From contig NZ_CADIJW010000009.1 of assembly GCF_902859745.1 (NCBI RefSeq), positions 62,001 through 126,000 of the forward strand: DNA of 64,000 nt, given 5' to 3'. The DNA is from Achromobacter dolens. GTDB lineage: Bacteria > Pseudomonadota > Gammaproteobacteria > Burkholderiales > Burkholderiaceae_B. Shown in pieces: positions 1 to 64,000 of the stretch (within the stretch, counting starts at the first letter, position 1; each line of letters starts with the position of its first letter). Position numbers and translations under genes: made by a program. The notes under the pieces were generated by a model that saw only the letters and a program-made list of their open reading frames with translations, was not told where the DNA came from and made no database searches.

Positions 1-232
1 CGCCCGAGAAACCCTTGCCCTCGCCGCGGATCACCACCACGCGGGTATCGGGGTCGGTGTCGATATCGCGCCAGATGTCGGCCAGCTCGCGGTGCATGCG
101 GTCGTCGGCGGTGGACAGCTTGCCCGGCTTGCCGTCCTTGGACCCCATGATCAGCTCCAGCACGCCATTGGGATGGCGGCGCAGCTTGAGGGACTCGTAG
201 GCGGAATAGTGTTCCAGCGTGATATCGGTCAT
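1..232 (-). CDS. Enoyl-CoA hydratase/isomerase family protein, 3' end cut by window edge
   Basis: Only the first 77 codons are visible. The ATG is at 232 on the complement strand and the frame is open to base 1. Residues 64-77 end in VVVIRGEGKGFSG, the beta-strand and oxyanion-hole segment of the crotonase fold; the residues carrying the catalytic acids lie outside the window. Family members hydrate or isomerise acyl-CoA thioesters in the cytoplasm, but substrate cannot be judged from this part. The gene is divergent from nnrD, with about 100 bp between the two starts. The family call is firm and the specific reaction is open. Confidence 0.8.
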   Translation of the reverse strand, partial: MTDITLEHYSAYESLKLRRHPNGVLELIMGSKDGKPGKLSTADDRMHRELADIWRDIDTDPDTRVVVIRGEGKGFSG

Positions 233-332
233 CGTCGTCTCCGGTGGCGCGGGCGGAAGGCCGCGCGTTTTGGGGCACTATAGTGGATAGCCCCATCCCA
301 GGCGCCCGCCGCCGATCCCGGAGCCTCAGCCC

Positions 333-1202
333 ATGAACACCCCCGCCCCCTCCTTTGCCGGCGAGATCCGCCGCGACGACCTGCCGGCGTTGTTCGCCGT
401 GCGCGACCCGGACACCCATAAAGGCAGTTTCGGCACCGTCGGCGTGGTGGGCGGCGGGCGTGGCATGGAAGGCGCGGCGCTGCTGGCCGCGCGCGCCGCA
501 CTCAAGACAGGCGCCGGCAAGGTGCTGGTGGGCTTCGCCCAGGACGCGGCGCCGCTGCCCTGCGATCCGCTGCAACCCGAACTGATGCTGCGCGACGCGC
601 GCTCGCTGTTCGACACGGACTGGGGCGTGACCGCCTGGGTTGCCGGGTGCGGCATCGGCGCCGGCCCGGGCGCGGCCAACGCCCTGTCCGAGCTGTTCGT
701 GTTGCGCCATGGCGCGCCGCTGGTGCTGGACGCCGACGGCCTGAACCTGCTGGCCAACGGCGGCATCCAGCCCAACTGGGGCGACGGCCCGGTGGTGCTG
801 ACCCCGCACCCGGCCGAGGCCGGCCGGCTGCTCGGTCTGGACACCCCCGGCATCCAGGCCGACCGCCCCGCCGCCGCCCAGGCGCTGGCGCGGCGCTTCG
901 GCGCCTGGGCGGTCCTGAAGGGCGCGGGCACCGTGGTCTGCGCGCCGGACGGCACCTGGTGGCGCAATACCAGCGGCAACCCCGGCCTGGCCACGGCCGG
1001 AACGGGGGACGTATTGGCCGGCATCCTGGGCTCGCTGCTGGCCCAGCGCCTGCCGCTGGCGCAAGCCGTGGCCGGCGCGGTCTGGCTGCACGGCGCGGCG
1101 GCCGACGCCCTGGTGGCCCGGGGCATCGGGCCGATCGGGCTGACCGCGGGCGAACTGGCGGACGCCGCCCGGGGACTGCGCAACGGCGGGCCGACCGCCT
1201 AA
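333..1202 (+). CDS. nnrD: ADP-dependent NAD(P)H-hydrate dehydratase (stand-alone YjeF C-terminal domain)
   Basis: 289 aa. It repairs damaged NAD(P)H by dehydrating the S-form hydrate at the expense of ADP. Seen: a glycine-rich segment [15 protein letters not shown] near residues 34-48 and the family signature [19 protein letters not shown] near 212-230, where the TGD Asp is the usual catalytic residue. The enterobacterial protein is bifunctional (epimerase plus dehydratase). Here only the C-terminal dehydratase domain is present, so the epimerase must be encoded elsewhere or absent. The ATG at 333 gives the normal N-terminus of this domain. Its right-hand neighbour has its own promoter, so nnrD is probably a single-gene unit. 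Confidence 0.9.
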
Positions 1203-1235
1203 GTCCCCGGCGGCAAAAACATTTTTACAACATAC

Positions 1236-1284
1236 TAGGGTTTTCCCCTAAAAACGCGTTGCTTTTGATTTAGGGTTATCCCTA
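1236..1284. promoter_or_regulatory. Two near-identical dyads around the promoter of the 77-aa gene
   Basis: TAGGGTTTTCCCCTA at 1236-1250 and TAGGGTTATCCCTA at 1271-1284 are both dyads with TAGGG/CCCTA arms. Their centres lie about 34 bp apart, roughly three helical turns. The second lies in the promoter spacer and overlaps the start of the -10 box (TATAAT, 1283-1288). That arrangement fits a repressor operator pair, but no regulator is identified. Confidence 0.5.
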
Positions 1285-1288
1285 TAAT
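1259..1288 (+). promoter_or_regulatory. Sigma-70 type promoter for the 77-aa gene
   Basis: -35 TTGCTT (1259-1264) and a perfect -10 TATAAT (1283-1288) with an 18-bp spacer, in an AT-rich stretch that stands out from the surrounding GC-rich DNA. The expected transcription start near 1295 leaves a 5' leader of about 30 nt carrying the TGGAG ribosome site. Confidence 0.65.
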
Positions 1289-1323
1289 GGTTTACCCCAA
1301 GACGAAACGGACTGGAGAAAACC

Positions 1324-1557
1324 ATGAGCGAACTGACCCTGAACCACACTGCCCGCCTGACCGACGCGCTGGAGCGTGACCTGCTCCGCGGCGCCCTCGA
1401 GAACCAACCGAATTCCCACCCGCTGACCAACCTGAAGAAGGCTGGCAAGGCGATCGCCGCCGCCGTTGCTGGCGTGTTCGCCTTCATCGACGAAGTCAAC
1501 GAGTCGATGAACAAGGCCCGCGCCGCCAGCTCGCGCTTCTCCGGTTCGCAGTGGTAA
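1324..1557 (+). CDS. Small conserved-looking protein of unknown function (77 aa)
   Basis: I do not recognise this protein. It has a good ribosome site (ACTGGAGAAAACC before the ATG) and a strong promoter 40 bp upstream. The codons are almost entirely C/G-ending, so it is probably expressed. Residues 37-57 form an alanine/valine-rich, mildly hydrophobic helix (KKAGKAIAAAVAGVFAFIDE) flanked by charged segments. The C-terminus is Ser/Arg-rich and ends in W. There is no convincing signal peptide and one weak membrane-helix candidate. It could be a small cytoplasmic or membrane-associated protein. Function is unknown; existence as a gene is likely. Confidence 0.75.
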   Translation: MSELTLNHTARLTDALERDLLRGALENQPNSHPLTNLKKAGKAIAAAVAGVFAFIDEVNESMNKARAASSRFSGSQW

Positions 1558-1874
1558 GACCAGCCGTGCCGGCCTGAGTCGCGACCGATCTCCCGCGATT
1601 CAGCCTGGCGCGCTGCCGGTGCAACGCCCGCCGCCCACGCGGCGCCCGCTGCATCGGACCCGGTGCCCGGGTCTTCATTACCGGGCGCCATCGCGCCGCG
1701 CCGGCCCCACTTGCGGGGCCCCCGCGACGCCCTCCACGACGCAATACTCGATCGCCCCGGTGCGAAGCCGTCCCGAAGCGGGACTGCCTCGAACTGGGGC
1801 GATCGGCATTTTTCGCACGGCTTCGCCCGCTATTCCCCCTCTCGGCGTTTACCCTGACGCCGGCCCGGCGCGCA
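1558..1874. other. Intergenic region with nested inverted repeats
   Basis: No gene is supported here. The notable content is a set of inverted repeats at 1749-1826, listed separately. The rest is GC-rich sequence with many short palindromes and no recognisable RNA gene. Short open frames lack ribosome sites and shift in composition, so I do not call them. Confidence 0.5.
1749..1826 (+). ncRNA. Candidate structured RNA or terminator-like element
   Basis: An outer stem pairs 1749-1761 with 1793-1805 (12 of 13 bases). It encloses a perfect 6-bp hairpin, GTCCCG/CGGGAC (1770-1775/1779-1784). The outer stem is followed by a T run (TTTTT, 1809-1813), as at an intrinsic terminator. A competing perfect 10-bp pairing, GCGAAGCCGT (1762-1771) with ACGGCTTCGC (1817-1826), would open the first fold. 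This could be a small-RNA 3' end, a terminator or a switch. No known RNA family is recognised. Confidence 0.35.
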
Positions 1875-1904
1875 TTGACAGCGCGCGAAGCCCCTATCGA
1901 TAAT
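1875..1904 (+). promoter_or_regulatory. Sigma-70 type promoter for the first substrate-binding protein gene
   Basis: Consensus -35 TTGACA (1875-1880), 18-bp spacer, and -10 GATAAT (1899-1904). Transcription should start near 1911, leaving a leader of about 130 nt before the ATG at 2040. The leader is C-rich, with no further structure that I recognise. Confidence 0.65.
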
Positions 1905-2039
1905 CGGCCCCTTGCCGTCGTGCCTGGCGCCAAAAACACCGCAAGCCCCCCAGCCGACGTTGCGTTCCCCCGGTTGGCCCCGCCGCTGTTTCCCCCCCGC
2001 CAGCACGATCCGGTTCGTTCCCCATCCGGAGTTGTCACC

Positions 2040-3653
2040 ATGAAGTTGCGCACCACCCTGGCCCTTGTGGCCGCCGCCATTCCCTTGGCCGCTGCCCAGG
2101 CCCAGACGCTGAAGATCGGCCTGTCCGCCGAACCCACCTCGGCCGACCCCCACTACCACAAGATGACGCAGAACGACGCGTTCTCCGCGCACGTCTACAG
2201 TTCGCTGGTGGGCCGCAGTGCCGACATGAAGCTGGTGCCCGCGCTGGCCACGTCCTGGAAGAACCTGGACGACCTGACCTGGGAATTCAAGCTGCGCGAC
2301 GACGTCAAGTTCTCCAACGGCAAGCCGTTCACGTCCGAAGACGTGCTGTTCACGATCTGCCGCACGCTGAACAACGAGACCAACGTGTCGCAGTCCTACA
2401 TGGACACGACCAAGCTGATCACCGACGTGCAGACGCCGGATGCGCACACCGTCATCATCAAGACCGGCGCCCCCTTCCCGCTGATGCCCGCCGAAATGGC
2501 GCGCTCGCTGCCGATCATCTGGAACGGCATCGTCGAGCACGGCAAGCTGACGTTCGACCCGAAGAAGGGTTGCGGCGTGACCGGCGCCTGGCCGACGGTG
2601 GCCGACTTCAACAACGGCAAGGACGCCATCGGCACCGGCCCGTACACCCTGAAGTCGTACGTCAAGGGCACCGGCATCGAACTGGTGCGCAATGAGAACT
2701 ACTGGGGTCCGAAGCCCTACTGGAAGGAAGTGAAGTTCGTGCCGGTGCCGGCCGCCGGCCCGCGCCTGACCGGCCTGTTGTCGGGCGACTTCGACATGAT
2801 CGAGAACCCCGCCGCGCGCGACCTGCAGCGCCTGAAGGACAACCCCAAGTTCGGTTTCGTGGCCACGCCCTCGACCCGCCTGGTGTTCTTCCAGCCCGAC
2901 GTGGCGCGCAACCCGAGCCCGTTCGTCAAGAGCGCCGACGGCAAGAACCCGCTGCAGGACCTGCGCGTGCGCAAGGCGATTTCGATGGCCATCGACCGCA
3001 AGACCATCACCGCCCGCATCATGGACGGCATGGCCACCCCGGCCTACCAGTACATGCCCGACGGCATGTTCGGCGCGCTGCCCAAGGCCCCGGAAATCAA
3101 GTACGACCCGGAAGGCGCCAAGAAGCTGCTGGCCGAAGCCGGCTACCCCAACGGCTTCGAGCTGACGCTGTCGTCGACCAACGACCGCTACGTCAATGAC
3201 GGCCAGGTGGCGCAGGCCGTGGCCCAGTACCTGGCCCGCGTCGGCATCAAGACCAACGTCGACGCCATGACCGCCTCGATCTACTTCCCCAAGCGCGCCA
3301 AGCGCGAGTTCAGCTTCTCGATGGGCGGCTGGCCGGCGGAAACGGGCGAAGCCTCGGCGCTGTTCCAACTGTGGGTCGCCTCGCTCGACTCGCCCAAGAG
3401 CCTGGGCACCAGCAACTACGGCGGTTTCACCAACGCCGACTTCGACAAGGTCTACAAGCAGGCCATCGTCACCGTCGACGCGCCCAAGCGCGAGAAGCTG
3501 CTGCAGGAAGCCACCCAGATCGCGCTGGACAACGTGCCGCTGATTCCGCTGCACTTCGAAAGCAGCATCTGGGCCTTCCGCAAGGGCATCTCCTATGAAG
3601 GCCGCCGCGACCAGTTCACGCTGGCCACCTCGGTCAAGCCCGACGCCAAGTAA
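2040..3653 (+). CDS. Periplasmic substrate-binding protein of a dipeptide/oligopeptide-type ABC transporter (copy 1)
   Basis: 537 aa, SBP_bac_5 (DppA/OppA) family. The start at ATG 2040 is chosen because it begins a clean signal peptide (MKLRTTLALVAAAIPLAAAQA, cleavage expected after AQA) and has a CGGAG ribosome site; longer upstream frames would bury the signal. The mature protein starts QTLKIGLSAEPTSADPHYHK, typical of the family. It captures peptides or similar ligands in the periplasm and hands them to a DppBC-type permease. It closely resembles the protein at 7346-8986, for example in the segments DRYVNDGQVAQAVAQYL and AVPAAGPRLTGLL-like regions. It has its own promoter and terminator, separate from the permease genes. 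Ligand unknown. Confidence 0.92.
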   Translation: MKLRTTLALVAAAIPLAAAQAQTLKIGLSAEPTSADPHYHKMTQNDAFSAHVYSSLVGRSADMKLVPALATSWKNLDDLTWEFKLRDDVKFSNGKPFTSEDVLFTICRTLNNETNVSQSYMDTTKLITDVQTPDAHTVIIKTGAPFPLMPAEMARSLPIIWNGIVEHGKLTFDPKKGCGVTGAWPTVADFNNGKDAIGTGPYTLKSYVKGTGIELVRNENYWGPKPYWKEVKFVPVPAAGPRLTGLLSGDFDMIENPAARDLQRLKDNPKFGFVATPSTRLVFFQPDVARNPSPFVKSADGKNPLQDLRVRKAISMAIDRKTITARIMDGMATPAYQYMPDGMFGALPKAPEIKYDPEGAKKLLAEAGYPNGFELTLSSTNDRYVNDGQVAQAVAQYLARVGIKTNVDAMTASIYFPKRAKREFSFSMGGWPAETGEASALFQLWVASLDSPKSLGTSNYGGFTNADFDKVYKQAIVTVDAPKREKLLQEATQIALDNVPLIPLHFESSIWAFRKGISYEGRRDQFTLATSVKPDAK

Positions 3654-3671
3654 TCCGGCGCGCGCGACATG

Positions 3672-3702
3672 AAAACGGCTGCCTTCGGGCAGCCGTTTTT
3701 CT
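3672..3702 (+). terminator. Rho-independent terminator after the first substrate-binding protein gene
   Basis: Perfect 9-bp stem ACGGCTGCC/GGCAGCCGT (3675-3683/3688-3696) with a TTCG tetraloop followed by TTTTTCTTT. An A run on the left makes it potentially bidirectional, so it could also serve the convergent LysR gene. Confidence 0.9.
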
Positions 3703-3741
3703 TTGGATGCGCGTCGCGCCCCCCTGACGGGCGTGACGGTC

Positions 3742-4656
3742 TCAGGCGCCCGGCCCTTGCGCCAGCAGCACGTCCAGTTCGCGCGACAACAGGTCGATGA
3801 AGGCTTCCGTCTTGGGCGGCAATTGGCGCCCCTGCATGACGTGCAGTTGCAAGGTGCGCGACTGCAACTGGGCGTTGGAGATCGGCACCGCCACCAGCTC
3901 GTCGCGCTTGAGGCTCCAGGCCACCGAGATGTAGCCGCTGAGCATGATGGCGTCGGAACCGAACACGAAGCCATGCAGCGGCGAGGAATCATTGCAGGTA
4001 AAGGTCGGCTCGAGCTGCACCGATTCCAGCAGGCAGCCCATCTCGAACAGATGGCGGGTGGTGGTGCCGGGGCCCGTCAGCGCCAGCGGGTAGCGGCCCA
4101 GGTCCTGCAGGCTGACGCTCTTGCGGCCGGCCAGCGGGTGGCCCGCGGCCATGACGGCGTGCACCGGCGCGCGCCGCGAATAGCGCACGCTGACGCCGCT
4201 GAGCCGTTCGACGTTGAAGGTCATGCCCAGTTCGACGCTGCCTTCGGCGACGCGGCGCGCAACATCGGCCGGCGTGCCCACGTGCAGGTCGAAGCGCGCC
4301 TCGGGCCAGTCGCGGCGAAAGCGCGCCATGGCCGACGGCAGGAAGATGCGCGCCACGCCCTCGACCGCCGCCATGCGGATCTCGTTGCGCGCCATGCCCT
4401 TGAGCGCGGCGATCTCCTGCAGCACCGAATCCGATTCCAGCAATGTGCGGCGCGCGTGGGCCAGCAGCAGCCGGCCGGCCTCGCTCAGCACCATGCCGCG
4501 CGCGGCGCGCTCGAACAAGGGCGCGCCCGCCTCTTCCTCCAGCTTGGCGATCTGCCGGCTGATGGCCGACACCGCCACGTGCAGGCGTTCGGACGCCCCG
4601 CTCAGGCTGCCCGCCTGGGCGACCTCGACAAAGTAACGCAGGGCGATGCCGTGCAT
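3742..4656 (-). CDS. LysR-family transcriptional regulator
   Basis: 304 aa, normal LysR length. The N-terminal winged helix-turn-helix is clear at residues 14-50 (GSLSGASERLHVAVSAISRQ then IAKLEEEAGAPLFERAARG). The C-terminal two-lobed effector domain follows. It is divergent from the M20 hydrolase gene at 4821 across 164 bp, the classic layout for a LysR protein controlling the neighbouring operon. Inference: it regulates the hydrolase/transporter operon (4821-15133) and perhaps itself. Effector unknown. Confidence 0.9.
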   Translation of the reverse strand: MHGIALRYFVEVAQAGSLSGASERLHVAVSAISRQIAKLEEEAGAPLFERAARGMVLSEAGRLLLAHARRTLLESDSVLQEIAALKGMARNEIRMAAVEGVARIFLPSAMARFRRDWPEARFDLHVGTPADVARRVAEGSVELGMTFNVERLSGVSVRYSRRAPVHAVMAAGHPLAGRKSVSLQDLGRYPLALTGPGTTTRHLFEMGCLLESVQLEPTFTCNDSSPLHGFVFGSDAIMLSGYISVAWSLKRDELVAVPISNAQLQSRTLQLHVMQGRQLPPKTEAFIDLLSRELDVLLAQGPGA

Positions 4657-4820
4657 GTTTCCCCCTCGCTGGGGCCTGACGCCGATGAAAATAGCTTTGC
4701 CTTTTTTGCAAAGCTTCTGATAAATATTCTAATTGTAGAGAAAGCTTCCCTGATCCTAGAATTTGCGCAACGATTCAGCAGGGTGCGCAATGACGCGCCC
4801 TGCCAGACAAGGGGAAGTCC
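4657..4820. promoter_or_regulatory. Divergent control region between LysR gene and hydrolase/transporter operon
   Basis: AT-rich relative to its surroundings. A rightward promoter candidate is TTGCAA (4706-4711) and TCTAAT (4728-4733) with a 16-bp spacer. The 8-mer AAAGCTTC occurs twice as a direct repeat, at 4710-4717 and 4741-4748, 31 bp apart (about three turns) and bracketing the -10. These are reasonable LysR contact sites. The hydrolase gene uses a GTG start with AAGGGGAAG upstream. Confidence 0.45.
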
Positions 4821-6257
4821 GTGCCAGCAGCAGTCACGAGCGCCAGCCGCGCCGCCGCCATCGGCCGCGCGGTCGCGTATGCCGATAGCGGCGCCTTGCA
4901 GCGCGACCTGGCGGAGCTGGTCGCGCACCGCACCGAAAGCCAGAACCCGGACCAGCGCGCCGCGCTCCACGACTACCTGCGCACGGCGGTCGCGCCGCGC
5001 CTGGAAGCGCTGGGCTGTTCCTGGCGCGTCGAGGACAACCCCGTCGCCGGCGGTCCGCCGTTCCTGCTGGCCGAGCGCATCGAGGACCCGGCCCTGCCCA
5101 CCGTGCTGATGTACGCCCACGGCGACGTGGTGCGCGGCTATGACGAGCAATGGCGCGCCGGCCTGGCGCCGTGGCGCCTGACGGCCGAGGGCGATCGCTG
5201 GTACGGCCGCGGCGCCGCCGACAACAAGGGACAGTACTGCGTCAACATGACGGCGCTGGAACAGGTGCGGGCCGAACGCGGCGGGCGCCTGGGCTTCAAC
5301 CTGCGCATGCTGGTGGAATGCGGCGAGGAAGTCGGCTCGCCCGGCCTGCACCAGGCCTGCGCCGCGTGGCGCGAGTCGCTGGCGGCGGACGTCTTCATCG
5401 CCTCCGACGGGCCGCGGCTGGCGGCCGACCTGCCGACACTGTTCCTGGGCTCGCGCGGCACGCTGCTGTTCGACCTGACGGTGGACCTGCGCGGCCACGC
5501 CCACCACTCGGGCAACTGGGGCGGCGTGCTGCCCAATCCCGGCATCATCCTGGCAAACGCGCTGGCCAGCCTGGTGGATGCGCGCGGCCGATTGCTGGTC
5601 GACGGCCTGCGTCCGCCGGCGATTCCGCCCGCCGTGCGCCAGGCGCTGGCGGACATCCAGGTCGGCCAGGACGACGACGCACCCGAGATCGACCCGGACT
5701 GGGGCGAGCCCGGCCTGTCGCTGGCCGAGCGCCTGTTTGGCTGGAACACGCTGGAAGTGCTGGCCTACAAGACCGGCAATCCCGACAACCCGGTAGGCGC
5801 GATTCCGCCGCGCGCCAGCGCCACCTGCAACCTGCGTTTCGTGGTCGGCACCGACTGGCGCCAGGCCGAGGGCATCCTGCGCCGGCACCTGGACGCGCGG
5901 GGCCTGCGGCAGGTCCAGGTCCGCGTGCGGCGCGGCACGCCGGCCACCCGGCTGGACCCGGACGATCCGTGGGCGCGCTGGGCCGTGGCCTCGCTGGCCG
6001 CCACCACCGGCAAGACGCCCGCGCTGCTGCCGAACCTGGGCGGCACCGTGCCCAACGACGCCTTCTCGGACGTGCTGGGGCTGCCCACCATCTGGGTGCC
6101 GCATTCCTATCCCGCCTGTTGCCAGCATGGCCCCGACGAACACCTGCTCGCCTCGGTGGCGCGCGAAGGCGCGGCGGTGATGGCCGGCCTGTTCTGGGAC
6201 CTGGGCGAACAGGGCGCGGCCGTGGCCGCGCAACGCGAGCGCCTGACCGCCACCTGA
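4821..6257 (+). CDS. M20-family metallopeptidase/deacylase
   Basis: 478 aa from a GTG start. The zinc-enzyme signature is complete: YAHGDVV (His100, Asp102), GRGAADNKG (bridging Asp134), CGEEVGS (Glu169/Glu170) and the dimerisation-domain motif HHSGNWGG. Near the C-terminus, GGTVPNDAF and VPHSYPACCQHGPDEH carry the last ligands. M20 enzymes hydrolyse peptide or N-acyl amide bonds with two metal ions; this long form resembles acetylornithine deacetylase/dipeptidase-like members. No signal peptide, so cytoplasmic. It is first in the operon downstream of the LysR control region, 53 bp before the AstE-like gene. Exact substrate unknown. Confidence 0.88.
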   Translation: MPAAVTSASRAAAIGRAVAYADSGALQRDLAELVAHRTESQNPDQRAALHDYLRTAVAPRLEALGCSWRVEDNPVAGGPPFLLAERIEDPALPTVLMYAHGDVVRGYDEQWRAGLAPWRLTAEGDRWYGRGAADNKGQYCVNMTALEQVRAERGGRLGFNLRMLVECGEEVGSPGLHQACAAWRESLAADVFIASDGPRLAADLPTLFLGSRGTLLFDLTVDLRGHAHHSGNWGGVLPNPGIILANALASLVDARGRLLVDGLRPPAIPPAVRQALADIQVGQDDDAPEIDPDWGEPGLSLAERLFGWNTLEVLAYKTGNPDNPVGAIPPRASATCNLRFVVGTDWRQAEGILRRHLDARGLRQVQVRVRRGTPATRLDPDDPWARWAVASLAATTGKTPALLPNLGGTVPNDAFSDVLGLPTIWVPHSYPACCQHGPDEHLLASVAREGAAVMAGLFWDLGEQGAAVAAQRERLTAT

Positions 6258-6310
6258 CCGCCTTCGGGCGTCATCCCTTATACAATCCCCCTCGCTTGAT
6301 CGGAGTTCCC

Positions 6311-7282
6311 ATGTCCTCGTCCCCTACCGCGTCCCGTCCGCGTCCCTTTTTGCTCGCCTGTCCGGATCTGGCGGCCGAGCGCGTGGGCAACACGGATACC
6401 CCCGGCGTCTGGCATTTCGACTCCGGCGCGCCGGGCAAGCGCGTGATGCTCAGCGCCCTGGTCCACGGCAACGAGCTGTGCGGCGCCTGGGCCCTGAAGG
6501 ACGCGCTGGCCGCCGGCCTGCGCCCGCGCCGTGGTTCGCTGACGCTGGCATTCTGCAACCTGGCCGCGTTCGACCGCTTCGACCCCGCCAACTACGCGCC
6601 GGCGCGCTTCGTCGACGAAGACATGAACCGCGTCTGGAGCGACGACAAGCTGGCCCAGCCCATCAGCCAGGAACGCCGCCGCGCCGCCGCCCTGCGTCCG
6701 TGGGTGGCGCAGGCCGACTGGCTGCTGGACTTCCACTCGATGAGCAATTCCGACGTGCCGCTGCAACTGACCGGCATGGAACAGCGCAACATCGACCTGG
6801 CCCTGTCGCTGGGCAACCCCGCCACGATCATCGCCGACGCCGGCCATGCCGCCGGCGTGCGCATGCGCGACTACGGCCGTTTCGGCGAGGCCGGCGACAA
6901 CGGCACCCGCTCGCTGCTGATCGAATGCGGCTTCCATGGCGCGCCCGAGGCGCGCGGCGTGGCGGTCGATCAGATGGCGCGCTTCCTGGTGGCGGCCGGC
7001 ACCGTGGACGAGGCCGACCTGCCCGCCGCCTGGTTCGCCCCCCAGGCCAGCGCGCAGCGCGCGCTGCGCGTGACCCACGCAATCGCCGCCAAGAGCGCCG
7101 ACTTCCGTTTCGCCGAGCCCTGGAAGGGCCTGGAGACGCTGGCGCGCGCCGGCACCGCCATCGGCTGGTCCGAGGGCGAGGCCGTGACCACGCCGTACGA
7201 CAACTGCGTCCTGATCATGCCGTCGACCGCCAACCTGCGGGCCGGGGTGACGGTGGTGCGGCTGGCGCAACCGATCGTCTGA
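6311..7282 (+). CDS. Succinylglutamate desuccinylase/aspartoacylase-family (M14) zinc hydrolase
   Basis: 323 aa. Start ATG 6311 has GATCGGAG 9 bases upstream; a much longer frame reaching left is a shadow of the M20 gene. Zinc ligands are visible as VHGNELCGAW (His52, Glu55) and LLDFHSM (His142). LLIECGFHG supplies the likely catalytic Glu205. The family cleaves N-acyl groups from amino acids (AstE, aspartoacylase) or acts on related amides. A TTATACAAT stretch just before the ribosome site may give an internal promoter. Its position between two hydrolase/transport genes supports a role in processing imported acylated amino acids or peptides; this is inference. Confidence 0.85.
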   Translation: MSSSPTASRPRPFLLACPDLAAERVGNTDTPGVWHFDSGAPGKRVMLSALVHGNELCGAWALKDALAAGLRPRRGSLTLAFCNLAAFDRFDPANYAPARFVDEDMNRVWSDDKLAQPISQERRRAAALRPWVAQADWLLDFHSMSNSDVPLQLTGMEQRNIDLALSLGNPATIIADAGHAAGVRMRDYGRFGEAGDNGTRSLLIECGFHGAPEARGVAVDQMARFLVAAGTVDEADLPAAWFAPQASAQRALRVTHAIAAKSADFRFAEPWKGLETLARAGTAIGWSEGEAVTTPYDNCVLIMPSTANLRAGVTVVRLAQPIV

Positions 7283-7345
7283 TGCATCGCGCGGCGCGCC
7301 CTCGATGGCGCGCCGCCTCATAAAAAAACCACCAAGGGAAGCAGC

Positions 7346-8986
7346 ATGTCCGCAAACGTTTTCATTCGCAGCGCGTTATCGACCTGTACGCTGGCGGCCG
7401 CCCTGGCCGCTGGCGCCATGGCCCAGGCCCAGTCGGCCCCGCAGACGCTGCGGATCGGCCTGTCGTCCGAACCCACGGCGATGGACCCGCACTACCACCA
7501 GGTCACGCCCAACGACGCGATGACCTCGCACATCTTCGAGACGCTGATCGGCCAGGACGCCAAGATGAATCTGGTGCCGCGGCTGGCGACCGCCTGGAAG
7601 GCGGTGGACGACACCACCTGGGAATTCACGCTGCGCGACGGCGTGAAGTTCTCCAATGGCCAGCCGTTCACGCCCCAGGACGTGATCTTCACGCTGTGCC
7701 GCGCGTTCCACAACGAGCAGTCGATCGGCGGCTCGTACCTGAGCGTGGTGCAGAAGCTGGCCAGCATCGACGTGCGCGACGGCAACGTGCTGGTCATCAA
7801 GACCCACCTGCCCTACCCGCTGCTGCCCAACGACCTGACCCGCAACGCCATGCTGTGGAGCGGCATCGTCGAGCATGGCCCGATCCGCTTCGATCCCAAG
7901 AATGGTTGCGGCGTGACCGGCCCCTGGCCCACCATCAGCGACTTCAACAGCGGCAAATCCGCCATCGGCACCGGCCCGTACACGCTCAAGTCGTACGTCA
8001 AGGGCAGCGCCATCGAGCTGGCGCGCAACGACGCCTACTGGGGCGACAAGCCGGCCTGGCCGAACGTGCGCCTGATTCCGGTGCCGGCCGCCGGCCCGCG
8101 CCTGACCGGCCTCCTGGCCGGCGACTTCGACCTGATCGAGAATCCCGCCGCGCGCGACGTCAAGCGCATCTCGGAAACGCCGGGCTTCCGCTACGTCATC
8201 ACGCCGTCCGTGCGGGTGGTGTACTTCCAGTTCGACGTGGCGCGCAGCCCCAGCCCGATGGTGCGCGCAGCCGACGGCAAGAACCCGCTGCAGGACGTGC
8301 GCGTGCGCCGCGCCATCTCGATGGCGATCGACCGCAAGGCCATTACCGCCCGCATCATGGACGGCGCCGCCACCCCGGCCAACCAGTTCCTGCCCGACGG
8401 CATGTTCGGCACGCTGCAGCCGCCGCCAGAACTGAAGTACGATCCGGCCGCCGCCAAGAAGCTGCTGGCCGAGGCCGGCTACCCGGACGGCTTCGAGCTG
8501 ACCATCTCGTCCACCAACGACCGCTACATCAACGACGCGCAGATCTCGCAGGCCGTGGCCCAGTACCTGTCGCGCGTGGGCATCAAGACGACCGTGGACG
8601 CGATGACGCGCTCGGTCTACTTTCCCAAGCGCGCCAAGCGCGAGTTCAGCTTCGCCATGGGCGGCTGGTCGTCGGAAACCGGCGAAGCCTCGTCGTTCCT
8701 GCAGTACTGGGTCAGCGCCTTCGACAAGGAACACGGCCTGGGCACCAGCAACTACGGCGGCTATGACAATCCGGCCTTCGACAAGGTCTTCAAGCGCGCC
8801 CTGACCACCGTCGATCCGGCGGTGCGTGAGAAGCTGCTGCAGGAGTCCCTGACCCTGGCGCTGGCCGACCTGCCCAGCATTCCGCTGCATTTCGAAAGCA
8901 GCATCTGGGCGTTCCGCAAGGGCCTGACGTACGAAGGCCGCGCCGACCAATACACCCTGGCCATGTCGGCCAAGCCCGCCAATTAA
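7346..8986 (+). CDS. Periplasmic substrate-binding protein of a dipeptide/oligopeptide-type ABC transporter (copy 2)
   Basis: 546 aa, SBP_bac_5 family. A signal peptide of about 29 residues ends ...AGAMAQAQ, and the mature protein begins SAPQTLRIGLSSEPTAMDPH. AAGGGAAGCAGC precedes the ATG. It is a close paralogue of the protein at 2040-3653: both share YHQ/YHK-type N-termini, GCGVTG.WPT.SDFN, and the C-terminal HFESSIWAFRKG. It is immediately followed by the DppBCDF-like permease and ATPase genes (50 bp to the next start), so it is the likely cognate receptor. The paralogue may widen substrate range on the same permease. Ligand unknown. Confidence 0.92.
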   Translation: MSANVFIRSALSTCTLAAALAAGAMAQAQSAPQTLRIGLSSEPTAMDPHYHQVTPNDAMTSHIFETLIGQDAKMNLVPRLATAWKAVDDTTWEFTLRDGVKFSNGQPFTPQDVIFTLCRAFHNEQSIGGSYLSVVQKLASIDVRDGNVLVIKTHLPYPLLPNDLTRNAMLWSGIVEHGPIRFDPKNGCGVTGPWPTISDFNSGKSAIGTGPYTLKSYVKGSAIELARNDAYWGDKPAWPNVRLIPVPAAGPRLTGLLAGDFDLIENPAARDVKRISETPGFRYVITPSVRVVYFQFDVARSPSPMVRAADGKNPLQDVRVRRAISMAIDRKAITARIMDGAATPANQFLPDGMFGTLQPPPELKYDPAAAKKLLAEAGYPDGFELTISSTNDRYINDAQISQAVAQYLSRVGIKTTVDAMTRSVYFPKRAKREFSFAMGGWSSETGEASSFLQYWVSAFDKEHGLGTSNYGGYDNPAFDKVFKRALTTVDPAVREKLLQESLTLALADLPSIPLHFESSIWAFRKGLTYEGRADQYTLAMSAKPAN

Positions 8987-9036
8987 GATCGCCGTTTCCG
9001 GCGCCTGCAACCCCGAGCCCACCAAGGAAATATCAC

Positions 9037-10014
9037 GTGGCCCTTTTCATCCTACGCAGACTGATCCAGAGTCTGTTCGTGCTGCTGGCCGTCTCGGTCG
9101 TGGTCTTCTTCGCGGTGTATGCCGTGGGCGACCCGATCGAACTGCTGGTCAGCCCCGAAGCCAGCCAGGCGGCGCGCGAGGCGATGATCGCCCGCCTCGG
9201 CCTGGACCTGCCCGTGTGGCAGCAATACACAGGGTTCCTGTGGCGCGCGCTGCACGGCGACCTGGGCACCTCGTTCGTGCACGGCATCCCGGCCATCGAG
9301 CTGATCGTGCAGCGCATCCCCGCCACCTTCGAACTGGTGATCGTGGCCATCGGCCTGACCTGTGTGATCGGCATTCCGCTGGGCCTGGTGGCCGGCCTGT
9401 ACCGCGATGAGCCCCTGGGCCGCGGCATCATGGCGTCGTCGGTGCTGGGCTTCTCGCTGCCCAACTTCTGGCAGGGCATGATGCTGATCCTGCTGTTCGC
9501 GGTGTGGCTCGGCTGGCTGCCCGCCACCGGCCGCGGCGACACCGTGACGGTGCTGGGCGTGCGCCTGTCGATCCTGACGGCCGACGGCTGGTCGCACCTG
9601 ATCATGCCGGCCATCAACCTGGCGCTGGCCAACATCGCGCTGGTGCTGCGCCTGACCGCCTCCGGCGTGGTCGAGGCCCGCAGCCAGGACTACGTGAAGT
9701 TCGCGCGCGCCAAGGGCATCAAGCCCGGCCGCATCGTGCGCCGCCACATCCTGCGCAACATCCTGATCCCGGTGGTCACCGTCATCGGCATGGAATTCGG
9801 CAGCCTGATCGCCTATTCCACCATCACCGAGACCGTGTTCGCGTGGCCCGGCATGGGCAAGCTGCTCATCGACAGCGTCTACCAGCTCGACCGGCCCGTG
9901 GTGGTCGCGTACGTGATGCTGGTCACCCTGATCTTCGTGGTCATCAACCTGGTTGTGGACATCCTGTACGCCGCGCTCGATCCGCGCGTGCAGCTCGTGA
10001 CCCCCGCTCAATAA
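9037..10014 (+). CDS. ABC transporter permease, DppB type
   Basis: 325 aa from a GTG start preceded by AAGGAAAT. The N-terminus FILRRLIQSLFVLLAVSVVV is the first membrane helix, and six helices are evident in total. The inner-membrane permease signature (EAA loop) falls at ARAKGIKPGRIVRRHILRNI, and ETVFAWPGMGKLL is typical of DppB/OppB proteins. It forms the membrane channel with the next gene product and delivers ligand from the periplasm. The stop at 10012-10014 lies 5 bp before the dppC-like start, consistent with translational coupling. Confidence 0.93.
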   Translation: MALFILRRLIQSLFVLLAVSVVVFFAVYAVGDPIELLVSPEASQAAREAMIARLGLDLPVWQQYTGFLWRALHGDLGTSFVHGIPAIELIVQRIPATFELVIVAIGLTCVIGIPLGLVAGLYRDEPLGRGIMASSVLGFSLPNFWQGMMLILLFAVWLGWLPATGRGDTVTVLGVRLSILTADGWSHLIMPAINLALANIALVLRLTASGVVEARSQDYVKFARAKGIKPGRIVRRHILRNILIPVVTVIGMEFGSLIAYSTITETVFAWPGMGKLLIDSVYQLDRPVVVAYVMLVTLIFVVINLVVDILYAALDPRVQLVTPAQ

Positions 10015-10019
10015 TCGCC

Positions 10020-10937
10020 ATGGCTCAATCTCCCAATACCGGCCGCACCCGTACCGTCCAGCCCCTGGCCGATACGCCCAAGCGCGCCTCGATCCTGAAG
10101 AAACTGCGGGCCCGCCCGACCGTGCGCGGCTCGGTCATCGCCCTGACCATCCTGGTGCTGCTGGTGGTGTTCGCGCCCTACTTCGCGCCGCAGAATCCCT
10201 ATGATCTGGCCAACCTGTCGCTGATGGACGGCCGCCTGGCGCCGCGCCAGGCGCTGATGGACGGCAGCATCGCCTGGCTCGGCACCGACGACCAGGGCCG
10301 CGACATGCTCAGCGCCATTCTCTATGGCCTGCGCATCAGCCTGATGGTGGGCCTGTCGGCCGTGGTGCTTGCCACCGCCGTGGGCGGCGCGGTCGGCCTG
10401 GTGGCCGCCTACGTCGGCGGCCTGGTCGACACCGTGCTGATGCGCATCGTCGACTTCATCCTGGGTTTCCCGACCATCCTGGTGGCGCTGGTGCTGCTGG
10501 TGGTGCTGGGGCGCGGGGTCGACAAGGTGATCCTGGCGCTGGTGCTGGTGCAATGGGGCCACTATGCCCGCATCATGCGCAGCCGCGCGCTGCAGGAGCG
10601 GCGCAAGGAGTACGTCGAGGCCGCCGCCAACCTGGGCTTCCCGGCCTGGCGCATCATGGTGTTCCACCTGCTGCCCAACTGCCTGGGCCCAGTCATGGTG
10701 TTCGCGACCATCCAGATCGCCACCGCCATCGCGCTGGAAGCGACGCTGTCGTTCCTGGGCGTCGGCGTGCCGATCACCGAACCGTCGCTGGGCCTGCTGA
10801 TCTCCAACGGCTTCCAGTACCTGCTGTCGGGCGACTACTGGATCAGCCTGTTCCCGGGCATTGCGCTGTTGCTGCTGATTCTCTCCATCAACATCGTGGG
10901 CGACCGCCTGCGCGAAAGCCTGGACCCGAGGAAATGA
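10020..10937 (+). CDS. ABC transporter permease, DppC type
   Basis: 305 aa. ATG 10020 is chosen because residues from here show the DppC layout: a short cytoplasmic N-tail, a helix at about 41-58 (GSVIALTILVLLVVFAPYFA) and the periplasmic segment WLGTDDQGRDMLS, followed by the transport domain. The EAA-type loop is at residues about 200-225 (KEYVEAAANLGFPAWRIMVF). Partner of the DppB-like protein in the heterodimeric channel. A longer frame starting at 9504 is an overlap artefact. The gene is separated from the ATPase gene by a 130-bp stretch of palindromic repeat, unusual inside an operon. Confidence 0.93.
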   Translation: MAQSPNTGRTRTVQPLADTPKRASILKKLRARPTVRGSVIALTILVLLVVFAPYFAPQNPYDLANLSLMDGRLAPRQALMDGSIAWLGTDDQGRDMLSAILYGLRISLMVGLSAVVLATAVGGAVGLVAAYVGGLVDTVLMRIVDFILGFPTILVALVLLVVLGRGVDKVILALVLVQWGHYARIMRSRALQERRKEYVEAAANLGFPAWRIMVFHLLPNCLGPVMVFATIQIATAIALEATLSFLGVGVPITEPSLGLLISNGFQYLLSGDYWISLFPGIALLLLILSINIVGDRLRESLDPRK

Positions 10938-10941
10938 CCCA

Positions 10942-11010
10942 CCCCCGAAGCGCTTCGCGCTCCCCCCTCAAGGGGGCATGCCAGCGGACCGGCGGAGCCG
11001 GCTCCGCGGC
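10942..11010. repeat. Palindromic intergenic repeat inside the transporter operon
   Basis: Three palindromes in tandem: GAAGCGCTTC (10947-10956), a CCCCC/GGGGG hairpin with TCAA loop (10963-10967/10972-10976), and a 16-nt perfect palindrome GCGGAGCCGGCTCCGC (10992-11007). It looks like a REP/BIME-type dispersed repeat. I believe similar elements are common in Achromobacter and Bordetella, but could not search. It may modulate mRNA stability between permease and ATPase genes. Confidence 0.6.
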
Positions 11011-11067
11011 ATCCCGATTGGGCAAGGCCTCCCGCCTGCTTGGCGACTGGCGCAATGGACAAATGAT

Positions 11068-12051
11068 ATGAGTGACACGCTTCTAGAAGTGCGCGGCCTG
11101 CGCACCGCATTCCATACCGAGGCCGGCGCCTGGCTGGCGGTCGACGGCGTCGACCTGACCGTGCGCCGCGGCGAGATCGTGGGCCTGGTCGGCGAGTCCG
11201 GCTCGGGCAAGTCGGTCACCGGCTTCTCGCTGCTGGGGCTGATCGATCCGCCCGGGGAAGTCGTCGACGGCGAAGTGAAGTTCAAGGGCAACGACCTGCG
11301 CAAGCTCTCCGAAGAGCAGATGCGCCAGTTGCGCGGCAACCGCATCGCCATGATCTTCCAGGACCCGCTGATGACGCTCAACCCGGTGCTGCGCATCGGC
11401 GAGCAGATGATGGAAGCCATCCTGACGCACGAGGACGTGCCGCGCGCCGAGGCCATGGAACGCTGCCGCGAGGCGCTGGCCATGGTCGGCATTCCGTCGC
11501 CGGAGAAGCGCCTGAAGAGCTACCCGCACGAGTTCTCGGGTGGCATGCGCCAGCGCGTGGCGATCGCCATCGCCATGCTCAACAAGCCCGACCTGATCAT
11601 CTGCGACGAGCCGACCACGGCGCTGGACGTGACCATCCAGGGCCAGATCCTGTACCGCATGCAGGAGATCTGCCGCGAGCACAACACGGCGCTGATCTGG
11701 ATCACCCACGACCTGGGCGTGGTGGCCGAGCTGGCCGACCGCGTCGCGGTCATGTACGCCGGCCGCATCGTCGAGAGCGGCCCGGTCGAACAGGTGCTGG
11801 ACGCGCCGCGCCATCCGTACACCCGCGGCCTGCTGGACTCGATGCCCGGCGCCACCACGCCGGGCGCGCGCCTGCACCAGATCAACGGCATGGCGCCCAG
11901 CCTGGCCGGCCGCCCGTCGGGCTGTGCCTTCCGGCCGCGCTGCACCCACGCGGTCACGCGCTGCACCGAACAAGCCCCCACCGTTACCACCGAAGGTTCG
12001 CGCAGCTATCGCTGTTACGTCCCGATCGCCCGCGAGGCCGAGCAAGCATGA
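11068..12051 (+). CDS. ABC transporter ATP-binding protein, DppD type
   Basis: 327 aa. Start ATG 11068 begins [20 protein letters not shown] as expected; an upstream in-frame ATG at 10978 would translate the repeat and is rejected. Walker A GESGSGKS (about residues 43-50), signature FSGGMRQR, Walker [13 protein letters not shown], and H-loop WITHDLG are all intact. The oligopeptide-type C-terminal extension contains the Cys-bearing segment [13 protein letters not shown]. It energises import together with the next ATPase. The end overlaps the next start by 4 bp (ATGA). Confidence 0.94.
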
Positions 12052-13058
12052 GTCAAGCCGATACCCCCGTCATCGAGCTCCGGAACGTCCACAAGCGCTT
12101 CGAACAGCGTCCCGACCTGGCCCAGCGCATCCTGGCCCTGGGCGGCCGCCCGATCGACCGCCGCACCGTGTATGCCGTCAACGGCGTCGACCTGCGCATC
12201 GGCCGCGGCGAAGTCGTCGGCCTGGTGGGCGAGTCCGGCTGCGGCAAGTCCACCCTGGGCCGCGTCGTTGCCGGCCTGCACCGCCAGACCGAAGGCGACC
12301 TGCTCTACCAGGGCCAGGACGCGCGTCGACTGCGCGGCGCCGACAAGCTGGCCTACACGCTGGGCGTGCAGATGATCTTCCAGGATCCGCAGGCCTCGCT
12401 CAACCCGCGCCAGCGCCTGCGCCAGATCCTGGGCGAATCGCTCAAGGTGCACAAGCTGGCGCCGCCGGCCGAGATTCCCGCGCGCATCGACCAGGCCCTG
12501 AAGGAAGTGGGCCTGGACACCGAGTACCGCGACCGCTTTCCGCACCAAATTTCGGGCGGCCAGCGCCAGCGCATCGGCATCGCCCGCGCGCTGATGGTGG
12601 CGCCCAAGTTCCTGGTGTGCGACGAACCGGTGGCGGCGCTGGACGTGTCGATCCAGGCGCAGGTGATCAACCTGTTCATGGACCTGCGCGAGCAGCACGG
12701 TTTCACGTACCTCTTCATCAGCCACGACCTGGGCGTGGTGCGCCACATCTCGGATCGCGTGGCTATCATGTACCTGGGCAAGATCGTCGAGATCTCGACC
12801 TCGGCCGAGATCTTCGCGCGCGCCAACCATCCGTACACCCAGGCCCTGATGGCCGAGGTGCCGGACGTGGCGCGCCGCGGCCGCAAGTTCACGCCGATCA
12901 AGGGCGAGATCCCGTCGCCGCTGAATCCGCCGTCGGGCTGTACCTTCAACCCGCGCTGCCCGCACGCCATGCCGCGCTGCCGCGAGCAGGCGCCGACGCT
13001 GAAGGAAATCTCTCCGGGCCACTGGTCGGCCTGCCACCTGAACGAAGCCACCGCCTGA
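12048..13058 (+). CDS. ABC transporter ATP-binding protein, DppF type
   Basis: 336 aa, overlapping the previous gene by 4 bp (ATGA), which implies coupled translation. Walker A GESGCGKST, signature ISGGQRQR, Walker B FLVCDEPVAALD and H-loop FISHDLG are complete. The C-terminal extension SGCTFNPRCPHAMPRC is the oligopeptide/dipeptide transporter type. It pairs with the DppD-like subunit as the two motors of the importer. Confidence 0.94.
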   Translation: MSQADTPVIELRNVHKRFEQRPDLAQRILALGGRPIDRRTVYAVNGVDLRIGRGEVVGLVGESGCGKSTLGRVVAGLHRQTEGDLLYQGQDARRLRGADKLAYTLGVQMIFQDPQASLNPRQRLRQILGESLKVHKLAPPAEIPARIDQALKEVGLDTEYRDRFPHQISGGQRQRIGIARALMVAPKFLVCDEPVAALDVSIQAQVINLFMDLREQHGFTYLFISHDLGVVRHISDRVAIMYLGKIVEISTSAEIFARANHPYTQALMAEVPDVARRGRKFTPIKGEIPSPLNPPSGCTFNPRCPHAMPRCREQAPTLKEISPGHWSACHLNEATA

Positions 13059-13063
13059 ACGCC

Positions 13064-13969
13064 ATGAAACCCTCTGACATGTCCAACGTGGACCGCATCG
13101 CCATCGAAATGGGCCATGCCGGCCGCAACGCCATCACCTATATCGACGAGGATCGCAATTCCGATCGCCCGTTCAAGCTGCAGACCTACCGCCCCTACGG
13201 CTACACCCCGGACCGCCCGGTGGTGATCGTGCAGCACGGCGTGCTGCGCAACGGCGACGAATACCGCGACTTCTGGGTCGAGGCCGCCGACAAGCACAAG
13301 CTGCTGATCGTGGCGCTGACCTTCTCCAACGAGATCTGGCCGGGCGTGGAAAGCTACAACAATGGCCGCGTGTTCTCGGCCGGCGGCAATCCGCGCCACA
13401 TCGACGGCTGGACCTACGCGCTGGTCGGCAACGTGATCCGCGACATGATCGACGCCGAGATCACCGATGGCCAGAATGTCTACCTGTTCGGCCACTCGGC
13501 CGGCGGCCAGTTCGTGCACCGCCTGATGAGCAGCCAGTCGCACGCGCCGTTCAAGGCCGTGGTGGCCGGCAACCCCGGCTGGTACACCCTGCCGACCTTC
13601 GACTACCCCTTCCCCGAAGGCATGGACGGCGTCGGCCTGACCGAGGACCACCTGGTCAAGCTGCTGGCGTACCCGATGACGATCCTGGCCGGCGACCAGG
13701 ACATCGCCACCGACGACCCCAACCTGCCGTCGGAACCGGCCGCCATGCGCCAGGGGCCGCACCGCTTCGCCCGCGCCCACAACTACTTCGAGGCCGGCCG
13801 CAAGGAAGCCGAGCGCCGCGGCGTGCCGTTCAACTGGACGCTGCAGGTGGTGCCCGGCATCGGCCACGACGGCCGCGCCATGTCCGCGGTCTGCGCCAGC
13901 CTGTGGTTCGAGGGCGGCATGCCGAGCGACGCCGAACTGGCCCGCCTGGCCGGCCAGCAGGTCGCCTGA
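13064..13969 (+). CDS. Alpha/beta-hydrolase family protein
   Basis: 301 aa, starting 5 bp after the ATPase stop, so part of the same transcript. The nucleophile elbow FGHSAGGQF (Ser near residue 146) and a late GIGHDGR (His) give a Ser-His pair; the acid is probably in AGDQDIATDD. An early VVIVQHGVLRNGDEY supplies the oxyanion region. There is no signal peptide, so it is cytoplasmic. A second Met six codons in (13079) is an alternative start. It could be an esterase or amidase acting on the imported compound; substrate not recognised. Confidence 0.8.
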   Translation: MKPSDMSNVDRIAIEMGHAGRNAITYIDEDRNSDRPFKLQTYRPYGYTPDRPVVIVQHGVLRNGDEYRDFWVEAADKHKLLIVALTFSNEIWPGVESYNNGRVFSAGGNPRHIDGWTYALVGNVIRDMIDAEITDGQNVYLFGHSAGGQFVHRLMSSQSHAPFKAVVAGNPGWYTLPTFDYPFPEGMDGVGLTEDHLVKLLAYPMTILAGDQDIATDDPNLPSEPAAMRQGPHRFARAHNYFEAGRKEAERRGVPFNWTLQVVPGIGHDGRAMSAVCASLWFEGGMPSDAELARLAGQQVA

Positions 13970-14002
13970 ACGTTCCCTTTCATTTCCGCTAGCAGAATCG
14001 CC

Positions 14003-15133
14003 ATGTCCTCCACTTCCCGCACTGAACAACTCGTCGCCGGCATCCAGAGCTGGCTGCAATGCGAATCGCCTTCGAACTTCCCCGAAGGCATCGCCGCGAT
14101 GGCCCGCATCATCGCCGACTACGCCGCCGCGGCCGGCCTGACGGTGGAACTGTCGTCGCTCGGCCCCGCCACCGGCCCGCTGCTGTACGCCACCAACCGC
14201 GCCGCTGGCGACACCCGCCCCGGCATCCTGATCCTGGCGCACATGGACACGGTGCACCCGGTCGGCACGCTGCTGGAGAACCCGGTGCGCATCGAGGGCG
14301 ACCGCCTCTACGGCCCCGGCAGCTACGACATGAAGGCCGGCATCTACCTGGCGCTGACGGCGCTGGCCAGCGTGGCCCGCCCGGGCGCGACGCAACTGCC
14401 GGTGGATTTCCTGGTGGTGCCCGACGAGGAAACCGGCAGCCATGCCTCGCGCGCGCACATCGAACGCTTCGCCGCCAATGCCAAGTACGCCCTGGTGTGC
14501 GAACCGGCCCGCCCCAACGGCGGCAAGTGCGTGACGGCGCGCAAGGGCACCGGCATGCTGAACCTGAACGTCAAGGGCCGCCCCGCCCACGCCGGCATGC
14601 AGCACGAGAAAGGCCGCAGCGCGATCCGCGAAATGGCGCACCAGGTGCTGGCGCTGGAAGCGATGACGGACTACGAGCGCGGCATCACCGTGAGCGTGGG
14701 CACGATCGCCGGCGGCACCGTCACCAACACCGTGCCGGCGCTGTGCCGCTGCGTGGTGGACTTCCGCGTGCCCGACATGGGCGCGGCCGAAGACGTGCTG
14801 CGCCGTATGCGCGAGCTGTGCGCGGTGGGCCCGGACGTGGAACTGGACATCGACGTGGAACTGAACCGCCCGCCGATGGTGAAGACCGAGGAAGCCGCCG
14901 CGCTGCTGGCGCTGGTGCAAGGCTACGCGGAACGCGCCGGCTTCCTGCTGGAAGACGCGCCGATGACCGGCGGCGGCAGCGACGCCAACTTCACCTCGGC
15001 CATGGGGATTCCGACGCTGGATGGTCTTGGGGCGGATGGGGACGGGGCGCATACGCTGAATGAGTACATCTTGGTTTCTACGTTGGAGCAGCGGTTGAAG
15101 TTCTGGGAGTTGTTGTTGAAGGAACTTGCTTAG
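14003..15133 (+). CDS. M20-family peptidase, glutamate carboxypeptidase (CPG2)-like
   Basis: 376 aa. The di-zinc signature is complete: LAHMDTVHP (His/Asp near residue 80), GPGSYDMKAG (bridging Asp), PDEETGS (catalytic and metal Glu), and a C-terminal DGAHTLNE (His). The TGGGSDANF motif is typical of CPG2-type enzymes that remove C-terminal Glu or act on N-acyl amino acids. No signal peptide is seen. It is last in the operon. From about 15003 to the stop, third codon positions switch from mostly C to mostly G/T, unlike the rest of the gene. A terminator overlaps the stop codon. Confidence 0.88.
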   Translation: MSSTSRTEQLVAGIQSWLQCESPSNFPEGIAAMARIIADYAAAAGLTVELSSLGPATGPLLYATNRAAGDTRPGILILAHMDTVHPVGTLLENPVRIEGDRLYGPGSYDMKAGIYLALTALASVARPGATQLPVDFLVVPDEETGSHASRAHIERFAANAKYALVCEPARPNGGKCVTARKGTGMLNLNVKGRPAHAGMQHEKGRSAIREMAHQVLALEAMTDYERGITVSVGTIAGGTVTNTVPALCRCVVDFRVPDMGAAEDVLRRMRELCAVGPDVELDIDVELNRPPMVKTEEAAALLALVQGYAERAGFLLEDAPMTGGGSDANFTSAMGIPTLDGLGADGDGAHTLNEYILVSTLEQRLKFWELLLKELA

Positions 15134-15144
15134 AGTTCTTTTTG
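15119..15144 (+). terminator. Rho-independent terminator overlapping the stop of the CPG2-like gene
   Basis: Stem AAGGAACT/AGTTCTTT (15119-15126/15134-15141, one G-U) with a 7-nt loop that contains the TAG stop, followed by a run of T. It ends in TTCTTTTTGC, the same string that precedes the second copy of the structured repeat. Confidence 0.6.
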
Positions 15145-15507
15145 CGGCGGGTTGGGTTCTTTAGCCGCGGGTGTCGGGGCAGGCGGAGGATGGCGGGGCT
15201 ACGATTGCGGTCCGGAGCCTTCGCTCCGGCCTGCCCCGTCGTCATCCTCGTCCTCGCCTTCGGCGACTCCTTCGGATTCCCTCGGGCGCATCTACACGCC
15301 CCGCCATCCTCCGCCTGCCCCGACACCCGCTCACGATGAGACTTAGTGACGGGCTCTGGGGCGAATGGGGTGCTTGGCATGCTATTGCCCATCAGGGGTG
15401 GGGAGAGGATCTTGCGGGGCCCGCCTCAAGCCGGCCGCGCGGGCGGCCTTTTGAGGCTTACGCGGCGTCTTGCGTCGTCGCGTTGACGCTGGCGCGCGTG
15501 GATGCGG
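15136..15507. repeat. Bipartite structured repeat, copy 1
   Basis: Module A is a perfect inverted repeat of 33 bp per arm (15167-15199 and 15298-15330) with a 98-nt loop. The loop holds hairpins CCGGAGC/GCTCCGG (15212-15218/15223-15229) and TCGCC/GGCGA (15254-15258/15262-15266). Module B, 93 nt further, is a hairpin with CCTCAA/TTGAGG (15424-15429/15451-15456) around GGCCGC/GCGGCC. A second copy lies at 40755-41118. Loop length differs by 4 nt between copies and reading frames are not kept, so it is not protein-coding. It lies directly behind a gene terminator. Confidence 0.85.
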
Positions 15508-15809
15508 CGCTGTCGAGCACGACTGAGAGATTGCGCGCACCACACTTGTTTGTGGGCGGCGCGGCAGACTCGTGACGCGCAACATGACATCCATCGCGCC
15601 GCCCACCACCGCCCCTCCCCCTGATGCGCGGCCCAAATAGAAAACCCCTCAACACCAGCGCACAGCGCACCCGTCTCGCCTTCAAATGCGCAGACGCCCC
15701 TTGCGGCCGCCTGCCCGAGGGGCGGCCTACGAAGCGCCCCGCCGCCCCCGAATAGAAAGCCCCGCCCCCATCGCCTAGAATATTCCCAAGAGAATCCCAA
15801 AAAAAGCCC
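15508..15809. other. Intergenic region upstream of dapD
   Basis: Composition swings from G-rich to C-rich on the plus strand near 15580. A 13-mer recurs: AATAGAAAACCCC (15636-15648) and AATAGAAAGCCCC (15751-15763). A -10-like TAGAAT (15776-15781) lies 29 bp before the dapD start, without a good -35. No gene is supported. Confidence 0.4.
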
Positions 15810-16790
15810 ATGCAAGAACACCCCCAAAACAGCGCCATCGCCTACGGCCTGGCCACGATCGCCGCCGACGGCACCGTCCTCGATACCTGGTATCCGCGCC
15901 CGTCCCTGACCGACAAGACGCCCGCGGGCGGCACCCGGCACCTCACGCCTGAAGAAGCGCGAGCCGCGCTCGGCGAGCACGTGCCCACCTCGCTGGGGCG
16001 CGACACCCGGCGCAAAGTCGACATCGTCGCCGTGCGCACCGCCATCGCCTCGCTCGACCAGCCGCCCGCCGACGCACACGACGCCTACCTGCGCCTGCAC
16101 CTGCTCAGCCACCGACTCATTCGGCCGCATGGCGCCAACCTCGACGGGTTGTTCAACGTGCTCGCAAATGTGGCCTGGACCTCCGCCGGCCCCTGCGCCG
16201 TCGACCAGGTCGACGCGCTGCGCTGGCAACTGCGCGCCACCGGGCAGATCCTTGAAATCCGCGGCGTCGACAAGATCCCGCGCATGACCGACTACGTCGT
16301 GCCCGCCGGCGTGCGCATCGCCGACACCGCCCGCGTGCGGCTCGGCGCGCACCTGGCCGCCGGCACCACCGTGCTGCACGAAGGCTTCTGCAACTTCAAC
16401 GCCGGCACCCTCGGCGCCTCCATGGTCGAAGGCCGCATCAGCGCCGGCGTCATCGTCGATGACGGCACCGACATCGGCGGCGGCGCTTCCATCATGGGCA
16501 CCATGTCGGGCGGCGGCAAACAGGTCGTGGCGATTGGCAAGCGCTGCCTGCTTGGCGCCAACTCCGGCATCGGCATCTCGCTGGGCGACGACTGCGTGGT
16601 CGAAGCGGGCTGCTACGTCACCGCCGGCACCCGCGTGCTGACGCCGGAAGGCGCGGTGGTCAAGGCGGTGGAGCTGGCCGGCCAGCACGGACTGCTGTTC
16701 CGCCGCAACTCGCAGACCGGCGCGGTCGAAACGCTGGTGCGCACGGCCGCCTGGGGCACCTTGAACCCGGCGCTGCACACCGGGCACTGA
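15810..16790 (+). CDS. dapD: 2,3,4,5-tetrahydropyridine-2,6-dicarboxylate N-succinyltransferase, long-form type
   Basis: 326 aa, longer than the roughly 275-aa DapD usual in proteobacteria and resembling the longer form known from actinobacteria and Pseudomonas. It transfers succinyl from succinyl-CoA to tetrahydrodipicolinate in lysine/diaminopimelate synthesis. The second half shows the left-handed beta-helix hexapeptide pattern (VVPAGVRIADTARVRLGAHL, then GASIMGTMSGGG and LLGANSGIGISLGDDCVVEA). No other lysine genes are nearby, so it may be a second, accessory DapD. The call of the family is firm; the role as sole DapD is uncertain. Confidence 0.82.
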   Translation: MQEHPQNSAIAYGLATIAADGTVLDTWYPRPSLTDKTPAGGTRHLTPEEARAALGEHVPTSLGRDTRRKVDIVAVRTAIASLDQPPADAHDAYLRLHLLSHRLIRPHGANLDGLFNVLANVAWTSAGPCAVDQVDALRWQLRATGQILEIRGVDKIPRMTDYVVPAGVRIADTARVRLGAHLAAGTTVLHEGFCNFNAGTLGASMVEGRISAGVIVDDGTDIGGGASIMGTMSGGGKQVVAIGKRCLLGANSGIGISLGDDCVVEAGCYVTAGTRVLTPEGAVVKAVELAGQHGLLFRRNSQTGAVETLVRTAAWGTLNPALHTGH

Positions 16791-16792
16791 TC

Positions 16793-16815
16793 GGGCGGCC
16801 CGTCACGGGCCGTCC
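16793..16815. terminator. Hairpin between convergent dapD and GlxA-type regulator genes
   Basis: Ten-base-pair stem (one G-U) around a TCA loop, GGGCGGCCCG/CGGGCCGTCC, in the 39-bp gap. No T run on either strand, so termination is only plausible. Confidence 0.35.
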
Positions 16816-16829
16816 GCGCGACGCCGTCG

Positions 16830-17783
16830 TCAGGCGTGCAGCAACCGCCGCATCGCCTGCGGCGACTGGCCGAACGCGCGCAGGAACGCCTTGCGCATGC
16901 GGTCGCGATCGCCAAAGCCGGTTTCGCGCGCCACCACCTCGGCCGCATGACGGCCGGACTGCATCATGTCCTGCGCCGCCTCCAACCGCAGATGCTCCAC
17001 CGCCTTGGCCGGAGACTGGCCCGTTTCCTGGCGGAACACGCGGCTGAACTGGCGCGGGCTCAAGTGCGCGGCGCGCGCCAGCTCGTCCACCGACAATTCG
17101 GCCTTCAGGTTGGCCTTGGCGTAGGCCAGCGCCGTCTGCACCCGATCGGACTTCGCATCCAGCTCCAGCAACGCCGAATACTGCGACTGTCCGCCCGCCC
17201 GGCGTTGTGTCAGCACCAGCTTGCGCGCGACCGCGCGCGCCATGTCCGCCCCCAGGTCCGCCTCCACCATGGCCAGCGCCAGATCAATGCCGGCGCTCAT
17301 GCCCGCCGAGGTCCAGATCGGGCCGTCAGCCACGAAGATGCGGTCCTCGTCCACCTTGACCCGCGGATACTCGCGCTGCAGGCGCCGCGCATAGAACCAG
17401 TGAGTGGTGGCGCGGCGGCCGTCGAGCAGGCCGGCCTGCGCCAGCACGAACGCGCCGGTGCACATCGAGGCGCAACGGCGCACCCGCTCGCTGGCGCCAC
17501 GCAGCGCGCGCAACAGGCTCTCGGACGCGCCCTCGCCGGTGTTGTCGCCGGCGACGATCAAGGTGTCGAACGCGCGCCGCCCCAGCTTCTGCGTGTCCTG
17601 CGCAAACCCCAGCGAACTGGCCACCGGGCCGCCATGCTCGGACACCAGGACGACGCGATAGGCCGGTTCGCCGCTCTGGCGGTTGGCCATCTCGAAGACC
17701 GCGCTGGCCGCCAGGCTCATGAGCTGGAAGCCCGGGTGCAACAGGATCGCGATGGTTTTCATGGCTGTTCCGTCCGTTTTCAT
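16830..17783 (-). CDS. GlxA-family transcriptional regulator (DJ-1/PfpI domain plus AraC helix-turn-helix)
   Basis: 317 aa. Residues 8-190 form a DJ-1/PfpI-like amidotransferase fold, with the cysteine elbow region RCASMCTGAFVLAQAG near residue 105-120. Residues 210-317 carry two AraC helix-turn-helix units (LSVDELARAAHLSPRQFSRV and HAAEVVARETGFGDRDRMRK). The start at 17783 has AGGA upstream; an internal Met at 17762 (MKTIAILLHPG) is equally plausible and fits the family N-terminus better. It is divergent from the SDR gene at 17888 and may regulate it. Effector unknown. Confidence 0.88.
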   Translation of the reverse strand: MKTDGTAMKTIAILLHPGFQLMSLAASAVFEMANRQSGEPAYRVVLVSEHGGPVASSLGFAQDTQKLGRRAFDTLIVAGDNTGEGASESLLRALRGASERVRRCASMCTGAFVLAQAGLLDGRRATTHWFYARRLQREYPRVKVDEDRIFVADGPIWTSAGMSAGIDLALAMVEADLGADMARAVARKLVLTQRRAGGQSQYSALLELDAKSDRVQTALAYAKANLKAELSVDELARAAHLSPRQFSRVFRQETGQSPAKAVEHLRLEAAQDMMQSGRHAAEVVARETGFGDRDRMRKAFLRAFGQSPQAMRRLLHA

Positions 17784-17887
17784 CGTATGTCCTGAAAAGA
17801 CGTTTCTATGTCATTGAGGATATTCCATCCCGGTTCTACTCTGCAAGGGTACCGGCACTACCAGCCGTCCCCATTTCGGAGTCTTTC

Positions 17888-18724
17888 ATGAGCAACACCC
17901 CGTCTGGCAAATCCCCCGGCCGCGCCCTGGTCACCGGCGCCTCGTCCGGCATCGGCGCGCGCTACGCCCACCACCTGGCCCATCGCGGCCACGACCTGAC
18001 GCTGGTGGCGCGCAACGTCGAACGCCTGGAAACCCTGGCCGCGCGACTGCGCGCCGAGACCGGCCGTGACGTGCGCGTGCTGCCAGCCGACCTGTCGCGG
18101 ACCGACGGTGTGCAACGCGTGGCGCAAGCGCTGCGCGAGGACGACTCGCTGACCCTGCTGGTGAACAACGCCGGCATCGGCGCGGTGGCGCCGCTGCTGC
18201 AATCCGATGCCGCCCAGATGCAGGCCATGATCGACCTGAACATCAGCGCCCTCACCCACCTGACCATGGCGGCCGCGCCCGCCTTCGTGGCGCGCGGCGG
18301 CGGCACCATCATCAATATCGCGTCGATCGTCGGCCTGCACCCCGAGCTGCTCAACGGCGTCTACGGCGCCAGCAAGGCCTATGTGCTGGCCTACTCGCAG
18401 TCGCTGCGCCACGAACTGGCGGACAAGGGCCTGCGCGTCCAGGCGGTGCTGCCCGGCGCCACCGGCACCGAGTTCTGGGACCAGGCCGGCAAGCCGGCCA
18501 GCGAGTTGCCGTCCGCCATCGTGATGAGCGCGGACGACATGGTGCGCAGCGCGCTGGCGGGCCTGGACCAGGGCGAGTTCGTCACCATCCCGTCGCTGAC
18601 CGACCCGACCCTGCTGGAACGCCTGGAAGCGGCGCGCCAGGCCCTGGGGCCGGAACTGTCGCGCAATACGCCGGCGGCGCGCTATGGCATTCAGGCGCCC
18701 GGCGGCACCGGCACGAACGGATAG
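17888..18724 (+). CDS. Short-chain dehydrogenase/reductase
   Basis: 278 aa. Rossmann NAD(P) motif TGASSGIG (residues about 17-24), NNAG at about 95, catalytic Ser in IASIVG and the YGASK Tyr/Lys pair near 158-162: all SDR essentials are present. An Arg in the position after the second strand (VARNVERLE) suggests NADP preference. Substrate unknown. It is divergent from the GlxA-type regulator and its last 34 bp overlap the 3' end of the amidotransferase gene on the other strand. Confidence 0.9.
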   Translation: MSNTPSGKSPGRALVTGASSGIGARYAHHLAHRGHDLTLVARNVERLETLAARLRAETGRDVRVLPADLSRTDGVQRVAQALREDDSLTLLVNNAGIGAVAPLLQSDAAQMQAMIDLNISALTHLTMAAAPAFVARGGGTIINIASIVGLHPELLNGVYGASKAYVLAYSQSLRHELADKGLRVQAVLPGATGTEFWDQAGKPASELPSAIVMSADDMVRSALAGLDQGEFVTIPSLTDPTLLERLEAARQALGPELSRNTPAARYGIQAPGGTGTNG

Positions 18725-19530
18725 TGCTCGACGCGGCCCCGGCCCGCGATGATGGCGGTGGATTCGGGCACCTCTTCCCAGGCGCCCGGCATCTCGCTCA
18801 GCGGCTCGGACAGCAACAGGAATGCGTCATCGTCCAGCGCCGCGACCTTCGGGTCGTCGGGATAAAGCTCGCGCAGATGCCGCACGCAGGTGTTGTGGAA
18901 CAGCGTGCGCGAATCGCGCTCGCTGGAATAGCGCACCGCGATCAGGCGCTCGCCATCCAGCGCGCACACGGTCATGTTGATGGGCCGGGCCACCCCGTGG
19001 CGCCGGCCGGTCTCCTCGACCGCGCCGACCATGCGCGCCAGCGCCTGCAGCGCGTCTTCCTCCAGGCCGAAAGTCAGCGCCAGCAGGAACATCACCTCGG
19101 AATCGGTCGACCCTTCCAGTGAACCGAAGTAGGCCGGCGCGATCATCAGCATCAGGTCGCGCCGCAGCAGCGGATAGTCGCGGATCACGCCGTTGTGCAC
19201 GAACAGCCAGTTGCCATGGCGGAACGGATGGCAGTTGGTTTCCTGGGCCGGCGTGTCGGTGGCGGCGCGGATGTGCGCCACGAACAGCGGCGAATGGATG
19301 GCGCGCGCGGCCTCGCGCAGGTTGCGGTCGTTCCAGGCCGGATGCACGCTGCGGTAGCGGAACGGCGGCTCGGGCGGTCGGCCGTACCAGCCCAGACCGA
19401 AGCCGTCGCCATTGGTGGTGGTGGCGCCCATGCGCGCATGCAGGCTCTGGTCGATCAGCGAGTGCGTGGCCTTGAACAGCACGCTCTCCATTTGCAGGGG
19501 ACTCCCGGTGTAAGCCAGCCAGCGGCACAT
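18691..19530 (-). CDS. Class II glutamine amidotransferase domain protein (YafJ-like)
   Basis: 279 aa. It starts MCRWLAYTG, so Cys2 becomes the N-terminal nucleophile after Met removal, as in Ntn-type glutaminase domains. The glutamine-binding motifs NGDGFGLGWYG, HIRAATDT and HNGVIRDY are intact. Only the glutaminase domain is present, with no synthetase or isomerase partner. Stand-alone members of this family are common but poorly characterised. Its 3' end overlaps the SDR gene tail to tail by 34 bp. Cytoplasmic. Confidence 0.87.
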   Translation of the reverse strand: MCRWLAYTGSPLQMESVLFKATHSLIDQSLHARMGATTTNGDGFGLGWYGRPPEPPFRYRSVHPAWNDRNLREAARAIHSPLFVAHIRAATDTPAQETNCHPFRHGNWLFVHNGVIRDYPLLRRDLMLMIAPAYFGSLEGSTDSEVMFLLALTFGLEEDALQALARMVGAVEETGRRHGVARPINMTVCALDGERLIAVRYSSERDSRTLFHNTCVRHLRELYPDDPKVAALDDDAFLLLSEPLSEMPGAWEEVPESTAIIAGRGRVEHYPFVPVPPGA

Positions 19531-19669
19531 GATGCGCTCCTTGAAAAACCGGCCCGGCGCGGGCTCGCCGGGTCCGCCCCAGTGTAGGAGCGAGGCGCAA
19601 TTTTCTACAAGCCCGGCCCGGCGCCGGCGGGCATAGTGAGGACCTGTCTGTCTTCACCGGAGCCCCGTA

Positions 19670-20727
19670 TTGGACACCCCCGCCGCCGCCTCGCCCCAAC
19701 AGGGTTTCGCCAGCGACAACACCGCCGGCGCCAGCCCCCAGATCCTGGCCGCGCTGCTGCGCGCCAATGAGGGACAGGCCCCCGCCTATGGCGCCGACGA
19801 CATCACCCTGCGCGTCGAACGGCGCCTGGCCGAGATCTTCGAACGCGAGGTCGACGTGCTGCTGGTGCCCACCGGCACCGCCGCCAATTCGCTGGCGCTG
19901 GCGGCGCTGACGCCGCCCTGGGGCAGCGTGCTGTGCCACGCGCACAGCCACATCGCCAACGACGAATGCGGCGCGCCGCAGTTCTACAGCGGCGGCGCGC
20001 GCCTGGCGCTGCTGGAGGGCGCGGCCTCCAAGCTCGACCCCGCCCGGCTCGCGGAGCAAGCGCGCCACAAGGCCGGAGACGTGCACTCGATGCCGCCGGC
20101 CTGCGTCAGCATCACACAGGCCACCGAGACCGGCAGCGTGTACACGCTGAACGAGATCCGGGCCCTCGGCGCCGTCTGCCGCGATGCCGGGCTGCCCCTG
20201 CACATGGACGGCGCGCGCTTCGCCAATGCCCTGGTCAGCCTGGACTGCACGCCAGCGGAAATGACCTGGAAGGCCGGCGTCGCGGCGCTGTCGTTCGGCG
20301 CCACCAAGAACGGCGCGCTGGGCGCCGAGGCCATCGTGCTGTTCGAACCCGGACGCGCCGCAGAACTGGCCTACCGGCGCAAGCGCGGCGGCCACCTGTT
20401 TTCGAAGATGCGGCTGCTGTCGGCACAGATGGAAGCCTATCTGGCGGACGACCTGTGGCTGCGCAACGCGCGCCAGGCCAACGCCATGGCGGCGCGGCTG
20501 GCGGCGGGCATGGCGAACCTGCCGGGCGTTGAACTTCAGGGGCCGGTCGAGGCCAACATCCTGTTCTGCCGGCTGCCGATCGCCGCCATTGACGGCCTGC
20601 TGGCGCAGGGCTTTCGCTTCTACCACGACCGCTGGGGCCCGGGCGTGGCGCGGCTGGTCACGTCGTCACCACGCACGAGCAGGACGTCGATCACTTCCTG
20701 GCGGCGTTGCGCGCGCTGGTGCGATAA
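19670..20727 (+). pseudogene. Low-specificity L-threonine aldolase gene with a C-terminal frameshift
   Basis: Frame 1 from TTG 19670 encodes a PLP fold-type I threonine/beta-eliminating aldolase: [11 protein letters not shown]-terminus, the MDGARFANA Asp motif and the PLP lysine in SFGATKNGA (residue about 213). After GVARLVTS (about 20670) the frame is lost. The expected end [18 protein letters not shown] and a TAA at 20725-20727 continue in another frame. The sequence ACGTCGTCACC looks like a family-type ACGTCGTTCGTCACC that has lost one TCGT of a tandem pair (inferred). As it stands, translation would run on to 21652 through antisense of the AraC gene. The enzyme may be inactive, or this may be a sequencing error. 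Confidence 0.75.
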
Positions 20728-20791
20728 CGACCCGCGCCGTCCCTCCGGCGCGCCGCGCGCCAGCGCCAGGACGACGCGGGAATCGGCGCGC

Positions 20792-21631
20792 TCAGGCCGC
20801 GCGCCGGTAGGCCGAGGGCGGCACCCCATAGGCCGTGCGGAACGCGCGGTTGAAATGGCTCTGGTCGTAGAAGCCGACATCGGCCGCCACCTGCGCGATC
20901 GGAGCGCGCGCTCGCGCCAGCGCGGCGCAGGCCCGCTCCAGGCGCAGCCGCGTCAGCCAGGCGTGCGGCGTCAGCCCCACCGACAGCGCGAAGCGGCGCA
21001 GGAACTGGTAGCGGCTCAGGCCGCAGAGCCGCGCCAGGTCTTCCAGACCGATCTTGTCGCCCAGGTGGGCCTGGCAATAATCCCGCACGACCCGCTGGTG
21101 CGCGAGCGACAGGCCGCCGCGCACCGCCTGGGGCGTCACCGCCCCCGTGCGCGCGAACAGCGTCCCCATCAGGGCCAGCGAGGCGGACTCGTGCGCCAGC
21201 GGCCCGGCGGCCGCATCCGCCATCCAGGAAGCGTGCAACGCCTTGAAGCGGGCCGCCAGCGCGGGTTCCTCGATCAAGGTGCCCAGGAACCGCTCGTCGG
21301 ATGCGCCGCCCGAGACTTCGGCGATGAAATCGCGCATCAGGTCGGGCGACAGACGGAAGGTCTTCAGGGTGTAGGACTGGCCATAGTCGGCCACGCCGGC
21401 GCCGTCATGGACCTCGCCGGGCGGCATCAGGGCGATGCCCCCGGGCCCCAGCAGCGTGCTGCGGCCACGGAAGGTCTGGCGCTGCACGCCCTGGGTCACC
21501 AGGCCGATGTGGTAATCGACGTGGTAGTGCCGGTCGAACTGGAAGTCGACCAGCCGCGCCACGCCCAGCACCAGGCCCGGCGTGCCGGGCACCGGTTGGT
21601 AACGCACGTCATCCTTCATCGTCAGCGCCAT
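20792..21631 (-). CDS. AraC-family transcriptional regulator
   Basis: 279 aa. An N-terminal cupin-type sensing domain ([14 protein letters not shown], residues about 35-48) is followed by two helix-turn-helix units at the C-terminus ([20 protein letters not shown] and [20 protein letters not shown]), ending PSAYRR as is usual for AraC proteins. A second Met four codons in (MKDDVRYQ) is an alternative start. It is convergent with the threonine aldolase gene. Target and effector unknown. Confidence 0.9.
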
Positions 21632-21690
21632 GATGCAAAGCGGCAGGTATAGATCCTGGACGCTCCCCCGTCATGTAATTTATTGCGGGG

Positions 21691-23754
21691 CTATTTCTTC
21701 AGCAAGGCCTTGAGCATGGCCATGCGTTCCTTGGGATTCATGGCGGCGGTGGTCTCGTCTTCCTGGATGCCCGGAGCATCCAGGCCCATTTCCTCGATGA
21801 AGCGCGACGGTTCGCGCACCAGGTCCTCGCGCGCCCGGCGCCGGCGCTTGCACCAGCTCAGGTTGAGGCTGCGCTGGGCTCGCGTGATGCCCACGTACAT
21901 CAGCCGCCGCTCTTCCTGGATACGGGTGGCCAGGTTCTCCGCGGCGCGCGCCGGATCGCCCACCTCGTCGTCCTTGCCCAGGTGCGGCAGCAGGCCTTCT
22001 TCGACGCCCGCCAGGTACACGTGCGGATACTCCAGGCCCTTGGAGGCATGCAGGGTCGACATCTTGACCGCGTCCGGCTCCTCTTCCTCGCCCCGTTCGA
22101 GCATGGTCACCAGCGCAACGTGCTGCACCAGTTCGAACAGCGACATGTTGTCCTCTTCGGCCTTGCGCTTGAGCCAGCCGGTCAGCTCCAGCACGTTCTG
22201 CCAGCGGGTCTGCGCCGGGCGTTCGTCGAACAGCTCGAACAGATGGCGTTCGTACTGGATCGCCTGCACCAGGTCGTCCAGGATCACGCCGGCGGGTTCG
22301 GCGGGCGCGCCATCGGTGCCGGCGGTGGCGCCACGGCCGGCGCGCCACTGCATGCGGCGGATGAATTCGGTGAAGGTGCGCAGCGGTTCGAGCTGGCGCG
22401 GCGCCAGCAGGCTTTCCAGCCCGGTCTCATCGACCGCCGCCAGCAGCGACAGCTCGCGAGTGGCGGCATACTGGCCCAGCGTCTGCAAAGTGGCCTGGCC
22501 GATGCCGCGCTTGGGCGTGGTGGCGGCGCGGATAAAGGCCGGATCGTCCTCGTCGTTGGCCAGCAGCCGCAGGTAGGCCAGGATGTCGCGCACCTCGGCC
22601 TTGTCGAAGAAACTCTGCCCGCCCGCGATCGTGTACGGGATCTTCAGGTTGCGCAGCGCCTGCTCCAGGATGCGCGACTGGTGATTGCCGCGATACAGGA
22701 TGGCGAAATCCTTCCACTGCGCCTGGCGCTCGAAGCGCGAGGCCGAGATCTTCATGGCGATGGACTCGGCCTCGTGCTCCTCGCCGTCCATCGCCGAAAC
22801 GACGATCGGCTCGCCCACGCCCAGGTCCGACCACAGCTTCTTTTCGAACAGCTTGGGGTTCTTCTCGATCACCTGGTTGGCCGCCGCCAGGATGCGCTGC
22901 ACCGAGCGGTAGTTCTGCTCCAGCTTGATGAGCTTGAGATTGGGATAGTCGGTGGTCAGCTTGGCCAGGTTCTCGATGGTGGCGCCGCGCCAGGCGTAGA
23001 TGGCCTGATCGTCGTCGCCCACCGCCGTGAACATGGCGCGCGGGCCGGTCAGCAACTGCACCAGGCGGTACTGGCAGACGTTGGTGTCCTGGTATTCATC
23101 GACCAGCAGGTAGCGCACGCGGTTCTGCCAGCGCGTGCGCACCTCTTCGTTGTTGGCCAGCAGGATGGCCGGAATGCGGATCAGGTCGTCGAAATCCACG
23201 GCCTGGTAGGCGGCCAGCGTGGCGGCGTAGCTGCGATAGACGTTGGCGGCCTCGACGTCGCCCGGCGTGATGGCTTCGCGCGCGGCGTCGTCGGGTTCCA
23301 TCAGCGCGTTCTTCCACAGCGAGATGATGCCCTGCACGTGGCGCAGGCGGCCCTTGTCGGTGGTGGCCAGCAGCTCCTGGATGATCGCCATGGCGTCATC
23401 GGCGTCCAGGATCGAGAAGGTCGGCTTGAGACCCGCGTTGCGCGCCTCTTCGCGCAAGAGCTTCACGCCCAGCGAGTGGAAGGTGCTGATGGTCAGGCCC
23501 TTGCCCAGCTTGCGGTCCACCAGCGTCTTGACGCGCTCATCCATCTCGCGCGCGGCCTTGTTGGTGAAGGTCAGCGCCACCACGTTGCGGCCCATGTAGC
23601 CGCATTCGCGCAGCAGGTAGGCGATCTTCTGCGTGATGACGCGCGTCTTGCCGCTGCCGGCGCCGGCCAGCACCAGGCAGGGGCCGTCCAGGTACAGCAC
23701 CGCCTCTTTCTGCGCGGGGTTCAGGCCGTGGCCGATGGGTTCGTGTGCGGACAT
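21691..23754 (-). CDS. rep: ATP-dependent DNA helicase Rep (UvrD/PcrA superfamily 1)
   Basis: 687 aa. The start at 23754 (MSAHEPIGHGLNPAQKEAVL) is preferred over a frame 25 codons longer because it matches the family N-terminus. SF1A motifs in order: Q motif GLNPAQ, Walker A AGAGSGKT, motif Ia ALTFTNKAA, motif II VDEYQDTN, motif III GDDDQAIYAWRGA, motif IV QNYRS, motif V STLHASKGLEY and motif VI YVGITRA. It unwinds DNA 3' to 5', removing roadblocks ahead of forks and aiding restart. The priA gene lies just upstream on the same strand (55 bp gap), a natural functional pairing. Confidence 0.93.
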   Translation of the reverse strand: MSAHEPIGHGLNPAQKEAVLYLDGPCLVLAGAGSGKTRVITQKIAYLLRECGYMGRNVVALTFTNKAAREMDERVKTLVDRKLGKGLTISTFHSLGVKLLREEARNAGLKPTFSILDADDAMAIIQELLATTDKGRLRHVQGIISLWKNALMEPDDAAREAITPGDVEAANVYRSYAATLAAYQAVDFDDLIRIPAILLANNEEVRTRWQNRVRYLLVDEYQDTNVCQYRLVQLLTGPRAMFTAVGDDDQAIYAWRGATIENLAKLTTDYPNLKLIKLEQNYRSVQRILAAANQVIEKNPKLFEKKLWSDLGVGEPIVVSAMDGEEHEAESIAMKISASRFERQAQWKDFAILYRGNHQSRILEQALRNLKIPYTIAGGQSFFDKAEVRDILAYLRLLANDEDDPAFIRAATTPKRGIGQATLQTLGQYAATRELSLLAAVDETGLESLLAPRQLEPLRTFTEFIRRMQWRAGRGATAGTDGAPAEPAGVILDDLVQAIQYERHLFELFDERPAQTRWQNVLELTGWLKRKAEEDNMSLFELVQHVALVTMLERGEEEEPDAVKMSTLHASKGLEYPHVYLAGVEEGLLPHLGKDDEVGDPARAAENLATRIQEERRLMYVGITRAQRSLNLSWCKRRRRAREDLVREPSRFIEEMGLDAPGIQEDETTAAMNPKERMAMLKALLKK

Positions 23755-23809
23755 GGGAGTCGGGGAAAGGGGAACGACATAGAGTAAACGGACGAATGCG
23801 CGGCGCCTG

Positions 23810-25915
<2,106 letters not shown>

Positions 25916-26285
25916 GGAGAAGGGAACGGAACATGAACGGAACTGGCCCGAAAGGCGCGATGACGGTGGCTGGAAGAGCGGACCGGGCCGGCGCCCGGAC
26001 CAGAGAGGATTGTCGCCGCAATCCCTGCCGGGATTCCAGCCCCGTCTGTGGATAACTTTGGGGAAAAGGCGAGAGCAACGTCAGAAATTGGAATAAGGCA
26101 AGATTGCATCAACTCTTGCAACCCTGTTGAAAACCCATTTTATTCCATTAAAAACATCGACTTAAGCAAACTTCCAAGATTGTAAAATAGCTTCCAGAGG
26201 GTTTTCCCCGAGTCTGATCTTGCTGTGCACAACTGCGCTCGGGGGGCCTCGATGTCCGGCCCTGCGGGCCGAAGCGTTCACTCAC
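25916..26285. other. AT-rich intergenic region between hemE and priA with DnaA-box-like sites
   Basis: About 26085-26200 is conspicuously AT-rich. TGTGGATAA (26047-26055) is a perfect reverse DnaA box (TTATCCACA), and TGTGCACAA (26224-26232) is a weaker relative. On the minus strand TTAAGT and TAAAAT with a 17-bp spacer could be a priA promoter. AGGGTTTTCCCC near 26198 resembles the dyads at 1236-1284. No gene is supported. I do not call an origin: two boxes are too few and dnaA/dnaN are not here. Confidence 0.45.
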
Positions 26286-27359
26286 TTACCCTCTGAGCGA
26301 ACGGCTGTGACGGTGGACTTCGTCGACCAATTCGGCTACCGCTTCGGGCGGCGTGAAGCGCGAAATGCCATGGCCGAGATTGAAGACATGGCCGCCCTTG
26401 CCCACCGGGCCGAAGGCGTCGAGCACGCGGCGCGCTTCGGCGCGGATGGCCTCGGCGCCGCCAAACAGCGCCATGGGATCGAGGTTGCCCTGGAACGCGA
26501 CCGAATCGCCGGTGCGGCGCCGCGCCGCGGCCAGGTCCACCGTCCAGTCCAGGCCGACGGCGTCGCAGCCGCAAGCGGCGATGTCCTCGAGCCACTGGCC
26601 GCCGCCCTTGGTGAAAACGATGGCGGGCACGCGGCGGCCTTCGTGTTCACGGGTCAGGCCGGCCACGACCTTGCGGGTGTAGGCCAGCGAAAACTGCTGG
26701 AACAGGCCGTCGGCCAGCACGCCGCCCCAACTGTCGAACAACATCACGGCCTGCGCGCCCGCGGCGATCTGTGCGTTCAGGTACTGAAGCGTCGCCTCGG
26801 CGTTGATTTCCAGGATTCGATGCAGCAGGTCGGGCCGCGCATACAGCATGGTCTTGATCAGGCGATAGTCATCGCTGCCCTGCCCTTCGACCATGTAGCA
26901 GGCGATGGTCCAGGGGCTGCCCGCAAAGCCGATCAGTGGCACCTTGCCGTCCAGGTCGCGGCGGATCGTGCTGACGGCATCGAACACATAGCGCAGCCTG
27001 TCCATGTCGGGCACGGCCAGGCGCGCCACGTCTTCCTCGGTGCGCACCGGCCGGGCGAAGCGCGGGCCCTCGCCTTCGGCAAAGTCCAGGCCCAGGCCCA
27101 TGGCGTGTGGCACGGTCAGGATGTCCGAGAACAGGATGGCCGCGTCCAGATCGAAACGCTCCAGCGGCTGCAGCGTGACTTCCGAGGCGTAGTCCGGGTT
27201 CTGAGCCAGGCCCATGAAGGAACCGGCCCGGGCCCGCGTCTGGCGGTATTCGGGCAGGTAGCGGCCCGCCTGGCGCATCAGCCAGATCGGGGTGTAGGGC
27301 ACGGGCTCGCGCAACAGCGCGCGCAAGAACACATCGTTCTTCAAGACGGAAGCAGACAC
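26286..27359 (-). CDS. hemE: Uroporphyrinogen decarboxylase
   Basis: 357 aa, normal length. It removes four carboxyl groups from uroporphyrinogen III to give coproporphyrinogen III in haem synthesis, in the cytoplasm. The N-terminal signature [16 protein letters not shown] carries the invariant arginines that bind substrate carboxylates. [15 protein letters not shown] contains the catalytic Asp, and [16 protein letters not shown] is the second family signature. The long plus-strand frame over the same bases is antisense. It lies upstream of priA and downstream of an orphan regulator on the same strand. Confidence 0.95.
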
Positions 27360-27459
27360 GACTATCCTCGATGATCGGAAGCCGTGATTTTACTGCCCCA
27401 AGCTGACAGGGCATGGCGGCGGCGCGGACGGCATTTGCCGGCGCGCAAACCGGGCAAAT

Positions 27460-28254
27460 TCAGCCGGCGTCGCCAACCCCTTCGGCCTGCATCGCGGCCT
27501 GGCGCCGATACGGCGCGGCATCGATGCCGTGCTTGCGCATCAGCGCCCAGAACGCCCGCCGATGCTTGCTGGAAGCGCGCGCGGCGCGCGCCACGTTGCC
27601 ATGATGACGCGACAGCGCCAGGCGGATGTAGTCGGACTCGAACCCATCAACCACCCGCGCCTTGGCCTGCCGGAAGGCCTCCTGGGTGTCGCGGCGGGGT
27701 TGGTAACGCAACCCCGCCAGCCCCTGCTGCAACACCTGCCGCGGCACTGGCGGCCGGGTGCATGGCTTGCCGGCCGACAGCGCACCGCCCGCGGCATACG
27801 CCGCCTCGGGTTCCCGCAAGCCCTCGGCCAACAGGGGCGAGCGCCGGGCCAGCCGCCCCAACCGCACGCGCAGGCTTTCGAGGCAATATGGCGCGGCCAG
27901 GAAATCCGATGCGCCCAACCGCAGCAGATCCTCGATGGCGGGCGCGGTCATGTCGTGCACGAACAGCAGGATGGGCGTGGCCAGCGCGCCGGCGGCCTGC
28001 TGCAGCGACATGCGGGTCCAGGCCAGCGATGCCGGCGCGACCGGCAGGATGCAGTGATCGTAGCGCCGCAGACCGACGGCCAACCCCGCCAGCGCATGGA
28101 TGTCGGGGCCGCCCGACGCGCCACCGGGCGTGCGCAATGGCACCAGGTGCAGGCGCACCCGCGCCAGCCGGGGCTGGTCGCGCGCGACCCAGTGGCCCAT
28201 GGTGATTTCGTGGCCCGGGGCGAGCAGCACCCCGCAATCCATGGCTTCTCGCAT
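27460..28254 (-). CDS. Orphan regulator with degenerate receiver-like domain and Fis-type helix-turn-helix
   Basis: 264 aa. The last 80 residues (EAFRQAKARVVDGFESDYIR then LALSRHHGNVARAARASSKH) match the Fis-like DNA-binding domain of NtrC-class response regulators, including the G-N-AA-A helix-turn-helix spacing. The first 130 residues look receiver-like in pattern (HCILPVAPASL, ILLFVHDMTAPAIEDLLRLG, ASDFLAAPY), but I cannot see a normal phosphoacceptor set. No AAA+ domain, so it cannot activate sigma-54 on its own. No sensor kinase is adjacent. It sits between the atp operon terminator and hemE. Target unknown. Confidence 0.7.
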   Translation of the reverse strand: MREAMDCGVLLAPGHEITMGHWVARDQPRLARVRLHLVPLRTPGGASGGPDIHALAGLAVGLRRYDHCILPVAPASLAWTRMSLQQAAGALATPILLFVHDMTAPAIEDLLRLGASDFLAAPYCLESLRVRLGRLARRSPLLAEGLREPEAAYAAGGALSAGKPCTRPPVPRQVLQQGLAGLRYQPRRDTQEAFRQAKARVVDGFESDYIRLALSRHHGNVARAARASSKHRRAFWALMRKHGIDAAPYRRQAAMQAEGVGDAG

Positions 28255-28391
28255 GCAATCCCTCCTGGCTTGTGTTCCAAAGATTGCAGGCTACCGTTGC
28301 AGAACACGCCCGGCCATTCGTAGTGAGCGCAAGCGGGACTGCGGTCGACCGAGGGAAGCCGCCGCCGAACGAGCACGAAAGGCGGGCATGA

Positions 28392-28416
28392 AAAAAGCGG
28401 CCCAGGGCCGCTTTTT
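28392..28416. terminator. Bidirectional terminator at the end of the atp operon
   Basis: AAAAAGCGGCC/GGCCGCTTTTT with a 3-nt loop is a strong symmetrical intrinsic terminator, with a T run on both strands. It lies 35 bp downstream of the atpC stop (minus strand). Confidence 0.9.
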
Positions 28417-28450
28417 CCGGATCCGGGGCGAACCCCGGCAGGTCGTGCGC

Positions 28451-28876
28451 TCAGTGCGAGCGACCGCCTTGACGCAGCTTGCGCGCGGCGACGGCTTGCG
28501 CCGCCAGCATCGCCAGCTCGGCTTCGACAACCGCGATGTCGGCCTTGTCCTTGGCGTTGGCCAGGGCCTCTTCGGCGCGCTTGCGCGCTTCCAGGGCACG
28601 GGCCTCGTCCAGGTCGGCGGCACGGATGGCCGTGTCGGCCAGGACCGTCACGCTGCCCGGCTGCACTTCCAGGATGCCCCCGGCGACGAAGATGTTTTCC
28701 TCGCCTTGGTCGGCACGAACGATCTTGACCGTCCCGGGGCGTATGCGCGAAATCAGCGGGGTGTGACCGGGCAGGATGCCCAGCTCACCCGCCTCGCCAG
28801 GCAGCACCACGAACTTCGCCTCACCGGAGAAGATCGCTTCCTCTGCGCTGACGACATCCACATGCAGGGTAGCCAT
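28451..28876 (-). CDS. atpC: ATP synthase epsilon subunit
   Basis: 141 aa. N-terminal beta-sandwich [20 protein letters not shown] with the conserved [12 protein letters not shown] motif, then a C-terminal two-helix tail rich in Ala/Glu/Lys that can inhibit ATP hydrolysis. Part of the F1 central stalk with gamma. Last gene of the operon, 9 bp after atpD. Confidence 0.95.
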
Positions 28877-28885
28877 ATCGGTTCC

Positions 28886-31235
<2,350 letters not shown>

Positions 31236-31333
31236 TGCGCTTTCCTGTGAAGACTGGCCGATGGGTTGTCGCTTGCGCCTCAACCATCCGATAAGGATGG
31301 GTGAGGCGCTTGCGCGCCTAACCCATCACTTTC

Positions 31334-32875
31334 TTAAAAAGCACCGTGCTTCTTGAATTCCTGGATGGCGGCGGCGAGTTCGCTTTCGTCATCCTTGGAC
31401 AGTTCCTTGGTGTCTTCGACGCGCTGGATCAGGGCCGCGTGCTTGGCCTTGAGCTGGTCCTTCAGCGCCTTTTCGAACGACAGCACCTGGGCCACGTCCA
31501 CGTCATCCAGGTAGCCGTTGTTGACCGTGTACAGCGTGACGGCCAGTTCCCACACTTGCAGCGGCTGGTATTGCGGCTGCTTGAGCAGTTCGACCACGCG
31601 CTTGCCACGCTCGAGCTGGCGACGGGTGGCGTCGTCCAGGTCCGAGGCGAACTGCGCGAAGGCGGCCAGTTCACGGTACTGCGCCAGGTCGGTACGGATA
31701 CCGCCGGACAGCTTCTTGACGACCTTGGTCTGGGCGGCACCGCCCACGCGCGACACCGAGATACCGGCGTTGATGGCGGGACGCACACCGGCGTTGAACA
31801 GGTCGGTTTCCAGGAAGATCTGGCCGTCGGTGATCGAGATCACGTTGGTCGGAACGAAGGCCGACACGTCGCCCGCCTGGGTTTCGATGATCGGCAGCGC
31901 GGTCAGCGAGCCGGTCTTGCCCTTGACGGCGCCACCGGTGAACTTCTCGACGTAGTCTTCGTTCACGCGAGCGGCACGCTCGAGCAGGCGCGAGTGCAGG
32001 TAGAACACGTCGCCCGGGTAGGCTTCGCGGCCCGGCGGACGGCGCAGCAGCAGCGAGACCTGGCGGTAGGCCCAGGCTTGCTTGGTCAGGTCGTCATAGA
32101 CGATCAGGGCGTCTTCGCCGCGATCGCGGAAGTATTCGCCCATCGTGCAGCCGGCGTAGGCGGCCAGGTACTGCATGGCGGCGGAGTCCGAAGCCGAGGC
32201 GGCCACGACGATGGTGTATTCCATCGCGCCGTGCTCTTCCAGCTTGCGCACCACGTTGTTGATCGTCGAAGCCTTCTGGCCGATGGCGACGTACACGCAG
32301 GTGACGCCCTTGCCCTTCTGGCTGATGATGGTGTCGACGGCCACGGCGGTCTTGCCGGTCTGGCGGTCGCCAATGATCAGTTCGCGCTGGCCGCGGCCGA
32401 TGGGAACCATCGAGTCGATAGCCTTGATGCCGGTTTGCAGCGGCTGCGACACCGAGCGGCGGGCGATAACGCCGGGGGCCACTTTTTCGATGATGTCGGT
32501 GGCCTTGGCGTTCACGGGGCCCTTGCCGTCGATCGGCTCGCCCAGCGTGTTGACCACGCGGCCTTTCAGCTCGGGGCCGACCGGCACTTCCAGAATGCGG
32601 CCGGTCGTCTTGACCGCGTCGCCTTCGGACACGCCGGTGTAGTCACCGAGAATAACGGCGCCGACGGAATCACGCTCGAGGTTGAGCGCCAGACCGAAGA
32701 CGTTGTTGGGGAATTCGAGCATTTCGCCCTGCATCACGTCGGACAGGCCGTGGATGCGGGTAATACCGTCGGTCACGGACACGACGGTGCCCTGAGTACG
32801 GACATCAGCCGAAGCGCCCAGGCCCTCGATGCGGCTCTTGAGCAGTTCGCTGATCTCGGAGGGATTGAGTTGCAT
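31334..32875 (-). CDS. atpA: ATP synthase alpha subunit
   Basis: 513 aa. Walker A GDRQTGKT, the family signature region [17 protein letters not shown] and the N-terminal helix [17 protein letters not shown] that contacts delta are all seen. It forms the non-catalytic nucleotide sites of F1. Between atpH (31 bp upstream) and atpG (98 bp downstream). Confidence 0.97.
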
Positions 32876-32906
32876 ATTGACTCCTGGAATCCTGTTAGTG
32901 CTGCCT

Positions 32907-33446
32907 TTAAGCGGCGAGCGTATCGCGCATGCGGGCCAATTGGGCTTGTACGGAAGTATCGAGCACCTGGTCCCCGACGGCCACGCGCACGCCGCCGATC
33001 AACGACTGGTCGACGGTGACGACGGGCTTGAGCTTCAGGCCGAATTTCTTCTCGAGGGCAACGACCAGTTCTTGGACCTGGGCGTCGCTCAGCTCGAACG
33101 CGCTGGTGATTTCCGCCTGCGCCGTGCCGTCGTGACGGTTCCGCAGCACCACGAATTGCGTGGCGATCTCGGGCAGCAGCAGCAACCGGTCGTTTTCGAC
33201 CAGCAGCTCGATGAAATTGCGGGCGGCCTGGGGCAGTTCGGCCTTCACCAGGCCGGTAAACAGCTCGACGCGCTGCTTGTCGCCCAGACGCGGATCGGCC
33301 ATGGCCTCGCGCACGTCGGGGTTGGAGGCGACCTGCGACAGCTCGCTGACCAGGTCGGCCCAAGCCTGCAGGCCGGCCTTGTCGTCGCGCGCGGCGGCGA
33401 ACAAGGCTTCGGCGTAGGGCCTGGCAACAGTGGAAAGTTCAGCCAT
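32907..33446 (-). CDS. atpH: ATP synthase delta subunit
   Basis: 179 aa, usual length. N-terminal six-helix domain [20 protein letters not shown], then the C-terminal signature [17 protein letters not shown] that closes the protein. It links the alpha-beta hexamer to the b-subunit stator. 12 bp after atpF. Confidence 0.95.
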
Positions 33447-33458
33447 GACGGTCCCGGA

Positions 33459-33929
33459 TTAAAGCTGCGCGCGGAGCTGGTTCAGCAGCTCGGCGTGGGC
33501 GCGGGCGTCAACCTCGCGCTTGAGGATCTGTTCAGCACCCTTGACGGCCAGCGCGGCGACGTCGTCGCGCAGCGAATCACGGGCGCGCTGGACTTCCTGC
33601 GCGGCATCCTGTGCAGCTTGCGCCACGATGCGGGCACGCTCGGCTTCCGCTTCACGGCGGGCCTGCTCGATCAGGGAGGCGGCTTGCTTCTCGGCCTCGA
33701 TGATGCGGGCGTGGTTTTCGGACTTGGCAGAAGCCTCGATCAGACTGACACGCGCCTGGGCCTGGGCCAGATCGGCCTTGCCCTTCTCCGCGGCGGCAAG
33801 GCCGTCGGCGATTTTTTGGCGGCGCTCGTCCATCGCCTTCGTCAGAGGAGGCCACACGAATTTCATCGTGAACCAGCCCAGAACGAAGAACACGAGCATC
33901 TGGAAAATGATCGTCGCGTTCAGATTCAC
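33459..33929 (-). CDS. atpF: ATP synthase b subunit
   Basis: 156 aa. One N-terminal membrane helix ([20 protein letters not shown]) followed by a long charged, alanine-rich coiled coil to the C-terminus, the peripheral stalk. [10 protein letters not shown] is the standard proteobacterial start. Two copies form the stator. It lies 142 bp downstream of atpE. Confidence 0.95.
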
Positions 33930-34071
33930 GGTCGTTCCTTTAACACCTTGCGGCTCCGACGGCGCCCGGGACGGGCAACGCGGAGCACTCGATACTTTGC
34001 CGGTCGGCGACGGGGCTCAGGCCCGCATCGCCGCCAGCGTCATGACCCGCCTTTTCGCCGGCGGGCGTGCC

Positions 34072-34341
<270 letters not shown>

Positions 34342-34432
34342 TCAAAAAAATAAAAGATTGGGGTACTGCTCAATGCAAGAGGATCTTGCTATCCAGCGCC
34401 GGCCCGGAGGCCGACGCCGGAAATTCGGGGGA

Positions 34433-35326
<894 letters not shown>

Positions 35327-35400
35327 CTATTTGCTGTATGCCCGAGCCCTTGCGAGCCGGACGATTCCACGATTCCGTTTGCCGTTACCTACCCGGCGCG

Positions 35401-35946
35401 CTATGACAACTTGCGGAACATCAAAAGCAGGAGATATCCCTTCAGCGTGAGTATCAAGCCCAGCAGCGCGGCGGGCCAGACGAGACTGTCCTGCGCCACA
35501 CGCGAAAGCAGCCACAACAGCAACGCCGTTGCGAACAACTTGATCAACTCACCAGAGAGAAAGGTAAAGGGACTGGCCTTACCGGCCCGAACACTGACAG
35601 CCAGGCGCAATGCGAACAACGCATTGGGTATGAAATACGCTCCTGCCCCCGCCAGCGCCGACCAACCTGCCGCCGCCCCTCCGACAAACCCCGCTATTAC
35701 TGCTGCTGCGAGCCCCATGGCGCCTTGCGCCGCCAGTGCCAACAAGAGTCCGCGGCCAGCCTGCGCATTCAGCGCCGCGCGGTCCGCGTCGCTGAGAACC
35801 AGCACCCGGTCCACCGGATCCTGATCCGCCAGAACCTGGCGTGCCTCGCCCTGTTGCGCAAGGGGCTGATTCAACCCACAGGATGCATCCCGGGTTTTCT
35901 CATCCCAACCGCGCGCAGGTTCGTGCCGCACTGTGTTCTGCTGCAT
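35401..35946 (-). CDS. atpI: ATP synthase subunit I (AtpI) family protein
   Basis: 181 aa from the ATG at 35946; a TTG one codon upstream is also possible. The N-terminal 65 residues are hydrophilic and longer than usual. Then come four hydrophobic segments (LLLALAAQGAMGLAAAVIAG, AGAYFIPNALFALRL, LIKLFATALLLWLL, AALLGLILTLKGYLLLLMF), the AtpI/UncI pattern. AtpI assists c-ring assembly or Mg uptake and is not part of the final enzyme. First gene of the operon, 86 bp before atpB. Confidence 0.88.
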   Translation of the reverse strand: MQQNTVRHEPARGWDEKTRDASCGLNQPLAQQGEARQVLADQDPVDRVLVLSDADRAALNAQAGRGLLLALAAQGAMGLAAAVIAGFVGGAAAGWSALAGAGAYFIPNALFALRLAVSVRAGKASPFTFLSGELIKLFATALLLWLLSRVAQDSLVWPAALLGLILTLKGYLLLLMFRKLS

Positions 35947-36049
35947 CAAACTTCCCCGCTTAAAGCCTCATACCGCAAGCCTTGCCCCTGTCAGAACCCT
36001 GGCGAAATCCCTGCCATGTGTTCTTATCCCGCAAGCGTCAAACCCGCAG

Positions 36050-36079
36050 AGTATAGCGTGATTCTTTTTACCCGAGCAA
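36050..36079 (-). promoter_or_regulatory. Promoter of the atp operon
   Basis: On the minus strand -35 TTGCTC (complement of 36074-36079) and -10 TATACT (complement of 36050-36055) with an 18-bp spacer, in a locally AT-rich stretch. Transcription would start near 36043, about 97 nt before the atpI ATG. Confidence 0.6.
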
Positions 36080-36211
36080 ATGAACTTTCGGCGGTTTGTA
36101 AGGCGGCAACAGCATCCGCCGAGCCGCCCGCGGCGTGAAAAATTGGGGACGCGAAATCGGAGCGCCCTTGCATGCGCCAAGGGTCGCGCGGACCTCGGGC
36201 GGGCAAATAAA

Positions 36212-36233
36212 AACGGCCCCTCGCGGGGCCGTT
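36212..36233 (-). terminator. Rho-independent terminator of the DUF1254 gene
   Basis: Perfect 9-bp stem AACGGCCCC/GGGGCCGTT with a 4-nt loop. Read on the minus strand it is followed by TTTTATTTG, so it ends transcription of the gene at 36275. Confidence 0.85.
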
Positions 36234-36274
36234 GTTCGCGTCTCGGCGGCGAAAGCCGCGCCGCGTCGGATCGG

Positions 36275-37837
36275 TCAGTCGCGCTTGACCGGCGGCGGCG
36301 CCCACTGCCCGTCGAGCGCGACATCCTGCGGCCAGTACAGGCGCATGCTCAGCAGGAACTGGCCGTCGGCGGCGGGCGTCGCCAACCAGTTGGCGCGCTT
36401 GCGCTCGCCCGGATCGCGGCGCTGGATGTAGATGTCCAGGGAGCCATCGGCGTTGTACTTCAGGCCGTCGGTGCTGCGCAGCGCATAGCGGTTGGCCGGG
36501 TTGTCGGCGAAGCCGTGCTTGTCGTTATAGACATGCAGCGACCAGAAGGCGTTGGCCGGCGGCAACTGGCCCTTCTCGAAATGCAGCACGTAGTCCTCGT
36601 TCGAGTTGAGCGGGCGACCCTTGCTGTCGGCCACCGTGACCGGATAAAGCACGTCCTCGGCGGTCGGCGCGCCCAGGCCGGCATAGGCGATGGCGGCGCG
36701 GCGCGTGTAGTCGGTGCCATAGGTGCCGATGCCGGTGAGCACGGTGTTCCAGCCGTTCATCGGCGTGGCCAGGCGCGACACGCCATCGGCGATGCGGCGG
36801 CCGGCCAGCGGCTGCGCCTCGGTCAGCGCCTGTTGCACCGCAGGACTCAAGCGGCCATACGAGAACGGTTGGCGGGCGTCCAGACCGATGCGGCGCATGC
36901 GGTCCAGAATCGGCGTGTCGTTGGCATGCGGCGGATTGTTGCGCATGACGTCGAAGAACAGCGTGAAGAACGACGCCGCATCCAGGCCCGCGGCCTGCTC
37001 GGCCGGCGTGCCCTCGCCCACCGTCACCGGGGTGGACATTGGCATCGGCACGTCGCTGCCGATCGGGGCCGTGCCTACGCCCGGACCTGTCTGCGGATAC
37101 GGCGTGGCGCTGCCAGGACCGCGATGGCGGCCGGGCGCCGGCGCCACCGGCGTCACCATGGGGCTGGCCGACATGTTGGCCTGGATCTGGTTGACCGCGG
37201 CGTAGTCCTGCGGACCGCCGGTCTGGGTCCAGCCGATCAGCCAGCCGGTCGAGGTGGGGCTGCGGATCACGTCCACGCCCGGCGGCGGCACACCGTCCCA
37301 ATGGGGACCGACGATGGCGAACGATTGCGCGCCCTGGCCATTGGTGCGCGTGCCGCGCGAGGCGAACACGTCGCTCCACATATCCAGCGCCGAGAGCACG
37401 GTGTAGCGGTTGCCGGTGTCGGGCAGGCGCACGATCAGCGGTGCGCGCGAGACATCGAACCACAGGCTCGAATACAGCGCGTCGGCGCTGGGCCAGGGCG
37501 TGTCGGCGGCGCGCGGATCGGGGAAGGCGGCCTTGTGGCCGAACTGGTTGACGGGCGCCTTGCCTTCGAGCGGCGACTGCACCGCGGTGGCCTTGCGGCG
37601 CGCCAGCTCCATCACCACCATCGGATAGGCGTAGACATAGGCGTCGATCGCGATGTCGCGCAGTTCCTGCGCGCTCATCTGCGGCGCGGGCGCGTTGGCG
37701 GCGGGATACGGCGTTTCCGATACCAGCCGCAGCGTCGGCTGCGGCGATTGCGCTTGCGTAGCGGTCATGAAGCAGGCGCTGAGGGCGCCCGCGAGCACGG
37801 CGGCTGACCACCGGCGGTTGAAGGGGGAAGTACGCAT
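36275..37837 (-). CDS. DUF1254/DUF1214 domain protein, exported
   Basis: 520 aa from ATG 37837, preceded by AAGGAGCCTTGC. The signal peptide is MRTSPFNRRWSAAVLAGALS, with cleavage expected after TATQAQ. The N-terminal DUF1254 region contains AIDAYVYAYPMVVMELARRK and WFDVSRAPLIVRLPDTG. The C-terminal DUF1214 region contains WSLHVYND-type and YALRSTDGLKYNADGSLDIY segments. Between them, residues about 230-275 form a Pro/Gly-rich low-complexity linker. The family is widespread in soil bacteria with no settled function; it probably acts in the periplasm. It is flanked by terminators, so monocistronic. Confidence 0.87.
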   Translation of the reverse strand: MRTSPFNRRWSAAVLAGALSACFMTATQAQSPQPTLRLVSETPYPAANAPAPQMSAQELRDIAIDAYVYAYPMVVMELARRKATAVQSPLEGKAPVNQFGHKAAFPDPRAADTPWPSADALYSSLWFDVSRAPLIVRLPDTGNRYTVLSALDMWSDVFASRGTRTNGQGAQSFAIVGPHWDGVPPPGVDVIRSPTSTGWLIGWTQTGGPQDYAAVNQIQANMSASPMVTPVAPAPGRHRGPGSATPYPQTGPGVGTAPIGSDVPMPMSTPVTVGEGTPAEQAAGLDAASFFTLFFDVMRNNPPHANDTPILDRMRRIGLDARQPFSYGRLSPAVQQALTEAQPLAGRRIADGVSRLATPMNGWNTVLTGIGTYGTDYTRRAAIAYAGLGAPTAEDVLYPVTVADSKGRPLNSNEDYVLHFEKGQLPPANAFWSLHVYNDKHGFADNPANRYALRSTDGLKYNADGSLDIYIQRRDPGERKRANWLATPAADGQFLLSMRLYWPQDVALDGQWAPPPVKRD

Positions 37838-38025
37838 GCAAGGCTCCTTGTTGCTATTGTTTGCAGACGAGCCGCCGCGCTTGGGGCTTACCAGTTCGGG
37901 CAAGCCTCTCTGGCGCGACATCTCGTTTTCAGAGTGACGCCTTTTCAGGATAGGGCCGATCACTGCAACAAGGTGCTGTCCAAAAGTTTCAAGGCGCAAC
38001 GCGCCAACCCGACCGCGCAGGCATG

Positions 38026-38049
38026 AAAAACGCGCCCGGAAAGGGCGCG
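38026..38049 (-). terminator. Rho-independent terminator of the enoyl-CoA hydratase gene
   Basis: Stem CGCGCCC/GGGCGCG (38031-38037/38043-38049) followed on the minus strand by TTTTT. It lies 80 bp past the stop of the gene at 38130. The rest of the 292-bp gap 37838-38129 shows only GC-rich palindromes. Confidence 0.8.
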
Positions 38050-38129
38050 CACGGGAAAACAGGGCCGGACGTCGGGGCCACGCGCCCGGGATACCCGGCC
38101 CCGGCGCAGCCGGGCCGGCGTAACAAGGC

Positions 38130-38906
38130 TTAACGGTGTTTGAAGTCCGGTTTGCGCTTTTCGGTGAAGGCGGCCATGCCTTCCTTCTGGTCCTCGGTCG
38201 CGAACAGCGAATGGAAGACGCGGCGCTCGAACAGCAAGCCTTCGTTGAGCGAACCTTCGAAGGCGCGGTTGACGCATTCCTTGGCCATCATGACCGAGGG
38301 CAGCGACATCGAGGCGATCACGGTGGCGGCCTCCAGGGCTTCGTCCATCAGCTTGTCGGCCGGCACCACGCGCGACACCAGGCCGGCGCGCTCGGCTTCC
38401 TCGGCGCCCATCATGCGGGCGGTCAGGGCCATGTCCATGGCCTTGGCCTTGCCCACCGCACGCGGCAGGCGCTGGGTGCCGCCGGCGCCGGGAATGACGC
38501 CCAGCTTGATCTCGGGCTGGCCGAACTTGGCCGTGTCGGCGGCGATGATGATGTCGCACATCATGGCCAGTTCGCAGCCGCCGCCGAGCGCGTAGCCGGC
38601 GACCGCGGCGATCACGGGCTTGCGGATGCGCTTGAGGGTTTCCCAGTTGCGGGTGATGTATTCGCTGCCGTACACATCCATGTACGACCAGTCTTTCATG
38701 GCGCCGATGTCGGCGCCCGCGGCAAAGGCCTTTTCGCTGCCGGTGATGACGACCGCGCCGATGTCCGCATCCGCCTCGAAAGCCAGCAGCGCCGCCCCGA
38801 GCTCGTTCATCAGTTGATCGTTGAGCGCGTTGAGCGCCTTGGGGCGGTTCAGCGTCAGCAGACCGACGCGGCCGCGGGTTTCGACCAGCACAAACGACTC
38901 GCTCAT
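38130..38906 (-). CDS. Enoyl-CoA hydratase
   Basis: 258 aa from ATG 38906 ([20 protein letters not shown]); a frame 34 codons longer is rejected. It is close in pattern to the short-chain hydratase of mitochondria. Oxyanion-hole segment AFAAGADI. Both catalytic glutamates are present, in [13 protein letters not shown] (Glu near 115) and [20 protein letters not shown] (Glu near 135). It hydrates trans-2-enoyl-CoA to 3-hydroxyacyl-CoA in beta-oxidation. Divergent from the M61 peptidase gene with only 39 bp between starts. Confidence 0.93.
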
Positions 38907-38945
38907 TACCTGTCTCCAGAGGATGGGATGAAATAAGATATACGC

Positions 38946-40721
38946 ATGGAAAAAACCGATGCTTTCCCCATACTTTACCGCCTCGCGCCCCACGACCCCG
39001 CGGGGCACCGCTACCGGATAACCCTAACCATCCAGGCGCCCTCGCCGGACGGCCAGCGCCTGTCGCTGCCGGCCTGGATTCCGGGCAGCTACCTGATCCG
39101 CGATTTTTCGCGCCAGATCGAGTCGCTGACGGCCCATTGCGGCAATCGCCGCGTGGCTGTCGACAAAATAGACAATCACACCTGGCAGGCCGCGCCCTGC
39201 GACGGCCCGCTGCGGGTCGAGTACACGGTTTACGCCTGGGACCTGTCGGTGCGCGGCGCGCACCTGGACGAAACCCACGGTTTCTTCAACGGCACCAGCG
39301 TGTTCCTGCGCGTGCATGGACAGGACCACCTGCCCTGCCTGGTGGACCTGGCGCCGCCGCGCGGCATCGACGGCTGGAAGGTCTACACCAGCCTGCCCGA
39401 GGCCCGCGGCCACACGGGCGCGGCGCGCCGCCATGGCTTCGGCCTGTACCTGGCGCCGGACTACGACGCGCTGATCGATCATCCCGTTGAAATGGGCACG
39501 CCGCAGGTGGCGAGCTTCACGGCGCATGGCGCCGAGCACGAACTGGTGTTCACGGGCGTGGCGCCCAACCTGGACCTGGCCCGCATCACCGACGACGTAC
39601 GCAGGATCTGCGAAACCCAGATCGCCTTTTTCGAACCGCGCGGCAAGCGCGCGCCCTTCCTGGACAGCAGCGACCGCTATGTCTTCATGACGATGGTGAC
39701 GGGCGACGGCTACGGCGGCCTGGAACACCGCGCCAGCACGGCGTTGATGACGGCGCGCAAGGACCTGCCGGTGCTGGGCCAGCAGGGCCAGGGCGAAGGC
39801 TATCGCGGCTTCCTGGGGCTGGTCAGCCACGAGTATTTCCATACCTGGAACGTCAAGCGCATCAAGCCGCAGGCGTTCGTGCCGTACGACCTGGCACAGC
39901 CGGACCTGACGCGGCTGTTGTGGGTGTTCGAGGGGTTCACGTCCTACTACGACGATCTGCTGCTGCTGCGCTCCAACGTCATCACGCAGAACGATTACCT
40001 GCGCCTACTGGCCAAGACCATCACCAGCGTGGCGCGCACGCCGGGGCGGCACAAGCAGTCGGTGGCGGAAAGTTCGTTCGACGCGTGGACGCGCTATTAC
40101 AAGCAGGACGAGAATTCGCCCAATGCGCTGGTGAGTTATTACACCAAGGGCGCGCTGGTGGCGCTGGGGCTGGATCTGCTGATCCGCCAGGAGTCTGCGG
40201 GCGCGCATTCGCTGGACGATGTGATGCGGCTGTTGTGGCAGCGGTATGGGCGCGATTTCTATCGCGGCAAGGCGCAGGGGTTGGCGGAGGATGGCCTGCC
40301 GGCGCTGATCAAGGAGGCGACCGGGGTGGATGCGCGGCGCTTCATCGCGCGGCATGCCTACGGGACGGCGGATGTGCCGCTGGCGGAGCTGCTGGCCGCT
40401 CAAGGCGTCAAGCTGCAATGGAAAGCCTCGGTCAATATTCCTTCGCTGGATGTGCGCACGCGCAAGCAGGGGGATTCACTGGTGCTGGCGACGGTGCTGG
40501 AGGGCGGCGCGGGACATAAGGGCGGGTTGTCTGCCGGGGATGTGCTGGTGGCGATCGATGGCTTGAAGGTCGAAGGGGCCGCGGGCGTCGAAGTGTTGCT
40601 GGGGCAGTATCGGGTGGGGGATCGCGTGAGCGTGCATGTGTTCAGGCGGGATGAGTTGAGGGTGTTTCAGGTTCGTTTGAATGGGCCTGAGGCGCTGGAT
40701 TGTGTGTTGTCGGTTGGGTGA
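38946..40721 (+). CDS. M61-family glycyl aminopeptidase with C-terminal PDZ domain
   Basis: 591 aa. The zinc-binding [14 protein letters not shown] (HExxH variant, residues about 295-308) and the third ligand Glu near 329 in [13 protein letters not shown] define the M61 family. A PDZ domain occupies residues about 480-580 ([20 protein letters not shown]). There is no signal peptide, so it is probably cytoplasmic. It removes small N-terminal residues such as Gly/Ala. From about 40100 onward the codons drift to G/T-ending third positions, unlike the first two thirds; the same drift appears before repeat copy 1. Confidence 0.9.
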
Positions 40722-40732
40722 GTATTTTTTTG

Positions 40733-40761
40733 AGGGCCTTCTTTATTGGAAGGCTCTTTTT
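40733..40761 (+). terminator. Rho-independent terminator of the M61 peptidase gene
   Basis: Nine-pair stem AGGGCCTTC/GAAGGCTCT (one G-U) with a 7-nt loop, then TTTTT. It ends in TCTTTTTGC, the same string that ends the terminator in front of repeat copy 1. Confidence 0.8.
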
Positions 40762-41118
40762 GCATTGGGGCGGTGGGGTTCTTTAGGCGCGTGTGGCGGG
40801 GCAGGCGGGGGAGGACGGGGCTACGATTGCGGTCCGGAGCCTTCGCTCCGGACTGCCCCTGCGTCAACCTCGTACGCCTTCGGCTCCCTTCGGTTTCCCT
40901 TGGGCGCATCTACACGCCCCGCCCTCCCCCGCCTGCCCCGCCACACGCTCGCGTTGAGACTTAACGGCCGTTGCTGGGGTGGGCTGTTTGCTTGGCGTTT
41001 TTGCCGTCTAGGTGTGGGGTGGGAGGGTCTTGCGGGGCCCGCCGCAAAGCGGCCGCGCGGGCGGCCTTTTGCGGCTTACGTTGTGTCTTGCGATTTGTGA
41101 TGACGCTCTCGCGTGTGC
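40755..41118. repeat. Bipartite structured repeat, copy 2
   Basis: Module A has 33-bp arms at 40789-40821 and 40916-40948 (32 of 33 pairs) with a 94-nt loop. The loop shares TACGATTGCGGTCCGGAGCC at its start and GGGCGCATCTACAC at its end with copy 1. Module B is CCGCAA/TTGCGG (41042-41047/41069-41074) around GGCCGC/GCGGCC. The gap between modules is 93 nt, exactly as in copy 1. Homology runs to about 41118, next to the stop of the convergent Bug receptor gene. No coding potential is kept between copies. Confidence 0.85.
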
Positions 41119-41119
41119 T

Positions 41120-42112
41120 TCAGTTCAACTTCGCGCCGGAGACTTCGACGGCTTGTTTCCAGGTGTCGAGTTCCTTGTTGATGTGGTCGGCGAAGGCGGC
41201 GGGGGTTGAGCCTACGGTTTCGTAGCCGTAGCTGTTTAGCTGGGCCTTCAGGTCGGGGGTGTTGATGGCGGCGGCGATGGCGCTGCTGAGGGTGTCGAGG
41301 ATGGCGGGTGGCGTGTTGGCGGGGGCCAGGATGCCGTACCAGCCGTTGACGACGAAGCCGGGGACGGCTTCGGCGACGGTGGGGACGTTGGGCAGCAAGG
41401 GGGAGCGGTGTTCGCCGGTGACGGCCAGGGCCTTGAGCTTGCCGGACTGGACCTGGGGCAGCGAGGTGGAGATGCTGTCGAACATCAGGGAGACCTCGCC
41501 GCCCAACAGGGCGACGACGGCGGGGCCGCTGCCTTTGTAGGGGACGTGCAGCATGTCGGCGCCGGTGCGGTGCTTGAAGATCTCGGCGGCCAGGTGGCTG
41601 GTGTTGCCGTTGCCGGCGGAGGCGAAGCTGAGCTTGCCGGGATGCTGCCTGGCGTAGGCGATGAGTTCGGGGATGCTGTTGGCGGGGGTGGACAGCGGGG
41701 CCGAGACCAGCATGGGCAGGGTCGCGACCAGCGAGACCGGGGCGAAGTCGCGCCGGGTGTCGTAGGGCAGCGAGGGGTAGAGGCTGGGATTGATGGCGTG
41801 GGCGGCCAGGACCATCAGCAGGGTGTAGCCGTCCGGTTTGGCACGCGCCAGTTGCGAAGAGGCGATGGCGCCGCCGGCGCCCGGCTTGTACTCCAGCACC
41901 ACGGGCTGGTTCCACTTCTTCTGCAAGGCCGCGCCGAGCGGGCGGGCCAGCATGTCGGCGCTGCCGCCGGGCGGGTACGGGATCAGCAGCGTAATCGGCT
42001 TGTCGGGATAGGCGCCGGCGGGTGCTGCCGCCGCGGGCTGTGCGCGGACGGTGGTCGCCGCGGCAAACAACAGGCTGGCGGTTGCCAGGACGGCTAGGAC
42101 GGGACGGTGCAT
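41120..42112 (-). CDS. Bug-family tripartite tricarboxylate transporter substrate-binding protein
   Basis: 330 aa from ATG 42112 (MHRPVLAVLATASLLFAAAT), a typical signal peptide cut near AQPAAA. The mature part has YPDKPITLLIPYPPGGSAD, LEYKPGAGGAIASSQLARAK and PYKGSGPAVVALLGGEV, the hallmarks of Bug/TctC receptors. It binds carboxylated solutes in the periplasm. No TctA/TctB membrane genes are in the window, as is common for Bug proteins in this bacterial family. It is downstream of the CoA-transferase pair on the same strand. The 3' half is G/T-rich on the plus strand, like the adjacent repeat. Confidence 0.92.
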   Translation of the reverse strand: MHRPVLAVLATASLLFAAATTVRAQPAAAAPAGAYPDKPITLLIPYPPGGSADMLARPLGAALQKKWNQPVVLEYKPGAGGAIASSQLARAKPDGYTLLMVLAAHAINPSLYPSLPYDTRRDFAPVSLVATLPMLVSAPLSTPANSIPELIAYARQHPGKLSFASAGNGNTSHLAAEIFKHRTGADMLHVPYKGSGPAVVALLGGEVSLMFDSISTSLPQVQSGKLKALAVTGEHRSPLLPNVPTVAEAVPGFVVNGWYGILAPANTPPAILDTLSSAIAAAINTPDLKAQLNSYGYETVGSTPAAFADHINKELDTWKQAVEVSGAKLN

Positions 42113-42149
42113 GGCGGACTCCGGGATGGCTCGGACAGGGTGGGTTGCC

Positions 42150-42854
42150 TCAGCCCCTGACGTAGCGCGGCGCGCCGGCGGCATCGAGCGCGATGACCGA
42201 TGGCGTGTCGGTAAACCGCAAGGGCGCTTCGGTGGCGGCCTGCAGATCGTCGGCGCTGACGCCCCGCAGCATGGCGTGCACGCGCAGGCCGTCGGGCGTA
42301 ACGTCGATCACGGCCAGGTCGGTATAGATACGTGTGACGACGCGCGCGCCGGTCAGTGGGTAGCGGCATTGGCGCAGGATCTTGGGCGCGCCGTCGCGGC
42401 CGCGGTGTTCCATCATGGCCAGCACCTGGCGCGCGCCGACCGCCAGGTCCATGGCGCCGCCGACGGCCGGAATGGCGTCGGCGGCGTCGGTCTTCCAGTT
42501 GGCCAGGTCGCCGCGTTCCGAGACCTGGAAGGCGCCGAGCACGGCGTAGTCGAGATGGCCGCCGCGCATCATGGCGAACGACACGGTGTGTTCGGTGATG
42601 GAGGCGCCCGGCAGCAGCGTGATGGGCTGGCGGCTGGCGTTGATGAGGTCCGGATCGATGGCGTCTCCAGCCGCGGCCGGCCCCATGCCGGTGATGCCGT
42701 TCTCGCTATGCAAGAGGATGTCCTTGTCGGGCGGCAGGTAGTCGCCCACCAGGGTCGGCATGCCAATGCCCAGGTTGACGACCGAGCCGTCGGGGATATC
42801 GCCGGCCAGCAGTTGCGCGACCTGCTGGCGGGTCATGGGGGTGATCGTCGGCAT
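42150..42854 (-). CDS. 3-oxoacid CoA-transferase subunit B
   Basis: 234 aa. The catalytic glutamate is Glu51 in LLHSENGITGMGP, the SENG motif of the beta subunit. The N-terminal NLGIGMPTLVGDYLP segment is conserved. With subunit A it moves CoA from succinyl-CoA (or another donor) to a 3-oxoacid. The start lies 1 bp from the subunit A stop, implying coupled translation. Substrate could be acetoacetate, 3-oxoadipate or another acid; not decidable here. Confidence 0.92.
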   Translation of the reverse strand: MPTITPMTRQQVAQLLAGDIPDGSVVNLGIGMPTLVGDYLPPDKDILLHSENGITGMGPAAAGDAIDPDLINASRQPITLLPGASITEHTVSFAMMRGGHLDYAVLGAFQVSERGDLANWKTDAADAIPAVGGAMDLAVGARQVLAMMEHRGRDGAPKILRQCRYPLTGARVVTRIYTDLAVIDVTPDGLRVHAMLRGVSADDLQAATEAPLRFTDTPSVIALDAAGAPRYVRG

Positions 42855-42855
42855 G

Positions 42856-43521
42856 TCAGGTCTCCACCCGCACCACGGTTTTCACGAACAGGCCGGGCGT
42901 CATGATGTGCTCGGGCGCGAAGGCGCCCAGCGGCACGACCTCGTCGACCTGGGCGATGGCGTGGCCGGCGGCCATGCACATCACGGGATTGAAATTGCGC
43001 GCGGCGTGGCGGTACATCAGGTTGCCCCAGCGGTCGCCCTGGTGCGCGCGGATCAGTGCGTAGTCGCCGCGCAGCGGCTGCTCCAGCACGTAGCCGACGC
43101 CGTCGATCACCTCCTGGCGGCGGCCTTGCGCCAGCTCGGTGCCGTAGCCGGTGGGCGTGTAGAACGGCCCCAGGCCCGCGCCGGCCGCCCGCAGGCGTTC
43201 GGCCAGGGTGCCCTGCGGCACGCATTCCAGCTCCACCTCGCCGGCGCGGAAGGCGCGGGCGAACGCTTCTGAATTGGGCGGGCGCGGATGCGAGCAGATG
43301 ATCTTGCGCACCTGGCGGCGATTGAGCAGCGCGGCGATGCCGCGGTCGTGGGTGCCGGCGTTGTTCGCGATGAGGGTCAGGTCGCGCCGGCCCAGCTCGG
43401 CCAGGCAGTGCAGCAATTCGTACGGCACGCCGGCCTCGCCGAAGCCCCCCACCAGCACGCTGGCGCCGTCGGGAATGACGGCCACGGCATCCCTCATGCA
43501 AGCCTGAATCTTGTCGATCAC
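42856..43521 (-). CDS. 3-oxoacid CoA-transferase subunit A
   Basis: 221 aa from a GTG start that directly abuts the upstream receptor stop (TAAGTG). The glycine-rich SVLVGGFGEAGVPYELLH segment is the CoA-binding loop of the alpha subunit, and ANNAGTHDRGIAALL and FYTPTGYGTELAQG follow the family pattern. Partner of the next gene. Flanked by two Bug receptors, it likely activates the imported carboxylate or one of its breakdown products (inference). Confidence 0.92.
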   Translation of the reverse strand: MIDKIQACMRDAVAVIPDGASVLVGGFGEAGVPYELLHCLAELGRRDLTLIANNAGTHDRGIAALLNRRQVRKIICSHPRPPNSEAFARAFRAGEVELECVPQGTLAERLRAAGAGLGPFYTPTGYGTELAQGRRQEVIDGVGYVLEQPLRGDYALIRAHQGDRWGNLMYRHAARNFNPVMCMAAGHAIAQVDEVVPLGAFAPEHIMTPGLFVKTVVRVET

Positions 43522-44490
43522 TTATTGCTCCTGCGCGATGCCCGCGGCGTCCACGATCTGTTTCCAGCGCGTGCGTTCCTGGTCGATGAAGGCGGCGAAC
43601 TCGGCTGGCGTGTTGCCGCCGGCCTGCCCGCCCATGGCACGAAAGCGCTCGGCGATGTCGGGGCTGCGCACCACGTCGCGGGTGGCGGCATAGAGCGTGT
43701 CGATGACGGTGGCGGGCGTGCCGGCCGGCGCCACCAGGCCGAACCAGGCGGTGACCACCATGTCGGGCACGCCGGCCTCGGCCATCGTCGGCACGTCGGG
43801 CAATTCCGCCAGGCGCCGCGCGCTGGTGACGGCCAGCGCGCGCAGCTTGCCCGACTGGATGTAGGGCATGGAGCTGGGCAGGTTGTCGATCATGAAGGAG
43901 AACTGCTGGCCCAGCAGCGCCGCCACCGCGGGGCCCGCGCCCTTGTAGGGCACGTGCGTGCCGCCGATGCCGGCGCGCTGCTTGAACAGCTCGGCCGACA
44001 GGTGCGGCGACTGGCCGCTGCCCGAACTGCCGAACGACACCTTGCCCGGGTCCTTGCGAGCCAGCGCCAGCAGGTCGGCCACGCTGTGCGCGGGCGAGGC
44101 CTCGTTGACCACCAGCACGTTGGGCACGGAAATCACCAGCGTCACCGGCGCGAAGTCGGCCGGCTTGTAGGGCAGCGTCTTGTAGAGCGCGTAGTTGATG
44201 GCGTTGGGGCCGATGTTGCCCATCAGCACCGTGTAGCCGTCAGGCTTGGCGCGCGCCAGGGTCTGCGCGCCGATGATGCCGGCGGCGCCGGCGCGGTTCT
44301 CGACGATGACCTGCTGGCCCAGCTTCGTGGCCAGCTTGTCGGCGATCAGGCGCGCCGCGATGTCGGTGGTGCCGCCGGGCGAAGCCGGCACGATGAGGGT
44401 GATGGGCCGTTCGGGCCACGCCGCCAGGGCGGGACCCGCCATGGCGAGCGACAGCGCGCTGGCGGCCAGCCAGCGTTGCGGGTGCAGCAT
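43522..44490 (-). CDS. Bug-family tripartite tricarboxylate transporter substrate-binding protein
   Basis: 322 aa. Signal peptide MLHPQRWLAASALSLAMAGP, cleaved near ALAA. WPERPITLIVPASPGGTTD, VENRAGAAGIIGAQTLARAK and HVPYKGAGPAVAALLGQQ are Bug signatures. GGGAGACAAGC before the ATG is a good ribosome site. First gene of the receptor/CoA-transferase operon. It differs clearly from the second receptor at 41120, so the two may bind different ligands. Confidence 0.92.
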   Translation of the reverse strand: MLHPQRWLAASALSLAMAGPALAAWPERPITLIVPASPGGTTDIAARLIADKLATKLGQQVIVENRAGAAGIIGAQTLARAKPDGYTVLMGNIGPNAINYALYKTLPYKPADFAPVTLVISVPNVLVVNEASPAHSVADLLALARKDPGKVSFGSSGSGQSPHLSAELFKQRAGIGGTHVPYKGAGPAVAALLGQQFSFMIDNLPSSMPYIQSGKLRALAVTSARRLAELPDVPTMAEAGVPDMVVTAWFGLVAPAGTPATVIDTLYAATRDVVRSPDIAERFRAMGGQAGGNTPAEFAAFIDQERTRWKQIVDAAGIAQEQ

Positions 44491-44613
44491 GCTTGTCTCC
44501 CTGCGTGATCCTGGTGCGAATCAACTTGTGCGGGAGAGTGTGGCCGCGATGCCGCGAAATGCCTATTCCGGAATCTGGAGGAGCGGCTTCGCCTGCGCAA
44601 AAGAGCGCGCGTC

Positions 44614-45504
44614 TCAGCGCGGCGGGCGCGCCGCGATCTGTCCCGCCGTGCGCAGGAACGCCTGCAGCGCGCGGTTGCCGTCGTCGCGCCGCGTGACTGC
44701 GTAGACCGTGCCGCTGCCGACCGCGGCCGGCAGCGCGCACACCGCGATGCGCGCGCCGAAATGGCCGCACGCCGAGCCCGGCACCAGGGCCACGCCCAGC
44801 CCGGCCGCCACCAGCGCCAGTTGCGCCGGCACTTCGGCCACGCGCTGCGCCACCGACTGCGCCAGGCCGGCGCGGGCGCAGGTATCGGCCAGCTCGCGGG
44901 CGAAGGCCGAGGTCTCGGTGCGCAGCATCACGAAAGCGTCCTGCCTGAGGTCGTCCAACGCCAGGCGCTTGCGCCCGGCCAGGCGGTGCCCGGGCGGCAG
45001 GGCCGCCACCACCGGATCGGGCCACAGCGCCAGCGATTGCAGTTCGTCGTCGTCCACGGCGGTGCGCGAGATGCTGACGTCGATCCGGTGGCCGCGCACC
45101 GCGTCCAACTGCGCGGCGGGATTCATTTCATTGAGCAGCACCGACACCTGCGGGTGGGTCTGCGCATGGCGCGCGATCAGCGCCGGCACCGGCCCCAGGA
45201 AGTGCGAGCCGGACAGGCCGATCTCGACCCGCCCCGCCCTGCCCTGGTCGACGGCGCGCGCCCGCACCGTGGCGTCCTTGAGGCCGGCGAGCGTGGCGCG
45301 CACGTCGTTCAGGAACGCGGCGCCGGCCTCGGTCAGCGTCACCCGCCGGTTGGTGCGGTCGAACAGCCGGACCTCCAGCTCGCGCTCGAGCTGGGCGATC
45401 TGCAGGCTCAGCGGCGGCTGCGAAATGTGCAGCCGGGCAGCGGCGCGGGTGAAGTTGAGTTCTTCGGCCAGCACGGCGAAATAACGGAGTTGGCGGATTT
45501 CCAT
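44614..45504 (-). CDS. LysR-family transcriptional regulator
   Basis: 296 aa. The start at 45504 (MEIRQLRYFAVLAEELNFTR) is standard; a much longer frame is rejected. Helix-turn-helix residues 16-36 (NFTRAAARLHISQPPLSLQI), then the effector-binding domain. It reads toward the Bug/CoA-transferase operon and is divergent from the maleate isomerase gene, so it may control either or both. Related LysR proteins (CatR/BenM type) respond to aromatic breakdown products, which would suit the context; this is inference. Confidence 0.9.
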   Translation of the reverse strand: MEIRQLRYFAVLAEELNFTRAAARLHISQPPLSLQIAQLERELEVRLFDRTNRRVTLTEAGAAFLNDVRATLAGLKDATVRARAVDQGRAGRVEIGLSGSHFLGPVPALIARHAQTHPQVSVLLNEMNPAAQLDAVRGHRIDVSISRTAVDDDELQSLALWPDPVVAALPPGHRLAGRKRLALDDLRQDAFVMLRTETSAFARELADTCARAGLAQSVAQRVAEVPAQLALVAAGLGVALVPGSACGHFGARIAVCALPAAVGSGTVYAVTRRDDGNRALQAFLRTAGQIAARPPR

Positions 45505-45630
45505 GGCGGCCAATGATTTGCGAAAGATATGAAACCAGACAAAAACTATATTGGAAACTATCGTTCGCGGCGAGCAGAATCGGCTTCTCGCGCCCTCCCG
45601 GGCGCTGACAACGCTTACCGGAGACCCGCC

Positions 45631-46392
45631 ATGACCCAGTCGCCCCGCGTCCTGCGCATCGGCCAGATCGTTCCCAGTTCCAACACCACCATGGAAACGG
45701 AGATCCCCGCCATGCTGCGCCGGCGCGAGACCATCGCGCCCGAACGCTTCACCTTCCATTCCAGCCGCATGCGCATGAAGCAGGTGACGGCGGCCGAGCT
45801 GGCCTCGATGGACCGCGAATCCGACCGCTGCGCGCAGGAACTGTCGGACGCGCGCGTCGACGTGCTGGGCTACGCCTGCCTGGTGGCCATCATGGCGCAG
45901 GGCCTGGGCTACCACCGCGCCTCGCAGGAACGGCTGCACCAGGCCACCGTGGACAACGGCGCGCCCGCGCCCATCGTCTCCAGCGCCGGCGCGCTGGTCG
46001 AGGGCCTGCACGCCATCGGCGCGCGCAAGGTCGCCATCCTGACGCCCTACATGAAGCCGCTGACCAAGCTGGTGGTGGACTACATCGAACACGAAGGCAT
46101 CGAGGTGCACGACAGCCTGTCGCTGGAGATCGCCGACAACCTGAAGGTGGGCGCGCAGGACCCGCTGGCGCCCGCCAGCCATGTCGAACGCCTGGATACG
46201 CGCGGCGTCGACGCGGTGGTGCTGTCGGCCTGCGTGCAGATGCCGTCGCTGGCGTCGATCCAGCCGGTGCAGGACCGCCTGGGCCTGCCGGTGGTGACGG
46301 CCGCCGCGGCCACGGTCTATCGCATGCTCAAGGTGCTGGACCTGGAAACGCGCGTGCCCGACGCCGGCGAACTGCTGACCGGCAAGTACTGA
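45631..46392 (+). CDS. nicE: Maleate cis-trans isomerase (NicE/MaiA type)
   Basis: 253 aa from ATG 45631 with CCGGAG upstream. IGQIVPSSNTTMETEIPAML at residues 10-29 and the two catalytic cysteines, Cys83 (GYACLVA) and Cys201 (LSACVQMPS), match the Asp/Glu-racemase-superfamily maleate isomerases at the expected positions. It converts maleate to fumarate, the last step of nicotinate breakdown. The other nic genes are not in this window, so it may serve another maleate-producing route. Divergent from the LysR gene at 44614. Confidence 0.88.
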   Translation: MTQSPRVLRIGQIVPSSNTTMETEIPAMLRRRETIAPERFTFHSSRMRMKQVTAAELASMDRESDRCAQELSDARVDVLGYACLVAIMAQGLGYHRASQERLHQATVDNGAPAPIVSSAGALVEGLHAIGARKVAILTPYMKPLTKLVVDYIEHEGIEVHDSLSLEIADNLKVGAQDPLAPASHVERLDTRGVDAVVLSACVQMPSLASIQPVQDRLGLPVVTAAAATVYRMLKVLDLETRVPDAGELLTGKY

Positions 46393-46447
46393 GCGGCGTG
46401 GCCGCCACCTGCGCGACAGGCAGGGCAAGCGGCTTTCGGATGCGGGA

Positions 46448-47374
46448 TCAGGGCTTGCGCTTTTTTACCGGCGACACAGCCTGTCGAATGGCGGGCGCGT
46501 GCGCGCGCAACGTGTCCCACAAGCGCGTCATGACCGGCCCCTGCGGCCGGTCGGCGCGGCGCGCGGCCGCCAACGTCTCGGTGCTGCCGGGCAGGTGACG
46601 ATTGGCCAGCGACCGCAGACGGCCATCGCGCAACTCGTCTTCCACCAGGAAGCGCGGCATGTGGCCCCAGCCCAGGCCCTGCAGGATGATCTCCTTCTTC
46701 ATCAGGTGGTCGGCCACGGTGCACTGACGCGCCCCCTCCACCATGAAGTAATCGCGCGCCGGCGTGTGGCGGGCGGTGTCGCGCATGACGCATTGGGTGT
46801 AGTCGCACAGGTGCTCGGGCCGCAACGCGCGCGGGGCGGACGGCAGATAGCCGGGTGCGGCCACCGGCACGAATGGCACGCTGCCCAGTTCCAGGCATTC
46901 GACGCGCGCCTCGCCCGGCTCCACGCGGTGCAGGATCAGGTCGGCATCGCCGTCCAGCAGCCGTTCCCACGGCCCGGTCACGGCCTCGAAGTGCAGGTTC
47001 AGGCGCGTGGCCGGCCATTGCGCGAAGAACTGGCCCAACAGTCCCAGCAGCAGCGGGCGTGGACAGAAGTCGCCAATCACCACGTTCAACTCGCTTTCCT
47101 GGCCCATCGCCAGTTGTTCGGCGTGGGCGCGCAGGCCGGCCAGTTCGCGCAGCAGGCGCTGCGCGCGCAGATGGAACGAATGCCCCGCGGCGGTGGGCCG
47201 CACCCGGTAGCCGCTGCGGTCCAGCAGCGTCAGGTCCAATTGGTGTTCCAGCTTGGCCACGGCGGCGAATACCGCCGGGTGCGAGCGGTGCAGGGTCTCG
47301 GCGGCGGCCTGGAAGCCGCCGGCCCGCACCACCGCGTCAAAGCACTGCAGGTCGTGCAGGGTGAACTCGCTCAT
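46448..47374 (-). CDS. LysR-family transcriptional regulator
   Basis: 308 aa from ATG 47374 (MSEFTLHDLQCFDAVVRAGG). Helix-turn-helix GFQAAAETLHRSHPAVFAAV (residues 20-39), then an effector domain with an unusually charged C-terminus (SPVKKRKP). The longer frame to 47578 would overlap the divergent enol-lactonase start and is rejected. Divergent from that gene across about 157 bp, the likely target. Confidence 0.9.
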   Translation of the reverse strand: MSEFTLHDLQCFDAVVRAGGFQAAAETLHRSHPAVFAAVAKLEHQLDLTLLDRSGYRVRPTAAGHSFHLRAQRLLRELAGLRAHAEQLAMGQESELNVVIGDFCPRPLLLGLLGQFFAQWPATRLNLHFEAVTGPWERLLDGDADLILHRVEPGEARVECLELGSVPFVPVAAPGYLPSAPRALRPEHLCDYTQCVMRDTARHTPARDYFMVEGARQCTVADHLMKKEIILQGLGWGHMPRFLVEDELRDGRLRSLANRHLPGSTETLAAARRADRPQGPVMTRLWDTLRAHAPAIRQAVSPVKKRKP

Positions 47375-47531
47375 GTCAGGTTTTCCTACAGTGACTGTGC
47401 GATCTTTGTAATTTCTTTCAGGCCGGGCGGCAACTACGATGTCTTCAACGACTACCCCGTTGCCCGGCCCGGCAGATGAGCGCGACATCCGCTCCAGGCC
47501 TCGCATCTCCTTCATGAACAGGACGCTCATC

Positions 47532-48332
47532 ATGCCTGCCGACACGACTTTCATCACCACGGGCGACGGCGCCCGCATCGCCTACCGCTGGGACGGCGAT
47601 GCCGGCCTGCCGCTGCTGGCCTTGTCCAACTCCATCGGCACCACGCTGCACATGTGGGACGACCTGGTGCCGGCGCTGGCGCGGCATTTCCGCGTGCTGC
47701 GCTTCGATACCCGCGGACATGGCAATTCCAGCGTGCCTGCCGGCGCCTACTCGCTGGACCGGCTCGGCCGCGACGTGCTGGAGCTGTTCGATGCGCTGGA
47801 CGTGACGCGCGCCCACTTCCTCGGCCTGTCGCTGGGCGGCATCATCGGGCAATGGCTGGGCGTGCATGCGCCCGAGCGCATCGACCGCCTGATCCTGGCC
47901 AACACCTCGCCCTATCTCGGCCCCGCGCCGCAGTGGGATGAACGCATCGCCACCACGCTGCGGGCGCCGGACATGACACAGGCCGCCGAGACGTTCCTGG
48001 CGAACTGGTTCCCGGCGTCGATGCTGCGCGCCGGCGGGCCGGTCATCGACACCTTCCGCGACATGCTGCTGAACACCGATCCGCAAGGCCTGGCGGGCGC
48101 GTTCGCCGCGGTGCGCGACGCCGACCTGCGCCGCACCATCGCGCTGATTCCGCGGCCGACGCTGGTGATCGCGGGCCGCGACGACACCGTCACGGCCGCC
48201 AGCCATGGCGAACAGATCGCCGCGACCGTGCCGGGCGCGCAGTGGCTGCTGTTGGAGGCGGTGCACCTGTCCAACATCGAGCGGCCGGATGAATTCCGCG
48301 ACGCGGTGCTGGGATTCCTGCTGGCGCGCTGA
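47532..48332 (+). CDS. pcaD: 3-oxoadipate enol-lactonase family alpha/beta-hydrolase
   Basis: 266 aa from ATG 47532; ATG 47514 is an alternative. Catalytic Ser in FLGLSLGGIIGQWLG (residues about 99-113), Asp in VIAGRDDTVT, His in LEAVHLSNIERPDEF, an arrangement and wording typical of PcaD. It opens 3-oxoadipate enol-lactone to 3-oxoadipate in the beta-ketoadipate pathway. The nearby 3-oxoacid CoA-transferase (42150-43521) could act on the product, although the two are in separate operons. The symbol is a best match, not proof of substrate. Confidence 0.78.
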   Translation: MPADTTFITTGDGARIAYRWDGDAGLPLLALSNSIGTTLHMWDDLVPALARHFRVLRFDTRGHGNSSVPAGAYSLDRLGRDVLELFDALDVTRAHFLGLSLGGIIGQWLGVHAPERIDRLILANTSPYLGPAPQWDERIATTLRAPDMTQAAETFLANWFPASMLRAGGPVIDTFRDMLLNTDPQGLAGAFAAVRDADLRRTIALIPRPTLVIAGRDDTVTAASHGEQIAATVPGAQWLLLEAVHLSNIERPDEFRDAVLGFLLAR

Positions 48333-48441
48333 GGCCCGGGCGCGTCGCCCGATGCCGGCCGTTTGCAGGGTCGGACATTCGGCGACGCGATGGCGGCGTC
48401 GACGGGCCTGATGTCAGCGGCGCCGCACAACGGCCCCGGCG

Positions 48442-49344
48442 TTATTCCCCGGCGCGTTCCCAGCGCCGCTGGATCGCCTTGGCCGCCACCACGCCGTCCG
48501 CCATCGACGTGACCACGCAGGGATGCATGCGGTGAGCCACCTCGCCGATGGCGTAGATGTCCGGCACGCTGGTCTCGGCGGTGGCGAAATCGGTGCGGAT
48601 GTAGCCACGCTCGTCGCGCGCCAGTTGCAGGCCGTCGGCGAACGCGGCCTGCGGCTCCCAGCCGTAGAACACCAGGATCAGGTCGTAGCGCTGGCCGTCG
48701 ACGCTGCGGGTGGCCGGATCGACCTGGTACGGACCGATGCGCACGCCTTCCTTGCCGGCGCGCAGCACCCACTGCTGCTGGGCGCGCACGCTGCGGGCGT
48801 ACAGGTGCACGGCGCGGGCGCCGCGGTTGCGCACATAGACGTAGTTCTCGAAGGCGTTGTCGCCGCCCCCCAGCACCGCCACCGACAGGCCGGAGTAATC
48901 CTGCGCCACGATCGGCGAACCCGGCCCGATCAGCACCCCCGGCCACTGCGAGCCCGGCGGATGTTCCGGAAAGCCCTTGGCGCGCACGCCCGAGGCGATC
49001 ACCAGGGTGCGGCCGCGCGCCAGCGATACGTCCCCATTGGCGTCGGAAAGGGTCGCCTCGATGCCGCCCTTGCAGGGCCGCACCGCCGTCACCCGGGTGT
49101 CCAGGCGCAGCGGAACGCCGGCGGCGCGCACGCTGGTATCGATATTGGCGGCCACCTGCTGGCCGGTCATGCCGGGCAGCACCGCGATCCAGTCGTCGGC
49201 GAAGGGGTTGTCCACGGCCAGGCCGCCCAGGCGGCTGCTTGCCTCGACCAGCAACGGCGCCAGGCCCAGCCGGGCCAGCCAGAGGGCGCAGGAGGCGCCG
49301 GCCGGGCCGCCGCCTACAATGACCGCATCGTGCATCTGTTGCAT
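48442..49344 (-). CDS. FAD-dependent NAD(P) oxidoreductase, thioredoxin-reductase-like without the redox cysteines
   Basis: 300 aa. FAD-binding AVIVGGGPAGASCALWLARL at residues 7-26, NAD(P)-binding VAVLGGGDNAFENYVYV at about 160-176 and the C-terminal FAD motif VPDIYAIGEV. The layout equals thioredoxin reductase but no CxxC pair is present, so it resembles ferredoxin/flavodoxin-NADP reductases of the TrxR type. Electron acceptor unknown. Convergent with the enol-lactonase gene. Confidence 0.82.
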   Translation of the reverse strand: MQQMHDAVIVGGGPAGASCALWLARLGLAPLLVEASSRLGGLAVDNPFADDWIAVLPGMTGQQVAANIDTSVRAAGVPLRLDTRVTAVRPCKGGIEATLSDANGDVSLARGRTLVIASGVRAKGFPEHPPGSQWPGVLIGPGSPIVAQDYSGLSVAVLGGGDNAFENYVYVRNRGARAVHLYARSVRAQQQWVLRAGKEGVRIGPYQVDPATRSVDGQRYDLILVFYGWEPQAAFADGLQLARDERGYIRTDFATAETSVPDIYAIGEVAHRMHPCVVTSMADGVVAAKAIQRRWERAGE

Positions 49345-49466
49345 TTCATCCCTTGTTTGCCGTCGCCGCCCCCACGCGGGCGTCCGGCCATGGCCGAATT
49401 GTAGCCAGCGCGCCGGCCCGGTCCGCCGCCGCCTTACAATTCCGGGATTCCACCCAGGTTTTCATC

Positions 49467-49826
49467 ATGCCCACTCGCCGCATCATCCTATCCGGGCTCG
49501 CGCTCGACGCCCGCATCGGCATCCTCGAACATGAACGCCGCGCCACCCAGCCGCTGCACGTCGATGCCGAGTTCGACGTCGACATCCAGCGCGCGGTCGA
49601 CGACCACGATATCCACAGCGTGCTGGACTATCGCCGCCTGCGCGAGGCCATCGTCGAGGAATGCACCCAGGCGCACGTGAACCTGATCGAAACCCTGGTG
49701 GAACAAGTCGCCGCGCGCCTGTTGGCCGACTTCCATGAAATCCGCTCGCTGCGCCTGCGCATCAGCAAGCCCATGGCCTTCTCCGACTGTGCGGCGGTGG
49801 GCGTGGAAATCCAGATCTCGCGTTGA
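49467..49826 (+). CDS. folB: Dihydroneopterin aldolase
   Basis: 119 aa from ATG 49467 ([20 protein letters not shown]). [19 protein letters not shown] gives the conserved Glu/His region. The distal Lys is in RISKPMAF. It cleaves dihydroneopterin to the hydroxymethylpterin used for folate. It is followed immediately by ttcA (2-bp gap to the ATG), forming an operon. The start of a longer frame at 49353 lacks a ribosome site. Confidence 0.92.
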
Positions 49827-49828
49827 CC

Positions 49829-50845
49829 ATGAACGATATCGCCTCCCCCGACATCCGCACCGTGGCGGACTCTCCTGACGCGGCGGCGCCGACCCGCGCC
49901 GTCTCCGTGGCCGGCCCCGACGACAAGAAGGCCCGCCACGAAGGCAACAAGCTCACCAAGCGCCTGGCGCGCGAGACCACCCGCGCCCTCTCCGACTACA
50001 ACATGATCGAGGCGGGCGACCGCGTCATGGTGTGCCTGTCGGGCGGCAAGGACTCCTACGCCATGCTGGACATCCTGCTCCAGTTGCAAAAGCGCGCGCC
50101 GTTCCGGTTCGAACTGATCGCGGTCAACCTGGACCAGAAGCAACCCGGCTTTCCGGCCGACATCCTGCCGCGCTACCTGACCGAACTGGGCGTGCCGTTC
50201 CACATCGAGACGCAGGATACCTATTCCATCGTCACGCGCGTGCTCGAAGAGGGCAAGACGATGTGCTCGCTCTGTTCGCGCCTGCGCCGCGGCATCCTGT
50301 ACCGCGTGGCCTCGGAACTGGGCGCCACCAAGATCGCGCTCGGCCATCACCGCGACGACATCCTGGGCACGTTCTTCCTGAACCTGTTCTACGGCGGCAA
50401 GGCCAAGGGCATGCCGCCCAAGCTGGTGTCCGACGACGGCCGCCACACCGTCATCCGCCCGCTCGCCTACGTGCCGGAAACCGACCTGATCGCCTACGCC
50501 GAACTCAAGCAGTTCCCGATCATCCCCTGCAACCTGTGCGGCTCCCAGGAAAACCTGAAGCGCAAGGAAGTCGGCCGCATGATCAAGCAATGGGACAAGG
50601 AGCACCCGGGCCGCTCGTGGAACGTCTTCAACGCGCTGTCACGCGTGGTGCCGTCGCACCTGATGGACCGCGACCTGTTCGACTTCGTCGGCCTCAAGCC
50701 GACCGGCGTGCCGGACGCCAACGGCGACACCGCGTTCGACACGGTCGATCCGTCGGATGAGGCGGACGAAGCCTGTGGCGATACGCCCGCCACGCCCGAC
50801 GCCGCTGGCATCGTCGAAAAGAAAGTGACCTTCACGCGCGGCTGA
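49829..50845 (+). CDS. ttcA: tRNA 2-thiocytidine(32) synthetase TtcA
   Basis: 338 aa from ATG 49829; a TTG at 49823 overlapping the folB stop is possible. PP-loop [12 protein letters not shown] (residues about 67-78) for ATP, and two CxxC pairs (CSLC and CNLC) that bind the iron-sulfur cluster, as required in TtcA. It thiolates cytidine 32 of some tRNAs. The N-terminal 40 and C-terminal 40 residues are acidic extensions. It ends at a strong terminator. Confidence 0.94.
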
Positions 50846-50877
50846 ACGCCGCCCTGTCCGCGCGCGGCGTGGATAGC

Positions 50878-50927
50878 AAAAGGCCCCGATGTTCCGACCC
50901 ACGAGGGGCGAAATACCGGGGCCTTTT
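50878..50927. terminator. Bidirectional terminator between ttcA and the hydroxyacid dehydrogenase gene
   Basis: Perfect 11-bp stem AAAAGGCCCCG/CGGGGCCTTTT (50878-50888/50917-50927) with a 28-nt loop. T runs on both strands suit the two convergent genes. Confidence 0.85.
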
Positions 50928-50939
50928 CCATAGTGGCGC

Positions 50940-51896
50940 TCAGGCGTTCAGCACCCTCACCGGCTGGCCGGCGCGCCAGGCCTTCACGGCCTCCAGCGCA
51001 TTGCGGTAGAAGGCCTCGAAGTTCTCGCGGCTGACGTAGCCCAGGTGCGGCGTCAGGATGACGTTGTCCAGGTCGCGCACGCTGTCGGTGGGCGATAGCG
51101 GCTCTTCCGGATACACGTCCAGGCCGGCGCCGGCGATGCGGAACTTCACCAGCGCGTCCATCAGGGCTTCCTGGTCCACCAGCCCGGCGCGCGAGGTGTT
51201 CACCAGGTAGGCCGTCGGCTTCATCGCGGCCAGCGCCGCGGCGTCGACGATGTGGCGGCTGCGGTCGGACAGGATCAGGTGCAGGCTGACCACGTCGGAG
51301 GTGGCGAACAGTTCGTGCTTGTCCACCCGCGTGACCCCCGCCTCGGCGGCGCGCTCGTCGGTCAGGTTGGGGCTCCAGGCCACCACGTCCATGCCAAACG
51401 CGAGGCCCACCTTGGCCACCGCCGCGCCCAACTTGCCCAGTCCCAGCACGCCCAGGCGCTTGCCGGCCAGCGGCTCGGGCATGCCGGTCTGCCACATGCC
51501 GCGGCGCATGGCGGCGTCTTCGGCGGGCAGGTGCTTGAACAGGCCCAGGATGTGGGCCCACGCCAGTTCGGCGGTGGCGGTGTTGGCGTCGGCGCTGCCA
51601 GGCGCGCCACTGACCACGATGCCCTGCGCGGCGCAGGCCGGCATGTCGATGGCGTTGTTGCGCATGCCGGTGGTGACCAGCAGGCGCAGGTTGGGCAGCG
51701 CGCGGATGCGGTCGGCCGGGAACGGCGTGCGCTCGCGCATGGCCACGATCACGTCGAAGGGTTCGAGCGTGGCCTCGACCTGCTCGTCGGGGATGAAGTT
51801 GTTGAAGATCCGCACTTCGGCGTCGCCGCCCAGGGAACCCCAGTCCGCGTAGCGTTTGGCAACGTCGTGGTAATCGTCGAGTATTGCGATTTTCAA
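50940..51896 (-). CDS. D-2-hydroxyacid dehydrogenase family protein
   Basis: 318 aa. NAD-binding GVLGLGKLGAAVAKVGLAFG (residues about 148-167), catalytic Arg in VNTSRAGLVDQ, Glu in DVYPEEPL and His in TPHLGYVSRENFEAFY: the full Arg-Glu-His set of the family. Uses NAD(P)H to reduce 2-oxoacids or the reverse. Substrate not decidable. Convergent with ttcA; dsbC lies upstream on the same strand. Confidence 0.9.
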   Translation of the reverse strand: MKIAILDDYHDVAKRYADWGSLGGDAEVRIFNNFIPDEQVEATLEPFDVIVAMRERTPFPADRIRALPNLRLLVTTGMRNNAIDMPACAAQGIVVSGAPGSADANTATAELAWAHILGLFKHLPAEDAAMRRGMWQTGMPEPLAGKRLGVLGLGKLGAAVAKVGLAFGMDVVAWSPNLTDERAAEAGVTRVDKHELFATSDVVSLHLILSDRSRHIVDAAALAAMKPTAYLVNTSRAGLVDQEALMDALVKFRIAGAGLDVYPEEPLSPTDSVRDLDNVILTPHLGYVSRENFEAFYRNALEAVKAWRAGQPVRVLNA

Positions 51897-51959
51897 GTCT
51901 GTCTCCGGGTGGCGTGGCGCTCGCCGCGCCAGCCGCCCGGCCGACGCGACCCGCGCCGG

Positions 51960-52763
51960 TCAGTTCAGTCGTGCCTTGAGCTGGTCCAGCGGCAGCGCGC
52001 CGCTGATGCGCGTGCCGTCGGCGAAGAACAAGGTGGGGGTGCCGCGCACCATCAGTTGCTTGCCCAGCGCCAGCAGCTTGTCCTCGGGCACGCTGCAATT
52101 GGCGGTGGCCGGCTTCTGGCCGCGCAGCATCCAGTCGTCCCAGGCCTTGCCCGGGTCCGGCGCGCACCAGACGTCGCGCACCTTGGTGTTCGAGTCCGGC
52201 GACAGGATCGGGTACAGGAAGGTATAGACGGTGAGGTTGTCGACGTCCTCGAGCGTCTTGCGCAACTGCTTGCAGTAGCCGCAGTTGGGGTCTTCGAAAA
52301 TGGCGACCTTGCGCGAGCCGTCGCCCTTGACCTGCTTGATGGCCAGGTCCAGCGGCAATTGGTCGAACGGGATGGAGCCGAGCTTTTCCTGCGCCTCGCG
52401 GGTGACGTCGCGGCGCGTCATGGCGTCGATCAACGGCCCTTCCATGACCCAGGTCACCTTTTCATCGGTGTACAGCAGATCCATGCCCAACTGCACCTCG
52501 AACAGGCCGTAGGGCGTGCGGCGCACGGCGGTCACGTCCATGCCGGTGAAGCGCTGCTTGAAACGTTCCTTGACCGCGTCCGCCACGGGGTCCGCCGGCG
52601 CCACCTGGGTGGTGGAATAGCTCTTGCCGCCCTTGTCCGCCTTGCCGACCGAATTGGTGGAGACGGACTTGTCGCCGCTGGCCTGCGCCTGGGCGCCGGC
52701 CGACAGGCCCAGCCCGGCGGCCATGAAGCAGGCCGCCAGCACGGCGGAAAAACGGAAATTCAT
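51960..52763 (-). CDS. dsbC: Thiol:disulfide interchange protein DsbC
   Basis: 267 aa. Signal peptide MNFRFSAVLAACFMAAGLGL with cleavage near AQA. A low-complexity linker (residues 29-58) precedes the dimerisation domain. The redox active site is CGYC in FEDPNCGYCKQL (about residues 158-169), and the cis-proline loop is RGTPTLFF. It isomerises wrong disulfides in the periplasm. A second Cys pair (VWCAPDP and ANCSVP) matches the structural disulfide of DsbC. Confidence 0.92.
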   Translation of the reverse strand: MNFRFSAVLAACFMAAGLGLSAGAQAQASGDKSVSTNSVGKADKGGKSYSTTQVAPADPVADAVKERFKQRFTGMDVTAVRRTPYGLFEVQLGMDLLYTDEKVTWVMEGPLIDAMTRRDVTREAQEKLGSIPFDQLPLDLAIKQVKGDGSRKVAIFEDPNCGYCKQLRKTLEDVDNLTVYTFLYPILSPDSNTKVRDVWCAPDPGKAWDDWMLRGQKPATANCSVPEDKLLALGKQLMVRGTPTLFFADGTRISGALPLDQLKARLN

Positions 52764-52896
52764 GGGGACTCCTGTATTTGTGACGTCTCGCCTTCGATGG
52801 CCGAAAGCGTAACCGATCCGGCGCCCGGCCCGGGCCGGCCTTCAGGGAATCAGACACGCCCGCCGCGGGCGGGTTCCGCCCCCCGGGGACCGGTCC

Positions 52897-54066
52897 CTAA
52901 TTCGTCGATGCGCCGGCGATCAGGCGCCGCTTGACCAGCGGCGCGCGCTCGACCCAGTGCATGCCGGCATTGCGCAGCCACACCAACGGCGTGGCGCGCG
53001 AGCCGAACAGCTTGTGCAAGCCGTCGGTGGCCAGCCGCAACGCCAGCACCGGCTCGGCGCGGGCGCGCTGGTAACGGTGCAGCACGCGCAGGTCGCCGGC
53101 CTGGCGGTAGGGTTCGCGTCCGGCCACGGTGCGGGCCAGCGCCTCGACGTCGCCCAGGCCCAGGTTCAGGCCCTGCCCGGCCAGCGGGTGCAGGCGATGC
53201 GCCGCGTCGCCGGCCAGCGCGATGCCGGGCGCCACCATCTGGGCGCGCTCCAGCGTCAGCGGGAAACCGTGCAGCGTGCTGCGCACCTTCAGGCGGCCCA
53301 GGCGGCCCTGCGCCGCGTGTTCCAGCATCGATTCGAGCCGCGCGGCCTGCTCCTCGGCCGGCAGCGCCAGCAACTCCCGGGCCTGCGCGTCGCGCATCGA
53401 CCAGACCATCGACACCTGCGGGCCGTCGGCCGTGTCCGGCAGCGGCAGCAGCGCCAGCACGCCGTCGTCGCGGAACCACTGGAAGGCGGTGCCCTGGTGG
53501 GCGCGCTCGGCGTCCAGGTTCACCACCAGCCCGGTGTCGTGGTAGGACACGGCGTCGTGCTTGAGGCCGGCGGCGGTGCGCAGCGGCGAAGCGGCGCCAT
53601 CGGCGCCGACGAACAATTCGGCCTGGATGCGGGCGCCGCTCTCGGTTTCCACCGTGCCAGCCTGGTAGCCGGTGCAGCGGTCTTCCAGCCAGGGGATGCC
53701 GAACATGCGCACGGCCTGGATCAGCACCCGCTCGATCTCGCCGGACTCGACGATCCAGGCCAGTTGCGGCAAGGCCGCCTGCCAGGCATTCAGGTGTACC
53801 AGGCCATCGGCGTCGCCATGGATCTCCATGGCCTGCACCGGCGTCAGGCGGGCCGACGGCAGCGCGTCCCACACGCCCAGCTCGGCCAGGAAACGCTGGC
53901 TCGCGGGCGAAATGGCGTAGACGCGCGCGTGGTAATGGTTGGGATCGGCCGGCGGCACGCTCATGCGCGGCGCCAGCAGGGCCACGCGCTGGCCGCGGCG
54001 GGCCAGCGCCAGGGCCGAGGACAGGCCGACGATGCCGGCCCCGCAAACCACGATCTGGTGTGTCAT
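52897..54066 (-). CDS. UbiH/VisC-family FAD-dependent monooxygenase
   Basis: 389 aa from ATG 54066 (MTHQIVVCGAGIVGLSSALA), FAD-binding GxGxxG at residues 9-14. The second motif GADGAASPLR and the third GDAAHRLHPLAGQGLNLGLGD are the UbiH/Coq6 signatures. It hydroxylates the ubiquinone ring precursor or a similar substrate. Overlaps the mltA stop by 4 bp, so it is translated with mltA. Which ubiquinone position it serves is not clear. Confidence 0.9.
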   Translation of the reverse strand: MTHQIVVCGAGIVGLSSALALARRGQRVALLAPRMSVPPADPNHYHARVYAISPASQRFLAELGVWDALPSARLTPVQAMEIHGDADGLVHLNAWQAALPQLAWIVESGEIERVLIQAVRMFGIPWLEDRCTGYQAGTVETESGARIQAELFVGADGAASPLRTAAGLKHDAVSYHDTGLVVNLDAERAHQGTAFQWFRDDGVLALLPLPDTADGPQVSMVWSMRDAQARELLALPAEEQAARLESMLEHAAQGRLGRLKVRSTLHGFPLTLERAQMVAPGIALAGDAAHRLHPLAGQGLNLGLGDVEALARTVAGREPYRQAGDLRVLHRYQRARAEPVLALRLATDGLHKLFGSRATPLVWLRNAGMHWVERAPLVKRRLIAGASTN

Positions 54067-55364
54067 CTTGCGCTCGGCTCCCCGGCCTGTTTCGGCCACA
54101 GCAGCCACATCTGGCCGCGCTGCTTCATGCGCCCGGCCTGCTGGCCGGCCTCGTCGCCGTAGCCCCAGTAGAAGTCGGCGCGCGCCGCGCCGCGGATGGC
54201 GGTGCCGGTGTCCTGCGCGAACACCAGGCGCTGCAACGGCCGGTCGGAGGCCGGGAAGGTGGTGGCCAGGAACACCGGCGTGCCCAGCGGCACGAAGCCG
54301 GCGTCCACCGCGATCGCGCGTTTCGGCGCCAGGTTGACGCCATAGGCGCCCTTGGGGCCGAGTTCGGGGTCGATCACCGGCTCTTCGCGGAAGAACACCA
54401 CCGCCGGGTTGGCGTTGAGCATCTCGGGCACGCGCTTGGGATTGCGCTGCGCCCACGCGCGGATGTTCTGCATCGAGGCCTGGTCGGCCGACAGCTCGCC
54501 GCGGTCCGCCAGCCAGCGGCCGATGGACACGTAGGGCTGGCCGTTATGGTCGGCGTAGGCCACGCGGATGGTCTTGCCGCTGTCGGGGCCGTCGGTCAGC
54601 AGCACGCGGCCCGAGCCCTGCACCTGCAGGAAGAAGTTGTCGACCGGGTCGTCGACCCACACCACCACCGGCGGGCGGCGGCCGGTCGACTCGATGGCCG
54701 CGCGGGTGTCATAGGGCACCACGCGCTTGCCGTCGAGCTTGCCGCGCACGCGCTTGCCAGCCAGTTCCGGATAGACCGACCCCAGGTCGATGGTCAGCAG
54801 GTCGGCCGGCACCGCGTACAGGGGCCATTGATAGTTGCCGCCCTGGCGGCGCGAACCGCGCACCAGCGGCTCGTAATAGCCGGTGACGGTGTTGGTGGCC
54901 GGCTTGCCGTCGGCCGCGTTCAGGCGCCAGGGTTGCAGGTAGGTCTGCAGGAAGCGGCGCACGCCCTCGGGGTCGTTGGCGGCCGGCGCCCGCGAAGGAT
55001 CAGCCGCCGCGGCGCACACCGGCTGCCAGGCGCGCGGTGTGGCGCGCGCCGGCGCGGCCAGGTTGCCGCTGGTCGGGCGCATCAGCCCCTTGCAATTGCG
55101 CAGAAACAGGGGCCAGATCTGCGCCAGATCGTCATTGGTCCAGCCCGGCATCTCGGCCCAGGTGCCGGCCTTGTACTTGCCGGCCAGGGCGCGCGGCGGC
55201 GTATCGGGAAGGGACGACAGCGCCGGCACCACCAGCGGGCCGTCGACGGAGGCCGGGCGGGCGCCGGACGCGCCGGGTTCGCCGGATTCGGGCGGAATCT
55301 CGGAAGGGGTGGTACATGCCGCCAGCAGGACCGACAGCACGGACAGGCTAAGAATGCGCTTCAT
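54063..55364 (-). CDS. mltA: Membrane-bound lytic murein transglycosylase A
   Basis: 433 aa lipoprotein: signal MKRILSLSVLSVLLAAC with the lipobox LLAAC (Cys17). MltA domain GYYEPLVRGSRR, and the 3D domain near the C-terminus (RAIAVDAGFVPLGTPVFLAT and FAQDTGTAIRGAARADFYWG) with the catalytic aspartates. It cleaves glycan strands to 1,6-anhydro ends at the outer membrane. Overlaps the ubiH-like gene (ATGA). Confidence 0.94.
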   Translation of the reverse strand: MKRILSLSVLSVLLAACTTPSEIPPESGEPGASGARPASVDGPLVVPALSSLPDTPPRALAGKYKAGTWAEMPGWTNDDLAQIWPLFLRNCKGLMRPTSGNLAAPARATPRAWQPVCAAAADPSRAPAANDPEGVRRFLQTYLQPWRLNAADGKPATNTVTGYYEPLVRGSRRQGGNYQWPLYAVPADLLTIDLGSVYPELAGKRVRGKLDGKRVVPYDTRAAIESTGRRPPVVVWVDDPVDNFFLQVQGSGRVLLTDGPDSGKTIRVAYADHNGQPYVSIGRWLADRGELSADQASMQNIRAWAQRNPKRVPEMLNANPAVVFFREEPVIDPELGPKGAYGVNLAPKRAIAVDAGFVPLGTPVFLATTFPASDRPLQRLVFAQDTGTAIRGAARADFYWGYGDEAGQQAGRMKQRGQMWLLWPKQAGEPSAR

Positions 55365-55403
55365 GAGCAGATGGAAAACCGTACAACGTATGACCGCGCC
55401 CCG

Positions 55404-55778
55404 TCAGTGCAGCGTGCGCGGCATGGCCAGGACGAATTCGGATATCGGCACTTCGAACGGGATGCCGTTCTCGCCGACGCAATGGTAGGTGCCGCGCATC
55501 GTCCCGACCGGCGTGGGCAGGGGACAGCCGCTGGTGTACTCGAAGGTCTCGCCGGGCGCCAGCAGGGGCTGCTGGCCCACGACGCCCAGCCCGCGCACTT
55601 CCTGCACGCGCTGGTTGCCATCGGTGATAATCCAGTGGCGGCTGATCACCTGGGCCGGATGTTCCCCGGTGTTGGTGATGCGCACGGTATAGGCGAACAC
55701 GAATTGCTGCTCGCCGGGATCGGACTGTTCAGGCACGAAGCGCGGAGTGACAGAGACGCTCAGGTCGTAGGGTTTCAC
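55404..55778 (-). CDS. apaG: Co2+/Mg2+ efflux protein ApaG
   Basis: 124 aa from a GTG at 55778 with AGGAAAGGACT just upstream; this start gives the family length, whereas a frame 14 codons longer lacks a ribosome site. Fibronectin-III-like fold with EHPAQVISRHWIITDGNQRV and GTMRGTYHCVGENGIPFEVP. Function remains loosely defined (linked to Co/Mg homeostasis). Divergent from rpe. Confidence 0.93.
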   Translation of the reverse strand: MKPYDLSVSVTPRFVPEQSDPGEQQFVFAYTVRITNTGEHPAQVISRHWIITDGNQRVQEVRGLGVVGQQPLLAPGETFEYTSGCPLPTPVGTMRGTYHCVGENGIPFEVPISEFVLAMPRTLH

Positions 55779-55847
55779 AGTCCTTTCCTGTGTGGCACGA
55801 GCAAGCTGCAATAATGGCACATTATGCCTTCACCCACCCCGAACACC

Positions 55848-56543
55848 ATGTCTACCACCACCCGCATCACCCCCAGCATCCTGTCCGCCGACTTCGCCCG
55901 CCTGGGCGAGGAAGTGCGTGACGTGGTCGCCGCCGGCGCCGACTGGATCCATTTCGATGTGATGGACAATCACTACGTGCCCAACCTGACCATCGGCCCG
56001 ATGGTCTGCGCGGCGATCCGTCCCCATGTTTCCGTGCCGATCGACGTGCACCTCATGGTCGAGCCGGTGGACGCCCTGGTGCCGATGTTCGCCAAGGCCG
56101 GCGCCAACTACATCAGCTTCCACCCGGAAGCCAGCCGCCACGTCGACCGCACCCTGTCGCTGATCCGCGAGAACGGCTGTAAGGCCGGCCTGGTGTTCAA
56201 CCCCGCCACGCCCCTGTCGTACCTGGACCACGTCATGGACAAGGTCGACCTGGTGCTGATCATGTCGGTCAACCCCGGCTTCGGCGGCCAGAGCTTCATC
56301 CCCGGCGCGCTGACCAAGCTGCGCGAGGCCCGCGCCCGCATCGACGCCTGGACCCAGGCTGGCGGCCACGAAATCGTGCTGCAGGTGGACGGCGGCGTGA
56401 AGATCGACAACATCGCCGAAATCCGCCGCGCCGGCGCCGACACCTTCGTGGCCGGCTCGGCCATCTTCGGCAAGCCCGACTACCCCGGCATCATCAAGTC
56501 CATGCGCGAGCAGATCGCCATCGGCGAAACCACCGCCGTCTGA
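55848..56543 (+). CDS. rpe: Ribulose-phosphate 3-epimerase
   Basis: 231 aa from ATG 55848 ([20 protein letters not shown]); ATG 55824 is an alternative eight codons earlier, neither with a clear ribosome site. TIM barrel: [12 protein letters not shown] with metal-binding His/Asp, [26 protein letters not shown] and VDGGVK with the second catalytic Asp. It interconverts ribulose-5-P and xylulose-5-P. It leads the rpe-gph pair (11-bp gap). Confidence 0.94.
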
Positions 56544-56554
56544 GGAACCCCGCC

Positions 56555-57262
56555 ATGACTCCCTTCCGCGCCGCGCTGCTGGACCTGGACGGCACCCTGC
56601 TCGACTCCATCCCCGACCTGGCCTTCGCGGCCAACGCCATGCGCGTGGAACTCGGCATGATCGCGCTGCGCGAGGATGTCGTGGCCACCTTCGTCGGCAA
56701 GGGGGTGGACAATCTGGTGCGCCGCAGCCTGGCCGGCAGCCTGGACGCCGCCGACCCCTCGCCCGAGGACTTCGCCCGGGCGCGCGAGGCCTTCTACCGC
56801 CACTATCACCTGGTCAACGGCGAACGCGCCCAGGTCTACCCGGGCGTCATGGAAGGGCTCAAGCACATGCGCGACCAGGGCCTGAAACTGGCCGTGGTCA
56901 CCAACAAGCCCACCGAATTCACCCTGCCGCTGCTGCAACGCACCGGCCTGGCCGGGTTCTTCGACGCGGTGGTGTGCGGCGACACCTGCGCCCGCCGCAA
57001 GCCCGACCCCGACCAGGTGCTGCACGCCTGCGAGCTGCTGGGCGTGACGGTGGCCGAGGCCGTCACCATCGGCGATTCCATCAACGACGCCCAGGCCGGC
57101 CGCAGCGCCGGCACCCAGGTGCTGGTGGTGCCTTACGGTTACAACGAAGGCCGTGACGTGCGCGAGCTCGATGTCGATGGTATAGTGGACACGCTCGTCA
57201 ACGCCGCCCAGTGGGTGGAGCTCTGGAATCAGAACCAGAACGCCGCGAAAGCCCAGGCCTGA
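56555..57262 (+). CDS. gph: Phosphoglycolate phosphatase
   Basis: 235 aa HAD-family enzyme. DLDGTLLDSIPD (nucleophile Asp, residues about 8-19), VTNKPTEF (motif II), RRKPDPDQV (Lys motif III) and IGDSINDAQAG (motif IV). It removes phosphate from 2-phosphoglycolate formed during DNA repair or photorespiration-like side reactions. Its position between rpe and trpE is the classical proteobacterial order; a 275-bp gap with a trp leader follows. Confidence 0.93.
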   Translation: MTPFRAALLDLDGTLLDSIPDLAFAANAMRVELGMIALREDVVATFVGKGVDNLVRRSLAGSLDAADPSPEDFARAREAFYRHYHLVNGERAQVYPGVMEGLKHMRDQGLKLAVVTNKPTEFTLPLLQRTGLAGFFDAVVCGDTCARRKPDPDQVLHACELLGVTVAEAVTIGDSINDAQAGRSAGTQVLVVPYGYNEGRDVRELDVDGIVDTLVNAAQWVELWNQNQNAAKAQA

Positions 57263-57316
57263 AGCCGGGGTCCGCGCCCTTGACGGCATACCTGACTATC
57301 GAACCGCTATCACCTG

Positions 57317-57391
57317 ATGAACGTTTCCATCCAGAACCAAATGCTCGGCGCCTCGTGGCGCTGGTGGCGTTTGTCTTCCGGGTGGCGATGA
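57317..57391 (+). CDS. trpL: trp operon leader peptide (24 aa, four Trp)
   Basis: ATG 57317 to TGA 57389-57391 encodes 24 residues whose second half reads ASWRWWRLSSGWR: Trp at positions 14, 16, 17 and 23. It lies 146 bp before trpE and just upstream of an intrinsic terminator, the layout of transcription attenuation. The ribosome site is weak, which is common for leader peptides. Low tryptophan would stall ribosomes at Trp14-17 (57356-57367). No homologue search was possible; the Trp clustering itself is the evidence. Confidence 0.8.
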   Translation: MNVSIQNQMLGASWRWWRLSSGWR

Positions 57392-57489
57392 TTCCCTTCC
57401 CGGCCCTGGACGCGTCCCCGCCTCCCAGCGCCGATACTGTGTAGAACACAGAGCCAAGCCCGGAACCAGTAACCTGGACCGGGCTTTTT
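57357..57489 (+). promoter_or_regulatory. trp attenuator (alternative RNA folds and terminator)
   Basis: Segment 1, GGCGCTGG (57357-57364, within Trp codons 14-16), pairs perfectly over 8 bp with segment 2, CCAGCGCC (57425-57432). The terminator stem AGCCCGG/CCGGGCT (57457-57463/57479-57485) encloses CCAG/CTGG and is followed by TTTTT. A small hairpin CTGTGT/ACACAG lies at 57437-57451. TCCGGG in the leader (57377-57382) could sequester CCCGGA (57459-57464) as an antiterminator. The exact competing fold is inferred. Confidence 0.7.
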
Positions 57490-57537
57490 GTTGTGCGCCC
57501 GGTCCCAAGCAGATACCCATCGCCCACGAGACCCGCC

Positions 57538-59058
57538 ATGACCGAAATCGAATTCAAAGCCCTCGCCGCCCAAGGCTACAACCGCATCCCGCTGGTGGCC
57601 GAGACCTACGCCGACCTGGACACCCCGCTGGGCATCTACCTGAAGCTGGCCCACGCCGGCCCGCAGGCCGGCCGCATGACCTGCCTGATGGAGTCGGTGG
57701 TGGGCGGCGAGCGCTTCGGCCGCTATTCGTTCATCGGCCTGCCGGCCCGTACCGTGATCCGCGCCAGCGGCACCCGCACCGAAGTGCTGCACGACGGCAA
57801 GGTCGTGGAAACCCATGACGGCGACCCGCTGGCCTTCATCGAGCAGTACCAGGCCCGCTTCAAGGTGGCCCTGCGCCCCGGCATGCCGCGCTTCTGCGGC
57901 GGCCTGGCCGGCTACTTCGGCTACGACACCGTGCGCCACATCGAACCGTGCCTGGGCCCCGCCGTGAAGCCGTTCCCGGCCGGCATGGAAGGCGGCACGC
58001 CCGACCTGATGCTGATGCACGTGGACGAACTGGTCATCGTCGACAACCTGGCCGGCCGCATCTACCTGATGGTCTACGCCGATCCGGGCCAGCCCGAAAG
58101 CTACAGCCGCGCCCAGCAGCGCCTGCACGACCTGCGCGCGCGCCTGCGACGCCCGGTGGAAATTCCCTACAGCCACGCCAGCATGCAGACCGAAGAGCGG
58201 CGCGACTTCAAGAAAGAAGACTACCTGGCGGCCGTGCACCGCGCCAAGGAACACATCGCCGCCGGCGACCTGATGCAGGTGCAGATCGGCCAGGTCATCG
58301 CCAAGCCGTTCCGCGACTCCCCCCTCTCGCTGTACCGCGCCCTGCGGTCGCTCAATCCCTCCCCCTACATGTACTTCTGGAACTTCGGTGATTTCCAGGT
58401 GGTGGGCGCGTCGCCCGAGATCCTGGTGCGCCAGGAGCGCGTGGTGGTGGACGGCGCGCCCAAGTCGCAGGTCACCATCCGCCCGCTGGCCGGCACCCGC
58501 AAGCGCGGCGCCACGCCCGAGGAAGACGCCGCCCTGGCCGCCGAGCTCAAGGCCGACCCCAAGGAAGTGGCCGAGCACGTGATGCTGATCGACCTGGCCC
58601 GCAACGACGTCGGCCGCGTCGCCGAGGTGGGTTCGGTCAAGGTCAGCGACACCATGGTGATCGAGCGCTATTCGCACGTGATGCACCTGGTGTCCAACGT
58701 CACCGGCAACCTGAACCCGGGCATGAGCAGCATGGACGTGCTGCGCGCCTCGTTCCCGGCCGGCACCCTGACCGGCGCGCCCAAGGTCGAGGCCATGAAG
58801 ATCATCGACGAGCTCGAGCCCGTGCGCCGCGGCATCTACGGCGGCGCGGCCGGCTACCTCAGCTACGGCGGCGAAATGGACGTGGCCATCGCCATCCGCA
58901 CCGGCGTCATCAAGGACGGCACGCTGTACGTGCAGGCCGCCGCCGGCATCGTCGCCGACTCCAACCCCGAAGCCGAATGGGCCGAGACCGAGGCCAAGGC
59001 CCGCGCCGTGCTGCGCGCCGCCGAGCAGGTCCAGCACGGCCTGGACGAGCCCATCTGA
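57538..59058 (+). CDS. trpE: Anthranilate synthase component I
   Basis: 506 aa from ATG 57538; an upstream in-frame start at 57493 lies in the leader. Chorismate-binding core: IQVVIGQ-like [20 protein letters not shown]-type [32 protein letters not shown] and the C-terminal [20 protein letters not shown]. It aminates chorismate to anthranilate with ammonia from TrpG. First structural gene of trpEGDC, preceded by the attenuator. Confidence 0.96.
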
Positions 59059-59116
59059 GACGCCCGCCGCCCCGATGACCGCCCCGGGCCGCGAATCGGC
59101 CCGCCTGGAGAAAAAA

Positions 59117-59683
59117 ATGCTGCTGATGATCGACAACTACGACTCGTTTACCTACAACCTGGTCCAGTACTTCGGTGAACTGGGCGAGGACGTGCGCGTG
59201 GCGCGCAACGACCAGATCACCCTGGAAGAGATCGCCGCGCTCAACCCCGACCGCATCTGCGTGTCGCCCGGCCCGTGCTCGCCGGCCGAGGCCGGCATCT
59301 CGGTGCCCGTCATCCAGGCCTTCGCCGGCAAAAAGCCGATCCTGGGCGTATGCCTGGGCCACCAGGCCATCGGCGCCGCCTACGGCGGCAACATCGTCCG
59401 CGCCCAGCAGATCATGCACGGCAAGACCGTGCGCATCTCGCATACCGGGACGGACATCTTCACCGACCTGCCGACGCCGTACACTGTCATCCGCTACAAC
59501 TCGCTGACCATCGACCCGGCGACGCTGCCCGAGTGCCTGGCCGTGACCGCCACGGCGCCGGACGGCGACATCATGGGCGTGCGCCACAAGACGCTGCCCC
59601 TGTACGGAGTACAGTTCCACCCCGAATCCGTGCTCAGCGAACACGGCCACGCCCTGCTGCGCAATTTCCTGAACCTCGCCTAA
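59117..59683 (+). CDS. trpG: Anthranilate synthase component II (glutamine amidotransferase)
   Basis: 188 aa from ATG 59117 ([20 protein letters not shown]) with GGAG upstream. Class I glutaminase triad: Cys in [10 protein letters not shown] (about residue 79), His and Glu in [13 protein letters not shown]. It feeds ammonia to TrpE. 58 bp after trpE. Confidence 0.96.
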
Positions 59684-59695
59684 GAAGGACGCACC

Positions 59696-60727
59696 GTGAC
59701 GATCTCCCCCTCCGAAGCGCTGACGCGCTGTATCGAACACCGCGAAATTTTCCACGACGAAATGCTGCATCTGATGCGCATGCTGATGCGCGGCGAGATG
59801 TCGCCGCAGATCGCAAGCGCCCTGCTGATGGGTCTGCGCGTGAAAAAGGAAACGGTGGGTGAAATCACCGCGGCCGCGCAGGTCATGCGCGAATTCGCCA
59901 CGCCGGTGGTCACGCCCAACCCCGAAGACCTGCTCGACATGTGCGGCACCGGCGGCGACGGCAGCCACACCTTCAACATCTCCACCACCGCCATGTTCGT
60001 GGCGGCGGCGGCCGGCGTGCCGATCGCCAAGCACGGCAACCGCAGCGCGTCCTCGTCGAGCGGCAGCGCAGACGTGCTGGAAGCCCTGGGCGCCAACCTG
60101 GTGCTGACGCCCGAGCAGGTGGCCGAGTGCATCCAGGCCACCGGCATCGGCTTCATGTTCGCGCCCGCCCATCACGGCGCCATGAAGAACGTGGCCGCGG
60201 TCCGCAAGGAACTGGCGGTGCGCACCATCTTCAACATCCTCGGCCCGCTGACCAACCCGGCCGGCGCCGCCAACCAGTTGATGGGCGTGTTCCACCCCGA
60301 CCTGGTCGGCATCCAGGTGCGCGTGCTGGAACGCCTGGGCTCGCGCCACGTGCTGGTGGTGCATGGCAAGGACGGCATGGACGAGGCCTCGCTGGGCGGC
60401 GCCACCATGGTGGGCGAACTCAAGGACGGCAAGGTCAGCGAGTACGAGATCCACCCCGAGGACTACGGGCTATCCATGATGTCCAACCGCAGCATCAAGG
60501 TGTCCAATCGCGAGCAATCGCGCGAGCTTGTCATAGAGGCGCTGGACAATGTCGAGGGCACCGCCCGCGACATCGTCGCGCTGAATGCGGGTCTCGCCAT
60601 TTACGCAGGCAATAAAGCCGATTCCATTCCCGCAGCGTTAGCGCTAGCATTTGAACTGATTTCCACCGGTGCGGCGCGAGCCAAGCTGGAAGATTTCTGC
60701 GCATATACCCGGAAATTCCAGAAATGA
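59696..60727 (+). CDS. trpD: Anthranilate phosphoribosyltransferase
   Basis: 343 aa from a GTG start preceded by [25 protein letters not shown] (PRPP-binding, residues about 81-97), [20 protein letters not shown] and [15 protein letters not shown] are signature regions. It transfers phosphoribose to anthranilate. Its stop overlaps the trpC start by 4 bp (ATGA). Confidence 0.96.
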
Positions 60728-61512
60728 ACGATATTCTCGCGAAGATCCTCGCCGTCAAGGTCGAGGAAGTCGCCGCCGCCCGCCAGATGCGCAGCGAAGC
60801 CGAAGTCCTGCGCGAAGCGCAGGCGCGCCAGGACGTGCGCGGCTTCGCCCAGGCCATCGAAGACAAGATCTCGCAGGGCAAGGCCGGCGTCATCGCCGAA
60901 ATCAAGAAGGCCTCGCCCTCCAAGGGCGTGCTGCGCGACACCTTTCAACCGGCTGAAATCGCGGCCTCCTATGCCGTGCACGGCGCCGCCTGCCTGTCGG
61001 TGCTGACCGACGTGCAGTTCTTCCAGGGCTCGCACGACCACCTGCGCCAGGCGCGCGCGGCCTGCTCGCTGCCGGTGCTGCGCAAGGACTTCGTGATCGA
61101 TCCCTACCAGATCATCGCCGCGCGCGCGATGGGCGCCGACTGCGTGCTGCTGATCGTCGCCGCGCTCACGCCCACGCAACTGCGCGAGATGGAAACGCTG
61201 GCCATGGAACTGGGCATGGACGTGCTGGTGGAAGTGCACGACGCCGAGGAACTGGACATCGCGCTGACGCTGAAGACGCCGCTGCTGGGTATCAACAACC
61301 GCAACCTGCGCACCTTCGAGACCAGCCTGCAAAACACGCTGGATCTGCTGCCGCGCATTCCCGCCGGCAAGCGCGTGGTGACGGAAAGCGGCATCCTCAA
61401 GCCGGAAGACGTGAAGCTGATGCGCGCGCACAAGGTCGACGCCTTCCTGGTGGGCGAGGCCTTCATGCGCGCCGCGGACCCGGGCGCCGAGCTGGCGCGC
61501 GTGGTCGGCTGA
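60724..61512 (+). CDS. trpC: Indole-3-glycerol phosphate synthase
   Basis: 262 aa, monofunctional (no TrpF domain). TIM barrel with [14 protein letters not shown] (catalytic Lys), [13 protein letters not shown] (Lys), [13 protein letters not shown] (Asn) and VTESGI. It closes the indole ring with loss of CO2. Last gene of the cluster; trpF, trpB and trpA must lie elsewhere, as is usual in this family. Confidence 0.96.
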
Positions 61513-61631
61513 GCCGCCGCCGGTCCCGCGCCACGCGCGATACGGGGCGCGGCCCGCCAGGGCGTCCTTGCATGTTCATGCCTGCGTGTTGATGCATGCG
61601 TGCTCTTGCATGCGCGTTCACGCAGCGTCGT

Positions 61632-63515
61632 TCAACCTGGCCGTGCCAGCCCCAGCGCCGCCGCGCGTCGGTACAAGGTGCTGCGGTGCACGCCCAGCGC
61701 GCGCGCCGCGGCGCTGACGTTGCCGGCGTGCGCGGCCAGCGCCGCGCGGATCGCGTCGTCGGCCATGGCCTGCAGGCTGGCCGCGCCCGCGGCCGCCTGC
61801 GCCGCCGGCATGCCGCGGATGTCCGCCGGCAGCATTTCTTCATCGACCCTGCCGGACGCGCCCGCCAGCACGTGCAGCGTGCGCAGCACCGCCGCCATCT
61901 GGCGATAGTTGCCGGGCCAGGCGTATTGCGCCAGCGCGTCCTCGATGCCCCCCGGCAGCGCCGGCCCGCTGCCCTGCGCGGCCCACAGCGTGCGCAGTAA
62001 TTCGCGCAGGTCGGGGCGGGCGCGCAGCGGCGCGAGCGTCACGGTGTATTCGGCGATCCGGAAGTACAGGTCGGGGCGCACCGGCGCGTCCGGGCCATCG
62101 TGCGCCAGCGCGCGATGGGTCGCGCACACCAGCGCGAAGTCGACCGCCACCGGCCGCGCCGCGCCCAGCGGCGACACCTCCCGCGACTGCAGCACGCGCA
62201 ACAGGCGCGCCTGCAGCGCCAGCGGCATGTCGCCGATCTCGTCCAGGAACAGCACGCCCCCGTGTGCCTGCCGCAGCAGGCCCTTGCTGCCCTGGCGGCG
62301 CGCGCCGGTGAACGCGCCGTCTTCATAGCCGAACAGCTCCGACTCGATCAGGCTTTCGGGCAGCGCGGCGCAATTGACCGCCACGAACGGGCCGGCCGCG
62401 CGCCGGCTGCGCGCATGCAACTGGCGCGCGAAGACCTCCTTGCCCGCGCCGGTCTCGCCCTGCAGCAGGATCGATACGCCCGCGTCCGACAGATGCACCG
62501 CGCGCGCCAGCGCGCCCAGCGTGGCCGCGTCGAAACTGGCGGCATCGCGCTGGACCAGGGGCGCCGGCAGCGCGGGCGTGGCCGGCAGGCGCAGCGCCGG
62601 TTGCGGGGCGACCGGCGGCCGCGACCGGGGCAGGCGCAGGCGCGCGTGGTAGACCGCGCCGCCGCGCGCATGCACCCGCCCGGCCGCGTCGGGCGCCTGT
62701 TCCATGACGCCCTCGAACAGGTCCGCGTAGCGATAGACGCCCAGCGCTGTGGACGCCAGGCCCAGCACCTGCATGGCGCGGCGGTTGGCGCCCACCAGCA
62801 GATCGCCCTCGAAGGCCAGCAGGGCCTCGCCCGGCGTGCCCAGCGCGGAACGGTCGGCATGCAGGCGCAGCACCGCGCAGGGTTCGTGCGCGCTGTCGAA
62901 CAGCCGGTGCTCGATCAGGTCGACGGCGGCCCGCACCAGCGCCAGCACGTCGGGGCGCACCTCGCGCGCGGGACTGGAAAGATCCAGCACGCCCAGCATG
63001 CGCCCTTCGCTGTCGGTGATCGGCACCGCGGCGCAGGTCAGGATGCGGTTGGGTTCGAAATAGTGTTCGGCGCCGTGCACCACCAGTGAACGGCCTTCCA
63101 CCAGCGCGGTGCCGATGGCGTTGGTGCCCGCGGCGGCCTCGTCCCAGGCCGCCCCGGGCATCAGCGCGACGCGCGAGGCGCGTTGCGCGAAATCGATGTC
63201 GCCGTCGCTGTCCAGCACCAGGCCCTGGGCGTCCGACAGGATCACCAGGCCGTCGCTGCCGCCTTCGCGGCGCAGCAGCGACATGGCGGGTTCGGACAGC
63301 CGCCGCAAGGCCTCGTTGCGCTGGCGTGCCTCGCGCAATTCGGCGGCGGTCATGGGCTCGGCGCGGCGCTTGCCGCGCATGTCGAAACCCAGGTCGGCGC
63401 AGCGGCGCCAGGATCGCAGGATGGGTTCGGCGACCAGGCCGCCGGGCACCACGCCCTGCTGGTTGAACAGCTGGCGCGCTTGCGTCAGCGGGTGCCGACC
63501 GGATTGAGTGGCCAT
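61632..63515 (-). CDS. Sigma-54-dependent transcriptional activator, AcoR type
   Basis: 627 aa from ATG 63515 with AAGGAGAC upstream; a frame 53 codons longer is rejected. N-terminal GAF-type sensing region (LILSDAQG-like, [20 protein letters not shown] at about 140-160). AAA+ domain with Walker [10 protein letters not shown], the sigma-54 loop [10 protein letters not shown] (intact GAFTGA) and [21 protein letters not shown]-terminal Fis-type helix-turn-helix [19 protein letters not shown]. Divergent from an aldehyde dehydrogenase gene with a sigma-54 promoter, so that gene is the likely target; inducer probably an alcohol, acetoin or aldehyde (inference). Confidence 0.9.
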
Positions 63516-63560
63516 GCATGTCTCCTTGGACGGTGTTCTGCGACACCTGTTCCGCGACAG

Positions 63561-63577
63561 TGTCGCGAAACGCGACA
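63561..63577. promoter_or_regulatory. Palindromic upstream activator site
   Basis: Perfect palindrome TGTCGCG-AAA-CGCGACA, with two further GCGACA half-sites just upstream (about 63540-63545 and 63554-63559). It is centred about 105 bp upstream of the sigma-54 promoter, a normal distance for an enhancer bound by an AcoR-type activator. Confidence 0.65.
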
Positions 63578-63673
63578 CACGGTAGCGGCGAAACGCCGCC
63601 CACGCCCCTGCCGGCGCGTGGCAATCTACTTTCGCACGCGGCATGCGCGCTTGTCCAGCCGCGTCCCCCGACA

Positions 63674-63689
63674 TGGCACGCGGTTTGCT
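63674..63689 (+). promoter_or_regulatory. Sigma-54 promoter for the aldehyde dehydrogenase gene
   Basis: TGGCACGCGGTTTGCT matches the consensus TGGCACG-N4-TTGCW at every defined base, with GG and GC 12 bp apart (-24/-12). Transcription would start near 63700, giving a leader of about 40 nt with CGGAGACAAG before the ATG. Confidence 0.9.
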
Positions 63690-63741
63690 TGATACGAAGC
63701 AGGCACCCGACTGCCGTTACACCGACTATACGGAGACAAGC

Positions 63742-64000
63742 ATGGACATCGCGACCCGCGTCACCCCCGAATCCTATGGCACGCGCCTGGACCTCAGGAC
63801 GCAGTACGACAACTTCATCGACGGCAAATGGCAGAAGCCCGCCGACGGCGAGTACTTCGACAACGTCACGCCGGTCACCGGCCAGGTGCTGAGCCGCAAC
63901 GCCCGCTCGAAAGAGCGCGACATCGAGCTGGCGCTGGATGCGGCGCATCGCGCCGCGCCCAAATGGGGTGCGACCCCAGCCGCCGAGCGCGCGCAGATCC
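63742..64000 (+). CDS. NAD-dependent aldehyde dehydrogenase (ExaC/AcoD type), 3' end cut by window edge
   Basis: 86 codons visible from ATG 63742. QYDNFIDGKWQKPADGEYFD and NVTPVTGQVLSRNARSKERD are typical of the N-terminus of class I aldehyde dehydrogenases of the ExaC/AcoD group (about 506 aa in full). The catalytic Cys and Glu lie beyond the window. Controlled by the sigma-54 promoter upstream and most likely by the divergent AcoR-type activator. It would oxidise acetaldehyde or a similar aldehyde. Confidence 0.85.
   Translation, partial: MDIATRVTPESYGTRLDLRTQYDNFIDGKWQKPADGEYFDNVTPVTGQVLSRNARSKERDIELALDAAHRAAPKWGATPAAERAQI

Follow-up and report, generated by a model that had tools for sequence, protein, structure and literature searches.

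A dispersed two-stem element of Achromobacter with private, nearly perfectly paired arms: copies, relatives and candidate explanations

The window analysed here, a stretch of 64,000 nucleotides of Achromobacter dolens (contig C9:62001-126000 of the 6.29-Mb genome G000), contains two copies of a dispersed element of about 340 nt, in which the stem of a module A closes a branched loop of about 95 nt and is followed by a linker and the stem of a module B of about 15 bp. The arms of module A combine near-perfect pairing with a largely free sequence, and the family is large and apparently undescribed. The origin and upkeep of long perfect stems is an open question in RNA evolution; on the basis of rRNA and microRNA data, passages of PMC8794818 propose template switching as an answer. 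Here a single genus offers around a hundred such stems in each genome, and for these stems orthologs, intermediates, loop swaps and inversions are available together with a known phylogeny, which makes both rate and mechanism directly measurable. The element is also a warning about covariation, which is usually read as proof of a selected RNA and can arise partly by DNA copying.

Layout and number of copies

On the plus strand the element reads outer box, arm, loop, arm, linker, module B and a short terminal hairpin (Table 1). The outer box is GGGTTCTTNAGNC, replaced by CTTCGTAGG in a second subfamily, and many Bordetella-group copies have a GGTTCTTNTGGC-like box. Among the 138 distinct modules, 106 have module A arms of 31-34 nt. 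The loop they enclose is a branched core made up of helices P2 and P3 together with a P4 hairpin that varies. Distinct module B stems, 63 of which passed a filter that prefers long Watson-Crick stems, have 15 bp in 46 cases and 16 bp in 12; their inner GGCCGC..GCGGCC is mostly conserved and their outer part variable. A coding loop was discarded as a possibility, given that the loop comes in anchor-to-anchor lengths of 87 and 91 nt, which would break a reading frame. Inspection by eye of the Bordetella-group copies showed that in many of them the GGTTCTT box beside module A occurs a second time in the linker, ahead of module B, which gives the impression of an element composed of two related units. 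A similar C-rich extra loop segment is present in the own-genome copies L035 (2094-2271) and L046 (2051-2230), as well as in the G027 ortholog of L035.

Table 1. Positions of the two copies and their neighbourhood in the window (for the loop of copy 1 the minus strand is given, being the strand favoured by wobble asymmetry; a point stands for no assigned strand)
Feature	Position	Strand	Remarks
Copy 1, outer box GGGTTCTTTAGCC	15154..15166	+	adjoins left arm; recurs in many copies
Copy 1, module A left arm, 33 nt	15167..15199	.	33/33 complementary to 15298-15330
Copy 1, module A loop, 98 nt	15200..15297	-	branched core (P2, P3, P4 hairpins)
Copy 1, module A right arm, 33 nt	15298..15330	.	
Copy 1, linker	15331..15422	.	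from sequence and alignment
Copy 1, module B hairpin	15423..15457	.	outer stem varies between copies, inner GGCCGC..GCGGCC mostly conserved
Copy 1, module C, short terminal hairpin GCGTC..GACGC	15472..15489	.	by eye
Relic arm of a second, oppositely oriented element	15709..15734	-	from ortholog alignment; element whole in G002 and G015
Copy 2, outer box GGGGTTCTTTAGGC	40775..40788	+	
Copy 2, module A left arm, 33 nt	40789..40821	.	32/33 complementary to right arm
Copy 2, module A loop, 94 nt	40822..40915	-	
Copy 2, module A right arm, 33 nt	40916..40948	.	
Copy 2, linker	40949..41040	.	
Copy 2, module B hairpin	41041..41075	.	
Gene preceding copy 1, M20 peptidase family	14003..15133	+	
Gene preceding copy 2, M61 peptidase with PDZ	38946..40721	+	
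Convergent gene right after copy 2, TctC receptor family	41120..42184	-	

The measurements of a preliminary description of the window were reproduced. Module A pairs at 33/33 positions around 98 nt in copy 1 and at 32/33 around 94 nt in copy 2, the distance from right arm to module B is exactly 93 nt in both (CCTCAA at 15424, CCGCAA at 41042), and of the five positions at which the left arms differ four are answered on the right, the fifth being an A·C mismatch in copy 2. The module A hairpin of copy 1 has a folding z of -12.4 (minus strand). A scan for inverted repeats that was blind to the family (arm length 24 bp or more, no more than 2 mismatches, spacer of 20-250 nt) was run over three contigs, 909,272 bp or 14.5% of the own genome, and found 14, all 14 of them this element, against 0 in an order-2 Markov control consisting of one sequence of equal length. 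Because of this z value and the 14 inverted repeats against 0, the hairpins are not a product of chance. A whole-element profile gave 17 matches in the same 909,272 bp, therefore a few copies are without long arms. Extrapolation from these 909 kb leads to about 97 copies with intact arms per genome.

The two copies initially noticed are thus accompanied by dozens of others: BLAST with copy 1 in its own genome gave at least 59 match pieces, with fragments and arm-to-arm cross-matches counted and the best 40 of 130 candidates scored. Two very similar copies, L029 (2046-2385 on C39) and L030 (2009-2348 on C85), lie near contig ends and share flanks beyond the element, which suggests a larger repeat that broke the assembly.

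The earlier remark that no known family could be recognised held up, as the window had 0 Rfam matches at gathering score. At E up to 5, five loci gave 8 Rfam matches, all under gathering score and mostly to microRNA families, and a known RNA family was rejected on these two results. Spread by phages or plasmids was rejected likewise: copy 1 had no match at E 1e-5 in plasmid and phage collections, a search in which distant forms could be missed, and one exact-type pattern had no match in viral contigs. Among the papers listed by literature searches on Achromobacter and Bordetella repeats, sRNAs and MITEs, none described this element, and none of the 3 mentions of 'repeat' in the B. petrii genome paper describes it.

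Pairing of the arms and the favoured strand

Of the 44 own-genome copies 39 were used, two being dropped for want of any anchor, two for want of the second anchor and one as armless. Their arm pairs are Watson-Crick in 1263 of 1280 cases, yet the arms differ greatly between copies. Likewise, among 68 modules less than 80% alike, 2094 of 2143 pairs (97.7%) are Watson-Crick at a median arm identity of 47%.

Covariation, which the preliminary description proposed to test statistically, was compared with shuffles, which leave kinship in place, and with controls in which partners were slid, which retain it; the structures were those of RNAalifold on the same alignments, which favours them, and under these terms the signal lies far above both controls. 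In 37 of the 39 own-genome copies (two with loop insertions excluded) there are 218 double-change cells, where shuffling gives 73.7 on average, and the paired cells amount to 95.3% against 35-46% with partners slid by 1-3 columns. For loop cores, 62 of 68 thinned cores (arms less than 80% alike) were used, all from the own genus and genus g39, and gave 117 double-change cells against 30.8 in shuffles, with 99.2% of cells paired against 23-40% when slid. Neither the number of pairs showing a double change (8 against 6.9) nor that of further pair types (12 against 12.5) was in excess over shuffles in these 62 cores.

Mismatches are distributed unequally between strands. On the plus strand the 138 distinct modules have 81 A·C against 8 G·T, and the thinned set 33 against 5 (p = 4e-6 for equality). 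An A·C on the plus strand is a G·U on the minus strand, so that the folded RNA under selection, if any, would be the minus strand, as this asymmetry suggests; a strand bias of mutation could contribute to it. The fold that the preliminary description saw in both copies stands, with the correction that pairing alone fixes no strand; the mismatch types favour minus, opposite to the direction in which that description read the element. In module B the wobbles are not biased to one strand (15 G·T, 17 A·C), and the folding energy of the core has no clear strand preference (minus better in 40 of 68). In the thinned set G and T are abundant in the left arms (G 1236, C 612, T 198, A 97). In the 138 modules C·A mismatches (58) outnumber A·C (23), though G-C pairs are twice as common as C-G.

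Relatives, orthologous sites and gene context

All 37 sampled genomes of the genus, the own genome included, matched by BLAST, G003 with only one weak match; of 24 genomes of the order that belong to other families, 0 matched. The core of module A was also made into a covariance model, R1, which matched 15 of the 151 genomes examined in the family. The genomes matched belong to 5 of 43 genera; G003 of the own genus was missed. One of these genera, g48, is represented by a single weak match in G123 (E 6e-4) with a best pairing of 11/12 and no matching arms, which was rejected as a family member and is probably due to chance. Genus g39, taken as the Bordetella group, matched in 7 of 9 genomes, and a one-pattern search showed the element in Bordetella petrii, Bordetella genomosp. 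2 and genomosp. 7. In g39 and g29 a hairpin resembling module B follows 29 of 32 modules. In a 250-genome sample of the order R1, which was built from own-genus copies and may overlook distant ones, matched only 2 genomes, both of the own genus. With BLAST and the covariance model suggested beforehand taken together, the similarity reaches throughout the genus and into three or more further genera of the family, and so is not confined to one duplication.

Genome G165, with 36 matches, carries composites of two elements joined tail-to-tail, [A-B]...[B'-A'], of about 780-930 bp. They stand at unrelated sites with unrelated flanks and are 90-96% identical within each of two subtypes, which points to recent dispersal. 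Their self-inverted stretches measure 279-299 bp at 66-79% identity in 10 loci and 90 bp in an eleventh. A target-site duplication was not evident by eye in these composites, for which there was no matched empty site to compare, and the open reading frames listed for one pair of about 2.2 kb were all short and none obviously a transposase. At L281 (700-2320 on C21 of G165) opposite elements about 2 kb apart enclose about 1.6 kb without an obvious gene among the ORFs listed. Tail-to-tail pairs make up 5 of 40 contexts in the own genome, one locus being counted twice, and no other pair arrangement occurs there. The Y1 transposase profile PF01797 had 0 matches in G000 (114 contigs, 100% complete); its control was positive in 5 of 14.

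An ortholog survey gave loci at each of two sites in 30 of 43 genomes of the genus. At the site of the M20 peptidase gene the element starts -6 to +24 nt from the gene end in 14 of 30, and at that of the M61 peptidase gene at least part of module A is present in 15 of 30, a remnant without module A in 3, a weak match at a contig end in 1 and none in 11. Two further sites had a match in all 9 of 9 genomes (own and 8 others), partial in one at S3, and at site S4 four matches are shortened (G026, G002, G064, G024). Many sites are old, and because many own-genus sites are so, two of them matched in 9/9 genomes, we confine the claim of recent dispersal to G165.

Orthologous arms differ yet stay nearly paired, for instance in G066, G012 and G014. 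Twenty-four ortholog pairs were compared, three of which lacked a module and three of which were shifted by an indel and were left uncounted; the 18 unshifted comparisons, which are not independent, contain 28 compensated against 17 one-sided arm changes. Individual sites show several kinds of change in place. At the 57k locus G015 keeps the arms of G000 around another loop type, whereas at S4 G002 has three mismatches in the outer 8 nt of otherwise matching arms and so represents a one-arm intermediate. In G064 the 94-nt spacer at S4 is exactly inverted between intact arms, and own-genome copy L039 is a second spacer inversion. The set of 138 modules, which predates the G064 case, has 121 in normal orientation, 1 inverted and 16 with no orientation assigned. 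Deletions occurred at the site of copy 2, where G026 has no module A and G015 lacks most of it, and beside copy 1 a second element has been reduced to the relic at 15709-15734.

Gene context was taken from a GC3-based caller, with both members of paired copies included, and both neighbours were available for 37 of 42 copies. These lie between convergent genes in 23 cases, co-directional genes in 12 and divergent genes in 2, and in 32 of the 37 the gene beyond module B is on the element's minus strand.

Proposed copying and selection, and the rival explanations

The explanation we prefer overall, with confidence a little above even, is a non-autonomous, MITE-like element of two hairpins in which arm-templated copying would act together with selection on the hairpin. 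The element lies mostly between convergent genes, single or as tail-to-tail pairs. During DNA synthesis the hairpin would form and one arm would template the other, a template switching that amounts to quasipalindrome correction, and any alteration of one arm, whether it came from mutation or through conversion by a sister copy, would then be copied into the other arm or erased. Selection would keep the nearly fixed stem length and the conserved branched loop, probably because a putative minus-strand transcript folds.

According to passages of PMC8604942 and PMC8794818, homogenised arms together with an inverted spacer are the footprint left by a polymerase that switches templates between inverted repeats; in the data of PMC8794818, loop inversion accompanied by compensatory changes is given as extremely rare. 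The present element resembles those template-switch hairpins in its compensated multi-base changes and its loop inversion, both features being found here as homogenised arms and as spacers inverted between intact arms (G064 at S4, L039). It differs from the cases in these passages, which concern rRNA, microRNA and yeast coding DNA, in being a dispersed bacterial repeat with stems of mostly 31-34 bp and spacers of about 95 nt. Selection for, or homogenisation of, a fold had been the initial interpretation, and both halves of it are supported: homogenisation because of the spacer inversion, the loop swaps and the one-arm intermediate, structural constraint because the loop core is conserved and the range of stem lengths narrow. 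We retain copying and selection together because switching alone leaves unexplained the lack of other such repeats in 909 kb, the narrow stem lengths and the loop core common to different genera.

For the DNA half the main rival is RecA recombination between arms or copies, which when acting between arms would give the same inversions. That recombination or gene conversion of this type, between copies and between arms, took the place of template switching within the hairpin is doubtful though to be taken seriously: loops have been exchanged between copies with arms unchanged, and L032 and L035 of the own genome share arms and loop type, but conversion between copies does not by itself match the two arms, and with the 39 own-genome arms being for the most part different from one another it is often implausible that a sister copy donated both. 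We hold as just as doubtful a purely selfish element, the hairpins of which would be single-stranded DNA substrates of a putative transposase and would have no RNA function for the host. The inverted-repeat composites of G165, nearly identical at sites that are unrelated, agree with it, nearly strict Watson-Crick pairing suits DNA, and the preference for convergent intergenic positions fits promoter avoidance; the absence of a PF01797 match from the own genome, the strand asymmetry of wobbles in module A and the core retained by old orthologous copies all argue against it. An invertible switch worked by a site-specific recombinase on the arms would account for two precise spacer inversions, however only 1 of 122 oriented modules in the set of 138 is inverted and the arms have little common sequence for a recombinase to recognise, making this very improbable.

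As regards the RNA half, a classical structured RNA, in which selection on the transcript would maintain pairing solely through ordinary compensatory point mutations, is unlikely. The loop core is conserved and covaries in the own genus and g39, mismatches are biased to minus-strand G-U (33 against 5, thinned) and one-sided intermediates exist, yet G-U makes up only about 1.5% of pairs on the favoured strand, and neither precise spacer inversions nor clustered multi-base compensated changes are expected from point mutation and selection alone. Arms of near-constant length with a mostly private sequence in each copy could also be guides or captured targets of a defence or silencing RNA, a notion we find barely credible, as exact matches of the 39 arms elsewhere in 909 kb (14.5% of the genome) are not above those of shuffled arms. 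More tentatively than the combined explanation preferred above, we consider possible a minus-strand family of two-stem RNAs in which selection would act only on the branched loop and on helix length (about 33 bp, or three A-form turns, in one stem and 15 bp in the other) and would leave stem sequence free, so that each genome would carry about 100 copies with private, perfectly paired stems matched by DNA template switching. If true, such a family would serve as a natural assay for mutations templated by hairpins, and a protein that binds double-stranded RNA might use it as a length-ruler.

Among known repeats, ERIC and NEMIS/Correia are intergenic hairpin repeats of roughly 100-160 nt with a stem sequence common to their copies, whereas the stem sequence of the present element is largely free and its length and pairing are kept. 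MITEs are similar in being non-autonomous, in their inverted-repeat ends and in recent multi-copy dispersal (G165), and differ in that each composite end here holds its own internal hairpins and that in G165 neither a target-site duplication nor a partner transposase was seen. The likeness to REPs, BIMEs and REPINs, as these are commonly characterised, lies in being dispersed, intergenic, palindromic, non-autonomous and often paired in opposite orientation. REPs are however 20-40 bp according to a passage of PMC3733652, against arms mostly of 31-34 nt around about 95 nt plus a second stem in this element, and in contrast to RAYT-associated REPs the own genome has no match to a RAYT-type Y1 transposase; a RAYT-driven REP was rejected on the lack of a PF01797 match there and of the short-palindrome feature. 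Bor repeats are Bordetella stem-loop families, of which Bor-1 and Bor-2 are listed as intergenic in parts of PMC1590033 and PMC2267715, the latter giving for B. bronchiseptica 117 nt and 196(92) members for Bor-1, and 167 nt and 17(6) members for Bor-2. The length of Bor-2 is close to the approximately 165 nt of module A, and by description, as opposed to sequence, Bor-1 and Bor-2 could be relatives of the element.

A host role is the weakest step of the account: position and structure point to a putative transcript-end or insulating hairpin between convergent genes. NEMIS are cut by RNase III, and by analogy the same is possibly true for this element. An intrinsic terminator or sigma-70 promoter was rejected, as the G165 composite L290 has no promoter-like site and no T-run terminator, and positions 15080-15830 of the window have no GC stem plus T run and one promoter-like site, at 15753-15781 (+), outside the element. 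The gene that precedes copy 2 has a hairpin plus T run of its own behind it (40735-40759), just upstream of the element, and a similar hairpin occurs at the copy 2 site of G064, from which the element is absent.
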